Below, in pieces: positions 1-52,228 of a stretch of DNA of 52,228 bases. Position 1 is the first letter of the stretch, and each line of letters starts with the position of its first letter. The notes beneath the pieces were generated by a model. It was not told the origin of the DNA. It saw only the letters and a list, made by a program, of their open reading frames with translations, and did not search any database. Source of the stretch: Candidatus Hydrogenedentota bacterium (GTDB lineage: Bacteria > Hydrogenedentota > Hydrogenedentia > Hydrogenedentales > JAJRTN01); contig JAJRTN010000088.1 in assembly GCA_024278275.1 (NCBI GenBank), positions 1 to 52,228 of the forward strand, given 5' to 3'. The translations under genes were made by a program, and so were the position numbers.

Positions 1-2
1 AC

Positions 3-1307
3 GACGCCTTCCGGGAGCGGATCATGACGAACCTCACCTGCCGCTACACCCCGGGGCAGCGTTGCGATGAATACATGGCCTCTTTCCTGCAACGCTGTAC
101 CTACGTGGCCGGACAGCACGACGATCCCGAGTCCTTCCGGCACATCTACCGGGAACTGGAACACCTGGACGAGGACGGCCTCGAAAACCGTGTCTTCTAC
201 ATGTCCATTCCGCCCTTCCTCTTCCTCCAGGTGGCCAACGCCCTGGCGGGAGCGGGATTCATGCGGGAACGGGACGAAGCCTGGACCCGGGTGGTGGTGG
301 AAAAGCCCTTTGGCAGCGACCGCGCCTCTTCCGACGAACTGACGGCGAGCATGAGCCAGGTTTTCACCGAGGAGCAGACCTACCGCATCGATCACTACCT
401 CGGCAAGGAAGTGATCCAGAACCTCATGGTGCTGCGCTTCGCCAACCTCATCTTCGACCCCGTCTGGAACCGCGCCCATATTCGGAATGTGACGATTTCC
501 TGGTCCGAGGACCGAAGCCTGGAAGGCCGGGCCGGGTATTTCGACCAGTACGGCATCATCCGCGACGTCATGCAGAACCACCTTCTCCAGATGCTGGCCC
601 TGGTGGCCATGGAGCAGCCGGTAAGCCTGGACGCCAAGCATGTGCGCGATGAGAAGGTGAAGGCCCTGCTCGCCGTCCCGCCCGTTTCCCTGAACGACCT
701 GGTGGTCGGCCAGTACACCGCCGGCGTCCACCGGGGCCGCCAGCACTTCGGCTATCTCGACGAGGAGGATACCCCCCAGGATTCCATCACCCCGACCTTT
801 GCCGCCGCCGTGCTGCATGTGCATAACCGGCGCTGGGCCGGCGTGCCCTTCCTCATGCGCGCCGGGAAAGGGCTCGGCGAAAGCATGACCGAGATCCGCA
901 TCCATTTCCACGACGTGCCCGGCAATATCTTTTCCTCGCGGGAGGGCAAGGTGGCGGACAACGTGCTCGTCATCCGCGTGCAACCCGACGCGGGCATATC
1001 CCTGCGTGTCGTGAACCGGGTGCCCGGCCTGGGCGTGGCCCTCGACGCCCGTGACCTGAACCTGCAATACGAATCCGCCTTCGACGGCGTCATGCCCGAC
1101 GCCTACGAGTCGCTGCTGCTGGATGTGCTGGAAGGGGACAAAAGTCTCTTCATTCGCGCCGACGAACTGGAGGCCGCCTGGGATGTCTTCACCCCGGCCC
1201 TTCACGGGCTGCAAAAGGAAGGGATACGTCCCGAGCCCTACCCCTTCGGCAGCGACGGCCCCGCCGCCGCGGCCGCCCTCGCCAGCCGCTATGGATTTGG
1301 AAAGTAG
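3..1307 (+). CDS. zwf: Glucose-6-phosphate 1-dehydrogenase, 5'-truncated by window edge
   Basis: Oxidises glucose 6-phosphate to 6-phosphogluconolactone with NADP+, the entry step of the oxidative pentose phosphate pathway in the cytosol. The frame is open from the left edge, so roughly the first 60-70 residues, including the family's GxxGDL nucleotide-binding loop, lie outside the window. Visible landmarks are EKPFG (bases 300-314) and the substrate/active-site signature RIDHYLGKE (bases 384-410), followed by the complete C-terminal domain. The in-frame ATG at 24 is an internal methionine, since homology to the family continues upstream of it. The stop lies 20 bases before pgl, the next enzyme of the pathway, so the two are probably cotranscribed. 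Identification is secure; only the N-terminus is missing. Confidence 0.95.
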   Translation, partial: DAFRERIMTNLTCRYTPGQRCDEYMASFLQRCTYVAGQHDDPESFRHIYRELEHLDEDGLENRVFYMSIPPFLFLQVANALAGAGFMRERDEAWTRVVVEKPFGSDRASSDELTASMSQVFTEEQTYRIDHYLGKEVIQNLMVLRFANLIFDPVWNRAHIRNVTISWSEDRSLEGRAGYFDQYGIIRDVMQNHLLQMLALVAMEQPVSLDAKHVRDEKVKALLAVPPVSLNDLVVGQYTAGVHRGRQHFGYLDEEDTPQDSITPTFAAAVLHVHNRRWAGVPFLMRAGKGLGESMTEIRIHFHDVPGNIFSSREGKVADNVLVIRVQPDAGISLRVVNRVPGLGVALDARDLNLQYESAFDGVMPDAYESLLLDVLEGDKSLFIRADELEAAWDVFTPALHGLQKEGIRPEPYPFGSDGPAAAAALASRYGFGK

Positions 1308-1327
1308 CCTAAACGCCCGGAGACAAT

Positions 1328-2005
1328 ATGAGCCATTCCATCCACGTCCGTCATTTCGACAATCCCGGTGATGCCCGCCGTTCCGTGCTGGACCTTATGC
1401 GGGAATGCCTTCAACGGGAGAGCAGCCGTCCCCACGCGCTCATGCTTTCGGGGGGGAGAACGCCCCTGCCCATCTTCACGGCCATCGCGGCGGCTCCTTT
1501 CCCCGTGAGCGACACCGCCCGCGTCACCTACAGCGACGACCGGCACGTGCCCGTTGAATCACCGGAGAGCAACTACGGCGCGTCCCTCGCCATGCTTGAA
1601 GCGCTGGGCCTGGGGGAGGACCGGGTTCTTCGCGTCCATTCCGAGTTGCCCCTGGCGGAAGCGGGACGGCGCTACCACGACGACCTGGACGCTTTCCTCC
1701 GTGGGGGCGGCGTAATCGACACGGCGCTGCTCGGCCTGGGTCCCGACGGGCACACCTGCTCGCTCTTCAACGACGCTGATCTCGAACGGGGCGCGGGACG
1801 CTGGGCCGTCCACGTGCCGAAGGAAAGTCCGCCCGACCGCGTTTCGGTTACGCCGGACCTTCTCGAACGAGTGGGACGCGTGGTGTTCGTGGTGCTTGGC
1901 GGGGAGAAAGAGGCCGTCGTGGAGCGGCTGCTGAATCACCCCTCGGAGGTGATTGCGGGCCAGGCCGTCGCCCGATGCCCCCAGGTGGAGCTATGGCGTG
2001 GCTGA
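1328..2005 (+). CDS. pgl: 6-phosphogluconolactonase (DevB/SOL type)
   Basis: Hydrolyses 6-phosphogluconolactone made by the zwf product directly upstream; cytosolic. The 225-residue protein has the usual length of the DevB-type enzyme and carries its two signatures: SGGRTP near residue 40 (phosphate-binding loop) and GLGPDGHTCSLF near residue 137, the latter containing the family's catalytic His. The ATG at 1328 is preceded by a CCGGAGAC ribosome-binding site. zwf-pgl adjacency is a common operon arrangement and supports both calls. Confidence 0.95.
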   Translation: MSHSIHVRHFDNPGDARRSVLDLMRECLQRESSRPHALMLSGGRTPLPIFTAIAAAPFPVSDTARVTYSDDRHVPVESPESNYGASLAMLEALGLGEDRVLRVHSELPLAEAGRRYHDDLDAFLRGGGVIDTALLGLGPDGHTCSLFNDADLERGAGRWAVHVPKESPPDRVSVTPDLLERVGRVVFVVLGGEKEAVVERLLNHPSEVIAGQAVARCPQVELWRG

Positions 2006-2053
2006 GCAATCCTGCCTGGTCCGCGGACGGTCTTACATGAGTACAGGGATCCC

Positions 2054-4045
2054 ATGGAACACGCCTCGTATTTCGGTGAGATAGCCATTCTCCTGGCGGT
2101 CGCGGTGGGCGTGGCCCTGGTGCTGCGCTTCCTGCGTTTTCCCTCCATCATCGGCTTCCTCCTGGCGGGCATGGTCATCGGTCCGGCGGGCTTCGGGGTG
2201 ATTCCCGCGGAGCACGTGGGCCGCTTTGCCGAGATCGGCCTGGTGCTGCTCCTTTTCACCGTGGGCCTGGAGCTGTCCCCCGCGCCCCTGCTGCGCTCCG
2301 GACGCCGCCTGCTGCTTGCCGTGGGGCTGCAATTCCTTTTCGTGGGCGGGTGTGCCGTCCTCCTGCTCACGGTAAACGGCGGCGAAGACCTGCGTGCCCG
2401 GATCATCCTCGGCATGGCCGCCGCCCTGAGCAGTACGGCCATCGTGCTCAAGTCCGTCAGCGACCGTGGCGAAACCGGTACGGTGGTGGGCAACCTGGCC
2501 ACCGGCGTGCTCCTTCTGCAGGATGTGGCTGTCATCGTGGTCATGCTGGCCCTGCCCCTGGTGGCGGGCCGGGGGGAAGACGGACTCCTGGCGGTCTTTC
2601 TCGCCGAGGGGGCGCGTCTCCTGGTTCTTGCGGCAGTGGTGTCCGCCGCGCACTTCCTGTTGCCACGCCTCCTTGGTCTCGTCACCCGCCGCGGGGGACG
2701 CGAGTTGACCACCCTCTTTGCCGTACTCATGGCCGCGGCCGGCGCGTGGCTGGCCTCCCTCGCCGGGTGGTCGCCCGGACTCGGCGCCTGCATCGCCGGC
2801 CTGCTGCTGGCCAAGGCCGACCAGCGTCACCAGCTCGTGGCGGAGGTGACCCCGTTCCGCGACGTTTTCAACGCAGTCTTCTTCGTTTCCCTCGGCATGT
2901 TGGTCGATTTCAGCGTGGTTTCCGCCCACCCCATGCTTCTCCTTACCGCCATCCTCGCCACCACCCTGGTCAAGTCCGTCTTGACCGGTGCCGCCGTCCG
3001 CTTGGCCGGCTGGCCGTGGCGCGTGGCCGTGGCCGCGGGAATCAGCCTGGCCACGGTGAGCGAGTTCGCCTATGTATTGGCCTCCGAGGCCGCCGGATAC
3101 GGGATCCTGGGCACGTCGATCCTGAAGCTCCTCATCGCCTACACCGTGGGCTGCATGATGGTGGGCACCCTGCTGCTGCCCGTGGCGGCCCCGGTCGCCG
3201 AATGGATCACCCGCCTGGGCCGGAGGTCCGGAAAACCCGACGGAAACTCCCATGAGAATCACCCGCTGCACCACGTCGTCATCGTGGCCTATGGCATCAC
3301 CGGCGCGAATCTCGCCAAGGTCCTGAAGGCCACCCGGGTTCCTTTCCGTATTGTCGAGATGAACCCCACCCTCGCGCGGAAGGCCATCGCCGACGGACAC
3401 GAGGTGGTGGTGGGCGATGCCACCCGCATGGCCATCCTCGCCCACGCGGGAATTGACGAGGCCCGCGCCCTCGTGGTGGCCATTAACGAGCCCCGTGCCG
3501 CGGAGTACGTGGTTGCCCAGGCCAGCGCGGCTTATCCGCGTCTCTTCATCCTGGTGCGCGTGCGTTTCGTATCGAACCTGGACCGTCTTTACCACTGCGG
3601 CGCGAAACTGGTCATCCCCGAGGAGTTCGAGACCTCCATCGAGATTGCCGCCCATGTGCTCAAGGAGTTTCGCATCCCCGCCAACGTCATCGAGGCCCAG
3701 GTGACCTCCCTGCGCGCGGGAGGCTATGGGTTGCTGCGTGGCAAACCCGCCGACCGCGCCATGGCGGCGGAACTGCTGCGTCTCTTCGAGCAAACCGTCA
3801 CCGAGACCTTCTACCTCACCGAAGACAGCCCGGTTTGCGGCAGGACCATCGCCGAGTCCGGTCTTCGCGACCAAACCGGCGCGACCATCATCGCGCTGGT
3901 ACACGGGGGAAAGGCCGTGCCCGCCCCGCCGCCGGAACACGTGCTGGAAAAGGGCGACGTGCTCGTCCTCGTGGGCGCCCACGCCCAACTGGACATGGCC
4001 CGTCTGTTCCTGCAGGGCCAGACCTGGGACGCGCCCAATGCGTGA
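2054..4045 (+). CDS. Kef-type (CPA2) cation:proton antiporter with C-terminal RCK domains
   Basis: Predicted inner-membrane monovalent cation/proton antiporter or K+ efflux system of 663 residues. Residues 1 to about 385 are a run of 12-13 hydrophobic helices typical of Na_H_exchanger proteins, starting with a short periplasmic N-terminus. A TrkA-N/RCK domain begins near residue 408 (HHVVIVAYGITGANLA); its dinucleotide loop reads AYGITG rather than the textbook GxGxxG. A TrkA-C domain occupies about residues 570-655 (the FYLTEDSPVCGRTI region onward). These domains normally gate the channel in response to nucleotide or other ligands. The gene starts 48 bases after pgl and its 3' end overlaps the M23 lipoprotein gene by 8 bases. 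Ion specificity cannot be read from sequence. Confidence 0.9.
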   Translation: MEHASYFGEIAILLAVAVGVALVLRFLRFPSIIGFLLAGMVIGPAGFGVIPAEHVGRFAEIGLVLLLFTVGLELSPAPLLRSGRRLLLAVGLQFLFVGGCAVLLLTVNGGEDLRARIILGMAAALSSTAIVLKSVSDRGETGTVVGNLATGVLLLQDVAVIVVMLALPLVAGRGEDGLLAVFLAEGARLLVLAAVVSAAHFLLPRLLGLVTRRGGRELTTLFAVLMAAAGAWLASLAGWSPGLGACIAGLLLAKADQRHQLVAEVTPFRDVFNAVFFVSLGMLVDFSVVSAHPMLLLTAILATTLVKSVLTGAAVRLAGWPWRVAVAAGISLATVSEFAYVLASEAAGYGILGTSILKLLIAYTVGCMMVGTLLLPVAAPVAEWITRLGRRSGKPDGNSHENHPLHHVVIVAYGITGANLAKVLKATRVPFRIVEMNPTLARKAIADGHEVVVGDATRMAILAHAGIDEARALVVAINEPRAAEYVVAQASAAYPRLFILVRVRFVSNLDRLYHCGAKLVIPEEFETSIEIAAHVLKEFRIPANVIEAQVTSLRAGGYGLLRGKPADRAMAAELLRLFEQTVTETFYLTEDSPVCGRTIAESGLRDQTGATIIALVHGGKAVPAPPPEHVLEKGDVLVLVGAHAQLDMARLFLQGQTWDAPNA

Positions 4046-4676
4046 CGGTATCCTGGTTGGACGAAACGTGGTTGCCTACATTCTGACCATGCTGGCGTTG
4101 GGCTGCGCCCACGTGACGGAACCGCCAAGAGAACCCGGTACGGCTCCCGTACCCGCGGACCAGGCTTCAATCGTCGTGGCAGTCGCTCCGTTAAGCGAGG
4201 CTCCCGACAAGCCCGAAGCGCCGGAGACGGACGTTTCCGAAAACACCACGGTTCGCGATGATTTTGTACCCCGCCATTGGCCCGTGGCCCACAAAACACG
4301 CCACGTGGTTTCCACCTATGGCAACCGGTCTGGCCGTTTCCACAAAGGCATTGACATCAAGGCGCCCCGGGGCACGCCCGTTCTTGCCGCCGCCAGCGGT
4401 GTGGTCGTCGAGTCCGGCAATGGCCGGGGTTACGGGCAATACGTTCTCATTGAGCACGGTCCCGAATTTCGTACCCGCTACGCCCATCTCCAGTCCCGCC
4501 TCGTGAAGGTTGGCCGGCACGTCGAGTGGGGTGAGACCATCGGCCTCCTTGGGGCCACCGGCAACGCCACCACCCCCCATGTTCACTTCGAGGTTATCTG
4601 GAACGGAAAGCCCTCCGATCCCGCATTCTTTCTCCCCGCCTGGGAATACCTTCCCGGCTACGCAACGCACGAGTAG
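4038..4676 (+). CDS. M23-family peptidoglycan endopeptidase, predicted lipoprotein
   Basis: Predicted LytM-type metallopeptidase acting on peptidoglycan, anchored as a lipoprotein. The chosen start (ATG 4038) overlaps the antiporter stop by 8 bases and gives 212 residues with a short hydrophobic leader ending in a LALGC lipobox (Cys23). After a Pro/Glu-rich linker (about residues 25-80) comes the M23 domain: HKGID supplies the first His and Asp zinc ligands, TRYAHL follows, and HVHFE carries the HxH motif. All expected zinc ligands are present, so it is probably an active hydrolase rather than an EnvC/NlpD-type activator, though that distinction is not certain. Overlap with the antiporter gene suggests translational coupling. 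The 3' end faces the sulfatase at 4705 on the other strand. Confidence 0.88.
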   Translation: MRDGILVGRNVVAYILTMLALGCAHVTEPPREPGTAPVPADQASIVVAVAPLSEAPDKPEAPETDVSENTTVRDDFVPRHWPVAHKTRHVVSTYGNRSGRFHKGIDIKAPRGTPVLAAASGVVVESGNGRGYGQYVLIEHGPEFRTRYAHLQSRLVKVGRHVEWGETIGLLGATGNATTPHVHFEVIWNGKPSDPAFFLPAWEYLPGYATHE

Positions 4677-4704
4677 CAAAGCCCTCTTCGCAATGGGGCG
4701 TGGC

Positions 4705-6087
4705 CTACGATGGGGCAAGCCGTTCCCCCGTCACCCGGTCGAAACCATCCGGGCGTTGTTTCGCGGGCGCCTTATCCTTCGTATCACGTTGCCAGGTATC
4801 CAGCGTGGCGCGCAGACGGTTCAACACGTCCAAGTACTCCTTGTGGCCGGCCAGGTTATGGAGGTTGTACGGATCGTTTTCCACCTCGTAAAGCTCTTCC
4901 CGTGGCGCGGGACGCACGAAGGGTCCCGCCTGTTCCGCGGGTAAAGCGCCTTCCCCGTACAGTTGCTGCATGGCGCGGAACGTGGGCGACCGGACGGCGT
5001 CCGCCGGGGGCGTTCGCGGCAGGTCCGGGTAGTCGTTACGGATGTACAGGAACCGCGTCGAACGCACGGCCCGTTCCCGGGCGGTGTAGTCATGCCAATT
5101 GTGTTCCGCGAAGATGTATTTGCGATGCTCCCGGGCCGGGTTGTCCAGCACCTTGGAGAAAGACCGGCCCTGTGTCGCGGGCAGCGGCGCCGCGCCCGCG
5201 AGGTCGGTCACCGTGGACGCCAGGTCCACCAGGCTCACCAGGGCCTTCGAAACCGCTCCGCCATGGCGCCGCCCCGGCAGGCGCACCAGAAGGGGTGTGG
5301 CGATGCCCGAGTCGTAGAGCGTGGTTTTGCACCGGGGAAAGGGGCGGCCGTTGTCCGAAAAAACAATTACCACCGTGTTTTCCAACACGCCCGCTTCCCG
5401 TAACGCCGAGATCACCTTGCCCACGTTCCCGTCGAACCGGGCGACCTCGTCGTAGTAAAGCGCCAGGTCTTTCCTGACCGATGGCGTGTCGGGCAGAAAG
5501 GGCGGCACCACGGCGTCTTCCGGACCGTGGGGAACGGGGATGGCGCCTTCGGCATAGGGACGATGGGGATCCACCGCGGCCAGCCAGAGGAAAAAGGGCC
5601 GGTCCCTGGGGCGTTCTTCAATGACCTTCAGCCACGACTCGGCTCCACTGGGGCCGCTTCCCACGATACGGTCGAACTGGCTTCGCACGGCATCGCCCAG
5701 ATGCCACTTTCCCGCGGCGGCGGTCCAATAGCCCCGCTCCCGAAGGGGGGTCGTGAAAAGCGTGTTCCAGGCGGGGACCGGCAGGTGCAACTCACCCGCG
5801 CCCGTACTGTGGGGATACATCCCCGTCAGCACGCTGGCCCGACTGGGACTGCACGAACTGGTGGTCAGGAAGGCCCGGGTGAAACGGATGGATTCTTTCG
5901 CCAGGGCATCCATGCAGGGTGTTTTGATACGGGGATGGCCGTAGGCGCCCATATCCCCGCCACCCAGGTCGTCCGCCACCATCACCACGATATTCGGCGG
6001 TTTCACGGGATTTGCCCGCGTTTCCGAAGCCGGCCAGGCGGGGGCGGAGAGGGCAACCAGGAACTGTCGACGATTCATGGAAAACAT
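4705..6087 (-). CDS. Type I sulfatase, N-sulfoglucosamine sulfohydrolase-like
   Basis: Predicted exported arylsulfatase-superfamily enzyme (460 residues) removing sulfate esters or N-sulfates from a glycan. A Tat-like leader (NRRQFL near residue 5) is followed by the calcium-binding DD (39-40) and the formylglycine site CSPSR (Cys79). KWHLG and the VVIVFSDNG block are further family landmarks. Its shortness and the extended C-terminal region with ELYEVENDPYNLHNLA resemble the heparan N-sulfatase subgroup, but the substrate is inferred only weakly. The start at 6087 has GGAGG about 11 bases upstream. It lies 7 bases behind the next sulfatase gene, so it is the last cistron of an MFS-sulfatase-sulfatase operon. 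Confidence 0.92.
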   Translation of the reverse strand: MFSMNRRQFLVALSAPAWPASETRANPVKPPNIVVMVADDLGGGDMGAYGHPRIKTPCMDALAKESIRFTRAFLTTSSCSPSRASVLTGMYPHSTGAGELHLPVPAWNTLFTTPLRERGYWTAAAGKWHLGDAVRSQFDRIVGSGPSGAESWLKVIEERPRDRPFFLWLAAVDPHRPYAEGAIPVPHGPEDAVVPPFLPDTPSVRKDLALYYDEVARFDGNVGKVISALREAGVLENTVVIVFSDNGRPFPRCKTTLYDSGIATPLLVRLPGRRHGGAVSKALVSLVDLASTVTDLAGAAPLPATQGRSFSKVLDNPAREHRKYIFAEHNWHDYTARERAVRSTRFLYIRNDYPDLPRTPPADAVRSPTFRAMQQLYGEGALPAEQAGPFVRPAPREELYEVENDPYNLHNLAGHKEYLDVLNRLRATLDTWQRDTKDKAPAKQRPDGFDRVTGERLAPS

Positions 6088-6094
6088 GGGGTGC

Positions 6095-7519
6095 CTATTC
6101 CTCCGGTGTTTGTCCTGTTCCGCCTTCCGCCTTCACCGCGGCGTCATGCGCCCTCAGGCGCTTCACCATTCTCCGAAGCACGCGGGGCTTTTGGGTGGCG
6201 AGGTCGATACGCTCAAAGGGATCCCGGTCCAGATCGTACAACTGGAACCTGGTGAGACCATCGTCGGCGATAATCTTCCAGTGCCCCAGGCGCAGGGCCG
6301 CTTTGCATTCCGCCGGCCCGTTATGGGTGCGCCAGAAGAGGGGCTGCGACCGCCGCAGGCGCTTACCCTTCAGCGCGGGAAGAAAAGAGACGCCGTCGAG
6401 CGTCCGGTCCCTGGGCAAGGGCGCATCGGCCGCCTGGAGCACCGTTGCAAAAATGTCGCTGCCGATGATGGGCACATCGCTTTCGGTTCCCGCGGCGATA
6501 TGGTGCCGGGCAAAATACCGGGGCCAGCGGACCATGCCCGGCACGCGAATGCCACCCTCGTAATTGCTCGGCTTGCGCCCGCGCAGGCCGCCGGTCGAAA
6601 CCCGCCGCCGGTCCGTGTCGCCCCTGCCGGCCGGCCCGTTGTCCGAGGTGAAAATAACCAGGGTGTTCTCGGTCAATCCTTCTTTTTTCAGGGCCTCCAT
6701 GACCATCCCGAAGGCATAATCCAACTGGGTGACATTGCCGTGGTGTTGACGGATTCCCTCCTCCTCGATATCGGCGTAAGGCGCCATGAAACGCGGGTCG
6801 GAATCGATGGGCATGTGCGGTTCATGGGGCCACACGGCCAGGAAGAAGGGCCGGTCCGGGTCGCGCTCCACGTCGAGCCAGTGTACCGCTTCCCGCGCCA
6901 CCAAAGGCCCCGAGAAGCCCTGCAAGGGTCCCACGGGCGTCCCGTTCCGCACGAAGTTCACCGGGTTCTTGTGACTGGGTATCGCGTTGTTTGCCGTGGC
7001 GAACCAATAGTCGTAACCATGGTCCGAAGGCTGGGGTTGGTCCGCCGAGTTGAACTTTCCCGAGAGATGCCACTTCCCCACGTGGGCCGTTTGGTAACCT
7101 TCGCGCCGAAGGATCTCGGGCAGGGTCGCTTCGCTTTCCCGCAGATGGAGATCACTGCCCGCGGGAATCCAGCGCCACACCCCGTTCCGGTAGGGGGTCC
7201 GTCCCGTGAGCAGGGCGGCACGCGATGGGGAACACACCCCGCAGGCCGCGTAACATTGGGTGAAACGCACGCTCTCCCTGGCGAAGGCATCCAGGTTCGG
7301 GGTCTGAATCCGGGGGTTGCCATAGCACCCCAAGTCGCCCCAGCCCAAATCATCCGCCAGGAAAACCACCACGTTCGGCCGCCGCGGCGGCTCCGCGGCC
7401 CGCGCCTTCCCGCACGCCAGCGGCGCCCAGACAAGCACGGCCAGAATAAGCAACAGTTGCTCCAGCGCCCGACGAAGGTGGTTGAATGGATTCGCCCTTA
7501 CCTGTCGTGTGTCAGCCAT
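6095..7519 (-). CDS. Type I sulfatase, arylsulfatase A-like
   Basis: Exported sulfatase of 474 residues. An N-terminal hydrophobic segment (about residues 20-42, ending GKARA) looks like a Sec signal peptide rather than the twin-arginine leaders of its neighbours. Catalytic landmarks are DD at 56-57, the formylglycine motif CSPSRA with Cys96, GKWHL, HEPHMP and TSDNGPAGR; a LYDLDRDPFE block follows, the usual C-terminal subdomain entry. The central GGLRGRKPSNYEGGIRVP stretch is typical of the arylsulfatase A / N-acetylgalactosamine-6-sulfatase branch. The start has GGAGG about 10 bases upstream. It is the middle cistron between the MFS carrier (60 bases upstream) and the 4705-6087 sulfatase (7 bases downstream). 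Confidence 0.93.
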   Translation of the reverse strand: MADTRQVRANPFNHLRRALEQLLLILAVLVWAPLACGKARAAEPPRRPNVVVFLADDLGWGDLGCYGNPRIQTPNLDAFARESVRFTQCYAACGVCSPSRAALLTGRTPYRNGVWRWIPAGSDLHLRESEATLPEILRREGYQTAHVGKWHLSGKFNSADQPQPSDHGYDYWFATANNAIPSHKNPVNFVRNGTPVGPLQGFSGPLVAREAVHWLDVERDPDRPFFLAVWPHEPHMPIDSDPRFMAPYADIEEEGIRQHHGNVTQLDYAFGMVMEALKKEGLTENTLVIFTSDNGPAGRGDTDRRRVSTGGLRGRKPSNYEGGIRVPGMVRWPRYFARHHIAAGTESDVPIIGSDIFATVLQAADAPLPRDRTLDGVSFLPALKGKRLRRSQPLFWRTHNGPAECKAALRLGHWKIIADDGLTRFQLYDLDRDPFERIDLATQKPRVLRRMVKRLRAHDAAVKAEGGTGQTPEE

Positions 7520-7579
7520 GACCCGTGCCCTCCGGATAGTTCTCCTTGGGTCGTCATCCTACCAGCCCCGGCGGAGCAT

Positions 7580-8797
7580 CTAAAGAAACCGCCTTTTCCC
7601 CACGCGAAGCGCCACCCCCTGGGCCGCCAGCAGCCCCGCCACCACCCAAGGTGTGTGGTGGAGGAGCAATTCCATTGGGTAATGCAACGCCAACAGGGCG
7701 AAGCTCTGCGCGCCCAAAAGGCCACCCAGCCCAACCAGGGTTTCATTGATCGCCGTGCGGCCGTGTTTCTTGGCCGGATTCGACATGCCGTAGTAGACGG
7801 CGGAGAAGAAGGCCGCGCCGCCAAAGAGTCCCAGGACCGCGTAAACGAGGACCATCACGGCCAGGCTGTGGGTGTCTCCGAGGAGCCAGAGTCCCGCGGC
7901 GCAGACCAACTGCAAGCCCGCGAGATAGCGGAAACGGTGATGCCAGAACGCCGTCTTCCCCATGGCGAGGAAGGCCGCGCAACTGGCGAAGGACAGGGCG
8001 AAGGACATAGCGGCGAAGATACTGGCCTCATGGTGTTGAAGATAGACAGGGGCTTGTTCCTCTCCGAAAAGGCGAAGCGCGCCCGTCTCCACCAGGTCCT
8101 TCAGCCGTTTGGCATAGACCATGCGGGCCACGCCCACCATGGCCCACGCGCTCATGTTGGCAATCCAGGCCGCGTGAAGACAGGACTCCCCCAAGCGGTC
8201 GTGGTCCGCCCGTGCGTCGAGCTGCTCCGCCGTCGCCTCGCCGTGGTGCGCCTTCTCGTGGGGCACGGTGAGGATGAGCAGCGCGCAGGCGGCGCCCACC
8301 ATACCCACCGCCAGGAAGGGCAAGCCCAGGTGCATGTCATAGAGGAAACCACCGGCCAGGGGGCCTAGGGCCAGCCCCGCGCTCCACGCGATGTTGAACT
8401 CCCCCATGATGCGCGCCCGTCTCCGGGGGTTCGGCTCGCCCCCCATCCAACTGTGCATGGCGGGCCAGGCAATGGAGTTGCCCATGGTGCCCACGGAAAG
8501 CACCGCGCCGAAAAGCACCGGCTGGCGGCACCAGAAAGACAAGGCAAAGAGACTGCAATTCATGAAGGCCCCCGCCGCGGCCCACGGCATGGGGCGCTTC
8601 ATACCCCCGAGAAAGCGCAGCGACGCCAGGCAACCCAGTGCGTAGGCACCCGAGGTGATGGCGCCAATGGTGCCCGACATGGTCTCCGTACCGTCCAGCA
8701 GGTCGTAGATGAAGAAGGGCATGACGGTGATGGTAATGCCCACGGCGAAGTCAAGCAGAAAAGCGGCCGCGCAAAGGCGGTGATGTGGTTGAAGCAT
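7580..8797 (-). CDS. Major facilitator superfamily transporter
   Basis: Inner-membrane carrier of 405 residues with 11-12 predicted helices in two halves separated by a hydrophilic loop (about residues 185-215, HEKAHHGEATAEQLDARADH). The first half has an arginine-rich cytoplasmic stretch (GGEPNPRRRARIMGEFN), where MFS proteins usually carry charged loop motifs. It is the first gene of a tight operon with two sulfatases, which suggests uptake of a desulfated sugar or export of a product, but substrate is not identifiable. The leader just before the ATG is the edge of a dispersed repeat (CCGGGTTAGG), which here supplies the only Shine-Dalgarno-like sequence. Confidence 0.85.
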   Translation of the reverse strand: MLQPHHRLCAAAFLLDFAVGITITVMPFFIYDLLDGTETMSGTIGAITSGAYALGCLASLRFLGGMKRPMPWAAAGAFMNCSLFALSFWCRQPVLFGAVLSVGTMGNSIAWPAMHSWMGGEPNPRRRARIMGEFNIAWSAGLALGPLAGGFLYDMHLGLPFLAVGMVGAACALLILTVPHEKAHHGEATAEQLDARADHDRLGESCLHAAWIANMSAWAMVGVARMVYAKRLKDLVETGALRLFGEEQAPVYLQHHEASIFAAMSFALSFASCAAFLAMGKTAFWHHRFRYLAGLQLVCAAGLWLLGDTHSLAVMVLVYAVLGLFGGAAFFSAVYYGMSNPAKKHGRTAINETLVGLGGLLGAQSFALLALHYPMELLLHHTPWVVAGLLAAQGVALRVGKRRFL

Positions 8798-8805
8798 GTA
8801 AGTTA

Positions 8806-8945
8806 CCTAACCCGGTCAAGCCGAAACCAAGAATCGTCTCCACGGAAAACCGTGGTTCCGAAGCAACGTAGAAGCGGCTGAAAGCCGCTTCTACGTTATC
8901 GTGACCATTCATACAGAACTTCACGGGTAAGGGACCAACCCGGCA
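8806..8945 (-). repeat. Dispersed intergenic repeat, copy A (with hairpin insertion)
   Basis: Read on the minus strand this region aligns with the 43.2 kb copy through CACGGGTAAGGGAC (complement), the GGAACCACGG...CCGTGGAGACGATTC block and the CCGGGTTAGG end. In place of the central GCCTCCGCC segment of copy B it holds a perfect 33-base hairpin (8865-8897). It fills most of the 190-base gap between the MFS gene and the sulfatase at 8988. Confidence 0.75.
8865..8897. repeat. Perfect inverted repeat, 15-bp stem with GAA loop
   Basis: Arms 8865-8879 (AACGTAGAAGCGGCT) and 8883-8897 are exact reverse complements around a 3-base loop. No T-tract follows on either strand, so an intrinsic terminator is unlikely. 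It interrupts dispersed repeat copy A and resembles REP-type palindromes. Confidence 0.8.
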
Positions 8946-8987
8946 CAGCGGGGAGCGAGGAGTCGCAGGAGGCGTTTCAGCGCACCC

Positions 8988-10400
8988 TCATCCTGCATCC
9001 AACCGCGTTCCGTCACGGCCCGTGGACCAGGCGGCGTGAAAGGCCGTGTCGCCATGCCGCGCCATCCATTCGGCGAGCCGCTCCCCCAGGGCCCGTTGCC
9101 GCGCCGCGGTTTCGGCATGGCCCGCCAGGTTATTCATCTCGTCCGGATCCCGCCGCAGGTCGTACAACTCATCATCGAAATCCAGGTAGCGGTTGTACTT
9201 GAAGGCCGCCGTGCGAATCATGCGGATGGGATTCACCCAGCGCTGCTTGTTGTAGTACTGGCTCACCACGAAGTCACGCGCTACCACGTCGCCCTGTCCC
9301 GTCAAGAGGGGCAAGAGTGAAGTGCCATCCACCTTGCCCACGGGCGCGGAGGCCAGTTCACAGAGGGTGGGGGCGAGGTCCGCCAGGGTCACTAACGCGT
9401 CCGCCTTTCCCGGTGCCCGGCCGCCGAAGGCGCGGGGCAGCCGCACCAGGAGGGGGACGCGCACCAGGTGCTCGTACATGAACGGTCCCTTGAACACGAG
9501 CCGGTGGTTCGTGTCCATGTCGCCATGGTCCGCCGTGTAGACCACCACGGTGCTTTCCTTCAACCCCAGCGCGGCAAGCCGGTCGAGCACGCGCCCCGCT
9601 TCAATATCCACCAGGCGGCATTTCTCCCGGTAGAAATCGCGGTAGAGGCGCCACGCGCCAGGCCCTTTGTCCACGATGAAAGCGCCCTGGTCCTCCTTCA
9701 TGAATTGCGCCTGCGGCGCGGGCTTCGACGACAGGTCATCCGCCCACGATGCAGGTAAGGGAACGCCGGGCATGTCGGCGTGATCACCCGCCGCTTTCAG
9801 TGCCCCGTTCACGTCATAAATATCATGGGGATTGACGTAGTTCACGAAAAGCGCGAAGGGTTTGTCCGCGGCCGCACACCGCTCCAGGTAGCCCAGCGCC
9901 AATTCCGAGATGGCCCCGTCGCCATGGAAGTCCAGGGCCGATTCGTCGAAGTGGGTGGCGAAATACGCCCGGTTGCCCAGGTGCCACTTACCGAAGTAGG
10001 CCGTGTGATAGCCCGCCGACCGCAACCGGGACGCCACCGTCTCCGTGCCCACGGGCAACCCGGGGATGGGAACACCCTGGTGGTCGATGGAACCCAGGTT
10101 TCCGATCACGCCCGTGCGGTGGGGATAGCGGCCCGTGTAAATCGACGCCCGGCTCGGCGAGCATTGGGGCGTGGTGCAGTGGGCGTGGGTGAAAAGCGTA
10201 CTCTCCGCCGCCAGGGCGTCCAGATTTGGCGTGTGGAAAAAATCGTCCAAGCAGCCCAGGGCCCGCCAATGCTGCTGGTCCGAGCAGATGACCAGTATAT
10301 TCGGGCCTTTCCCGCCCCCCTTCCCTGGTACGGTTTGACATGCTGCCAGCGTGACGGTCGCGCTGGATGCGAGAAAACTTCGCCTGTTTAACTTGAACAT
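8988..10400 (-). CDS. Type I sulfatase, predicted Tat-exported lipoprotein
   Basis: Sulfatase of 470 residues. The start chosen (ATG complement of 10398-10400) is preceded by CAGGAAAG and gives a leader combining a twin-arginine motif (NRRSFL, residues 5-10) with a lipobox LAAC (Cys21), so the enzyme is probably exported folded and lipid-anchored. The metal site reads SDQQ (Asp41, Gln42) instead of the usual DD, as in choline-sulfatase-like and related subfamilies. The formylglycine motif is CSPSR with Cys80; GKWHLG and YTADHGDMD follow. The longer in-frame extension upstream lies within the preceding gene and lacks a leader, so it is rejected. The gene starts 19 bases after the TIM-barrel-like gene, indicating cotranscription. 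Confidence 0.92.
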   Translation of the reverse strand: MFKLNRRSFLASSATVTLAACQTVPGKGGGKGPNILVICSDQQHWRALGCLDDFFHTPNLDALAAESTLFTHAHCTTPQCSPSRASIYTGRYPHRTGVIGNLGSIDHQGVPIPGLPVGTETVASRLRSAGYHTAYFGKWHLGNRAYFATHFDESALDFHGDGAISELALGYLERCAAADKPFALFVNYVNPHDIYDVNGALKAAGDHADMPGVPLPASWADDLSSKPAPQAQFMKEDQGAFIVDKGPGAWRLYRDFYREKCRLVDIEAGRVLDRLAALGLKESTVVVYTADHGDMDTNHRLVFKGPFMYEHLVRVPLLVRLPRAFGGRAPGKADALVTLADLAPTLCELASAPVGKVDGTSLLPLLTGQGDVVARDFVVSQYYNKQRWVNPIRMIRTAAFKYNRYLDFDDELYDLRRDPDEMNNLAGHAETAARQRALGERLAEWMARHGDTAFHAAWSTGRDGTRLDAG

Positions 10401-10419
10401 TCGAGTATGCTTTCCTGCT

Positions 10420-12513
10420 TCAATAGACCACCACCTCGGCAATTTCGCAGGTACCTTTTTTTCCCGGCTCCGAATGGTCTTCGGGTTTTCCGTTATAGGG
10501 CACCTTGCCGACAAGCAGTTCCGACGCCGGCCCCGCGTAGTCGCCGCCATGGCGATAGGTCAGGAGACAGCGGTAGTCCGCCCCGTCCAGGCTGTGTTCA
10601 ATCACGCACAATTCATCCAGCCACCGGGCGCGGAGCCAATTCCAGCCGGCCAGGTCCTGGCCCGCGAAAAGTCGTTCCCGGCCGTCCCGGTTCACCTGGA
10701 TTTTCCCGTCGCTCCGCAGCCCCAACCGTAGGCTCCGGCCATTCGCCCAGCGCAGCAACACCGCCGGTCCCCAGGACATGCCGCCATCGGTGCCCTGTCT
10801 CAGTTTCACGACGATACCTGAAACCGGCTGCGCCAGGGGCTCCTTGAGATAGGCGTAGGTGTGCGCCCGCGCCTGAATACGCAATCCGCCGCCGTCAATA
10901 TCCAGCGCCCGCGCGTTCCTGGGGGAAATGACCGCCTCCCATGCAGGCATCGTAGTGAAGGCCTCCGTCATCACCGCCCGGGTCCATGCCGGCGGGGCGT
11001 GAAGTGCGCGGTCTTCCTCCAGGAGCCGCGCCGTGCGTGCCGCCAGGCCCTCCTGCCGCAAGGCCGATGTCATCTCCACCGCGTCCCGCAACCCCGGTAC
11101 GAGTTTCCGGCGGTACTCCGTGTCGAGCATGGACATCAGCCCGGGGTCCTTCAGCCACCGGACCAGCGTATGTAAACGACCATTGGCTTCGAGCACACGG
11201 CGTACCAGCGGCGGCGTGGGAAGCGGGCCGTTATTACACAACACTCCAATGCTGTTGCTCGTGTTGTAGCACGATACGAAATAGCTGAGGTAATTGAAAT
11301 CCCCGTAGCGCCCGTCCTCCCCCTCGCCCCGGAGAATGAAATCCACGTAGGCGTCCGCCTGCGGAAGAAAACAGAGATCCGTCCCCAGGGCAAAGGTCGA
11401 ATGCCACTCCAGCAGCCCGTCCTCCCCCACGATGGCCCGGCTCCGCCGCGCCAGGGCATACAGTGCCGCCGGATTCTTATAATACTGCCCGTCAAAGTAG
11501 AGACCATCCGGCCGAAGCGTCGTCATGACCCCCGAAATCGCGGCAAGAAAGTCCTCCATGTTCTCCCCGTTTTCATTCACGGGCGGCCAACCCTGGAAGT
11601 TCTCGAAACTGTTGAAGGCCCTGTTCTCCAGCGCCGTGCCCTGGAAGAAATAGGCGGGGCTCGTGTACACCATGAAACGCATGTTGTTCGCATGAAGCGT
11701 CTCGCGCACGCGGGCGAACTCCCCCGGTCCCAACCGCGGCTCGAAGGCCAGGTTCCAATCCTTCCACAGCATCACCTCCGACTGAAGGAGCGCCATGTTA
11801 CCCCACTGCGCCCACGACGCCAGCGTCTCATCCGGGGGATAGCCGATCTCCCGCGACCAATGCCACACCACGTTGTCACGGAAAGACCGCTCCCAATCAT
11901 AGGCCTTCGGCGGACATACCCCCACCCATAACACCGCGTCGGCGGGAGGATCATAGACGGCCGTCGTGTCCCCGTACGGCGCATACCGGTCCTCCAGGGC
12001 CTGCTCCGAGCAATAGAGCCCGAACCCGCCAAACTCATCCAGCAGCAGGTGATTGCTCCCATAGGACGCCTCGAAACCCACCGGAATGGCACGCGCCACC
12101 TCAATGCGGACCGCCTCCCGGGCGTGAAACATGAAAAGGGAATCCCCGTTGACCCGCAAATCCACCCGGGGTCCCGAGAATCGAACAAAAGCCACCCCCG
12201 GCGCACGGTGCGTGACCACCGCCCCGCCCGAAAAGCCCTCCCCCAGCCGCGCCGACACCACGGGACGCAGCACGCCAATCCGCTGCCGGAACACCGCCTT
12301 TCCCGAGGCGATGTCCAAGGTCATCTCCGCCCCCGTCGTGGTGATGCCGAGCCGGCCGTCTCCCTCGCGCGCGTCTTCCACCACCATGCCCCGCTGCGGC
12401 GCCGGCAAAACCATGGGCGACATGAGCGACTGGAACGTGGGCGCCTCGCCATACCCTCCCGCGACCGCCCATAAGAAACACAGCGCCCAACAGCCGGACC
12501 GTTTCAAACCCAT
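10420..12513 (-). CDS. Secreted protein of unknown function, possible TIM-barrel glycoside hydrolase with C-terminal lectin-like domain
   Basis: Protein of 697 residues from the ATG at 12513, which has GGAGAGG seven bases upstream and opens a normal signal peptide (MGLKRSGCWALCFLWAVAGG); an upstream in-frame extension lacks these. The N-terminal half is beta-rich. The middle (about residues 250-450) has features reminiscent of glycoside-hydrolase barrels, such as RFMVYTSPAYFFQG and PDGLYFDGQYYKNP, where the Asp of YFDG is a candidate catalytic residue. The C-terminal 170 residues (LRIQARAHTYAYL onward, with IQVNRDGRERLFAG) look like a concanavalin-type sandwich. I do not recognise the family. 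The sulfatase gene 19 bases downstream suggests action on a sulfated polysaccharide; this is contextual inference. Confidence 0.6.
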   Translation of the reverse strand: MGLKRSGCWALCFLWAVAGGYGEAPTFQSLMSPMVLPAPQRGMVVEDAREGDGRLGITTTGAEMTLDIASGKAVFRQRIGVLRPVVSARLGEGFSGGAVVTHRAPGVAFVRFSGPRVDLRVNGDSLFMFHAREAVRIEVARAIPVGFEASYGSNHLLLDEFGGFGLYCSEQALEDRYAPYGDTTAVYDPPADAVLWVGVCPPKAYDWERSFRDNVVWHWSREIGYPPDETLASWAQWGNMALLQSEVMLWKDWNLAFEPRLGPGEFARVRETLHANNMRFMVYTSPAYFFQGTALENRAFNSFENFQGWPPVNENGENMEDFLAAISGVMTTLRPDGLYFDGQYYKNPAALYALARRSRAIVGEDGLLEWHSTFALGTDLCFLPQADAYVDFILRGEGEDGRYGDFNYLSYFVSCYNTSNSIGVLCNNGPLPTPPLVRRVLEANGRLHTLVRWLKDPGLMSMLDTEYRRKLVPGLRDAVEMTSALRQEGLAARTARLLEEDRALHAPPAWTRAVMTEAFTTMPAWEAVISPRNARALDIDGGGLRIQARAHTYAYLKEPLAQPVSGIVVKLRQGTDGGMSWGPAVLLRWANGRSLRLGLRSDGKIQVNRDGRERLFAGQDLAGWNWLRARWLDELCVIEHSLDGADYRCLLTYRHGGDYAGPASELLVGKVPYNGKPEDHSEPGKKGTCEIAEVVVY

Positions 12514-12651
12514 CGGCACACCTCTCCGCCCACCACAGGCTCCCATTAGACCCCACTCATTCCCCCCGTCGCAACCCCGCAGACGCCCGGAGAGTGCCGG
12601 GTACGACCCACAGAAAGCGTCTGTACCACACAAACCCATTATCTATAAAGT

Positions 12652-12724
12652 CTTGTACAGATTGTCACGAATACATGTTTCTTCCTCCCTTCCGTATCCT
12701 CGTGTGGGCGGGAATGACGGAGGC
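12652..12724 (+). repeat. Dispersed intergenic repeat, copy D (partial)
   Basis: Begins TTGTACAGATTGTCACGAAT and continues through ACATGTTTC, CCTTCCGTATCC and GGGAATGACGG. It matches the start of the 18.7, 30.8 and 43.2 kb copies, including a degraded ATTCCC-N8-GGGAAT core (ATCCTC...GGGAAT). The right half of the element is absent. Confidence 0.65.
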
Positions 12725-12853
12725 GAGGGGCAGGCTCCTGCATGACCGTTGGCGGGGAATGCCCCGTGCCAAGGCCAAACCAACACATTGGGGGAGTACC
12801 GGCGTTCCTTCGGTTCATCCCGTATTTCGCCCTGGGGGCGCCGCCAGAATCCT

Positions 12854-12883
12854 TTGCCGGTTTTCCGTTTTCCGTGGTATACT
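12854..12883 (+). promoter_or_regulatory. Sigma-70-like promoter of flagellin gene
   Basis: TTGCCG (12854-12859), 18-base spacer, TATACT (12878-12883), about 85 bases before the start codon. It is a housekeeping-type promoter; no sigma-28-type element was seen. Confidence 0.6.
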
Positions 12884-12972
12884 TTGAGACGGAGCGGAGT
12901 GTCCGGTTCGGACGCTGGGATACCGCGTTCGCAGGTTTGCGGTAAACGGGGCCATGCCCGGAGGTAGGCCAT

Positions 12973-13779
12973 ATGGGACTGAGTATCAATTCGAACATTC
13001 CCGCCTTGCAGGCAGGGCGACAGACACGGCAGGCCAATGGGCTGCTGTCGCGGACGTTGCAGCAGTTGGCGACGGCACGCCGTATCAACCGTGCCGCCGA
13101 TGATGCCGCCGGACTCGCCATCGCCGAGGGATTCAACACCCGGGCACGGCAAGGCCAGGTGGAGATTAACAACCTGCAAAGTGGGGTGAGTCTCGCCCAG
13201 ACCGCGGACAGCGGGCTTAGCGTTCAGCAGGATGCCTTGCAGCGCTTGCGCGATATTTCCCTGCAAGCCAGTAACGGCACCCTCTCGGAAAGTGACCGTG
13301 CCGCCTTGAATGCCGAGGCCCAGCAATTACAGCAACAGATCAACTCGGTGGCGGGAGACACGCAATTCAATGGGACCCAGGTCCTGAACCAGGATCAAAC
13401 CGTTGACCTCGGCACGGAGGGCGGAAACCAGGTTCAGTTGCAATCCAGCACGGCGGCCGACCTTGGGGTGAACACGGTCGATCTCACCACGCCGGGCGGC
13501 GCCCAGGCCGCCACGGCGGCGATTGATCAGGCCCTGGCGGGAGTCGCCGACCGGCGCTCGAACCTGGGGGCGCAAATCAATCGATTGGGTTCCGCGATTA
13601 ATCAACGGGAAACAAGCGTGCTGGCCGCGCGGGAATCGGCGTCTCAAATTCGAGATGCCGATGTCGCGCGGGCGGTTACCGAGCGAAACCGTGCCCAGCT
13701 CCTGCTCCAGGCCGGGATTGGATCCATCGCCCAGGCCAATGTGACGCCCCAGACCGCGCTGAACCTGCTGGGTAGTTGA
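12973..13779 (+). CDS. fliC: Short flagellin
   Basis: Flagellar filament protein of 268 residues. The N-terminal D0/D1 helix region (GLSINSNIPALQA, then ATARRINRAADDAAGLAIAE) and the C-terminal D1/D0 region (INQRETSVLAARESASQIRDADVA, ending in AQANVTPQTALNLLGS) are both intact. The variable outer domains are absent, with only about 60 residues between the helical halves, so it is near the minimum for a functional flagellin. The start is marked by GGAGGT seven bases upstream. No chaperone, cap or other flagellar gene is in the window, so it is an orphan here. The family assignment is secure; whether it builds a filament is not shown. Confidence 0.93.
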   Translation: MGLSINSNIPALQAGRQTRQANGLLSRTLQQLATARRINRAADDAAGLAIAEGFNTRARQGQVEINNLQSGVSLAQTADSGLSVQQDALQRLRDISLQASNGTLSESDRAALNAEAQQLQQQINSVAGDTQFNGTQVLNQDQTVDLGTEGGNQVQLQSSTAADLGVNTVDLTTPGGAQAATAAIDQALAGVADRRSNLGAQINRLGSAINQRETSVLAARESASQIRDADVARAVTERNRAQLLLQAGIGSIAQANVTPQTALNLLGS

Positions 13780-13878
13780 CGCACTCCCCAGCCATCGAAA
13801 CGAACAGGCCCCGACGTGCCCGGCGGCCCGGTCGCACGCCATGAAAAGGGTCACAGGTGCGAAAGTGGATTCTCCTGG

Positions 13879-15405
13879 CTACGCATCTCCACTCTTGTAG
13901 CGGGGGTTGGGGATGGGAACGACCGCGCCGGTTTCTTCCAGGAAATCCTCCAGCAGCTTGCGCAGTCGCTTCACGCGCCGGGGCTTTTCCGCCGCCAGGT
14001 TCCGCGTTTCACCGATATCGTCTTTCAGGTTGTAGAGTTCAAAGGTGTCCGTGCCGTTCTCGCCGTCGCAGTAGTTACGAATAAGTTTCCAGTCACCCTT
14101 GCGGACGTAGGTGGCGGGTATGGCCCCGGTGGCGGGAATACTGTGCGGGAAATGGCAGAAGATGGTGTCTCGTTTCAACGTTTTGCCTTCCAGCGCACGG
14201 CGTATGCTGACACCATCGAACTCTTGGTCCGGTTCCGTGGGCAATCCCAACATATCCACCATGGTGGGAAAGTAGTCCACGCTGGATACAATGGCCTGAT
14301 CGTTGCGGGTGCCGGGCTGCACAACCCCCGGCCACACGACGACAAAAGGCTCCCGCGTACCCCCTTCGTAAATCGTGGCTTTACCACCGCGCAGGGGGCT
14401 GTTGCTGGTGATGGGCACGCCCTTGTAAGGATCAGGAATGAATTGCTCCGCCCCCCACGACCATCCGCCATTATCCGACAGGAAGATAATGACGGTATTC
14501 TCCGTCAGCCCTTCCTCGTCCAACGCGCCCACCAGGCGGCCCACGGCGTCATCAAAGCTCTCCACCATGGCGGCGTAGACGGGATTGTGCTGCGGGTTGT
14601 CGGGGTCCACTCGCTTGGCGTACTTCTCGATGAGATGCTGCTTGGCCTGCCACGGGGAGTGGACGGAGAAAGCCCAGTAGTGCAGGAGGAAAGGCCGGTC
14701 CCTGTTATCCCGAATGAACTTGACCGCCTCTTCGGCCATTCGATCTTCCAGGTGTTCGCCCGGCGCCCCCTGCCCCGGCCACACCGGCCAGGGCGCAAGG
14801 TAGCCCTTCGGCAGCGGGCTGGGCGCGGAGGTGTGGGGAATATCCACGTCGAAGCCCTGGTGTAGGGGGTCGTAGGGTTCCCTGCCGAGGTGCCACTTGC
14901 CGAAATGGCCGGTGGTGTATCCCGCGTCTTTGAACGCTTCGGCCACGGTATAGCATTTTGTGTCCACCCGCGACGTACTTATCGCCGAGAGGGCCTTCAC
15001 GTTTGGCGGCGCGGCCTTAACCAGTCGCTTTTCAAGAATAACCTGGGCAATGTGCCCCGAAGCGCCCGTAAGCCCCAGGCGGGCCGGCCACAAACCGGTG
15101 ACCAGACTGGCGCGCGTGGCGGAACACAAGGGGTTCGCGGCGTAGGCCTGGGTGAACATCATGCCCCGCTTCGCCAGGGCGTCGATATGGGGGGTCTTGA
15201 AAAACGTGCTGCCGTAGAGCGACGAGTCCCGCCATCCCAAGTCATCGGCCAGAATGAAAACCACGTTGGGCTTGCGCCGTGGCGCCGCGTCCGCGAACGG
15301 GGCCAGGCAGGCGCCTCCCGTGATGGCCGCGGCGGATCGAAGAAAGGTACGGCGGCTGATGGCCCGCCATGGCGTAACACCTGATGATTGCTCGGTAGAG
15401 GACAT
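13879..15405 (-). CDS. Type I sulfatase with CSATR active-site variant
   Basis: Exported sulfatase of 508 residues. The start at 15405 has AGGAAGCG upstream and begins a Tat leader (SRRTFL near residue 18, then a hydrophobic stretch). The frame stays open far upstream, but that part is antisense-free overlap with argH on the same strand and is not coding for this protein. Asp54 and Asp55 bind the metal. The formylglycine site reads LCSATRAS, with Ala where CxPxR has Pro; Cys94 itself is kept, and Ala at this place is frequent in marine planctomycete-type sulfatases. GKWHLG and FLSDNGGWSW follow. It stands alone between flagellin (convergent) and argH (62 bases upstream, same strand). Confidence 0.92.
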   Translation of the reverse strand: MSSTEQSSGVTPWRAISRRTFLRSAAAITGGACLAPFADAAPRRKPNVVFILADDLGWRDSSLYGSTFFKTPHIDALAKRGMMFTQAYAANPLCSATRASLVTGLWPARLGLTGASGHIAQVILEKRLVKAAPPNVKALSAISTSRVDTKCYTVAEAFKDAGYTTGHFGKWHLGREPYDPLHQGFDVDIPHTSAPSPLPKGYLAPWPVWPGQGAPGEHLEDRMAEEAVKFIRDNRDRPFLLHYWAFSVHSPWQAKQHLIEKYAKRVDPDNPQHNPVYAAMVESFDDAVGRLVGALDEEGLTENTVIIFLSDNGGWSWGAEQFIPDPYKGVPITSNSPLRGGKATIYEGGTREPFVVVWPGVVQPGTRNDQAIVSSVDYFPTMVDMLGLPTEPDQEFDGVSIRRALEGKTLKRDTIFCHFPHSIPATGAIPATYVRKGDWKLIRNYCDGENGTDTFELYNLKDDIGETRNLAAEKPRRVKRLRKLLEDFLEETGAVVPIPNPRYKSGDA

Positions 15406-15467
15406 GAAACGCTTCCTGTTGTGTAAAGATAAATACAAGTACACGCGGCAAACACCGCCACCTGACT

Positions 15468-16841
15468 CTAACGGATTCTTGCCCGGGCCTTTCGCAGCGA
15501 GGCGCGGACGCGGCGGGGCGCCGTGCCGCCGGGGTTGTCCCGGCGTTTTACGATGGACTCGGGACTTAAGACCTGGAACAGGTCTTCTCCGAACAATTGG
15601 GAGAAGCGCTTGTAGGTCTTGATATCCAGTTCGGGAAGTCGCTTCCCCTGTTCCACGCAGTGACGCACGACGCGGCCCACCACGCCGTGGGCCTCGCGGA
15701 AAGGCATGCCCCGGGTCACGAGGTAGTCCGCCAGGTCCGTGGCTTCCATGAAGCCTTCCTTCACGGCGGCCGCCATGGCCTCGCGGTTCACGATGATGGC
15801 GGGAATCATGTTGGCATAGACCTCGATGCAGCGTTGCACCGTGTCCGACGCGTCGAAAACCGGTTCCTTGTCTTCCTGGAGATCGCGGTTGTAGGTCAGG
15901 GGCAACCCTTTCACCAGCGTGAGTAGCGCCGTCAGGTCGCCATAGACCCGGGCGGTCTTGCCGCGCACCAGTTCCGCCACGTCGGGGTTTTTCTTCTGGG
16001 GCATGATGCTGGAGCCCGTGGTAAAAGCATCGCCGATTTCCACGAAACCAAAACTCGGGCTGGACCACAGAATGAGTTCTTCACTCATACGCGAGAGGTG
16101 GGCCATGACCAGGGCGGCATTCGAGCAGAACTCGATGAGGTAGTCCCGGTCGGCCACAGCGTCCATGCTGTTCGCCGAGACGCCGGCGAAACCGAGATCC
16201 TTCGCCACCATTTTGCGGTCGATGGGATAGGGCGTGCCCGCCATGGCGGCCGAACCGAGGGACAGCACATTCACCCGCTCGCGCAACTGGGCGAAGCGTT
16301 CGGCGTCGCGGCTGAACATCTCGAAGTAGGCGAGGAAATGGTGGGCCAGCAGAACAGGCTGGGCGTGTTGCAGGTGCGTGAAACCGGGCAGAATAACATC
16401 GACGTGGGCCTCGGCGAAATCCACGAGGGCCCCCCGCAAGGCATCCAGCAAAGCAAGGATCGCGTCGATCTGGTCCCGCGCCCAGAGCCGCATATCCGTG
16501 GCGATCTGATCGTTGCGACTTCGGCCCGTGTGAAGACGCTTCCCCGCGTCGCCCACTTTTTCGACCAGCGCGGCCTCGATATTGGTATGAACGTCTTCCA
16601 GGGCGGGGTCCCAGGCGAGACGGCCCGCGGCAATATCCTTTTCCACCGCCTTCAATCCGCGCAGGATCTTCCGTACCTCGCCTTTCGGCAGAATGCCGCA
16701 TTCGCCCAGCATCTTTGCATGGGCCAGGCTGCCCCGGATGTCCCACGGGGCCAAGCGCGCATCAAAGGAGACGGACTCCCCGAGGGCCTCCACCAGCGCA
16801 TCGGTCCGCCCCTCGAATCGTCCACCCCAAAGTTTGCTCAT
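15468..16841 (-). CDS. argH: Argininosuccinate lyase
   Basis: Cleaves argininosuccinate to arginine and fumarate, last step of arginine synthesis; cytosolic homotetramer. The 457-residue protein starts MSKLWGGRFEG, the standard N-terminus, and has the fumarase-superfamily signature GSSIMPQKKNP containing the catalytic Ser, plus TGRSRNDQ and the LTYNRDLQEDKE stretch. Length and all motifs are normal. It is not next to argG or other arginine genes here; a sulfatase follows on the same strand after 62 bases, and the ECF sigma gene diverges 178 bases upstream. Confidence 0.97.
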   Translation of the reverse strand: MSKLWGGRFEGRTDALVEALGESVSFDARLAPWDIRGSLAHAKMLGECGILPKGEVRKILRGLKAVEKDIAAGRLAWDPALEDVHTNIEAALVEKVGDAGKRLHTGRSRNDQIATDMRLWARDQIDAILALLDALRGALVDFAEAHVDVILPGFTHLQHAQPVLLAHHFLAYFEMFSRDAERFAQLRERVNVLSLGSAAMAGTPYPIDRKMVAKDLGFAGVSANSMDAVADRDYLIEFCSNAALVMAHLSRMSEELILWSSPSFGFVEIGDAFTTGSSIMPQKKNPDVAELVRGKTARVYGDLTALLTLVKGLPLTYNRDLQEDKEPVFDASDTVQRCIEVYANMIPAIIVNREAMAAAVKEGFMEATDLADYLVTRGMPFREAHGVVGRVVRHCVEQGKRLPELDIKTYKRFSQLFGEDLFQVLSPESIVKRRDNPGGTAPRRVRASLRKARARIR

Positions 16842-17019
16842 GGAATCACCCCGTCAAGGTTGGCCCACGCGAAAACGTGGGGAAAACAGCTTATCTTGTA
16901 GGTTCTTATCATACCGAATCGCCGGCAGGTAACGGAATAGCCCCACGAACCAAGGCGTTTTCACGGGTAAGGGACGGGATGGGGCGGGACAAAGAACCCA
17001 ACCAGAGGTGATCACTGAC

Positions 17020-17670
17020 ATGGACCAACCCGTGGCCGAGAATACAGCTATCACGATGGATGAGTTCATGGCGAAAATCGAAAAGCACCGGAACGAGTTT
17101 TACCGGTATATTCTGCGAACCGTGTGGGACACGGGTGTGACCGATGATGTCTTCGCCTCGGCGGTGCTGGCCGCGTGGGAAAACCGGCACAAGTTCACGC
17201 CGGGCACCAACTTCCGGGCTTGGGTCTACCGAATTATCACGAATAAATGTTTCGTCGCGAACCGCGAGACGGGCCGCACGCCGCAACCCCTGGAGAACAC
17301 GCCGGAGAGCGCGTTCCTGACCTTGGGCGGGGAACGTGGCTACCAGGACATCCTGAAGCATCCCGAATCGGTGCTTGAGCAATGCGGCGATGAACTGAAC
17401 ATGGCGATAAAGAAGCTTTCCACGGCACAGCGTTCTTGCATCATGCTCCGCAGCGTGGAGAAACTCTCCTACAAGGAGATTGCCGAAGTGCTGGACATTC
17501 CGGTGGGTACCGTAATGACTCACCTGTCGCGCGGTCGTGCCAGACTCCGAAAGGACTTGTTGAACTATGCCCGCGAACGGGGCGTGGTGCGCGACAGGCC
17601 CCGTCTGATACCCAAGAAGAGGAACCTGGCAGGAAGCCTGCGCGAGGCGGATGGTGGTACGCAATCATGA
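17020..17670 (+). CDS. ECF-type RNA polymerase sigma factor
   Basis: Group 4 sigma factor of 216 residues with only regions 2 and 4. Region 2 spans about residues 10-85 (HRNEFYRYILRTVW...FRAWVYRIITNKC) and region 4 about residues 125-180 (LSTAQRSCIMLRSVEKLSYK, then PVGTVMTHLSRGRARLRK as the DNA-binding helix-turn-helix). The ATG at 17020 is preferred because AGAGGTG (17004-17010) then acts as its ribosome-binding site; a GTG at 17008 would place the start inside that site. The stop overlaps the start of the anti-sigma-like gene by four bases (ATGA), so the pair is translationally coupled. Target promoters are unknown. Confidence 0.92.
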   Translation: MDQPVAENTAITMDEFMAKIEKHRNEFYRYILRTVWDTGVTDDVFASAVLAAWENRHKFTPGTNFRAWVYRIITNKCFVANRETGRTPQPLENTPESAFLTLGGERGYQDILKHPESVLEQCGDELNMAIKKLSTAQRSCIMLRSVEKLSYKEIAEVLDIPVGTVMTHLSRGRARLRKDLLNYARERGVVRDRPRLIPKKRNLAGSLREADGGTQS

Positions 17671-18437
17671 CGGATAACGAACGAGACAACATGTGGATGG
17701 CCTGCCTGGACGGCGAGCTTTCTTCCGCCGAGGCCTCGGCCTTCGAGGCATCCCTAACCCCCGGGGAACGGGACCGGCTTGCCGCCGAGATGCGCTTTGA
17801 ATCGGCTTTGGCCGAGGCCCTTCACGGCGACATAAAATGCCCCGACGCCGTGTGGCGGCGCGCCCGGTTGATCGTGCGCCACGCCGACGGCGCTCCGAGA
17901 AAACGCCGCCGGGCGTGGACCGCGTTCTTTGCCGCGGCCGCGGCGATAACCGTCCTCTTCTCCGCCTACGTGGTCAGCCCGACCCATCGGACCCGGGAGC
18001 ATACGCCGCGCGTATTGGCAACACTTTACGCTTCACTGGATGATTTCGCCGAAAAATCCGAAGTGCCCGCCACCACCGAGGCGGTACAGGCTTACCTCCG
18101 GGAAAATGGGATCAATCTGCGCCTGGACAACCTGGACACGGCCCGCAAGCAGTCCGGCGAAGGCATGCACCACGATATGTCCCTCGTCGGCGCGTGCGAG
18201 GGTGAATGTCCCGACCACACCATGCAGGCTCTTTTGTTCAGGTGTTGCGGCAGGCCCGTTCGGCTTCTCGTCGCCCCCCTCGGCAGCGGAGGCGCCCACA
18301 TGCTCCAGGCGGCCAACGAAAACAACGAAGTCCAACGCATGGCCATCATCGGGAAATACGTGGCCGCTGTCGTCGGCGACCATCCCGCCCCCGGCCTGTT
18401 GGGCCTTCTCAAGGAACCTCCTCGACCAGTCGTGTGA
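17667..18437 (+). CDS. Predicted transmembrane anti-sigma factor with Cys-rich periplasmic domain
   Basis: Protein of 256 residues, coupled by an ATGA overlap to the sigma gene. The N-terminal 80 residues resemble anti-sigma domains (MWMACLDGELSSAEASAFEA) but without the HxxxCxxC zinc motif. One transmembrane segment follows a basic stop (KRRRAWTAFFAAAAAITVLF, about residues 78-100). The C-terminal 150 residues should be periplasmic and contain an unusual cluster: HHD, then CEGECPDH and FRCCGRPVRL, that is four Cys and several His within about 40 residues. This could bind a metal or form disulfides and so sense a stress, which is inference. I do not recognise the C-terminal domain. Confidence 0.72.
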   Translation: MTDNERDNMWMACLDGELSSAEASAFEASLTPGERDRLAAEMRFESALAEALHGDIKCPDAVWRRARLIVRHADGAPRKRRRAWTAFFAAAAAITVLFSAYVVSPTHRTREHTPRVLATLYASLDDFAEKSEVPATTEAVQAYLRENGINLRLDNLDTARKQSGEGMHHDMSLVGACEGECPDHTMQALLFRCCGRPVRLLVAPLGSGGAHMLQAANENNEVQRMAIIGKYVAAVVGDHPAPGLLGLLKEPPRPVV

Positions 18438-18496
18438 ATCGTGCCGGGCCGAAAACGCATCCTCCCCGGCCCGGCCACACGGCCCACCCATAATCA

Positions 18497-18552
18497 AGCC
18501 CCGGCAGGCACCCCTCCTCCCCCACCCCTTCCCTCTCCCCCCTGCCGGGGCT
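18497..18552. terminator. GC-rich hairpin downstream of sigma/anti-sigma operon
   Basis: Perfect 12-bp arms AGCCCCGGCAGG (18497-18508) and 18541-18552 enclose a 32-base, almost purely pyrimidine loop. There is no T-tract after it. It may end the sigma operon transcript or be a rho-loading/RNA-structure element; the position 60 bases after the stop is the main support. Confidence 0.4.
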
Positions 18553-18721
18553 TCCCGGGTTAATGCAAGAAGAATCGGGGCCCACGAGTTCCGCCGGGCC
18601 ACGCATTTGAGTATCGCCGAAGGCTTGACGTTTGCGCGGCTAACCTACCGACCATTAGGTAGGTCCCCGCCGCCGGATGTGGGGCATAATAACTTTTTAC
18701 GGTGGAGTGTTGTGCAGGAGG

Positions 18722-18886
18722 TCACGCTTACATGCCTACCCCGACCCTTCCGTGGATTCCCGTAAACGCGGGAATCCACGGGAACGGCCAAGGCGTTGCC
18801 CCGTATGACGGATCCCCGCTTTCGCGGGGATGACCGTGGGTCGTGACACGGATGGCTGTTGCGATACCGGATTCAGGCCAGACCGG
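18722..18886 (+). repeat. Dispersed intergenic repeat, copy E (long form)
   Basis: Same order of blocks as the 30.8 kb copy: TACATG..., CCTTCCGTGG, ATTCCC-N8-GGGAAT, a stretch containing GGCGTTGCCCC, GTGGGTCGTGACACGGATGG, and GGATTCAGGCCAGACCGGGC at the end. It contains two perfect hairpins: arms 18751-18762/18769-18780 (12 bp) and 18812-18819/18824-18831 (8 bp, TTTC loop). Confidence 0.75.
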
Positions 18887-19136
18887 GCTGCTGATCGCTG
18901 TTGGAACGTTGTCCCGCTGCGACGCATCCATGGATGAAGGGCCGCGGAGACGGCCTTGCGCGGATGGCCGCGAATGCGCGGCGCCGGGGACTGCCGGCGC
19001 GGTTGCTTGATTTACGGATATACATTTTGATTTAATTGCGGAAGCATGGGGGCGCGTTCGGAACGCGCCTGGCCCCGCAGCATTTTGCTTCATACGGGTT
19101 GGAGCAGCAAACATAGCAGATGGAGGACACTGCAAG

Positions 19137-20135
19137 ATGAGAAAAAGAGGTTTCACACTGATTGAGCTGTTGGTGGTGATTGCCATCATCGGCATTCTTG
19201 CCGCCATACTATTGCCGGCCCTGGCCCGCGCGCGCGAGGCCGCCCGGCGGGCAAGTTGCGCGAACAATCTCAAGCAAATGGGCTTGACCTTCAAAATGTA
19301 CTCGAACGAGGACCGGGGCGAGGCCTTTCCGCCCATGGCGAGTACCATCGCCTACCAATTCACTAAAACCGGTCCCCTGCCGAGTGATCCCACGGTGGGC
19401 GCTCCCGAGACCTACTCAAACGCCGCGAATCCCTTTGGCGGAAAATGCGCCTATCAGAACCCCTATGTCGCCACGGCGTCCGGCGGCGACGCCGAGTTCA
19501 TTTTTGATGGTCCTTCCGTTTATCCGGAGTACCTGACCGATCTTAACGTTTTGGCCTGCCCCTCCGACCAGGATGGTGACGCGGGCATCGTCGATGGCGG
19601 CATCTGGTATGACCAGGTAGCGCTGCAAAACGACCGGCAGCAGTTCGATCCCTGTACGCTCACGGCCCAGTCCTACATGTATCTCGGTTGGGCACTTTCC
19701 GGCCAGCCCGGACAGGATTACCTGGTGGCAGGCGCGAATGAAAATGAACAGCGCGCCAATACGCTGGCGTACCTGGACGGCACGTCCATCAGCTTGCCCT
19801 TCATAGTCGCCCTCCAGACGGCTGTGGCCCGGGTTGCCGCGGGCGTAAGTGACTACAACACGGATATCCAGGTGCAAGGCGCCAGCACCATCCCCCGCCT
19901 GAAAGACGGCGTGGAGCGCTTCTTCATCACGGACATCAACAACCCTGCGGCCTCCACCCAGGCCCAGACCACCATTCCCGTCATGTTTGATCTGGTGAGT
20001 ACCGTCACCTCCGATTTCAACCATGTTCCCGGTGGCGCGAATGTCCTCTACATGGACGGTCACGTCGAGTTTCAAAAATTCCCGAGCAAGTTCCCCGTGA
20101 CGCGCGTCTTCGCGGCGCTTACCTCCCTTTTCTAG
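19137..20135 (+). CDS. Type II secretion/pilin-like prepilin with H-X10-DG tail motif (DUF1559-like)
   Basis: Surface or pseudopilin protein of 332 residues. It begins [20 protein letters not shown], a perfect class III prepilin leader cut between Gly5 and Phe6, with Glu at mature position 5 and one hydrophobic helix. The globular part is large, with several Cys ([24 protein letters not shown]). Near the C-terminus [17 protein letters not shown] matches the planctomycete/verrucomicrobial H-X9-DG signature with one extra residue. Such proteins occur in large paralogous sets in these phyla and their role is unknown. The start has GATGGAGGACA upstream, and a strong hairpin follows the gene, so it appears monocistronic. 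Confidence 0.92.
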
Positions 20136-20158
20136 TCCAATCGAGCATGCCTGCACGC

Positions 20159-20190
20159 AGACGGGCCGGGGTGTTTACCCCGGCCCGTCT
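20159..20190 (+). terminator. Hairpin terminator of prepilin gene
   Basis: Perfect 13-bp stem (20159-20171 AGACGGGCCGGGG with 20178-20190) and 6-base loop TGTTTA, starting 23 bases after the stop. Only a weak T-rich tail (TTGTACTGT) follows, so efficiency is uncertain. Confidence 0.6.
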
Positions 20191-20396
20191 TGTACTGTAC
20201 CGCACTACGAACATCCAAGAGCTCTCAATGGCTTTGTCCCTGGGGCGGGGGAATGGGTTTAAGCATGGTGGGCCCAGGCCCACAGTGGGCGGCTGTGCCA
20301 TAATAGGAGACGGGGCCACCAAACGTACCTCCAAGGCGCCCCAAAACGGTTACAGTTTGTCGCAACCGTTCACGAGTTTCATAGGCTTCGCCCGGA

Positions 20397-20990
20397 TCAG
20401 GCATGCTCCCCGGTTTCCGAGAAGACCTGCGCTGAAAAGCGGTAAAGCCTGTTTCCCGGATCACGCCAGGCGCCTTCGGGTACGCCGGCTTTGCGGCAGA
20501 TGCCTTCAAGATACTGGTCCAGGTCCCACTGTTGCTCCACGGGCACCTGGGGAAGGAGCAAACCGCCCCGGCCCGTGGCGCAGTCAAGATAAAGGCCATC
20601 CCGGCCAATCACGATCTCGGAGACATGATTCACCTGAATAAAGGGGGAGCCGGGTTCCTCGCCGGGGCAAAGGGCGGATATCTCAATGGAGACGCCGGGA
20701 AGTTCCTCGACCTTCACGGGCTCAAAACGCGGATCCCGAGTGGCGGCGTTGATGGCATTGTCGCGCACCGCCAGGGCGAGAGATTCGAGGGACTTGGTAT
20801 ATCCGATGCAGCCCCGCAGTGCTCCGTGGCTGCGCAACGTCACGAAGGCTCCGTGGGGTTCCCGAAGCGGGGCCGTCAAAGGATAATCCTCCACGTCAAC
20901 GCGCCGGCCCTCGCGAACATACCCTTCGAGGCTGTCACGGGCGATACGGAGCAGGGTTCTTGTTTCGGCTTCCGACAGATAGTCACTCAT
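20397..20990 (-). CDS. AMMECR1-domain protein (AmmeMemoRadiSam system protein A type)
   Basis: Cytosolic protein of 197 residues consisting of a single AMMECR1 domain. The invariant LRGCIG signature is present in HGALRGCIGYTKSLESLA (about residues 57-72), followed by DPRFEPV and EISALCP as in the family. Biochemical function of the family is unsettled. The start at 20990 (MSDYLSEAE) overlaps the end of the Memo-like gene by 8 bases, so the two are translationally coupled. In other bacteria AMMECR1, Memo and a radical SAM protein are frequently encoded together or fused; only the first two are here. Confidence 0.92.
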   Translation of the reverse strand: MSDYLSEAETRTLLRIARDSLEGYVREGRRVDVEDYPLTAPLREPHGAFVTLRSHGALRGCIGYTKSLESLALAVRDNAINAATRDPRFEPVKVEELPGVSIEISALCPGEEPGSPFIQVNHVSEIVIGRDGLYLDCATGRGGLLLPQVPVEQQWDLDQYLEGICRKAGVPEGAWRDPGNRLYRFSAQVFSETGEHA

Positions 20991-22401
20991 GGGCTTTCTC
21001 TTGTCCGGACGAAGGTGCCTGTCCGCCCGGCAGAACGGTCGTCTTGCCTCCCTTGATGCGAATGGTAGTGGGCCGGCTTTCAGTTGTGCGGGGGGGGCTG
21101 GACGTATCCCCTGCCGCATCCTCCGCCGTGGGCTCCGGGGAAGTGATCGATGGGGGCTTTTCCCCCTGGGAAATCCACACGTCCCCGGCCGGTGTCTTGC
21201 CCTCGTGCTTCCCGACAAGCCGCAGGGTGAAGGCCTTTGGCCGCCGAGACTCGGCGGCCTTCCGTTCCGCGCGGCCGGTTTCCCAGGCGTCCAGGGCTTC
21301 CTGGGTCAGCGTGGGCGTGGGACCGGTTCGAGGGGGGGCGGAGGCTACCGGGGGAACATAGAAGTTGATGGCACCATAGCTGATGGACTGGACCACCGTA
21401 TCCTCTTTCAGCACCCCCTTGAGTTTGCCGGCCGAGGTGTCATAATCGAGAAGCTGGCCGCGGGCGGTCGCCGGAAGCAGTTCAAAGAGGAGCTTCAACG
21501 CGGTGGCGCCACAGATGGGATTGCCCGTGCGTTTCAGGTAGGCAGCGAACCCGGACTCATCCTTGGCGAGAATCAGCCGGATGGCTTCCTTGTCGAGCGC
21601 TTCAATCGCGCCCATAACATCGCCCGACATCGCCCTGGGACGGAAGCTGAACGCATTACCGTAATGGGTCAGATTGGTGCTTACCACGATGAGCGTCCGG
21701 TCGTCAATGACGGGGCGGATCGTCTCCCCCATGGCCCGAAGCGCGACGTTCGCACGATTCTTGTTGACGGTTGATTCCCCAAACCCGCCCTTCCCCGAAA
21801 CGGACTGGTTAAGATCTCCCACCAGTATGGGAAGCAAGGAAAAACGGCCCAGTTTCCGCTGCAGAAACGGCAGCACCACCTCGATGCTGTACTCGATTTC
21901 ATGCAGCGGCATGCGTGCTTCCGAACGGAGAAAACTGTTGGGCTTATAGCGGAGTCCCCGGGCCCGGATCAGGGGCGACCGACAGAGCCGCTCCAGCTTT
22001 CGCCCGGCCATGGGAACGGGGCCCAGGGGGGTCAGGTATGCCCGGACCGACGCGACGGAGCACCCTTCAATAATATTCTTGTGGCAAACGCCCAGCACAA
22101 GCACTTTGTCGAATTCGCCGGGATGAATCTCCTTAAACGCCGCGGCCGCCACACGCCCGGACAGTCCGTAGGGATCATGGGGAACGATACACGCCACCAG
22201 GCGTCCCGGCAGGGGGGCGGGCGGATCGGCCTCGTCAAACAACCGGTCCATGGACGCCACGAGCGCCGCGGGATCCGCCGGATACATGGGACCCGCGGCG
22301 ATGGGACGGCGCAACGCAACGCCTGCCCGGGCGGCGGACATGCACAGCACCAGTTGAACCGCGATCAGCCCGTAACAGGACAGCTTTCTTTTGTATGCCA
22401 T
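20983..22401 (-). CDS. Memo-family protein (AmmeMemoRadiSam system protein B type) with signal peptide and C-terminal extension
   Basis: Protein of 472 residues. Residues 1-27 (MAYKRKLSCYGLIAVQLVLC, then SAARAG) look like a signal peptide, unusual for Memo. The Memo domain (about residues 30-325) keeps the order of family motifs: AAGPMYPADP, IVPHDPYGLSG, KVLVLGVCHKN, HEIEYSIEVVLPFLQ, VVSTNLTHYGN and GNPICGATAL. Several canonical residues differ: PHDPYGLSG for PHAGYxYSG and STNLTHYG for SSDFSHY. The last 120 residues are low-complexity and Pro/Thr-rich. The start at 22401 has GAGAAG upstream; an in-frame ATG at 22416 is an alternative. It precedes and overlaps the AMMECR1 gene. Catalytic role is not established for the family. 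Confidence 0.85.
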   Translation of the reverse strand: MAYKRKLSCYGLIAVQLVLCMSAARAGVALRRPIAAGPMYPADPAALVASMDRLFDEADPPAPLPGRLVACIVPHDPYGLSGRVAAAAFKEIHPGEFDKVLVLGVCHKNIIEGCSVASVRAYLTPLGPVPMAGRKLERLCRSPLIRARGLRYKPNSFLRSEARMPLHEIEYSIEVVLPFLQRKLGRFSLLPILVGDLNQSVSGKGGFGESTVNKNRANVALRAMGETIRPVIDDRTLIVVSTNLTHYGNAFSFRPRAMSGDVMGAIEALDKEAIRLILAKDESGFAAYLKRTGNPICGATALKLLFELLPATARGQLLDYDTSAGKLKGVLKEDTVVQSISYGAINFYVPPVASAPPRTGPTPTLTQEALDAWETGRAERKAAESRRPKAFTLRLVGKHEGKTPAGDVWISQGEKPPSITSPEPTAEDAAGDTSSPPRTTESRPTTIRIKGGKTTVLPGGQAPSSGQEKAHE

Positions 22402-22526
22402 GGTTCTTCTCATCATCGAGGATATGTTTTCCCCATACCGGTTAGCATAGCACAGCCCGGTGCTTTGCGCCTCCCCGTTCCCGGTCGCGGACCGACAACG
22501 CGGGTTCGCGGGCCAGTTTCGCAAGC

Positions 22527-22555
22527 TTGAGTATGGCGGCTGTGGAAAGTATACT
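22527..22555 (+). promoter_or_regulatory. Sigma-70-like promoter of EF-G paralogue
   Basis: TTGAGT (22527-22532), 17-base spacer, TATACT (22550-22555), about 100 bases before the start codon, giving a leader of roughly 90 bases. Confidence 0.75.
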
Positions 22556-22653
22556 GTGGCTTCTGGTTTCCTGTTTTTACACTTATCACACCCATGTTTG
22601 CGCGGGGAAGCGCCGTCCGTTTAACTCGTGCATCGGGAGCGGAGGGTTTCTTG

Positions 22654-24690
22654 ATGGCAAAAATCGATCCGGCAAAGGTACGTAACGTTGGCATTGTGGG
22701 TCACGGTGGCGTCGGCAAGACAACCATCATCGAGCATATTCTGCACGATGCGGGCGTAACCAGCCGGCTGGGCACCATTGAAGAAAAAAACACGGTTTGT
22801 GATTACCTGGATGAAGAGCGGGACCGTCAGCACACCATCACGATGAGCCTGGCCCACTTCGAACAGGACGGTTCGCGCATCCACCTTGTCGACCATCCGG
22901 GTTATTCCGATTTCCTCGGCGAAGTGGCGGCGTCGAGTGCGTTGGTGGACGGCATGGTAATCGTGGTGGATGCTTCTGCGGGCATTGCCGTGGGCACGGA
23001 CAATGCCTGGAAGTACGCCGAGCGCTACGGGGTTCCCCGGGCCTTCTTCGTCAACAAGCTCGACCGGGAAAACACCAATTTCGAAGAGATCGTCGAAAGC
23101 CTCCGAAATACCTATGGTTCAAACTGTGTGCCACTCGTGGTGCCCGTGGGTGATCAGGCGAACCTGTCGGCGGCGATCAACATCGTTGACGGGGACACCT
23201 CGGCCATTGCGGATACCGTGGAAGCCCTGAAAGAGCAAATGGTCGAGGCCGTGGCGGAGGCTGATGACGCGTTGCTCGAAAAGTACCTGGAAACAGCCGA
23301 GCTGACGCCCGAAGAATTCGCAAAGGGCCTCCAGAGCGGGATCACCAGCGGTAACATCGTCCCCATTCTCGCCGGCAGCGCCGCCAAGGGGATTGGTCTG
23401 AAAGAACTCGTCGCAGTCATCGCGGGCAACTTTCCCAGCCCCCTCGACCGGAAAGTAGTGGCCAAAACTTCCGGCGGCGAGGAGGTCGAATTGAAGGTCG
23501 GCCCCGACGAACCCTTCGTCGGCCAGGTATTCCGATCCATCGTCGATCCTTTCGTGGGTCAGCTCACGCTTTTCCGCGTTCTTACCGGCACCCTGAAGGC
23601 CGATTCGGAATTCCATAATGTCAGCACCGACTCGAAGGAAAGAACCGGCAAGATTTTCCTCGTGCTCGGAAAGGATCAGAAACAGGTCAACGAGGTGGGC
23701 CCCGGCGACCTCGCGGCGATGACGAAGCTGAAGAACACCCATTTTGGAAACACCATCGCCGACCCGGGCGTCGATGTGTTGCTGCCGGAGATTGAGCTTC
23801 CTTCGCGCATGGTCAAGCTGGCCATTGTGCCCAAATCGCGCTCCGACGAGGACAAGATCGGGGAAGCGCTCCATCGTCTCGCGGAAGAAGACCCGACCTT
23901 CGAGCACTACCGCGACGAAAACACGGGAGAACATGTCATCCGCGGCGTGGGCGACATGCAACTCAATATCCTCCTCGACCGGATGAGAAACAAATACCAC
24001 GTCGAAGCGGACACGCAGGTCCCCAAGGTCGCTTACCGTGAAACCATTCGCGGCAAGGCCGAGGTTCAGGGGAAACACAAGAAACAGACGGGCGGTCATG
24101 GCCAATACGGCGATGTGCAGATTCGCCTTTCGCCCAACGAGCGCGGCGCAGGCTATGAGTTTATCGACGCCATCGTGGGCGGCGTCGTTCCCAAACAATA
24201 CATTCCCCACGTGGACAAGGGCTGTCAGGATGCACTGCGGAAGGGCGTCATCTCCGGCAATCCCGTGGTGGATGTGAAAGTCGAGCTTTTCTATGGTTCG
24301 TACCACAACGTGGACTCATCGGAAATGGCCTTCAAGATTGCCGCCTCCATGGCCATCCGGAAAGGCGTCAAGGAAGCACAGCCCTGTTTGCTTGAACCCA
24401 TCGTGAAAATCGCCGTCACGGTGCCCGAGGAGTTCATGGGCGACATCAACGGCGACCTGACCTCCCGGCGCGGCCGCATTCTCGGGATGGACAACATCGG
24501 CGGTGGCAAGCAGGTAATCAGCGCCCACGTGCCGGAAGCCGAGGTATTGCGCTACTCCACCGACCTGCGCAGCATGACCCAGGACCGGGGCAGTTTTGAA
24601 ATGGAATTCGACCACTACGCGCAAGTGCCCGATCACGTGGCCAAGGAGATCATCGCCGCCTACGAAAAATCGAAGGCCGAAGGAGACTGA
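22654..24690 (+). CDS. Elongation factor G-like GTPase (EF-G2 type)
   Basis: Translational GTPase of 678 residues with the EF-G domain order: GTPase (1-270), domain II, III, IV and V. G1 is GHGGVGKTT (16-24) and G4 is NKLD (134-137). The switch II motif reads DHPGYSDF (80-87) where canonical EF-G has DTPGHVDF, so the catalytic His is Tyr, a hallmark of the EF-G2/FusA2 paralogue family rather than the main EF-G. Its role may be ribosome-associated but not standard translocation. ATG 22654 is used because GGAGGG lies 8 bases upstream; a longer in-frame start at 22594 lacks a site. It is monocistronic, with a clear promoter upstream and an intrinsic terminator downstream, and no rpsL/rpsG/tuf neighbours. 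Confidence 0.93.
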   Translation: MAKIDPAKVRNVGIVGHGGVGKTTIIEHILHDAGVTSRLGTIEEKNTVCDYLDEERDRQHTITMSLAHFEQDGSRIHLVDHPGYSDFLGEVAASSALVDGMVIVVDASAGIAVGTDNAWKYAERYGVPRAFFVNKLDRENTNFEEIVESLRNTYGSNCVPLVVPVGDQANLSAAINIVDGDTSAIADTVEALKEQMVEAVAEADDALLEKYLETAELTPEEFAKGLQSGITSGNIVPILAGSAAKGIGLKELVAVIAGNFPSPLDRKVVAKTSGGEEVELKVGPDEPFVGQVFRSIVDPFVGQLTLFRVLTGTLKADSEFHNVSTDSKERTGKIFLVLGKDQKQVNEVGPGDLAAMTKLKNTHFGNTIADPGVDVLLPEIELPSRMVKLAIVPKSRSDEDKIGEALHRLAEEDPTFEHYRDENTGEHVIRGVGDMQLNILLDRMRNKYHVEADTQVPKVAYRETIRGKAEVQGKHKKQTGGHGQYGDVQIRLSPNERGAGYEFIDAIVGGVVPKQYIPHVDKGCQDALRKGVISGNPVVDVKVELFYGSYHNVDSSEMAFKIAASMAIRKGVKEAQPCLLEPIVKIAVTVPEEFMGDINGDLTSRRGRILGMDNIGGGKQVISAHVPEAEVLRYSTDLRSMTQDRGSFEMEFDHYAQVPDHVAKEIIAAYEKSKAEGD

Positions 24691-24708
24691 TTTCCGCCAA
24701 GCGACCAC

Positions 24709-24745
24709 AAGGGCGCGTTCCCGAAAGGAAACGCGCCCTTTTTTT
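24709..24745 (+). terminator. Intrinsic terminator of EF-G paralogue
   Basis: 11-bp perfect stem (24709-24719 AAGGGCGCGTT with 24730-24740) and a run of seven T (24739-24745), 18 bases after the stop codon. Confidence 0.92.
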
Positions 24746-24836
24746 CGATTCCAGGAAAAGGAAGCGTTTTTCCCCTTTCCTGATAATTGACACGGATTGA
24801 CTCCGCGGCCGAACCCGCCCCCATGGTCGCCGCGCG

Positions 24837-26096
24837 CTATCCGGGGGGTTGTTCGTCCCCCGCAAGACGGGTGTCACCGGAACTCTTGGGGCCGGCAAGC
24901 ATCACGAGAAAAAGTCCGGCCACGAGAATGCACGGGTAGTAGTGGGACAGGCTCGTGACGAGGAAATCAAAGCCGAAGGGACGAATAGGGATGGGGGATA
25001 TGCCCAGCAGGAGAATGAGGACAAGCCTTCCATCGACGGCGGCAACGCGGCTTGCCACGAGGTAGGCGGGTAGCAATGCGAGGACGTATTCGTAGAGATT
25101 GACACGGGGGAGTAGAAGGAGGTAACTCAGCACGGCCAGGACAACCGTGTCCTGCCGCCACTGTGCGCCGAATGCACCACGGCGCCGGACGACGGACCAC
25201 GTGAGGAGGAGAAGTACGGTCATGGCGAAAGCGATGTAGAGCAGCTTGGGAATCCCGGGGGGAACGTGGATTCCCGTTTCCGCCTGCAATGCCCCGAGCG
25301 TGCCTTGAATGGCGCCCAGGGAAGAGACGAAGTTGACGGGGCCGGCCGATGCGCTTCCCGCGGGAACGCCGGGAACGTGACGGAGGCTTCCCAGGTAGGC
25401 GCGCCAGAGCGACGGGTTAAAGACGACGCCCAACGCAGTAACCAGCAGGAAGGGCAGGGCGACGAGGATGAGCCGGAGCCAGTTGACCGAGCGCCGGACG
25501 GGCAGGAGAAGGACCAGAAAGAAAAGGGGGGTCAGCTTGATGGAGGCGACGAGGAGGGTGATCGCGAGGAAAAGGCCCCACTTTTCCTCGCGGTAACACC
25601 AGAAGGCGAACCAAAGGCCCAGGACGGCGAACAGGCTGATGTTGCCCGATTCGAGGTCGAAGGTGAGGGCGTAGTTGAAGCCGATAAGGCAAAGAAGGAG
25701 AAAGAGGCCGTCGAAACGGGCGCGGAGGAATGCGCGGGTCCACAGGGTCATCAGGCCCGCGAGGGCGCATGCTTTCAAACCGGCATAAGCCGTGGCGGCG
25801 GCGGTGTAGTCCAAGTACGTAAAAACGCGGAAAATGGACAACCAGAAAGGGGGATAGAGGAAGGGACGCATGAAAGAAACGTTGGCGACTTGGGCGACGG
25901 CGGCGGGATCGTATGGATTCTCCCCTTGGGCGTGGGCCATGGCAGTCCAGTAGTACATTCGGAAGTTGACTTGGCCGCCTTCGGGGTTCAGGGCGATCCG
26001 CGCCAACATCAGGAGCAGGTAGAGTAGGGCGAGCGCCCCCAACGCCGCGGACAGCTTGGGGCCAACCCGGAACGTTGGGGCTTCGGTGTTCCGCAT
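24837..26096 (-). CDS. GT87-type (DUF2029) membrane glycosyltransferase
   Basis: Polytopic inner-membrane protein of 419 residues with about 9-11 hydrophobic helices. The first periplasmic loop carries NFRMYYWTAMAHAQGENPYDP, the DUF2029/GT87 signature in which a Tyr/Trp-rich stretch precedes NPYDP, followed by FLYPPFWLS. GT87 enzymes are predicted to use polyprenyl-phosphate mannose or a similar lipid-linked sugar and to add it on the outer face of the membrane. It is the last cistron of the acylation operon, 29 bases behind the carrier-protein gene, so it may build or decorate the glycan that is acylated. The donor sugar is inferred from the family only. Confidence 0.82.
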   Translation of the reverse strand: MRNTEAPTFRVGPKLSAALGALALLYLLLMLARIALNPEGGQVNFRMYYWTAMAHAQGENPYDPAAVAQVANVSFMRPFLYPPFWLSIFRVFTYLDYTAAATAYAGLKACALAGLMTLWTRAFLRARFDGLFLLLCLIGFNYALTFDLESGNISLFAVLGLWFAFWCYREEKWGLFLAITLLVASIKLTPLFFLVLLLPVRRSVNWLRLILVALPFLLVTALGVVFNPSLWRAYLGSLRHVPGVPAGSASAGPVNFVSSLGAIQGTLGALQAETGIHVPPGIPKLLYIAFAMTVLLLLTWSVVRRRGAFGAQWRQDTVVLAVLSYLLLLPRVNLYEYVLALLPAYLVASRVAAVDGRLVLILLLGISPIPIRPFGFDFLVTSLSHYYPCILVAGLFLVMLAGPKSSGDTRLAGDEQPPG

Positions 26097-26125
26097 GCGT
26101 TTCTCCTCGTCCCACTCGCTTGGAC

Positions 26126-26368
26126 TCAGGTCCCCACCTTGCTTTCCACGAATCGCCGGATGCGCTCCATGGTGTCGAGATTGTTGAGGCTCACCTCGGT
26201 GGGCTTGAGCCGAATGTCCGCGGACCTTTCGATAAACTCAATCAGATCGACCATGCTGAAGGAGTCCAGCAGACCTTCCTGGAAAAGGGAGGTGTCCGGG
26301 GCAAGCTCCTCCTCGGAAAGGCCACAGTGCTCCACGAGAAAGTCGATCAGGGCGCGTGTGCTTAGCAA
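26126..26368 (-). CDS. Acyl carrier protein, DltC-like
   Basis: Small phosphopantetheine-binding carrier of 80 residues. The start is TTG (complement of 26366-26368) with a strong GGAGGAG site (26374-26380) about 5 bases upstream; the frame is open further 5' but that part lies inside the ligase gene. The attachment motif is LLDSFSMVDL with Ser36, very close to the LDS(F/M) motif of D-alanyl carrier proteins, and the helix LIEFIE follows. It starts 34 bases after the AMP-forming ligase, its presumed loader. It is not a fatty-acid-synthesis ACP by context. The cargo (D-alanine, another amino acid or a fatty/organic acid) cannot be read from sequence. Confidence 0.86.
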   Translation of the reverse strand: MLSTRALIDFLVEHCGLSEEELAPDTSLFQEGLLDSFSMVDLIEFIERSADIRLKPTEVSLNNLDTMERIRRFVESKVGT

Positions 26369-26402
26369 GATAACTCCTCCGGGAGCGGTGCGGGGTCCGC
26401 TC

Positions 26403-27968
26403 TCATGAATCCCTGGCAAGAGAACGATGGATAACCTGAAGACGATCCACTTTTCCCGTGGCCGCCCGTGGCATGGCTTCATCCCAAACATGCAGCTTGC
26501 GGGGAAACATGTACGCGGGCATATGCTTCCGGCAGTACTGCATAATGGCATCCGGGTCCACGGGCGGACCCTCCGACCGGACGGCCACGTGAACCACTTC
26601 ACCCAGGCGTGGGTCGGGCACGCCAAAAGCGACGGCATTTCCCTCAAGACCGCTCTCGTAAATGATTTCCTCCACTTCCGTGGGGCTGATCCGGTAGCCG
26701 CTGCATTTTATCATGGCCTCCACGCGGCCCACGAACCAGAGATAGCCCTCTTCATCCATGCGTACAATATCGCCGCTGTAATGAACTTTTTCATCGCCGA
26801 TGAGATAGCGCAAGGGCTCGCAGGAACGGATCTTTTCCGCCGTCGCCTCGGGCCGGTTCCAGTAGCCCTTGGTCACGAGTGTGCCGCGATGGATGAGTTC
26901 CCCCTGCTCGCCCGGGCCACAAATATGGCCGTCGGATCCAATCAGGAAAACATCCACGTTGGGACACGGTTTTCCAAGAGAGCCCGCTTTCCGGTGATAC
27001 GCTTCGGGAGGGAGGTAGGTCGAACGAAATGCCTCGGTAAGGCCATAGGTCAGCACAATGCCGGTCTCCGGGAAAACCCTGGGCAAAGCCCTCAGCGTGG
27101 CGTCGGGGATTTTGCCTCCGGAGCTGGTGATATACCGGAGCGAGGGCAGCGGGGTGGGCTTGGCCTCGAGCAGTTGGACCATGTCGATCCAGGTCTCGGG
27201 GAAGGCCGCCATCCCGGTGACATCGTGAGCCTTGAGCGTGCGGAGAATCTCCGCGGGAAAGGGGGTGGGCTGCAACACCACCGCCCCCCCCACCAGGAAC
27301 ATGGTGGTCAGTTGAATCACGCCCCACGGAGCACTCAACGGCACCAGGCCAAGGATGCGATCATCGGACGTGTTCTCGAGATACTGGGCCACCCGGCGCG
27401 TGCCGTCCACGAGGTTTGCATGGGTAATCATGACGCCCTTGGGCATGCCGGTCGACCCGGAGGTGTAGAGCAACGCCGCGAGATCCTGATCGATCGGGCG
27501 CGGGTGGCCGGCGCCTTCACCTTCCCGGGGCAATGTATCCCATGGAACGACGTTCGGTTCACCCTCGATGGGTGCCGGCGTGACAACGTGTCGAAACCGG
27601 TCGAGCCAACCCTCTCCGGCAATCTGAATCGCACGGCGTGTGTCGGTGAACAGGATTTCGCACTGACAATCGTCGACAATGTAACGCAATTGCCGCGTAG
27701 TACGTTGCGGGCTGATGTTGACAAAAACGGCGCCAATCTTGGCAACGGCGAAGGTTGCGACGACCTCTTCGACCGATTTCCGCAGGTGGATGGCAACCCG
27801 GTCCCCCCTGCGTACCCCCCGCGCCTGGAGCCACACCGCCGCGCCGTTCACCCGTCCATGCAGTTCATCGTAGGTAACCCGCTCGGTGCCATGCACCAGG
27901 GCTGTCCGCGCGCCCGCTTCCGGAAGTTGCGACATGAGCGTATCGTGGACCGTGTATACAACACGCAT
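26403..27968 (-). CDS. AMP-forming acyl/aminoacyl ligase, DltA-like
   Basis: ANL-superfamily adenylating enzyme of 521 residues, expected to activate a carboxylic acid with ATP and load it on the carrier encoded next. Core motifs are complete: A3 LLYTSGSTGMPKG (167-178), A5 YGLTEAFRS, A7 HYSGDIVRMDE, A8 GRVEAMIKCSGYRI, and A10 PRAATGK with the catalytic Lys at 506. Length and context fit DltA; the sequence also resembles the exosortase-associated acyl-CoA ligase family (YLPPEAYHRKAGSLGKP region), so acyl selectivity is open. It starts 45 bases after the MBOAT gene. The start MRVVYTVHDTL is at an ATG; no better start was seen. Confidence 0.9.
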   Translation of the reverse strand: MRVVYTVHDTLMSQLPEAGARTALVHGTERVTYDELHGRVNGAAVWLQARGVRRGDRVAIHLRKSVEEVVATFAVAKIGAVFVNISPQRTTRQLRYIVDDCQCEILFTDTRRAIQIAGEGWLDRFRHVVTPAPIEGEPNVVPWDTLPREGEGAGHPRPIDQDLAALLYTSGSTGMPKGVMITHANLVDGTRRVAQYLENTSDDRILGLVPLSAPWGVIQLTTMFLVGGAVVLQPTPFPAEILRTLKAHDVTGMAAFPETWIDMVQLLEAKPTPLPSLRYITSSGGKIPDATLRALPRVFPETGIVLTYGLTEAFRSTYLPPEAYHRKAGSLGKPCPNVDVFLIGSDGHICGPGEQGELIHRGTLVTKGYWNRPEATAEKIRSCEPLRYLIGDEKVHYSGDIVRMDEEGYLWFVGRVEAMIKCSGYRISPTEVEEIIYESGLEGNAVAFGVPDPRLGEVVHVAVRSEGPPVDPDAIMQYCRKHMPAYMFPRKLHVWDEAMPRAATGKVDRLQVIHRSLARDS

Positions 27969-28013
27969 GCCGGATGATCCTTCCTTTTGCCCCGCAGTCT
28001 GTTTCGCCCAAGG

Positions 28014-29243
28014 CTACAACGTGCCCGAAGGCAAGTCAACCCCCATTAACTTAAAGAGAATCCTGAATGCCTGATACGTGCCATAGCGGTACTCAATGAC
28101 GAGAAAACTCACGCTCGGCATGATGTAGGCCAGCGTGACCAGCGAGGACAGGCAACGCCACAACGGCCCTTTGGGCAGGCACCAGCGTTTTCGCCGCGCG
28201 TGGCGTGACCATGCCATGTAGATGATGACCCCCGTGGCCTGGTACAGCCCCCAGCAGACGCGCCCGAGCGTTGCCGCATGCCAAATCCCCATAACCAAGA
28301 AAGACGAGTACGCCGCCAGATAGGGATTCCGGGTAACACCGATCATGGGAATGTATACATAGGTTTGGCACCAATTCGAGAGTGAAATGTGCCACCGTTT
28401 CCAGTACTCAGCGGTGTTGACCGCGAAAAGGGGAAAACGGAAGTTCTCCATGATGCGGATACCGTAGAGGCGGCTTATACCGATGGCAATGTCGGAATAG
28501 GCGCTGAAATCAACGTAAATCGTCAGATAAGTCAGAACGATATAGCCCCACACTTTGTAGAAGGGGGCAAATTCCAGGGCGTCAAGGACATGACCAACGT
28601 CGCTCGATTTTCCAAGCGCCGGCGAGAGGATGAGACCATTGATCACCATCTGCTTTACCAGGCCGTGAACAACGCGCGTGAGGCCTTCCACCGTTGTGTC
28701 CAGCCGCCACCGCGTTTCCCGGGAAGCCAGGTAATGATCGAAACGTTCTATGGGGCCCGCGGTGAATATGGGGAAGAGAAAAACGTAACAAAGAAAATCC
28801 TGGAGCCGATGGCCGGACAATTCGCCGCGGGACAACTCGATCACGTAGTGCAGTAGTTTGAACGAAAAATAGCTGATTCCCAGTGGAACAAGCACCCGCG
28901 TCGTTGGCGACGTTTCCGATAGGGAAGCGAGGAGCCCGGGCACATACTTGAAGTAGGCCAGGTAAGCACATACCGTCAAGATAAGGCTGGCGGTCACCCA
29001 CCGCGCCGATGCCGCCGGCCGCATCGAGACGGGGCCAACGAAGTAAACAACAAGGGAGATGAGCAGGAATGCCACAAGATGCCAACCCGCGAGACTCGCC
29101 AGGTATCCGAAGGAAAGCAAGGCCAGGAATCCGGGCCGAAAGCGGCTTGGCAGGGACCAAAACAGCGGCACGGAAACCGCCGTCAGAATCCAGAATGTGG
29201 GTGATTGAATCAAAGCGGGTAGACCTCGAAGCGGGGCCGGCAC
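28014..29243 (-). CDS. MBOAT-family membrane O-acyltransferase, DltB/AlgI-like
   Basis: Polytopic inner-membrane acyltransferase of 409 residues with about 11 helices. It carries both family histidines: His285 in EYWKRWHISLSNW and the catalytic-channel His322 in MGIWHAA. FVGP and FPIFTAGPIERF are also typical of DltB/AlgI proteins, which pass an acyl group from a cytosolic donor to an acceptor on the outer face. The annotated start is GTG at 29243; a TTG at 29213 with GAGGT 9 bases upstream is an equally good alternative. It lies between a 45-residue peptide gene (30 bases upstream) and the ligase gene, matching the DltX-DltB-DltA-DltC set of parts. Confidence 0.92.
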   Translation of the reverse strand: MPAPLRGLPALIQSPTFWILTAVSVPLFWSLPSRFRPGFLALLSFGYLASLAGWHLVAFLLISLVVYFVGPVSMRPAASARWVTASLILTVCAYLAYFKYVPGLLASLSETSPTTRVLVPLGISYFSFKLLHYVIELSRGELSGHRLQDFLCYVFLFPIFTAGPIERFDHYLASRETRWRLDTTVEGLTRVVHGLVKQMVINGLILSPALGKSSDVGHVLDALEFAPFYKVWGYIVLTYLTIYVDFSAYSDIAIGISRLYGIRIMENFRFPLFAVNTAEYWKRWHISLSNWCQTYVYIPMIGVTRNPYLAAYSSFLVMGIWHAATLGRVCWGLYQATGVIIYMAWSRHARRKRWCLPKGPLWRCLSSLVTLAYIMPSVSFLVIEYRYGTYQAFRILFKLMGVDLPSGTL

Positions 29244-29273
29244 ACAACGCCGCCTGCCCCATTCATGAGAAGC

Positions 29274-29411
29274 CTAAAAGGCCTGATAACGGAACAGCCG
29301 CTCGGCGGCATTGGCGCCCAGCAACCGGCCTATGGCGAAAAAAAGCGCCAGTCCCATCACAATGGCCTGCAAGGTCATACCCGCCCATTTAGCGTGTCTT
29401 GGTTGTATCAA
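29274..29411 (-). CDS. 45-residue single-span peptide ending in FxYxxF, DltX-like
   Basis: Short gene between the SGNH and MBOAT genes. The start used is TTG (complement of 29409-29411), with GGAAAGG overlapping the SGNH stop as ribosome-binding site; an in-frame ATG at 29378 gives a 34-residue form. The product has a basic N-terminus (IQPRHAKW), one hydrophobic segment (about residues 13-33, LQAIVMGLALFFAIGRLL) and a C-terminus ending exactly in FRYQAF. DltX peptides of Gram-positive D-alanylation operons have the same size, topology and FxYxxF ending, whose Tyr is reported as the acyl relay between DltB and DltD. Coding status rests on position, ribosome-binding site and this motif; no homologue search was possible. 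Confidence 0.75.
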   Translation of the reverse strand: MIQPRHAKWAGMTLQAIVMGLALFFAIGRLLGANAAERLFRYQAF

Positions 29412-29417
29412 GGGATG

Positions 29418-30512
29418 TCACCTTTCCTCGCGTGCCTTCAGCAACCGGGATACTTCTTGGGCAAGAAGGCCCGTGTACCGTTCAATGGCGGCCCTGTTCT
29501 GGAGGTGCGCCGAGTCGGCAAAGTCCCCGGGCGACAAGCGTGCCCGTGAATCCAACCGCCAGTATTCGGCGCCAAAGGCCGATGTCAATTCGAGCACATC
29601 CTTCTCATAGAGCGCTTTAGCCTCCAGATATACGGGATCACGCCTCCCCACCTCATCGCACAGGGGATTTCGGGGAGCCTCCAACAGGACCATGGAAACC
29701 CGATCCCCGGCTAACGCCCCCAGCATTCGGCGAAACACGCCAAGGTGTGTTTCCCGAAGGTTCCGGTAGTCTTGTACCCAGGCCAACCGCTGATGAATAC
29801 CAAGGTCAAGGGCCTTGCCACGTATTGTCCGCCAGTTCTGAGACCGGTTGTACCGGACCTCCCGAGGTCCGGCAATAAGGTTAAGAAGGGCGGCGGGGCG
29901 ACTGAAAAAAAACCTATAATTATCCAGAAACAGATTGCCCAACCGGTCTGGAACGACGGCGCCCGACGCCCGGAGTTGTTCATCAAGGCACCCGTTTCCG
30001 AACAGGATGCGTGGTTGGCGTGCAAGGCCGGGGATCCAGTCAAGCGACCGCGCGAAATGGCCGGGCGCAACCTCGATAATGACCACGCCACGCATCTTGG
30101 AGCCCAGTGTGCAGGTGATGGCAGCCATCTCCCAGTCGGTGAGGCCCTCGGCCAACATGGGGATCAATTTCACCTTTTTGCGGCCCGTATGCTGGATTTG
30201 GGCGGCCAGCAGGGGGAAGGACAGGCTCTCGCGCATCGCCGATGCACCAAGCAGTACCACGGCCTCGGGCAACTCGGTCTCCGTGGCCATGGAAAGAATC
30301 TGTGTCGTCAGGTAGCCATAGCTGTCATCGGCGTTTTCGACCAGGTAACCAAGACCATGCCGTCCCAGGAATTGAGGGGTCAAAAGAAACACGCAAACCG
30401 TGAAGGCCAACACGCAAACAAGCACGGTGCCCGATAACGCGGGAAGAGAAGGCTTGACGAGTCCGTCCTTGAAGGCCAGCAAGACATTCCGTGCGGGATG
30501 CGCTTCATGCAT
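29418..30512 (-). CDS. Membrane-anchored SGNH-fold protein, DltD-like
   Basis: Protein of 364 residues with one N-terminal transmembrane segment (about residues 25-46) and a large extracytoplasmic domain. The SGNH nucleophile motif is LLGASAMRES with Ser91, and the Asp-His pair is DSAHL near the C-terminus (Asp333, His336), as in DltD and alginate-acetylation SGNH proteins. It would take the acyl group delivered by the MBOAT protein and place it on a periplasmic glycan. It is the first gene of the operon. The ATG (30512) has GGAAAG about 9 bases upstream. The next gene starts 6 bases after its stop. The subfamily is inferred from context as overall similarity to DltD is low. Confidence 0.8.
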   Translation of the reverse strand: MHEAHPARNVLLAFKDGLVKPSLPALSGTVLVCVLAFTVCVFLLTPQFLGRHGLGYLVENADDSYGYLTTQILSMATETELPEAVVLLGASAMRESLSFPLLAAQIQHTGRKKVKLIPMLAEGLTDWEMAAITCTLGSKMRGVVIIEVAPGHFARSLDWIPGLARQPRILFGNGCLDEQLRASGAVVPDRLGNLFLDNYRFFFSRPAALLNLIAGPREVRYNRSQNWRTIRGKALDLGIHQRLAWVQDYRNLRETHLGVFRRMLGALAGDRVSMVLLEAPRNPLCDEVGRRDPVYLEAKALYEKDVLELTSAFGAEYWRLDSRARLSPGDFADSAHLQNRAAIERYTGLLAQEVSRLLKAREER

Positions 30513-31156
30513 AGCGTTGCTTTCCAGTTCGTCGGGGTCTGAGAGTACTTTATTCGCATGCTGCTTTTCGAATTCCCCTGGATTCCCCCCCGGGCTGGAT
30601 CAATAATATCTCGGGAACCGCCGGGTACCTGCAAGAATGTCCGCGCCGGGGGGAAAATCCTGCATGAAAGCCGGCGGGAAAAGTGCTCCTGGTTTCCCGG
30701 GGACGCCGAAAACAGCGGCTGGCCGGGATAGGACCGCAATGGCACGGGCATTGCTCTGCTTGGAGCGTGTTGGTCCTTGACCCATGAAGTTCTGTACAAA
30801 TGATCGCGAAAAGGTGTTTGCCCACCCTCCGTCATTCCCGCGAACACGGGAAAGGTCAAGGGATTGCCCCTGTCATGGAACCCCGTTTTGGCGGGGGTGG
30901 CGGTGGGTCGTGGTACGGACGGCGGTTGTGATTCCCGGTTCCGGCTACGCCGGGTTGGGCAGACTGTACAAAATGTCCATGACGGTACTTGAAGAATGGG
31001 GAAAACGGTCGATGCCCCGTGTGGACTTCTTAAGCACATTCTTGGATGGAGCATTCGGAAAACCGTGATGATCTTCCGGGCATGCCGTCATATCGCGAAT
31101 AACACGGGCTGGCGCTTCGCCGCTTCGGGTACCAGGCGCCATGGAGGAAAATGCCG
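30513..31156. other. Intergenic region between acylation operon and LysM/M23 gene
   Basis: About 640 bases between divergent genes. It holds a long-form dispersed repeat (30791-30961). No gene is supported, and I could not define a convincing promoter for either side; GGAGG at 31143 belongs to the gene at 31157. Confidence 0.6.
30791..30961 (+). repeat. Dispersed intergenic repeat, copy C (long form)
   Basis: Starts TCTGTACAAATGATCGCGAA, then GGTGTTTGCCCACC, a core ATTCCC-N8-GGGAAA, GGGATTGCCCC, GTGGGTCGTGGTACGGACGG, and ends GATTCCCGGTTCCGGC with CCGGGTTGGGC. Block order equals the 18.7 kb copy, and the ends equal the 43.2 kb copy. A second ACTGTACAAA lies just past the end (30963-30972), so the element may be bounded by short direct repeats. 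Confidence 0.78.
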
Positions 31157-32095
31157 ATGAATCTGGAAGCGTTGATCGTGCTGCCGCAGGTGTCGCAGGT
31201 CATTCGAAGCCGTGCCATTCACGTGGTTCGCAACCGATTCGCCGCGCCCGATTTTCCCCGGGCCCTGGCGGAAGCCGTGCCGGAGCACCGTGATCCCCCG
31301 GCGGCGGCCGCCGCTTATACCGTGAAGCGGGGCGATTTTCTCACCCGCATTGTGCGGGAGCACCTTCGTGCTCAAGGCCGCGAGGTAAACAACCGGGCCG
31401 TTTTGGACGGACTAAAGCGTGTCGCCGCAGCCAACGGCATCCAGGATCCCGACCTGATCTATCCCGGCCAACGCATAGACCTTTCCATCCTGGATAGAAC
31501 GGACGGTTCCGCCCGGAGCGCCTTTGAGGGAAAGGGCGGCAGGGTGCCGGGGACGGCCGTCCGGCCTCGTGCAGACGATTTTACCGAATCCAATCGGGTC
31601 CGCACGGCAATCGCCCGTGTCCTGGACCGTGAAATCCCGTCCAATGTCCCGGCCACCGCTGCGAACCGGCAAGCCGAACCCTGGAGCGGTGTCCTTGGCA
31701 TGGAAGCCAGGCTCACGTCACCCTATGGTTACCGGCGCGACCCCTTCACGGGCGGTATGCGCTTCCACCATGGCATCGATTTGGCCGTACCCACCGGCAC
31801 CACGGTTCATCCCGTCGGCGCGGGCGAAGTTGTTTTCAGCGGCTGGAAGCCCGGTTATGGCCGTGTTGTCATCGTTCGCCACGGCGAGGGAATCGAATCC
31901 GTTTACGGCCACACCTCGAAAACCCTTGTGAGGGCGGGTGAGTACGTGAATCCCGGCGATACCATTGCCCTCAGCGGCTCATCCGGCCGTTCCACCGGTC
32001 CCCACCTCCACCTTGAGATACGCCGCGACGGACGGGCATTGAATCCGTTGGCCTACTTCGACGAAGATCATATCCGGCTGGCCCGAAGCCATTGA
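31157..32095 (+). CDS. LysM and M23 peptidase domain protein
   Basis: Predicted cell-wall endopeptidase of 312 residues. LysM spans about residues 52-112 (YTVKRGDFLTRI...LIYPGQRIDL) and the M23 domain about residues 190-300, with HHGIDLAVPTG (His and Asp zinc ligands) and GPHLHLEIRRDG (HxH). The start is placed at the ATG 31157, nine bases after GGAGG; the ATG at 31151 is too close to that site. No signal peptide is evident: the N-terminus (MNLEALIVLPQVSQVIRSRA) is only moderately hydrophobic, so export may use another route, for example the flagellar apparatus, which is speculation. The neighbour 60 bases downstream is a GT2 gene. Confidence 0.88.
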   Translation: MNLEALIVLPQVSQVIRSRAIHVVRNRFAAPDFPRALAEAVPEHRDPPAAAAAYTVKRGDFLTRIVREHLRAQGREVNNRAVLDGLKRVAAANGIQDPDLIYPGQRIDLSILDRTDGSARSAFEGKGGRVPGTAVRPRADDFTESNRVRTAIARVLDREIPSNVPATAANRQAEPWSGVLGMEARLTSPYGYRRDPFTGGMRFHHGIDLAVPTGTTVHPVGAGEVVFSGWKPGYGRVVIVRHGEGIESVYGHTSKTLVRAGEYVNPGDTIALSGSSGRSTGPHLHLEIRRDGRALNPLAYFDEDHIRLARSH

Positions 32096-32155
32096 ACCCC
32101 GCCGTTCCAGCGCTTTTCGAGTAACGCACGGGCCACAGCCGGTGTAACTGTTGGT

Positions 32156-32887
32156 ATGGAGCACGACGAAACGAGCCTCGACTCACCGCCGAAGGGTCTC
32201 ACCGCGATCATCCCCTGCTATAACGCCGGTGCGCGCCTTCGGCCCGTGGTGGAAGCCGCTCTTCCCCGTGTGCAACGGGTGATCGTCGTCGATGACGGCA
32301 GTTCCGACGGTGCGGCGGACGGCCTGGAGGCCTTGGGGGCGAAGGTCGTCCGCCTGGAGACCAATCGGGGCAAAGGACACGCTCTGTTGATGGGCATCGC
32401 CGCCGCCTTGGAGGCGGAAGAGACCGGCGCCGTTTGTCTTCTCGACGCGGACGGACAGCACGATCCCGCCGAGATCCCCGCGCTGTACGAAACCTTGTCG
32501 CGGGAACAAGCCGATCTCGTCATCGGGTCGCGCGTTTTCGACGGCGACGTTCCCTGGCGCAGCCGCCTGGGAAACCGGATCACCGTGGCCGTATCGGGCC
32601 GGCTCCTGGGGCATCGCCTCCCCGACACGCAATCGGGCTTCCGGATGCTCTCGCGCCCTTTTGCCGAAGCCGTGCTCGCCTCCGTGCGCGGCGGGCGCTA
32701 TGAAACGGAAATGGAGATGATCGTTTTCGCCGTGCGTGGCGGATTCCACATTGTCCCCGTGCCCATCCGCACCATCTACGAGACAGGGAACACCTCCTCC
32801 CACTTCCGCAGGGTGCGGGACTCCTTCCTCATCTATTCGCGCCTGGTTCGCGCCCTCCTGCGGCATCGCCCGTCAGGCCAGGGCTAA
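32156..32887 (+). CDS. Family 2 glycosyltransferase, dolichyl-phosphate mannose synthase-like
   Basis: Cytosolic or membrane-associated GT-A enzyme of 243 residues. Motifs include AIIPCYNAG (nucleotide-sugar binding), VVDDGSSDG, the metal-binding DAD in CLLDADGQHDP, and GSRVF. There is no C-terminal membrane segment. Its type commonly makes polyprenyl-phosphate hexose, which would be the donor needed by a GT87 enzyme such as that at 24837-26096; this link is inference since the genes are 6 kb apart. The last 15 bases overlap the convergent, broken sulfatase gene. Confidence 0.9.
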   Translation: MEHDETSLDSPPKGLTAIIPCYNAGARLRPVVEAALPRVQRVIVVDDGSSDGAADGLEALGAKVVRLETNRGKGHALLMGIAAALEAEETGAVCLLDADGQHDPAEIPALYETLSREQADLVIGSRVFDGDVPWRSRLGNRITVAVSGRLLGHRLPDTQSGFRMLSRPFAEAVLASVRGGRYETEMEMIVFAVRGGFHIVPVPIRTIYETGNTSSHFRRVRDSFLIYSRLVRALLRHRPSGQG

Positions 32888-34314
32888 CGTATCGCCCATT
32901 TCGTCCTGTAACGCCAGGAGCTTTCGCCACAGGTCCGCCATTCGTTCCGCATGGGCCGGGTCTTCCGAGAGATCGTGCATCTCCTCCGGATCGTTGTTGA
33001 GATCAAAGAGCACCCGCTGATCCAGCGGGGGATAGTAGATGAGCTTGAAACCGTTGGCGCAAACCATGCGTTGCAGGTTCATGTACGCACCGTAGATGGC
33101 ATCGTACTGCCGGATCCGCTCGCCTCGGAGCAGCGGCAGGAGGCTCTTGAATTGCACCTGCTCCGGGACAGGCACGCCTGCCAGTTCCAGCGTGGTGGGC
33201 ATGATATCCTGCAGGTAAATGGGCGTCGTGACGCGCCGATCTTTCGCAATACCCGGCCCCGCCACCGTGAAGGGAACCCGCACGCTGTGGTCGTAAAGGT
33301 TCTGCTTCCCCATGAGGCCGTGATGCCCCACGGCCAGGCCCTGGTCGGAGGTGAAGAAAACGACGGTGTTTTCCGCCTTGCCCGTTTCATCCAGCGCCGC
33401 CAGGATGCGCCCGATCTGCGCGTCGAGGTGGGAAATGATGGCGAAGTACTCCCGGCGATGGGTACGGACCGCGTGCTCCGTGCGCGGGATCGGTGCCAGG
33501 GCTTCATCCCGGGTGGCCTCGGTACAACCGATGGCCTCCCGGTTGGGGTGGTCCGGCTGAAAGTTGGCCGGGAGCCGGATATCATTCAAAGCGTAGCGGT
33601 TGATGTATTCCCCCGGGCTCTGGCGCGGGTCGTGGGGCGCGTTGAAGGCCAGGTACATGAAGAAAGGCTTGTCGCGGTCCGCCGCCTGCCTGAGCAGCAT
33701 TTCCGCATCGTCCGCCAATGCCTCGCTCCAATGTTTCCCCCCCGACCAGTGCCCCCCGAACTTTGGGTCCGTCGGGTCCCAGGGATCGCTTCCATCGGCC
33801 TTGGGCCGGTGATAGGCTTCCGGCACCTGGTTCGGCAGGGAAGGCGGCATTCCCCCGGTCGAATCGTCGCCGTATAATCGAAGAGTGGTTTCGGGTCCGT
33901 CTCAATATGCCATTTCCCCGTGAAATACGTTTCGTATCCCGCTTCGCGCAGGTACTGGGGCCAGAGGCGGCCCGCGTCCCGCTCCGCGTCCAGCCGCTTT
34001 TCGGCGGCCCCGGCATTCCAGAGGAAACGCCCCGTAAGCATCATGGTGCGGCTGGCCACGGAAAGCGCCCCATGCCACCCGCCCTGGTTGTAGGCGTGGG
34101 TAAAGCTGGTACCCCGCCGGACCAGCCGGTCCAGGTTCGGCGTGTATACTTCGTCGAAGCCCATGGCATGGATGGTCTCATACGACTGGTCGTCGGTGAA
34201 GATGAACAGGATATTGGGCGGTTTGCCCGCCGTGCGCGGCGCGGCGCCACCACCCCCTGCCGCCCACAACGCACCCATGCCCAAACTTCCCAAGAACGTC
34301 CGCCTGTTCATCAT
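32873..34314 (-). pseudogene. Sulfatase gene with frameshift and Cys-to-Ser change at active site
   Basis: Two reading frames together make one type I sulfatase of about 480 residues. The N-terminal frame (34314 to about 33857) has a Tat leader (NRRTFLGS), DDQ metal site and TGKWH. The C-terminal frame (about 33850 to 32873) has FLSHL-like DAQIGRIL, FFTSDQGLAVG, GKQNLYDHSVRVPF and LFDLNNDPEEM. They join at a run of five G on the coding strand (33852-33856); one extra G would restore RPGGMPPS. The formylglycine position reads LSVASRTMMLTG with Ser85 (codon 34060-34062, TCC) where relatives have Cys. Either change alone could be tolerated or an error; both together suggest decay. The start has AAGGTGG upstream. 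Confidence 0.8.
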
Positions 34315-34442
34315 GGTATTCCACCTTTTTGTTAAAAGGATTGCCTGTGATATTCGGCCGATCCGACTGACTCTCTCCGTTGTGATACCATAGCTTGCCG
34401 ATGCGTTGTGTGCAAATGTCGCGCCACCATGGGAGTTCAGCA

Positions 34443-35444
34443 ATGCGATATTGCGTCCCTTTTCTTTTCATGCTCCTCGCCGGTTGCGGGGCCAAGGATG
34501 TCGTGGTTGTTTACAGCCCCCACGGCAAGGACGTGTTGGGCGATTACGAAAAGCTCTTTGAAGCGGCCCATCCCGGCGTGGATGTGCAATGGCTGGACAT
34601 GGGTTCGAAGGAAGTGCTGAGCCGGGTCCGCGCCGAGCGGAACCGTCCCGCCGCCGATGTCTGGTGGGGCGCGCCTTCCACCATGTTCGCCCAGGCGGCG
34701 CGGGAAGGGTTGCTCGCGCCATACCGGCCCACCTGGGCCGATAAGGTGGGGCCTGCCTTCAAGGACGGGCAGGACCGGTGGTACGCGACCCACCGCTCGC
34801 CCCTGTGCATCATGTACAACACGCGCCGTTACTCGCCGGCGGAGGTTCCCCAATCCTGGGATGAACTCCTGGAGCCAAAGTGGAAGGGTTTGGTCAGTAT
34901 TCGGGAACCCCTCGTTTCCGGCACCATGCGCACCTTCATCTGCGCCATGATCGACCGGGCGCCATCGGAGGATGAAGGCATCGCCTGGCTGCGGAAGCTC
35001 GATGCGGCCACGAGCGACTACCTGGAAAGCCCCAACCTCCTCTTCGACCACCTGAAGAAAAACGACGACCACGTCAGTGTGTGGCTCATGCCCGACGTGG
35101 TGTTGCAGCGCGACCGCAACGGTTTTCCCTTCGGCTACCATATCCCCAGCCCGACCCCGGTCGTGACCGAGGGCATCGCCATCGTCGAGGGCGCGCCCCA
35201 TCCCGAACGGGCCAGGGAATTCTATGAGTTTGTTACCACTCAATCCGCGCTGATTCACCAGGCGCAGGCCTATGCCAAGCTGCCCGCCCGTCACGACATG
35301 GACCGGACCAGGCTCCCCGCGGAGTTGACGGAGCAGGATTTCACGCCCATGGACATCGACTGGAATCGCTTCGCCGCCAAGGAAAAGGAATGGTGTGGGC
35401 GATGGGAACGAGAGGTTCGGGCCGCGGGACGTTCGCGCCCATGA
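34443..35444 (+). CDS. ABC transporter solute-binding lipoprotein (iron/thiamine/putrescine-like, family 1)
   Basis: Periplasmic binding protein of 333 residues with a lipoprotein leader (MRYCVPFLFMLLAGC, Cys15). The fold is of the Fe3+/thiamine/polyamine type: VVVYSPHGKDVL at the mature N-terminus, ADVWWGAPSTMF, YNTRRYSPAEVPQSWDELLEPKWKG, which is the characteristic hinge block, and VTEGIAIVEGAPHPE. The start at 34443 is chosen for the signal; the upstream in-frame Met at 34395 adds a hydrophilic stretch. Its stop overlaps the ATP-binding gene by four bases (ATGA). Ligand is unknown. A permease gene expected next to it is missing. Confidence 0.88.
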   Translation: MRYCVPFLFMLLAGCGAKDVVVVYSPHGKDVLGDYEKLFEAAHPGVDVQWLDMGSKEVLSRVRAERNRPAADVWWGAPSTMFAQAAREGLLAPYRPTWADKVGPAFKDGQDRWYATHRSPLCIMYNTRRYSPAEVPQSWDELLEPKWKGLVSIREPLVSGTMRTFICAMIDRAPSEDEGIAWLRKLDAATSDYLESPNLLFDHLKKNDDHVSVWLMPDVVLQRDRNGFPFGYHIPSPTPVVTEGIAIVEGAPHPERAREFYEFVTTQSALIHQAQAYAKLPARHDMDRTRLPAELTEQDFTPMDIDWNRFAAKEKEWCGRWEREVRAAGRSRP

Positions 35445-36184
35445 GCAGTGTCCGGCTTGAAGGTATCACCCGTGTCTACCCCGAGGGCGGCGGGGTGAAG
35501 AATTTCTCCTGCCACATCGCCGACGGTGAGTTCTTCGCCCTCCTCGGTCCGAGCGGTTGCGGCAAAACCACCACCCTGCGCACCATCGCCGGACTGGAGG
35601 CGCCCGACGCGGGCCGGGTCTATTTCGACGACCGTGATGTCACCGCCCTCGCGCCGGAACAGCGCAAGGCGGCCATGGTTTTTCAGAGCTACGCGCTCTT
35701 CCCCCACATGAATGTCTTCGAGAACGTCGCCTTTGGCTTACGCGCCCGGAAGATGCCCAAGGCCGGCATCACCGCGCGCGTCGAAGAGGCGCTCGGCTAT
35801 GTGCAACTCGACGGGTTGGCCCGGCGGCCCGTGACCGAGCTGAGCGGGGGACAGCAACAGCGGGTAGCCCTGGCGCGGGCGCTGGCGGTTCACCCGGACA
35901 TTCTCCTGCTGGACGAGCCGCTCAGCAACCTCGACGCCGAACTGCGTCACGCCACGCGGGAACAGCTTGCCGAGTTGCAGGCCCGCCTCCGCATCACCGC
36001 CATCTACGTCACCCACGACCAGGAAGAGGCCATCGCCCTCGCCGACCGCGTGGCGGTGTTCCAGGAAGGGGTCTGCCACCAGGTCGGCACGCCCGGCGAA
36101 GTGCTTCACCACCCGGCCACGCCCTTCGTGGAATCCTTTCTCGCCCGCCACCGTCGGCTGATGGAAAGCGGACGCGGGACTTGA
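35441..36184 (+). CDS. ABC transporter ATP-binding protein
   Basis: ATPase of 247 residues belonging to the Fe3+/polyamine/sulfate importer group. Walker A is GPSGCGKTT, the Q-loop follows in VFQSYALFPHMNV, the signature is LSGGQQQR, Walker B is ILLLDEPLSNLDA, and the switch His is in YVTHDQEEA. It ends soon after the core domain, so the C-terminal TOBE/regulatory region usual for this group (350-residue proteins) is absent. It overlaps the binding-protein gene by four bases. The next gene is an unrelated radical SAM enzyme, so the membrane subunit must be encoded elsewhere or the pair works with a shared permease. Confidence 0.92.
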   Translation: MSSVRLEGITRVYPEGGGVKNFSCHIADGEFFALLGPSGCGKTTTLRTIAGLEAPDAGRVYFDDRDVTALAPEQRKAAMVFQSYALFPHMNVFENVAFGLRARKMPKAGITARVEEALGYVQLDGLARRPVTELSGGQQQRVALARALAVHPDILLLDEPLSNLDAELRHATREQLAELQARLRITAIYVTHDQEEAIALADRVAVFQEGVCHQVGTPGEVLHHPATPFVESFLARHRRLMESGRGT

Positions 36185-36187
36185 GGT

Positions 36188-36241
36188 ACACGGACAAACA
36201 CGGCCGGTGAGCGCCGGTCATTGGTCCGTCTTTGTCCGTGT
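36188..36241. repeat. Inverted repeat with nested hairpin after ABC operon
   Basis: 11-bp arms ACACGGACAAA (36188-36198) and 36231-36241, with a second hairpin (CCGG...CCGG) inside. It begins 4 bases after the ATPase stop, so it may serve as transcription end or mRNA 3' stabiliser; no T-tract. Confidence 0.5.
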
Positions 36242-36382
36242 GCGTCCGTGCCCGGGAAAGACGGATTGCAATACGCTCCATGGTATAATGCGCTCCCTCA
36301 AGACAGCCACGAGCCTCAGGCAACACGGGCGCGACGGATGGCGCCCGGGCGGTGATGGTGGCGTAATAGCCGGAGTGACACC

Positions 36383-37849
36383 ATGCGTGTAGCCGTTCTC
36401 AACCCCATGTTTGGCAGGGACTTCACCAAGTCCGCTCGATGGTTCGCCCGTTCGCGGGGCCGCGTGCAGCGCCATCCCGATTACCTCGCCACGGCGGTGG
36501 CCGTTCTTGAAGCGGCGGGGCATGAACTACTGTTTATCGACAGCCAGGCCAAAAACATGCCCACGGCGGTTTTGATCGAGAACCATCTTCGCGCCTTCCG
36601 CCCGGATATGTGCGTCTACCAAGCCACCACGCCGAGCATCTATGCCGATATTGAATCGGCCCGTTTGTGCCGGGAAGCCGTGGGCGGGCTGCATGTTCTC
36701 GTGGGGCCCCATGTGTCCGCCGAGCCCGAATCGACCCTGCGAGCGGCCAACGGCGCGGTGGACGCCGTGGCACGGCACGAGTTTGACTACATACTGCGCG
36801 ATCTGGCCGACGGGGTTTCCGTGAAGGACTGCCGGGGGGTCTCTTATCTCGATGGCGGCCGGTACGTGGAGAATCCCGACATGCCCTATATCGAGAACCT
36901 GGACGATCTTCCCTTTCCGGCGTGGCATCACCTGGATCTCGAGGACTACCGCGATGGGGCGAAACTGTTCCCTTTTCTCACCGCCATTACCGCCCGCGGC
37001 TGCCGCTACCGCTGTTCCTACTGCCAGATTCCCCAAGTGATGAACGGCCACACCTTCCGCCCGCGAAGCATCAAGAACGTGGTCGATGAAATGGAGTACG
37101 ATAAACGGCGTTTTCCCGCCCTCAAGGAGATCATGTTCGAGGACGACACCCTCACCATGCGCATCGCCCGCGACCGCCTGGTCGAGCTGTGCGAGGAACT
37201 CATCGCCCGCGACCTCGGCCTCTCCTGGAGCGCCAACGCGCGGGTGGACCTCAACGATCTCGAGATCCTCCGCCTCATGAAACGTTCGGGCTGCCGCATG
37301 CTCTGCGTCGGCTTCGAGTTTGGCGATCAGAAAATCCTCAACAACGTGCGCAAGGGCACCACGGTCGATCAAATGTACACCTTCGCCGAAAATGCCCGCA
37401 AGGCCCGCCTTCGTATCCACGGCTGCTTCATGATCGGCGGCCCCGAGGAGACGCGGGAAACCGCGTTGCGGACCATCAAGATGGCGCAGGAACTCAAGAT
37501 CGACACCGCCCAGTTCACCGGCGTGATGGCCTATCCCGGCACGGCCTACTACGAATGGGCCAAGAGCGTGGGCGCCCTCATCCCGGGCGACTGGAACGAA
37601 TGGGTGACCAAGGACTTCGAGCAGGCCGCCACCGTCGATCTCCCCACCATGAGCAAGGAGGAGATCGACGAGTTGGTGGACACGGGGCTCAAGCAATTCT
37701 ACCTGCGTCCCGCCCAAATAGCCCGCATGGTCGGCAACATCAACAGTTGGTCCGACGTGAAGGCCAAGTGGCACGGCCTCCTGAGTTTCATGGGCTACTT
37801 CGCCGGAAACGGGCGAAAAAAGTTCACGGCGTTCACGGGGAATAATTGA
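36383..37849 (+). CDS. B12-binding-domain radical SAM enzyme
   Basis: Cytosolic iron-sulfur enzyme of 488 residues. Residues 1-140 form a cobalamin-binding-type Rossmann domain (VAVLNPMFGRDF..., VLVGPHVSAEPE) without the DxHxxG base-off motif. The radical SAM core starts near residue 190 with CRYRCSYC, giving the CxxxCxxC cluster ligands, followed by IMFEDDTLTM and CVGFEFGDQKIL. The set resembles the BchE/HpnJ-like class, but the substrate is not identifiable. Neighbours are ABC genes upstream and a convergent kinase gene 20 bases downstream, giving no functional clue. It is a different type from the radical SAM protein of the AMMECR1/Memo system. Confidence 0.88.
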   Translation: MRVAVLNPMFGRDFTKSARWFARSRGRVQRHPDYLATAVAVLEAAGHELLFIDSQAKNMPTAVLIENHLRAFRPDMCVYQATTPSIYADIESARLCREAVGGLHVLVGPHVSAEPESTLRAANGAVDAVARHEFDYILRDLADGVSVKDCRGVSYLDGGRYVENPDMPYIENLDDLPFPAWHHLDLEDYRDGAKLFPFLTAITARGCRYRCSYCQIPQVMNGHTFRPRSIKNVVDEMEYDKRRFPALKEIMFEDDTLTMRIARDRLVELCEELIARDLGLSWSANARVDLNDLEILRLMKRSGCRMLCVGFEFGDQKILNNVRKGTTVDQMYTFAENARKARLRIHGCFMIGGPEETRETALRTIKMAQELKIDTAQFTGVMAYPGTAYYEWAKSVGALIPGDWNEWVTKDFEQAATVDLPTMSKEEIDELVDTGLKQFYLRPAQIARMVGNINSWSDVKAKWHGLLSFMGYFAGNGRKKFTAFTGNN

Positions 37850-37869
37850 ACCCTCGGGGTGCTTCGGTC

Positions 37870-39549
37870 TCACTCCCCGGAGGTGGCGGCGGGCACGACA
37901 CATCGAAATCCCACGGTGGGCAGGCGGGACTCGGGGAAAAGGCCCCGGCGCAGGGTGCAACGAAGCTCTTCCGCGGGCGAACTCCAGCAACCGCCACGGA
38001 CCGTGCGGCGAGGGGCGTTGATGGGGTCCGTCGCGTGGCGCAGCGTCGTGTAGGGCACAAAGGGATCCAGGGTCCACTCGAAGACATTGCCCGCGAGATC
38101 GTAGATGCCGTCGGGGGTGCGCCCCTCGTCGTGCATGTTGACCATGGAGGGCATGCCCAGGTTGTCGCCATAGTTGCACAAGGTACTGTGGGGCGGCAGG
38201 TTGCCCCACGGGTAGAGCCGGTTTTCCTTCCCCCGGGCCGCGTATTCCCACTGCGCCTCGGTGGGAAGACGCTTTCCCGCCCAGGCGGCGTAGGCCCGGG
38301 CCTCGTCCCAGCTTACCCCGACAATGGGCTGGGTCGGCCCATTGTAGCGGGGATCGCGCCACAGGCGCGGTTCCGGCTGACCGGTCTCGGCCAGGAACTT
38401 GCCGTATTCCTCCATCGTCACGGGGTGAGCGTCGATCCAGAAGGGTTCGACAAAGACCTCTTCCTCGGGGCGTTCTTCGCGGATGGCATTGTTTCCCATC
38501 AGGAAACTGCCCCCTTCCAGGAAAACCATGCCCTCGGTGGAGGCCTGTTTGCCCGTCTCCATATGGGAATCCATATGGGCCATGGATCGCATGTAGGAAT
38601 GCTCGAAAGCCTCTTCAAGGGCCAGGCGGTAGTCACGGGCCGAGGGCCAGCGGGATTCTTTTTCCTCTTCAAGCGCCCGGTCGAGCACGGCAATCACGGA
38701 AGGGGCCACGTCATCGCGCACACCGGCCACGGTGACCGGTTCATCCATGGGCGTGCGCAAGGTCAGCAATTCATGCATGAGCAGGCCCACCGCGTAAATG
38801 TCGGCACGCTGGTCAACGGAACGGTGTTTGCGCTGTTCCGGCGCGGCATAGGCCAGGGTGCCCACCATGCGCTTGGGCTTCTTCGCCGCTTCATGGCCAC
38901 TTAAGAGCTCTTCGTGGGCCGCTTTCGCCAGGCCGAAGTCGAGTACCTTCACCCGCTCGCCCGCGAGGAGCATAACGTTCTCGGGCTTGATGTCGCGGTG
39001 AATTACCATGCGGTGCGCGTATTCGAGCGCGGCCAGCACCTGGAGGATATAGCGAACCGCGACGCGTGTGTCGAGGAAACGGCGGTCGGCCCGCTGCCGC
39101 CGCAGGAGGGCGCGCAGGGACTGCCCCTCGATGAACTCCATGGAAAGATAGAGGATGCCGTCGTTGGTCCAACTCAGGTCATGGACGGCCACGATGTTTT
39201 CATGGCGAAGACGGCGGGCGACCTGGGCTTCCTGGATGAACAGACGTTGCCCGCTTTGGGTCCGCAGCATCCTGGGGTTCATGAATTTGAGGGCTACCGT
39301 TTCATCCACCAGGGTGTCATGAGCACGGTAGACCACGCCCATGCCGCCCTTCCCCACGGGCTTGTCAATGGTGTAGCGATCCGCCACGAGATCGCCTTCT
39401 TCAAAAGAAAGATCCCGGTGCTTGTCCGTGGCATTCGTGGTGGGCACGGTCATGGGTTGGCCGCAGTTAAAACAAACCCCCTGCTTCCCCTGGACCGTTT
39501 CGGGAACCTGTATGCGGAGACCGCATTGTGAGCAACGCACCTCAATCAT
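37870..39549 (-). CDS. Ser/Thr protein kinase with N-terminal zinc ribbon and C-terminal SUMF1-like domain
   Basis: Protein of 559 residues. A zinc ribbon (Cys6, Cys9, Cys26, Cys29) precedes a Hanks-type kinase domain (about 58-315) with GKGGMGVVY, Lys88, HRDIKPEN (184-191), DFGLA (204-208) and AAPEQ. Residues about 340-555 form a formylglycine-generating-like (SUMF1) domain: GMVFLEGGSFLMG, RLPTEAQWEYAARG, LAGNVFEW, RGGCW and GFRC. The catalytic Cys pair of true FGE is not in the expected spacing (here ten residues apart), so this is likely a binding or signalling module. No transmembrane segment is evident. The start at 39549 (MIEVRCSQCG) places the ribbon at the N-terminus. Confidence 0.92.
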   Translation of the reverse strand: MIEVRCSQCGLRIQVPETVQGKQGVCFNCGQPMTVPTTNATDKHRDLSFEEGDLVADRYTIDKPVGKGGMGVVYRAHDTLVDETVALKFMNPRMLRTQSGQRLFIQEAQVARRLRHENIVAVHDLSWTNDGILYLSMEFIEGQSLRALLRRQRADRRFLDTRVAVRYILQVLAALEYAHRMVIHRDIKPENVMLLAGERVKVLDFGLAKAAHEELLSGHEAAKKPKRMVGTLAYAAPEQRKHRSVDQRADIYAVGLLMHELLTLRTPMDEPVTVAGVRDDVAPSVIAVLDRALEEEKESRWPSARDYRLALEEAFEHSYMRSMAHMDSHMETGKQASTEGMVFLEGGSFLMGNNAIREERPEEEVFVEPFWIDAHPVTMEEYGKFLAETGQPEPRLWRDPRYNGPTQPIVGVSWDEARAYAAWAGKRLPTEAQWEYAARGKENRLYPWGNLPPHSTLCNYGDNLGMPSMVNMHDEGRTPDGIYDLAGNVFEWTLDPFVPYTTLRHATDPINAPRRTVRGGCWSSPAEELRCTLRRGLFPESRLPTVGFRCVVPAATSGE

Positions 39550-39701
39550 GGCGTAATCGTACACGCTGCCCCGAAGTTTCCTCAAACTTGCGCCAAGACG
39601 GGGCCATTATCGTTCCCAACGTTACCCAACAATACCGGAAGCCGGGCGATCCACGGTCCCGGTTTCAACGAATGAACGCGAGATTGCAGGCCCCATTCCA
39701 C

Positions 39702-42700
39702 TTATGCTTCCGTCAGGGCTTTCAGAATGGCCCCGGCTTCGCTTACCAGGTCATCCGCACCGCCATCACAGTGGTAGTGGATGGCGGGGGCGTCTTGCCA
39801 GGCAAGCTGAAGGGCGTCGCCGAAGGTGTGCCTGAGTTCGGCGGCCATGGCGCGGGTGAGGGCGCGGCTGGATTCAAACTGGATCTTGAGCACGCCCTTG
39901 CCCGCGCCAAGGCTGCGGACGCCGGTCTCGGCGGCGAGGGCGCGGACGCGCATCACGTCGAGCAGTCGGCGCACGGGACGGGGCGGCGGACCGAAGCGGT
40001 CTTTGAGTTCATCCAGGAGTTCGTCCACTTCGTCCACCGACTGGACGGCGGCAATGCGGCGGTAGAGGGTCATTTTCTGGTGGGAGGCGTCCACGTATTC
40101 GTCGGGGATGAAGGCTTCGATGGCCACCTCGAAGAGGGGCAGGTTGCGGCGGCGGACCGTGTCGCCGCGATGTTCGGCGACGGCTTCGGCGATGAGTTCC
40201 TTGTAGGTCTCGTAGCCGACGGTGGCGATATGGCCGCTCTGGTCGGCGCCGAGGATGTTGCCGCAGCCGCGAATCTCCAGGTCGCGCATGGCGATGCGGA
40301 AGCCAGAGCCGAGGGAGGAGAAGTCTTCCAGGGCCTTGAGGCGTTGCTGGGCCTCTTCGCTGAGGGCCTTGTCGCCGGGAACGAGGAGGTAGGCGAAGGC
40401 GCGGTGCTTGTAGCGTCCCACGCGCCCGCGGATCTGGTACAGTTCGCTCAGGCCGAAGGTGTCGGCCCGGTCGATGATGATGGTGTTGGCGTTGGGGATG
40501 TCGATGCCGGACCCGATGATGGTGGTGCAGACAAGAACATCGATTTCCTTGTTGATGAAGGCCAGCATGACCTTTTCGAGTTCGTGCTTGTGCATCTGAC
40601 CGTGACCGACACCGACCCGGGCGCGGGGCACGAGCTTGTTGACGAAGGCGGCCACGCGGTCGATGGTCTGCACCCGGTTGTGAAGGAAGAAGGTCTGTCC
40701 CTGGCGGCTGAGTTCGCGTTCGATGGCCTCCTTGATGAGGTTCTCGTCCCACGCCTCGATACAGGTGTGGATGGGGATTCGGTCGTTGGGCGCGGTGTTG
40801 ATGGTGCTCATGTCGCGCACGCCGATGAGGGAGAAGTGGAGGGTGCGCGGGATGGGCGTGGCGGTGAGGGTGAGCACGTCCACGTGGGTGCGCAGTTGCT
40901 TGAGCCGCTCCTTGTGGGCCACGCCGAAACGCTGTTCCTCGTCGATGATGACCAGTCCGAGATCCTTGAAGTCCACGTCCTTGGACAGGAGCCGGTGGGT
41001 GCCGATGACCACGTCGATCTCGCCGGTCTTCAGGCGTTCGATGGTTTCCCGCGTGTCGGCGGCCGCGCGGAAGCGGTTCAGCAGGCCGATGGCGATGGGG
41101 TAGCCCGCCATCCGCTCCACGAAGGTCGCATAGTGCTGTTGGGTGAGTACCGTCGTCGGCGCGAGGAGCGCCACCTGCTTGCCGTCCATCACCGCCTTGA
41201 AGGCCGCGCGCAGGGCCACCTCCGTCTTGCCGTAACCCACGTCGCCGCAGAGCAGCCGGTCCATGGGCCGGGGCGACTCCATGTCGCGTTTGGTGTCCCG
41301 GATGGCACGATCCTGGTCCGGCGTTTCGTCATATTCGAAGGCGTCCTCGAACTCCGCCTGCCACGGCGTGTCCTTGGCGAAAGCATGGCCCGACCGCGTC
41401 TCGCGCGTGGCGTAGAGCTTCACCAGTTCCTCCGTCATGTCGCGCACGGCCTTCTTTACCTTGGCCTTCTTCTTTTTCCACGTGGCCCCGCCCAGGCGGT
41501 CCATCTTCGGCACGGCCCCGTCGCCCCCGGAATACTTCTGCACGTGGTCGATGTGGGTCACGGGCACGTAGATCGTGTCGCCCCCGGCATATTGGAGGGT
41601 CATGAAATCGCAGGATCGCCCCGGGAAACGACGCAGTCCCGTGTAGCGCCCGATACCGTGTTCCGAATGGACGATGTAGTCGCCGGACTTGAGGTCGCTG
41701 AACTGGGTGATAGCCGTGCCCGCCTCGAAGCGGCTGCGCGAACGGCGCATGTAGTGGCGGCCGAACATCTCCCGCTCGCTCAGCACGGCCAGTTTGTCGG
41801 CGGGCGAGGTGAAACCCGCGCTGAGACGGCCAATCCCGACGCGCAGGTCGAAGGCGCCCTGGCCGGGCCGGTAGCCCTGCTCCTCCAGCAACTCCAGGAG
41901 CCGCCGCCGTTCGCCCGTGTTCAGACACAGCAGCACCACCGTGTAACCCTCGAGATCCCATTGCTTGAGCTGCTCCCAGAAGTCACCCGTCCGCCCCGCC
42001 CATCCCGTGATCGAGTGCGTGGGCAGGCGAAGCCGTTCCGCGCCGGAAGCGCCATCCCCTCCCACCTGGAACAGGCTCAAGCGGGCGAAAGACGCGAGTT
42101 GGGCCTCGGCTTCGTCCCAGTCGAGGTAGTAGGGGTTTTCCCCAACGTTTTTCAGTAACTGCCCCGCCTCCTCACGAATGGCCAACGGCTCGTCCAATAC
42201 CACGAGCGTATCCTTGGGAAAATAGTCCAGAATGGATGATAGCCCTTCGCCCTCCTTCGCCAGGGACGACAGCATGGCCTTTTCCGAACGGGGAAGCACC
42301 TGCACCTCGTCCACCGCCTCCACGCTGCGCTGGGTTTCCGGCTCGAAGCGGCGGATGGATTCGATCTCATCGCCGAAAAACTCGACGCGGTAGGGCAGCT
42401 CGCTGGAGATGGGGAAGATGTCCACAATCCCGCCGCGCACGCTTACCTCGCCCCGGTTCTCCACCATCACCTCGCGGACGTAGCCCATCCTCACTACCCG
42501 CCCCACCAGGTCTTCCAGGTCGATTTCCTCGCCCACCCGCAAGGTGAGCAGGTCGCTCGTGAGACGCTTCCGCCGGATGACGTGTTGCAGCAGCGACCGC
42601 ACCGGCGCCACGGCGTGCATGGCCTCCCCCGCGGCCAGGGCCGTCGAAAGGCGCTTCAGCGTGTTCATGCGCTCCGCCACGATGTCGTCCGCCGGATTCA

Positions 42701-42971
42701 TCGTGTCCGTGGGCAGCACCTCCCACGCCGGGAACAGGGCCGACGCCGCCTCGCCCACGAAGGTGGTGAGATCATCATGGGCCGCCTCCGCCTCGATACG
42801 CCCCGCCGTGACGATGAGCAGCGACCGGTCCAGCTCCCGTGCCACCTGGGCCGTCACGAGGGTCTTCGACGCCCCCCAGGGCCCCACCAGCTCGATGCCC
42901 CCCTTCGCCCCGCGCCCCAGCGCGCCGGCGAGTTTCTCGATAATGGACAGTCTCGGTACGTCAAAAGGCAT
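39702..42971 (-). CDS. mfd: Transcription-repair coupling factor
   Basis: DNA translocase that removes RNA polymerase stalled at lesions and recruits UvrA. The 1089-residue protein has an N-terminal UvrB-like region (RGGIVDIFPISSELPYRVEFFG), the RNA-polymerase-interacting CarD-like domain near residue 435 (SGDYIVHSEHGIGRYTG), helicase motif I LLCGDVGYGKTEV near 575, motif II DEEQRFGV near 675, and the C-terminal TRCF domain. The start at 42971 (MPFDVPRL) has AAGGA 8 bases upstream; an ATG at 42980 is the alternative. The gene is flanked by intergenic DNA with a dispersed repeat upstream and the kinase gene 152 bases downstream. Confidence 0.97.
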   Translation of the reverse strand: MPFDVPRLSIIEKLAGALGRGAKGGIELVGPWGASKTLVTAQVARELDRSLLIVTAGRIEAEAAHDDLTTFVGEAASALFPAWEVLPTDTMNPADDIVAERMNTLKRLSTALAAGEAMHAVAPVRSLLQHVIRRKRLTSDLLTLRVGEEIDLEDLVGRVVRMGYVREVMVENRGEVSVRGGIVDIFPISSELPYRVEFFGDEIESIRRFEPETQRSVEAVDEVQVLPRSEKAMLSSLAKEGEGLSSILDYFPKDTLVVLDEPLAIREEAGQLLKNVGENPYYLDWDEAEAQLASFARLSLFQVGGDGASGAERLRLPTHSITGWAGRTGDFWEQLKQWDLEGYTVVLLCLNTGERRRLLELLEEQGYRPGQGAFDLRVGIGRLSAGFTSPADKLAVLSEREMFGRHYMRRSRSRFEAGTAITQFSDLKSGDYIVHSEHGIGRYTGLRRFPGRSCDFMTLQYAGGDTIYVPVTHIDHVQKYSGGDGAVPKMDRLGGATWKKKKAKVKKAVRDMTEELVKLYATRETRSGHAFAKDTPWQAEFEDAFEYDETPDQDRAIRDTKRDMESPRPMDRLLCGDVGYGKTEVALRAAFKAVMDGKQVALLAPTTVLTQQHYATFVERMAGYPIAIGLLNRFRAAADTRETIERLKTGEIDVVIGTHRLLSKDVDFKDLGLVIIDEEQRFGVAHKERLKQLRTHVDVLTLTATPIPRTLHFSLIGVRDMSTINTAPNDRIPIHTCIEAWDENLIKEAIERELSRQGQTFFLHNRVQTIDRVAAFVNKLVPRARVGVGHGQMHKHELEKVMLAFINKEIDVLVCTTIIGSGIDIPNANTIIIDRADTFGLSELYQIRGRVGRYKHRAFAYLLVPGDKALSEEAQQRLKALEDFSSLGSGFRIAMRDLEIRGCGNILGADQSGHIATVGYETYKELIAEAVAEHRGDTVRRRNLPLFEVAIEAFIPDEYVDASHQKMTLYRRIAAVQSVDEVDELLDELKDRFGPPPRPVRRLLDVMRVRALAAETGVRSLGAGKGVLKIQFESSRALTRAMAAELRHTFGDALQLAWQDAPAIHYHCDGGADDLVSEAGAILKALTEA

Positions 42972-43545
42972 GGAATACATCCTTGGTCAAGGTCAAAACA
43001 CAAGCGGAAACGCCCCGCAACACCGGAACGGGGTGTTCCGGCGGGCGGGGGAGGCAGACCAGCAATGTCTGTGATCACAGCGCGCTACGCTATGGTTGAT
43101 TACGCTTCCTCGAAATAGTCAAAGTCTATTGTCTTGACGCAGTAGGAGTCCACCCTCGATAGGCCCACGCTATGCTCATCATCAGGTCCGCAAGACGCGC
43201 GCCGGGTCAGTCCCTTACCCGTGATGTCCTCTGTACCAATGGTCATGAATACGTGTTTGCCTCCGCCTTCTTTGGAACCACGGTTCTCCGTGGAGACGAT
43301 TCCTAGTTCCGGCCAAGCCGGGTTAGGCATCACGCATCCTGTCCGCTCCTCGCCGAATCCTGCTGGCCACTTCGGAGATTCCGTAGACGTTTTGCCATAG
43401 ACACTTTCGTCTGCATGAATACGTTTCCTGCCGAAAACCACGATCATGGACGGACCTCGCGACTTGTGCAGCACACGGGGCCACGATATATCCCTTACAC
43501 CAAGGATAACGCCAAGCCCCCAAGAAGCAATCCCAAACCGATGCG
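42972..43545. other. Intergenic region between mfd and purA
   Basis: About 570 bases. It holds a dispersed repeat (43201-43329). A minus-strand open frame across 43100-43606 has no recognisable product and spans the repeat, so it is not called. Nothing identifiable was seen in 43340-43545. Confidence 0.55.
43201..43329 (+). repeat. Dispersed intergenic repeat, copy B
   Basis: Blocks in order: GTCCCTTACCCGTGATGTCC, CTGTACCAATGGTCATGAAT, ACGTGTTTGCCTCC, GGAACCACGGTTCTCCGTGG (an inverted repeat), GACGATTCCTAGTTCCGGC, and CCGGGTTAGGCA. It is collinear with the complement of the 8.8 kb copy over almost its whole length. Confidence 0.78.
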
Positions 43546-44817
43546 CTACCCCCGCACGATGAGGGCCTCCCGTTCCGGGCCGACGCTTACGTAGCCCACG
43601 GGACACTCGATGAGTTCCTCGATGCGCTTGACGTAGGCCTGGGCGTTCTCCGGCAGATCCTCGAATTGACGGACGCCGGTGATGTCTTCCTCCCAGCCGG
43701 GCAGTTCTTCGTACACCGGGGTGGCCTCGTCGAGGACCGCGTTGAGGGGGAAGCGGTCGATCTTTTCGCCGTGGAAGTCGTAGTGCGTGCAGATCTTGAG
43801 GCGCTTCTGGCCACTGAGGCAGTCGAGCTTGGTGATGACCACGTTGGTGGCGCCTTGGGCCCAGGCGCCGTAGCGCGTGGCCAGGGCGTCAAAGTGGCCG
43901 ATGGTGCGGGGACGGCCCGTGGCGGCACCGTACTCGTCGGCCGACTCGCGGAGCTGGTTACCCTCTTCTTCTTCCATGAGCGTGACGAAGGGCCCCTCAC
44001 CGACACAGGTGGAAAAGGCCTTGACCACGGCGAGCACGTCGGTCGGGGGGTAGCCGAAGAGACCGCCGCCGATGGGAGCGTAAGCCGCCAGCGTGCAGGA
44101 GGAGGTCGTGTAGGGGTAGATGCCGAAGTTGAGGTCGCGGAGTGTGCCCAGTTGGGCCTCGAAGAGGATGTTCTTACCCGCTTTCGCGGCGTCTTCAAGC
44201 AACACAGAAGTATCGCAGATCATGTCTCGAATTACCGCGCTTTGGGCATCGGTCCACGCGAGCATTTCCTCGAGGGTGAAGGGCTGGTCCTTGCCGTAGA
44301 TGCCCGCCGCCTTGATGTGTTTCCAGTCCACCAGGTCGGCCAGGCGCGTCTTGAGGCGCTCGGGATAGAGCAGCTCGCCCACCTGGATGGCCTTTTTCAT
44401 GGTGCGGTCACCATAGGCGGGGGCGATGCCCCGGCGCGTCGAGCCATAGGCCTTGTTGCCCAGCCGCTCCTCTTCCCAGCCGTCTTCCATGCGGTGGAAG
44501 GGGAAACAGATGGTGGCGCGGTCGGACACGCGGATGTTGGGCTCGATACCCCGCGCCCTGATCTCGTCCAATTCCTCGGCGAGGCCCTGCAAGTCGATGA
44601 CCATGCCGGGCCCGAGGATGTTGGTTGCCTTGGGATTAAACACACCGGAAGGCAGCAGATGCAGTTTGAAGGTGCCGAAATCGTTGACCACGGTGTGGCC
44701 TGCGTTGTTCCCGCCCTGGAAGCGGACCACGAAATCCGCGTCCTGCGCCAGGTAGTCCACCATGCGCCCCTTGCCCTCGTCGCCCCAGTTGGCCCCCACC
44801 ACAACCTGTATGCTCAT
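43546..44817 (-). CDS. purA: Adenylosuccinate synthetase
   Basis: Joins IMP and aspartate with GTP hydrolysis, first step from IMP to AMP; cytosolic. The 423-residue protein has GANWGDEGKGRMVDYLA at the N-terminus (P-loop with catalytic Asp), then GGNNAGHTV with the catalytic His. STRRGIAPAYGDR and the loop around GRPRTIGHFDA match the family. The start at 44817 is chosen because MSIQVVVGANWGDEGKG is the standard N-terminus; the upstream extension covers intergenic DNA including a palindrome. It lies 105 bases behind rpsD on the same strand. Confidence 0.97.
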   Translation of the reverse strand: MSIQVVVGANWGDEGKGRMVDYLAQDADFVVRFQGGNNAGHTVVNDFGTFKLHLLPSGVFNPKATNILGPGMVIDLQGLAEELDEIRARGIEPNIRVSDRATICFPFHRMEDGWEEERLGNKAYGSTRRGIAPAYGDRTMKKAIQVGELLYPERLKTRLADLVDWKHIKAAGIYGKDQPFTLEEMLAWTDAQSAVIRDMICDTSVLLEDAAKAGKNILFEAQLGTLRDLNFGIYPYTTSSCTLAAYAPIGGGLFGYPPTDVLAVVKAFSTCVGEGPFVTLMEEEEGNQLRESADEYGAATGRPRTIGHFDALATRYGAWAQGATNVVITKLDCLSGQKRLKICTHYDFHGEKIDRFPLNAVLDEATPVYEELPGWEEDITGVRQFEDLPENAQAYVKRIEELIECPVGYVSVGPEREALIVRG

Positions 44818-44865
44818 GATTCTCTTGCTCCTGCCGGTTCCGGGCCATCGTGGCCGAACACAATT

Positions 44866-44896
44866 GTAGCGGGCCACTGTCGCAGTGGCCCGCTAC
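44866..44896. repeat. Perfect inverted repeat, 14-bp stem with TCG loop
   Basis: Arms 44866-44879 (GTAGCGGGCCACTG) and 44883-44896 are exact complements around a 3-base loop, between rpsD and purA. It could attenuate transcription between them but lacks a T-tract on the minus strand. Its GTAG...CTAC ends match those of the hairpin at 8865-8897. Confidence 0.75.
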
Positions 44897-44922
44897 GAAT
44901 GAAATGGTTTCGCTCGGACCGC

Positions 44923-45531
44923 TTAGCGCGAGTAGAACCCGATAACTCCGGCGGTCTCGGCCTTAAAGGGAATAGTCTCCGCATTGGGCGCGGCCGTCAT
45001 TTTGCCTTCAAAAGATTTCGCGGGACGATCAAGATACTCGGGCAGCGCCATGGGCGGATGTTCCGCGCCTTCCGCAATCATGGGGATTTTCTTGCTGCGC
45101 TCGCGGACACTGACCGTCATGCCCGGCTTCACCAGGAACGAAGGCCGGTCCACTTTCCTGCCATCCACCAAGATGTGGCCGTGGGCCACCAACTGGCGCG
45201 CGGAGAAGATGGTCGGCGCAAAACCCAGGCGATACACAATGCTGTCCAAACGCGACTCAAGCAGCATAAGCAAATTCGTGCCGGTTACACCGCCCATGCG
45301 CTGGGCTTCTTTGAAGATCTTGCGCATCTGGCGCTCCATCAGCCCGTAGTGCATGCGGATTTTCTGCTTTTCACGGAGCTGCTGCCCATACACCGACTGC
45401 TTGCGGCGCATATTCTGCCCATGCTGCCCCGGGGCGTACGGGCGCTTCGTGGCCGGGCACTTCGCGCTGCCCCACACACAACTGCCAAGCCGACGGCACA
45501 GCTTATGTTTTGGTCCGAGATACCTGCCCAT
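44923..45531 (-). CDS. rpsD: 30S ribosomal protein S4
   Basis: Primary 16S rRNA-binding protein of the small subunit, 202 residues. The N-terminus [16 protein letters not shown] with Cys12, Cys18 and Cys25 indicates the zinc-binding (C+) form. The S4 domain is clear in [48 protein letters not shown] precedes the ATG. It is not in the usual rpsM-rpsK-rpsD-rpoA cluster; it has its own promoter (45664-45693) and a leader of about 125 bases, where S4-type autoregulation could act, though no structure was identified. Confidence 0.97.
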
Positions 45532-45844
45532 GAATCCTCTTCAAACCTTTTGTTGTTGAATGCCTCAACCGGCGGCACGCGGGTTGACATAACAGCACAA
45601 CCCAGCGTGGTTCCTGGACGTGAAAAGACACACGAACACCTCGCATGCCTCACGGAACGCAGGATTCTACTCTTTGGCCGCCCCGGTTGTCAAATGTCCG
45701 AATCGAGACATGTAAGTCTTCCAAAAACAGCTAAAAATGCACCGCGTTGCACTTGGTGCTTGAATCCAGGAGATCTTACTGGGGAAGGTATCGTCGCGCC
45801 ATTTACGATCTTACCGGTCATCGGACCGGAAAGGAAATCGTAGG
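45532..45844. other. Intergenic region upstream of rpsD
   Basis: Contains the rpsD leader and promoter on the minus strand. On the plus strand, the sequence just before 45845 presumably belongs to the decayed insertion sequence; no terminal inverted repeat was recognised. Confidence 0.55.
45664..45693 (-). promoter_or_regulatory. Sigma-70 promoter of rpsD
   Basis: On the minus strand: TTGACA (complement of 45688-45693), 18-base spacer, TAGAAT (complement of 45664-45669). Consensus -35 and 5/6 -10, pointing at rpsD about 130 bases downstream. Confidence 0.78.
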
Positions 45845-46140
45845 ATGTCAGGCGAGCGACTTGAGCAGGCATTGGGTGCTTATCGGAAGCGTTACCGTAG
45901 AGGGGGCCGCCAGGAGCGTTCCAAGGTGTTGGATGAGTTTTGTGCATTGACGAATTATCATCGCAAATACGCCATTGCTCTCTTGGGGCGTGCGGTGGAT
46001 AACGGCAAGCTGCCGGCCGGGCGGCGGCGTGGCCCAACTATACGCCGGCGGCGGTCCGGGTGTTGGAGGCTGTTTGGAAAGCGGCGGATTACCCCTGGTC
46101 GCTTCGGCTGAAGGGGTTGCTGCCTTTGTGGCTGCCCTGA
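45845..46140 (+). pseudogene. Decayed transposase (DDE/integrase-type) fragment
   Basis: The first frame encodes an N-terminal transposase helix-turn-helix region: EQALGAYRKRYRRGGRQERS then SKVLDEFCALTNYHRKYAIA and LLGRAV. Around 46030 the homology moves by two bases into the frame reading YTPAAVRVLEAVWKAADYPW and SLRLKGLLPLWLP, which stops at 46140. Such 'L.EFC..TGYHRKYA..LL' transposases are normally over 350 residues, so the catalytic part is lost. Remnants may extend to about 46300 (FAVHSNPLFHF). It is inactive. Confidence 0.75.
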
Positions 46141-46416
46141 GCGTACGCATGTCCGCTGTCCGGCCCGAAACGATCCGTCAAAACCGATCCTGAAAAAGCC
46201 CAACTTCGTGATGTGGCGCTTCTCGCAAAATGCCGCGATCCGTTCGCTGTCCATTCCAATCCGCTGTTCCATTTCCGCGTCTCCACCCTATTGCGAAAAA
46301 CGTATCTCACAGGTGGTCCAAGAGGTGTTCTCCGTGTATGGGGCCCGTCCGTTGCACACCGGTTGTGCCTGTGTTACACTTTTTACGCTGTAAGCGGAGC
46401 GTGCGGAGGATAATTC

Positions 46417-46890
46417 ATGGATCTCCTGGTGGAACATTTTCAGGCGAATATTTGGATCTATCTGGCCGGCGCGGTGGTGGTGCTGCCCCTGGTTTATCTC
46501 ACCCGCAAGTGGTCCGTTCCCGCCATACTCTATACCATCGAAATTGCTATCTACATGTTGATAATGCATACCTCCGTGTTTCTGCTGGTGAAGGTTACGC
46601 GGTGGTTCAAGCAGGAATCCTCCATGAGGGCCTTGCGGCCCGACGGCACCCCGGAAGGCGCACCCACCTGGGGCACCCCCTACTTCGAGTTCTGGCGCCG
46701 CGACCTTTATGATCCGCCGTGGATCGTCTATGCTGAATTGGCTTTTATCGTCGTCATCGTTTACCTGGTGTGGCGCTACCGTCCCCTGAAAGTACAGCGC
46801 AGAGGGCGACGGAAAACAACCTATAATCACGGGAAAGAAAGCACGGCACGCCGTAGTGCCGCCGGGTCGCGTGGTGCTCGTGGCCGCTGA
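46417..46890 (+). CDS. Small inner-membrane protein of unknown function
   Basis: Protein of 157 residues, not recognised. It has three predicted membrane segments: about residues 12-28 (IWIYLAGAVVVLPLVYL), 33-60 (VPAILYTIEIAIYMLIMHTS) and 105-122 (IVYAELAFIVVIVYLVW). The loop between the second and third holds TPYFEFWRRDLYDPPW. The C-terminal 35 residues are strongly basic and probably cytosolic. The ATG has GCGGAGGATAATTC upstream, a good ribosome-binding site. It lies between the transposase remnant and the zinc-ribbon TPR gene with no evident operon partner. It could have been exposed to the nearby insertion-sequence decay, but the frame is intact. Confidence 0.7.
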   Translation: MDLLVEHFQANIWIYLAGAVVVLPLVYLTRKWSVPAILYTIEIAIYMLIMHTSVFLLVKVTRWFKQESSMRALRPDGTPEGAPTWGTPYFEFWRRDLYDPPWIVYAELAFIVVIVYLVWRYRPLKVQRRGRRKTTYNHGKESTARRSAAGSRGARGR

Positions 46891-47229
46891 TCGTGGCACG
46901 GCATATTGCGGGTATTTCTATCTTTTCGCCCTATGGCCCATCAATTCCATCTTTCGTATCTTGCTGAAATTACAGGGGAAAGGCTTATTTCGTTTCGAGA
47001 ATTACTTGACAAAACGCCTTTCCAGATGGACCCCTTCGGTGTATAATTCCTGTGAGTCCTTGCCGGCTCAGCCACGCTTTCAGGGCAGCTACCGAGCGTG
47101 GTGGTCCCCGGAGGGCAGGCTGGTTTTCCCCTTGGGGTTACGCTGGATCTGTTCGCGCCGGGCCGTCGGCAATCGCGTGGCCGCCCGTTTCTTCCGGGGC
47201 GTGACGGCAGCAAAGAGAGGTATAAGCTC
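46891..47229. other. Intergenic region with promoter of zinc-ribbon TPR gene
   Basis: About 340 bases. Apart from the promoter at 47019-47047 nothing was identified. The frame upstream of the GTG start at 47230 is open but lacks conserved features. Confidence 0.55.
47019..47047 (+). promoter_or_regulatory. Sigma-70-like promoter of zinc-ribbon TPR gene
   Basis: TTTCCA (47019-47024), 17-base spacer, perfect TATAAT (47042-47047); about 180 bases before the GTG start. A consensus TTGACA at 47006 is 30 bases from this -10 and cannot be its partner. Confidence 0.55.
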
Positions 47230-48765
47230 GTGGCAGCCAAGATCAACTGTCCCTATTGCGGCAAACTCACCGATCCCCAACTGGACAACTGCCCCCATTG
47301 TGGCGGTCCGATGAAGGGGGACGCACCCGAGATACGTGGGCACGCCGGGCAGCAACATTGTCCCGGCTGCGGTGCTCCCGTGCAGGATGGCGACATCGTC
47401 TGCGTGGGCTGTGGCACCAACCTGATCACGGGGCAGAAGATTACCGAGGAGCGGCGTGACGCCATGGCGCGGCAGCGCAACTATCAACCGCTTCTCATTG
47501 TGGGGGCCATCGCCGTCATTGCGCTTGTTGTTTTGGGCGGCATCTTCCTGGTGCTTTCCCGTGACCCGGTCAAGGAAGCCCTCAAGCTCAGCCAGAATAA
47601 TCGCGTCCTCGACGCGATCAATGTTCTTCTCGCGCACGTGGACAAGAAAGCCGATGATGCACGGGCGCAGTTCCTGCTTGGCAAGCTTTACTGGCGGAGC
47701 GGTCAGCATGGACAGGCGGCCAAGGCCTTCGACGCGGCCCACGTGGTCGATCCCACCAACCGCGAAGCGGGCCTGTTGGCGGCCCTGGCCTACAGCAAGC
47801 AGCCGGGTGACACCGGGCGGAACGGCCAGCTCAGCGCGCTGAATCGCCTGGTGTCTCAGTCCCCCGATGACACGCAGGCGCAGTACCTCTATGCCCTGGC
47901 CCTGGGAGACGCGCAGGACTATGCCGGAGAGCGTGAGCACCTTGAAGCGGTGTTACGCATCGACCCGGGCAACGCGCTGGCCCGCCGAAGCCTGGGCATC
48001 GCCCTCGCCCTGGAAGGCAATCTTTCCGAAGCCGCCAAATCCCTGCAAAGCGCCTTGCGAACGGACGGCGTGGACCGTGCCAACACGCAGACGGTGCTGG
48101 GGTTGGTGGCCAGCTTGCAGGGCGATCCCGAGGCGGCCGAGGCCCATCTTCGTGAAGGGGTGAAAGACGAATCAAGCACGGTCTCCCTGGCCCAGGCGCG
48201 TTTGGGCCTTCTCTACATGGAGCAGGGCGATTACGACCGGGCGTTGCCGCAACTCCGCGAGGCCCGGAAGAACGGTGACACCTCGCCCACGACACGCTTT
48301 TTCCATGCCCTGTGCCTTGAATCGGCGGGGCTTGACCGTGAGGCCCTCGACGGGTATTCCCAACTGGTGGACCAGGGGCAAGGCCGTTTTGCCGTGGAAG
48401 CCGCCATACAAATGGCACGCCTCTACCTGGCGCAGGGCAATGACACGAAGGCGCGGGAGGCCGTTCGCAGCGCCACGCAAATGGGCGGCGCCTCGGCGCG
48501 GCTTTACACCCTGCAAGGGCAGATTCACGTCTTAGACGGTGAGCTGGGTGAAGCGCAGGACAGTTTCCGAAAGGCCATGCGCGAGAATCCGGATTACGGC
48601 CCCGCCTACCTGGAGAGCGGCCTGTTACGTATTCGCCGGGGACTGGTGTCGGAAGGACTCCGCGAACTGGATCGTTATCTGAAAATTGCCGGTGATTCCC
48701 CCGCCGGTCACACGGAAGAAATTCGGCTGTTGGTGGAACAGCTCCGCCAGACGGTGGTGAGCTGA
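47230..48765 (+). CDS. Zinc-ribbon / transmembrane / TPR protein
   Basis: Protein of 511 residues, predicted inner-membrane scaffold. Two N-terminal zinc ribbons (CPYCGKL...CPHCGG, then CPGCGAP...CVGCGTN) occupy residues 1-65. One membrane helix is at about 85-105 (LLIVGAIAVIALVVLGGIFLV). The remaining 400 residues are periplasmic TPR repeats, recognisable by A..LL..A motifs such as ALPQLREARKNGD, AKAFDAAHVVDPTNREAG and LEAVLRIDPGNALARRSLGI. The GTG start at 47230 follows GAGAGGTATAAG and puts the Cys motif at the N-terminus. The next gene, also TPR-bearing, starts 88 bases later on the same strand, so they probably work together. Biological role unknown. Confidence 0.82.
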   Translation: MAAKINCPYCGKLTDPQLDNCPHCGGPMKGDAPEIRGHAGQQHCPGCGAPVQDGDIVCVGCGTNLITGQKITEERRDAMARQRNYQPLLIVGAIAVIALVVLGGIFLVLSRDPVKEALKLSQNNRVLDAINVLLAHVDKKADDARAQFLLGKLYWRSGQHGQAAKAFDAAHVVDPTNREAGLLAALAYSKQPGDTGRNGQLSALNRLVSQSPDDTQAQYLYALALGDAQDYAGEREHLEAVLRIDPGNALARRSLGIALALEGNLSEAAKSLQSALRTDGVDRANTQTVLGLVASLQGDPEAAEAHLREGVKDESSTVSLAQARLGLLYMEQGDYDRALPQLREARKNGDTSPTTRFFHALCLESAGLDREALDGYSQLVDQGQGRFAVEAAIQMARLYLAQGNDTKAREAVRSATQMGGASARLYTLQGQIHVLDGELGEAQDSFRKAMRENPDYGPAYLESGLLRIRRGLVSEGLRELDRYLKIAGDSPAGHTEEIRLLVEQLRQTVVS

Positions 48766-48853
48766 GAGGCGGGGAATGTTGCGCCATTTACAGCGAAATG
48801 AGAACGACGTCGACGATATACTCTCCGCACGTTCGTTCCGGGAGATTGAATCC

Positions 48854-50299
48854 ATGGGTAAGCGTGTCCGGATCCTTGCCGTGCTGGCCTTTTCCGTTTT
48901 GCTGTGTCTTCCCGCGCCGGCATGGGGGCCCAAGAGTCAGTTGGCCATCGTGACGACGGCTTCACACCTTCTGGCGAGAAGCGTCAACGTTCCCTTGACA
49001 CGTTTCTCGAATGATCTCCGCAATGGCTCCATGGTTTCGCAGGCGCAAATGCAGGCCCTGTACCCCAACCTGGGCACCAACGTTGTCAGTGCCATTGAGT
49101 CGGAGATGTACCTGCTCCAGGCCGTCAAGGGCAGCAAGGTGGATCCCTATTTCGCCTTTCGCCTGGGGGCCCTGGGGAAGCTGGTGGCCAACGCGACAGC
49201 GCCCATGCGTGATGTCAAGGCCACCTACCGTAATCTTTACTATGCCGACGTGGAAGGCAATATCAAGAGCGAGCTGAAACAGTCCAAGCGCCGCAAAGTG
49301 AGTCCCCGCGACTATTTTAACGATGTCATGGCGCAAGCGCGGCGGAATGACGCGCTCATCCTGCGTGAATACGAGACCGGCGTGGGATTCAACGGCGTGG
49401 CCCGTGCCACCCTTCCCGACGCGGCGAGCCTGTCCGTCATGGCCGTGGCGGATGTGTGGTACACCATCCTGACCGGGAACTCGGTGCCGGGCGGTGTGTC
49501 GGATGTTCAGCTTCGCGCCTATGTTCTGAAAGCCTATGCTTTCTATGTCGCCCGGGGCAACGCCGGGGAAATTGACGCGGCGGCCAAACGTTTCGACACG
49601 CTGGTGACCAAGACGCCCGACATGCAGGTGCAGATCGGTGACATGTTCTATGGGGCCAACTTCCCCGAGCGGGCCATGCGGGAGTATGAAGCGGTACTCG
49701 CCGTGACCCCCGACCGGCGTGACGTGATCAAAAAAATCAGCGATTACTACATGCGTCTTGGGGAAGAGGCGCTTCGCGATGGACGCCTGGAAAGTGCTTT
49801 GCAGGATTTCAACCGGGCCATCGCGGTGAATCCCCTTCACCCCACGGCACAGGCCCGCAAAATTGACGCGGAAAAACTAATCAGCGAACGAAACGCGCGT
49901 TTGGCCAAGAACCAACAGGCCTTGGAGCAAGCCGCGGAGTTTGAAGCCCTGGCCGAAAGCGAGGTCAAGAACCGCCGCTTTGCCGAAGGTATCGTCCTGC
50001 TCAACCAGGCCCTCGCCTCTTACTTGGAAGTCACGAACGAATTCCCCGTCGAAAGCCGTAAAGGCGAGCAAGGCGCGGCGGATGTCCGGTCGCGCATCGA
50101 CATGCTGAAGCGGGAACTGGTGGCCAACACACAACGCTTCAGCGGCAGCGGTTTCGGCCTCGATGCCCCCATGTTGGCCAGGGACGCGGCCCAGGGCCTG
50201 GATGAAAAGGTGCTCCGGGAGCTGCTGCACCGTGAGTATGAAACCACCATGGACACCCTCGAAGAGAGCATGAACGCCGCCCTGGGCGTGCAGCCATAG
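48854..50299 (+). CDS. Exported protein with TPR-like repeats, unknown function
   Basis: Protein of 481 residues with a signal peptide (MGKRVRILAVLAFSVLLCLP, then APAWG). The N-terminal half (about 30-260, from KSQLAIVTTASHLLARSV) is helical and begins much like zinc-dependent phospholipase C proteins (PAWGPKSQLAIVTTASH), but the zinc ligands are not evident. Residues about 260-360 form TPR-type repeats (YEAVLAVTPDRRDVIKKISD, LESALQDFNRAIAVNPLHPT). A coiled-coil-like segment follows (LISERNARLAKNQQALEQA) to the C-terminus. ATG 48854 is used because GGAGA lies 8 bases upstream; a start at 48776 gives no leader. It is 88 bases behind the zinc-ribbon TPR gene. Function not recognised. Confidence 0.78.
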   Translation: MGKRVRILAVLAFSVLLCLPAPAWGPKSQLAIVTTASHLLARSVNVPLTRFSNDLRNGSMVSQAQMQALYPNLGTNVVSAIESEMYLLQAVKGSKVDPYFAFRLGALGKLVANATAPMRDVKATYRNLYYADVEGNIKSELKQSKRRKVSPRDYFNDVMAQARRNDALILREYETGVGFNGVARATLPDAASLSVMAVADVWYTILTGNSVPGGVSDVQLRAYVLKAYAFYVARGNAGEIDAAAKRFDTLVTKTPDMQVQIGDMFYGANFPERAMREYEAVLAVTPDRRDVIKKISDYYMRLGEEALRDGRLESALQDFNRAIAVNPLHPTAQARKIDAEKLISERNARLAKNQQALEQAAEFEALAESEVKNRRFAEGIVLLNQALASYLEVTNEFPVESRKGEQGAADVRSRIDMLKRELVANTQRFSGSGFGLDAPMLARDAAQGLDEKVLRELLHREYETTMDTLEESMNAALGVQP

Positions 50300-50344
50300 C
50301 GCGTACCGGCCCCCCCCCCATGACCCTTCACGCCGCGCAGGGAA

Positions 50345-50977
50345 TCAATCCGTGTCGTAAACCACTTCCGGAAAGGAAGCGCTCCATGGGGCTTCTTCCC
50401 CGTTGACCAGGGCATAGCGCGCACGACCGGGGCCGGCCTCCACCGGGCCGGGGCAAACAAAAAACGCGCCGTCCACGGTGGTGGCGAAAGGCACCGCCCC
50501 CCCGCCGCAAACAATGATATCGGCCAGGGCCTCCTCACGGAACCGGCGCAGACGCGCGACGGGGGTTTCGGGACCCACCGCGTCGCTTTGTGAATTCCCG
50601 GTTCCATGGCTCAAGTATATTACGAGCTGATCCATCTCAATACGTTGTGATTTACGTAAGTTGCGCAGAAACTCGAGGTTGGCGCTGTGCGTATGCGCAT
50701 GAGCCCGATCCATGGCCGCGAAAGCCTCGGGTTCCATGCGGGCGCGGAGCGAAGTCCGTTTCTTGCTGAAACGCGCGACAAGGCGGTCCTCCCTTCCCTG
50801 CACACAATAAATATCGCCCGTGCGCAACCGATCAACGACGGCGTCGCCGCCGTCGCCGCCGACAACAGCATTTCCCGTGTGCATGATCACGTGAATTCCG
50901 CTTTCATCGATCTGATCGAGTACGGCCTCAAAGGCGCGCAGGTTGCCCCGAATGTCACCAATAACGGCAAAAAGCAT
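50345..50977 (-). CDS. Degenerate calcineurin-like phosphoesterase
   Basis: Protein of 210 residues with the fold of YfcE/MJ0936-type metallophosphoesterases, but the metal-ligand motifs are changed. GDIRGNLRAFEAVL stands for GDxHGNxxAL, HTGNAVVGG for GDxxxxG, VQGREDR for GNxD, and the terminal GHTH equivalent reads CGGGAVPF. Only SHGTGN keeps a His in the SHG position. Loss of nearly all metal ligands predicts no catalysis; a regulatory or binding role is possible. The start at 50977 (MLFAVIGDIRGN) begins with the first strand, as in the family; it has a GGAGAA site (GAAGGAGAAGG) upstream. It is convergent with the TPR gene and divergent from HU. Confidence 0.78.
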   Translation of the reverse strand: MLFAVIGDIRGNLRAFEAVLDQIDESGIHVIMHTGNAVVGGDGGDAVVDRLRTGDIYCVQGREDRLVARFSKKRTSLRARMEPEAFAAMDRAHAHTHSANLEFLRNLRKSQRIEMDQLVIYLSHGTGNSQSDAVGPETPVARLRRFREEALADIIVCGGGAVPFATTVDGAFFVCPGPVEAGPGRARYALVNGEEAPWSASFPEVVYDTD

Positions 50978-51138
50978 GGCCAAAGACTCCTTCTCCCCAA
51001 AGCCCGAAGCGACTGAAAACATCCGAACCGGCACTATGTCGTGGCCGGATTCCCGAGTTAATTATTTACGCAAGTCCTTTTCCTATAATAACTTACGCTT
51101 TGGTCCAAAAGAAAATAATCCCTGCCGGACCCGTTTCG

Positions 51139-51195
51139 CCCCTGAAAACAGGGCTGTTTTGCCCCAAAAAATTAAAACACCCCTGAAAATAGGGC
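51139..51195. promoter_or_regulatory. Duplicated palindromic operator-like sites upstream of HU
   Basis: Two 16-base copies, CCCCTGAAAACAGGGC (51139-51154) and CCCCTGAAAATAGGGC (51180-51195), differ at one base and are 41 bases apart, close to four helical turns. Each is a CCCTG-N4-CAGGG-type palindrome. The second ends immediately before the -35 TTGACA. Confidence 0.55.
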
Positions 51196-51224
51196 TTGAC
51201 AAACGGCTCGTTAGTCGCTATCTA
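51196..51224 (+). promoter_or_regulatory. Sigma-70-like promoter of HU gene
   Basis: Perfect TTGACA (51196-51201), 17-base spacer and a poor -10 TATCTA (51219-51224). The weak -10 together with the adjacent palindromes suggests activator-dependent or repressible transcription. Confidence 0.5.
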
Positions 51225-51372
51225 AAAGACCTAGCTGGCGCGTGTGAAGAGGAAGGCCCGCGCCGTGTAAACAGTTTGATGTGTGTTTTCGTGGCTTGCC
51301 GGCCCGTGTGGGACGGGCATGCCGCACAACAAGTCCGTCGGGAACCAACGGAAAAAACGGAGGAACAGAGAG

Positions 51373-51687
51373 ATGCCATTCAAGAAAGCAAAGAGCACCG
51401 ACAAGCCCCTGACCAAAGCCAAAATCCTGGAAGCCGTGGCCGAGGAAGCCGGACTTGCCAAGAAAGACGTGTTGAGTGTTATCACCGCGTTGACCGAACT
51501 TTCCTATGCACAGGCCCCGGTGGGCTTCACTTTCCCGGGGCTTGGCAAACTGGTTGTTCAGCAGCGCAAGGCGCGCAAGGGCCGCAACCCGGCCACGGGC
51601 GAGACCATTCGGATTCCGGCGAAGAAGGTGCTCAAGTTCCGCATCGCGAAGGCCGCGAAAGACGCGATCACGCCGCCCAAGAAATAG
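51373..51687 (+). CDS. HU/IHF-family DNA-binding protein
   Basis: Nucleoid protein of 104 residues that bends DNA as a dimer. A basic N-terminal tail (MPFKKAKSTDKPLTKAK) precedes helices ILEAVAEEAGLAKKDVLSVI. The DNA-binding arm reads RKGRNPATGETIRIPAKK, with the Pro that intercalates between base pairs, and the C-terminal helix is LKFRIAKAAKDAI. It is slightly longer than the standard 90 residues because of the N-terminal basic extension. ATG 51373 has GGAGGAA 7 bases upstream. It has its own promoter with duplicated palindromes and a hairpin downstream, so it appears monocistronic. Confidence 0.93.
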   Translation: MPFKKAKSTDKPLTKAKILEAVAEEAGLAKKDVLSVITALTELSYAQAPVGFTFPGLGKLVVQQRKARKGRNPATGETIRIPAKKVLKFRIAKAAKDAITPPKK

Positions 51688-52111
51688 GGCGCCATATCGG
51701 TTTGCAATACCCACAGACCGAAAGGCCCGTGGCGGATCCCTCCCCTTCCGCCGCGGGCCGTTTCGCTTCCGGCATCACGGACGAAAAAAAGGTGCCGCCC
51801 ATCAGGAGACACCGAGTTCATATGGCCATATGTACAACTCCGCCATCTGGTGCAACCACGGTTTCTTCGAGTATTCAGGTTACCATGTCGCTTCGCTTTC
51901 GCAAAAGAGGACTTTCGCTTGTCCCTTTGACCTTTTGACCTTTGGCTTCCATTCACTCCGTTTCCAGCTGAAACAAACACTAAACCTAGAAAGCGAATGC
52001 TTCTTTTCTATAATGGCCCACCAATTCCCTTGAAAACTGCCCTGACTGACCCTTCAATGAATGCTTAAGTATTTTCTGCAACTCTTCCCTTAGAGGGTGT
52101 TTGCAAAGGCC
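51688..52111. other. Intergenic region at right end
   Basis: Holds the HU-downstream hairpin, a 14-base perfect palindrome CATATGGCCATATG (51819-51832), and an AT-rich stretch with TATAAT-like sequence (TCTATAATGG around 52010). No gene is supported before the transposase tail. GAGGGTGTTTGCAAA near 52094-52108 may be the terminal repeat of the insertion sequence. Confidence 0.5.
51719..51765 (+). terminator. Hairpin downstream of HU gene
   Basis: Arms 51719-51736 and 51747-51765 pair over 18 bases with one G-T wobble and one bulge, around a 10-base pyrimidine loop, 31 bases after the stop. The T-tract is short and interrupted (TTTCGCTT). Confidence 0.6.
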
Positions 52112-52228
52112 CTATGCCTTTGGGTGGGGCAACCTTTTGCTCATGAGGTTTATCATGGCGATGAGCACCATGGCTTCGCTGTTCTCGGTCAATTGCTCAT
52201 AGTCCTTTGAGAGCCTTCGGTATCTGCC
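52112..52228 (-). CDS. IS5-family-like transposase, C-terminal fragment at window edge
   Basis: The last 38 residues of a transposase enter from the right edge on the minus strand: RRLSKDYEQLTENSEAMVLI followed by AMINLMSKRLP and a stop at 52112. This RR(L)SKDYE..T..SEA..L.AM...M.RRL ending is characteristic of IS5-family DDE transposases. The rest lies outside the window, so completeness cannot be judged. Confidence 0.8.
   Translation of the reverse strand, partial: GRYRRLSKDYEQLTENSEAMVLIAMINLMSKRLPHPKA

Follow-up and report, generated by a model that had tools for sequence, protein, structure and literature searches.

A co-conserved operon for a probable acyl relay, similar to Dlt but distinct from it, in Candidatus Hydrogenedentota and other Gram-negative bacteria

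Which pathway is encoded by a six-gene operon that looks like the Dlt system of Firmicutes and lies in an apparently Gram-negative genome? A preliminary description of the locus had read it as a complete Dlt-like operon with a GT87 glycosyltransferase, acylating a periplasmic glycan. The window, i.e. the whole stretch of 52,228 nucleotides that was analysed, comes from a genome of 5.35 Mb and 96% completeness. Near relatives of this genome are Candidatus Hydrogenedentota and LpxC was found in it, so that it should have an outer membrane of the LPS type; kinship and LpxC both bear out the Gram-negative assignment. With a probability of roughly three in four, we conclude that the operon encodes a carrier-fed relay for envelope acylation.

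Operon layout and gene products

Six open reading frames, read on the minus strand from position 30512 to 24837, code for an SGNH protein, a microprotein, an MBOAT, an AMP-forming ligase, a carrier and a GT87 enzyme, at the positions and on the strand originally claimed. With GTG 29243 as the start of the MBOAT, the intergenic gaps are 6, 30, 45, 34 and 29 nt, and the range of 6-45 nt given earlier is correct. MBOAT homologues begin at 'MIQS', which makes TTG 29213 the likelier start and widens the gap between microprotein and MBOAT to 60 nt. Shine-Dalgarno-like stretches lie upstream of most of the genes: GAGGAAAGG ahead of the microprotein, AAGGAAGGA ahead of the ligase, GGAGGAG ahead of the carrier and GAGGAG ahead of GT87. 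Pfam families were matched by the MBOAT (3e-21), the ligase (AMP-binding, 6e-80), the carrier (PP-binding, 6e-6) and the glycosyltransferase (GT87, 7e-16).

The SGNH acyltransferase (29418..30512, minus strand, 364 aa) has no family match in Pfam or NCBIfam, including the NCBIfam DltD model, and a PDB sequence search with its profile gave no match; the resemblance to DltD came from the fold search. Its AlphaFold2 model (pLDDT 84, pTM 0.83) has an N-terminal helix, residues 23-43, as the membrane anchor that had been proposed. The top PDB fold matches of this model are DltD structures, the best being 6o93 (E 1.4e-5), although the likeness is remote with 12% identity and a TM of about 0.4. The motifs G89xS91 and D333xxH336, holding the catalytic residues Ser91, Asp333 and His336, are invariant in the nine SGNH sequences aligned.

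The MBOAT acyltransferase (28014..29213, minus strand) has about 399 aa, or 409 aa counted from GTG 29243. In the 409-aa numbering, His285 and His322 are invariant in eight MBOATs. DltB is its sole PDB sequence match and also the best fold match of its AlphaFold2 model (TM 0.67-0.71), so that the structural comparison with Dlt proteins suggested earlier favoured the Dlt counterpart for both membrane-bound enzymes. The score of the MBOAT against the DltB equivalog TIGR04091 is 155 bits, below the cut-off of 375.

The microprotein (29274..29411, minus strand, 45 aa, TTG start) has one transmembrane segment and the C-terminal sequence FRYQAF, which includes Tyr42. Among the window's 617 ORFs with 25 aa or more, this is the only one with an FxYxxF ending. 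Relatives with the same ending lie beside the same partner genes in 10 other genomes, a recurrence which argues that the peptide is real, as first described, and not a product of chance. F40, Y42 and F45 are conserved in the alignment, and each microprotein has a single hydrophobic stretch. That the genes are unrelated neighbours, with a chance ORF between enzymes acting separately, is hardly credible: the ORF is short and begins with TTG, but its sequence and motif are conserved in 11 genomes, each time with these genes as neighbours, its ribosome binding site is strong, and the pairwise identities of SGNH protein and microprotein covary (r 0.86). The candidate explanation as a chance ORF was rejected.

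A C-terminal FxYxxF is absent from all 11 operon MBOATs, which are therefore not of the fused PatA/AlgI type. The other intact MBOAT of the window's genome (locus L002) carries a fused FIYFVF, and at locus L001 of the same genome FIYFQF lies in a separate, apparently frameshifted frame; both MBOATs adjoin an SGNH gene. Since the operon MBOATs lack the motif that the genome's other intact MBOAT possesses, the microprotein would supply the missing part, by analogy with DltX and DltB.

Occurrence and co-conservation

The trio of SGNH protein, microprotein and MBOAT was found in 11 genomes, namely 4 of 68 Hydrogenedentota, 4 of 397 from the Phycisphaerae class, one other planctomycete and 2 of 369 Gammaproteobacteria. 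A related carrier adjoins the trio in 10 of the 11, as does a ligase of the TIGR03098 or DltA type (10/11). Among the 68 Hydrogenedentota genomes, SGNH protein and ligase occur together in four. Genomes G050 and G044 share with the window all six genes in the same order, and G011 (locus L021) has the first four only, with no carrier or GT87 within its contig. Scanning contigs with the MBOAT alignment gave Candidatus Parabeggiatoa (L022) and three planctomycete loci (L024-L026), each with SGNH protein, FxYxxF-ending microprotein, MBOAT, ligase and carrier. The SGNH gene was further found in G083 and G140 (Phycisphaerae class) and G709 (Gammaproteobacteria), in each case beside microprotein, MBOAT and carrier; near the G140 genes there is only a distant AMP ligase of 454 aa. 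The set of five genes is together in the window, L020, L022, L023, L024, L025, L026, L052 and L057. At L057 (G709) carrier and PLP decarboxylase come first, followed after an uncharacterised stretch by ligase, SGNH protein, microprotein and MBOAT, and at L025 the microprotein gene is placed ahead of the SGNH gene.

GT87, a glycosyltransferase of the GT-C type (24837..26096, minus strand, 419 aa, PF09594), is present in three of the four Hydrogenedentota loci, always as the last gene of the operon, and was found neither in the operon loci of other phyla nor in L021. It is a lineage-specific addition and was rejected as a core member outside Hydrogenedentota. The co-conservation of six genes expected from the preliminary description therefore holds for five of them, across several Gram-negative groups, and not for GT87. 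The patchy occurrence may reflect horizontal spread of the operon.

In a maximum-likelihood tree of MBOATs, which is unrooted and in which the Klebsiella branch is long, the 11 operon MBOATs form one clade (support 99/99.9), and Firmicutes DltB is grouped with a Klebsiella plasmid MBOAT (99/97). The test did not reject a topology that places the Klebsiella protein with the 11 (p-AU 0.14). An earlier tree, from which Klebsiella was absent, had given 90/99. A Sulfitobacter MBOAT was omitted from the second tree on account of its very long branch and a cluster without FxYxxF; that cluster of AMP ligase, hypothetical protein and MBOAT was likewise discarded as a relative of the operon. When plasmids were searched with the window MBOAT, the only matches were fused-type and DltB proteins, at about 30% identity.

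Correlations of pairwise identities, which are descriptive only, are 0.86 for SGNH protein and microprotein, 0.77 for MBOAT and microprotein and 0.72 for MBOAT and carrier, against 0.27-0.61 for the ligase with the other components (likewise descriptive). At the level of sequence these values are consistent with a membrane relay that stays stable and a ligase that is exchanged more readily.

The ligase, the carrier and the acyl group

The ligase (26403..27968, minus strand, 521 aa; catalytic Lys506) is nearest to the exosortase-A-associated family TIGR03098 with 531 bits, under the cut-off of 592, and DltA is absent among its best 25 NCBIfam matches. That the ligase might group with an unrelated pathway had been foreseen as evidence against the first reading; it does lie nearest to an exosortase-associated family, but the operon is not an exosortase locus. 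To our knowledge the substrate of this ligase family has not been determined. Every operon ligase misses the TIGR03098 cut-off. Matches above 340 bits number one per genome with a named locus, and lie within the operon, with the exception of the genome of L026. The L026 operon has a ligase of the amino-acid-adenylation/DltA type (354 bits, above the family cut-off; DltA 276 bits), and the two plasmid matches to it that were inspected belong to other clusters, without an MBOAT.

The Hydrogenedentota ligases have SAPWG as their A4 motif, whereas the corresponding residues are FD in L022, L024, L025, L026 and L057, and FS in L052. Pro214 of the window ligase aligns to the Asp which binds the alpha-amino group in gramicidin synthetase. 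Because this Asp is replaced by Pro, D-alanine or another ordinary alpha-amino acid is probably not the acyl group in Hydrogenedentota, as judged from one pocket position. This single residue is still compatible with an unusual amino acid as substrate. As most other lineages keep the Asp, different lineages probably use different acyl groups; the Hydrogenedentota version would carry a non-amino acid and most others would carry amino acids. Amino-acid PLP enzymes adjoin only the FD operons: a TIGR03099-like decarboxylase is found beside the operon in L024 and L057, and an enzyme similar to D-cysteine desulfhydrase in L022.

The carrier (26126..26368, minus strand, 80 aa, TTG start) has the phosphopantetheine site LLDSF, of which D, S and F are invariant in homologues. 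It stays below both DltC models, with 33 bits for a cut-off of 68 and 28 bits for a cut-off of 52.

The proposed relay, its relation to Dlt and its acceptor

By the chemistry of its family, the ligase would adenylate a carboxylic acid and load it onto the phosphopantetheine of the carrier. In the next step, which is proposed because acyl-Tyr has been shown in DltB/DltX and PatA, the MBOAT would use His322 to transfer the carrier-bound acyl group through the inner membrane onto Tyr42, within the FRYQAF of the microprotein. From there the acyl group may move to Ser91 of the anchored SGNH protein, which would esterify an acceptor in the periplasm or at the surface. For Hydrogenedentota, a glycan extended by GT87 might conceivably be this acceptor. 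A published mechanism, in which DltX provides the part that DltB lacks, is the precedent for the relay (PMC12148441).

The anatomy, the invariant catalytic residues, the DltD and DltB folds and the co-conservation of five genes all speak for a relay of the Dlt kind as first proposed, with GT87 falling outside the core. An MBOAT, an SGNH protein and a C-terminal FxYxxF motif, the general features of MBOAT-SGNH acylation, are all present. Like the operon, Firmicutes DltXABCD has a ligase, a carrier, an MBOAT of about 400 aa without the C-terminal motif, a separate microprotein with one transmembrane segment and a C-terminal shuttle motif, and an anchored SGNH transferase of the DltD fold. The gene order differs, D-X-B-A-C in the operon and (X)A-B-C-D in Firmicutes, and so do the separate MBOAT clade, the exosortase-associated type of ligase with Pro at the amino-group site, and the LPS-type organism. 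PatAB/AlgI-type O-acetylation shares the MBOAT, the SGNH protein and the acyl-Tyr in a C-terminal FxYxxF, but its motif is fused to the MBOAT and it uses an acyl-CoA donor with no carrier or ligase (PMC12148441). Exosortase-A-associated TIGR03098/TIGR03099 sets have in common with the operons the ligase subfamily and, in L024 and L057, relatives of the decarboxylase; in the operons these ligases instead have MBOAT, microprotein and SGNH protein as partners, and there is no exosortase in the loci.

The operon could be a true D-alanylation operon gained from Gram-positives, with D-Ala placed on a surface polymer, and this we regard as improbable. The five components are the same, and the MBOAT and carrier do match the DltB and DltC models. 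Klebsiella and Enterobacter plasmids carry an operon (L076) with DltD, a small protein of 40 aa ending in FEYQKF, MBOAT, AMP ligase and carrier in the same order as the window, and dlt genes have been reported in the Gram-negatives Dickeya, Pectobacterium and Photorhabdus (PMC3544676). However, the Klebsiella MBOAT groups with DltB and its ligase scores 384-390 bits for DltA, whereas the window MBOAT belongs to a clade apart from both, its DltB score and the DltC score of the carrier (155/375 and 33/68 bits) are too low, and the ligase scores as TIGR03098, not DltA, with the amino-group Asp changed to Pro. A simple transfer of Dlt was rejected on the MBOAT tree, the missed cut-offs and the A4 residue. 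The plasmid operon and the reported dlt genes therefore show that Gram-negatives, too, have systems close to true Dlt, and that the window's system is their separate relative. The name Dlt describes how the operon seems to work and not its curated family membership or MBOAT clade; what is conserved together here is an acyl relay like Dlt yet distinct from it, the chemistry of which we infer.

On balance we favour, if by a modest step, the wider reading of a third MBOAT/SGNH branch, carrier-fed and microprotein-shuttled, apart from Dlt and scattered over Hydrogenedentota, Planctomycetota and Gammaproteobacteria, in which exchangeable ligases would send amino and non-amino acyl groups to non-teichoic acceptors. 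According to a paper of 2025, MBOAT/SGNH pathways besides Dlt have neither a carrier protein nor a DltX-like microprotein (PMC12148441). The operon family in Gram-negative phyla is an exception to this rule, and a separate acyl shuttle is not restricted to DltB. Its five compact proteins offer material to reconstitute an acyl-Tyr relay with a different cargo, and allow a natural comparison of ligase specificity within one conserved relay. A possible role is also offered for the exosortase-associated ligase family.

As to the acceptor, GT87 enzymes are membrane glycosyltransferases that use polyprenyl-phosphate sugars. It is a tentative possibility that the specific acceptor is a lipid-linked or periplasmic glycan made by GT87, whose gene ends three Hydrogenedentota operons and lies 29 nt past the carrier in the window. 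A GT2 gene resembling polyprenyl-phosphate-sugar synthases is located at 32156-32887, but on the opposite strand, and no GT87 was seen in L021 or at the operon loci outside Hydrogenedentota. Less probable, and on present evidence unlikely, is a role of ligase and carrier in an exosortase-A/EPS (XrtA-like) programme, with the operon modifying a linked exopolysaccharide. No exosortase was seen in the operon loci and none was found in Parabeggiatoa, against which stand the nearest ligase family and an exosortase in 10 of the 11 operon genomes, a count inflated by congeneric genomes. Strong exosortase hits are present in 4/4 operon-positive and 24/64 operon-negative Hydrogenedentota (Fisher p 0.025, with no correction for kinship); such enzymes are widespread in these phyla, and the association with the operon is suggestive. 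An exosortase-linked exopolysaccharide is compatible with the relay mechanism and differs from the other proposals in the acceptor only.

Plasmid-borne operon in enterobacteria

A Dlt-like operon flanked by IS elements was found on the Klebsiella electrica plasmid NZ_CP041250.1 (L076:2733-6785), encoding DltD, a 40-aa protein, an MBOAT, a DltA-like ligase and a carrier. The 40-aa protein is annotated only as 'hypothetical' and carries a C-terminal FEYQKF. A complete copy of this operon is present on an Enterobacter cloacae plasmid and a partial copy on a K. pneumoniae plasmid; a megablast search of 5,426 E. coli genomes found none.

Genes accompanying the operon and its relatives

Divergently oriented upstream of the window operon are a LysM/M23 peptidase and a GT2 (window 31151-32887, plus strand), the latter similar to polyprenyl-phosphate sugar synthases. 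A sulfatase at 32873-34443 (minus strand) is apparently broken up over two overlapping frames, 33586-34443 and 32873-33850. Among the relatives, two operons, one planctomycete and one gammaproteobacterial, include PLP decarboxylases (L024:5992-7233 and L057:2115-3365), for which the nearest family is the exosortase-associated TIGR03099. Strong exosortase matches were obtained in all four operon-bearing Hydrogenedentota, and in the window's own genome the exosortase adjoins a long TPR protein (C125, locus L072). In the Candidatus Parabeggiatoa operon (L022) an FGE-sulfatase-like protein (4694-6058) separates the MBOAT from the ligase, and D-cysteine-desulfhydrase-like and formyltransferase genes (8059-10006) follow the carrier. 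The MBOAT gene of the Hydrogenedentota genome G044 (L013:8862-10049) has a single internal stop codon, which may be a sequencing error or mark a pseudogene.

Other MBOAT pairs

Two more MBOAT-SGNH pairs are found in the window's own genome, L001 (C150) and L002 (C98), both of the type in which the acyl-shuttle motif is fused to the MBOAT; the L001 MBOAT is divided over two reading frames. In addition to the operon pair, the Phycisphaerales locus has a second SGNH and MBOAT pair (L024:7343-9841), for which no separate microprotein could be recognised. On a Sulfitobacter plasmid (L062:1-3553), an AMP-binding protein, a 272-aa hypothetical protein and a short MBOAT are encoded consecutively, possibly another ligase-fed MBOAT system that lacks the FxYxxF protein.
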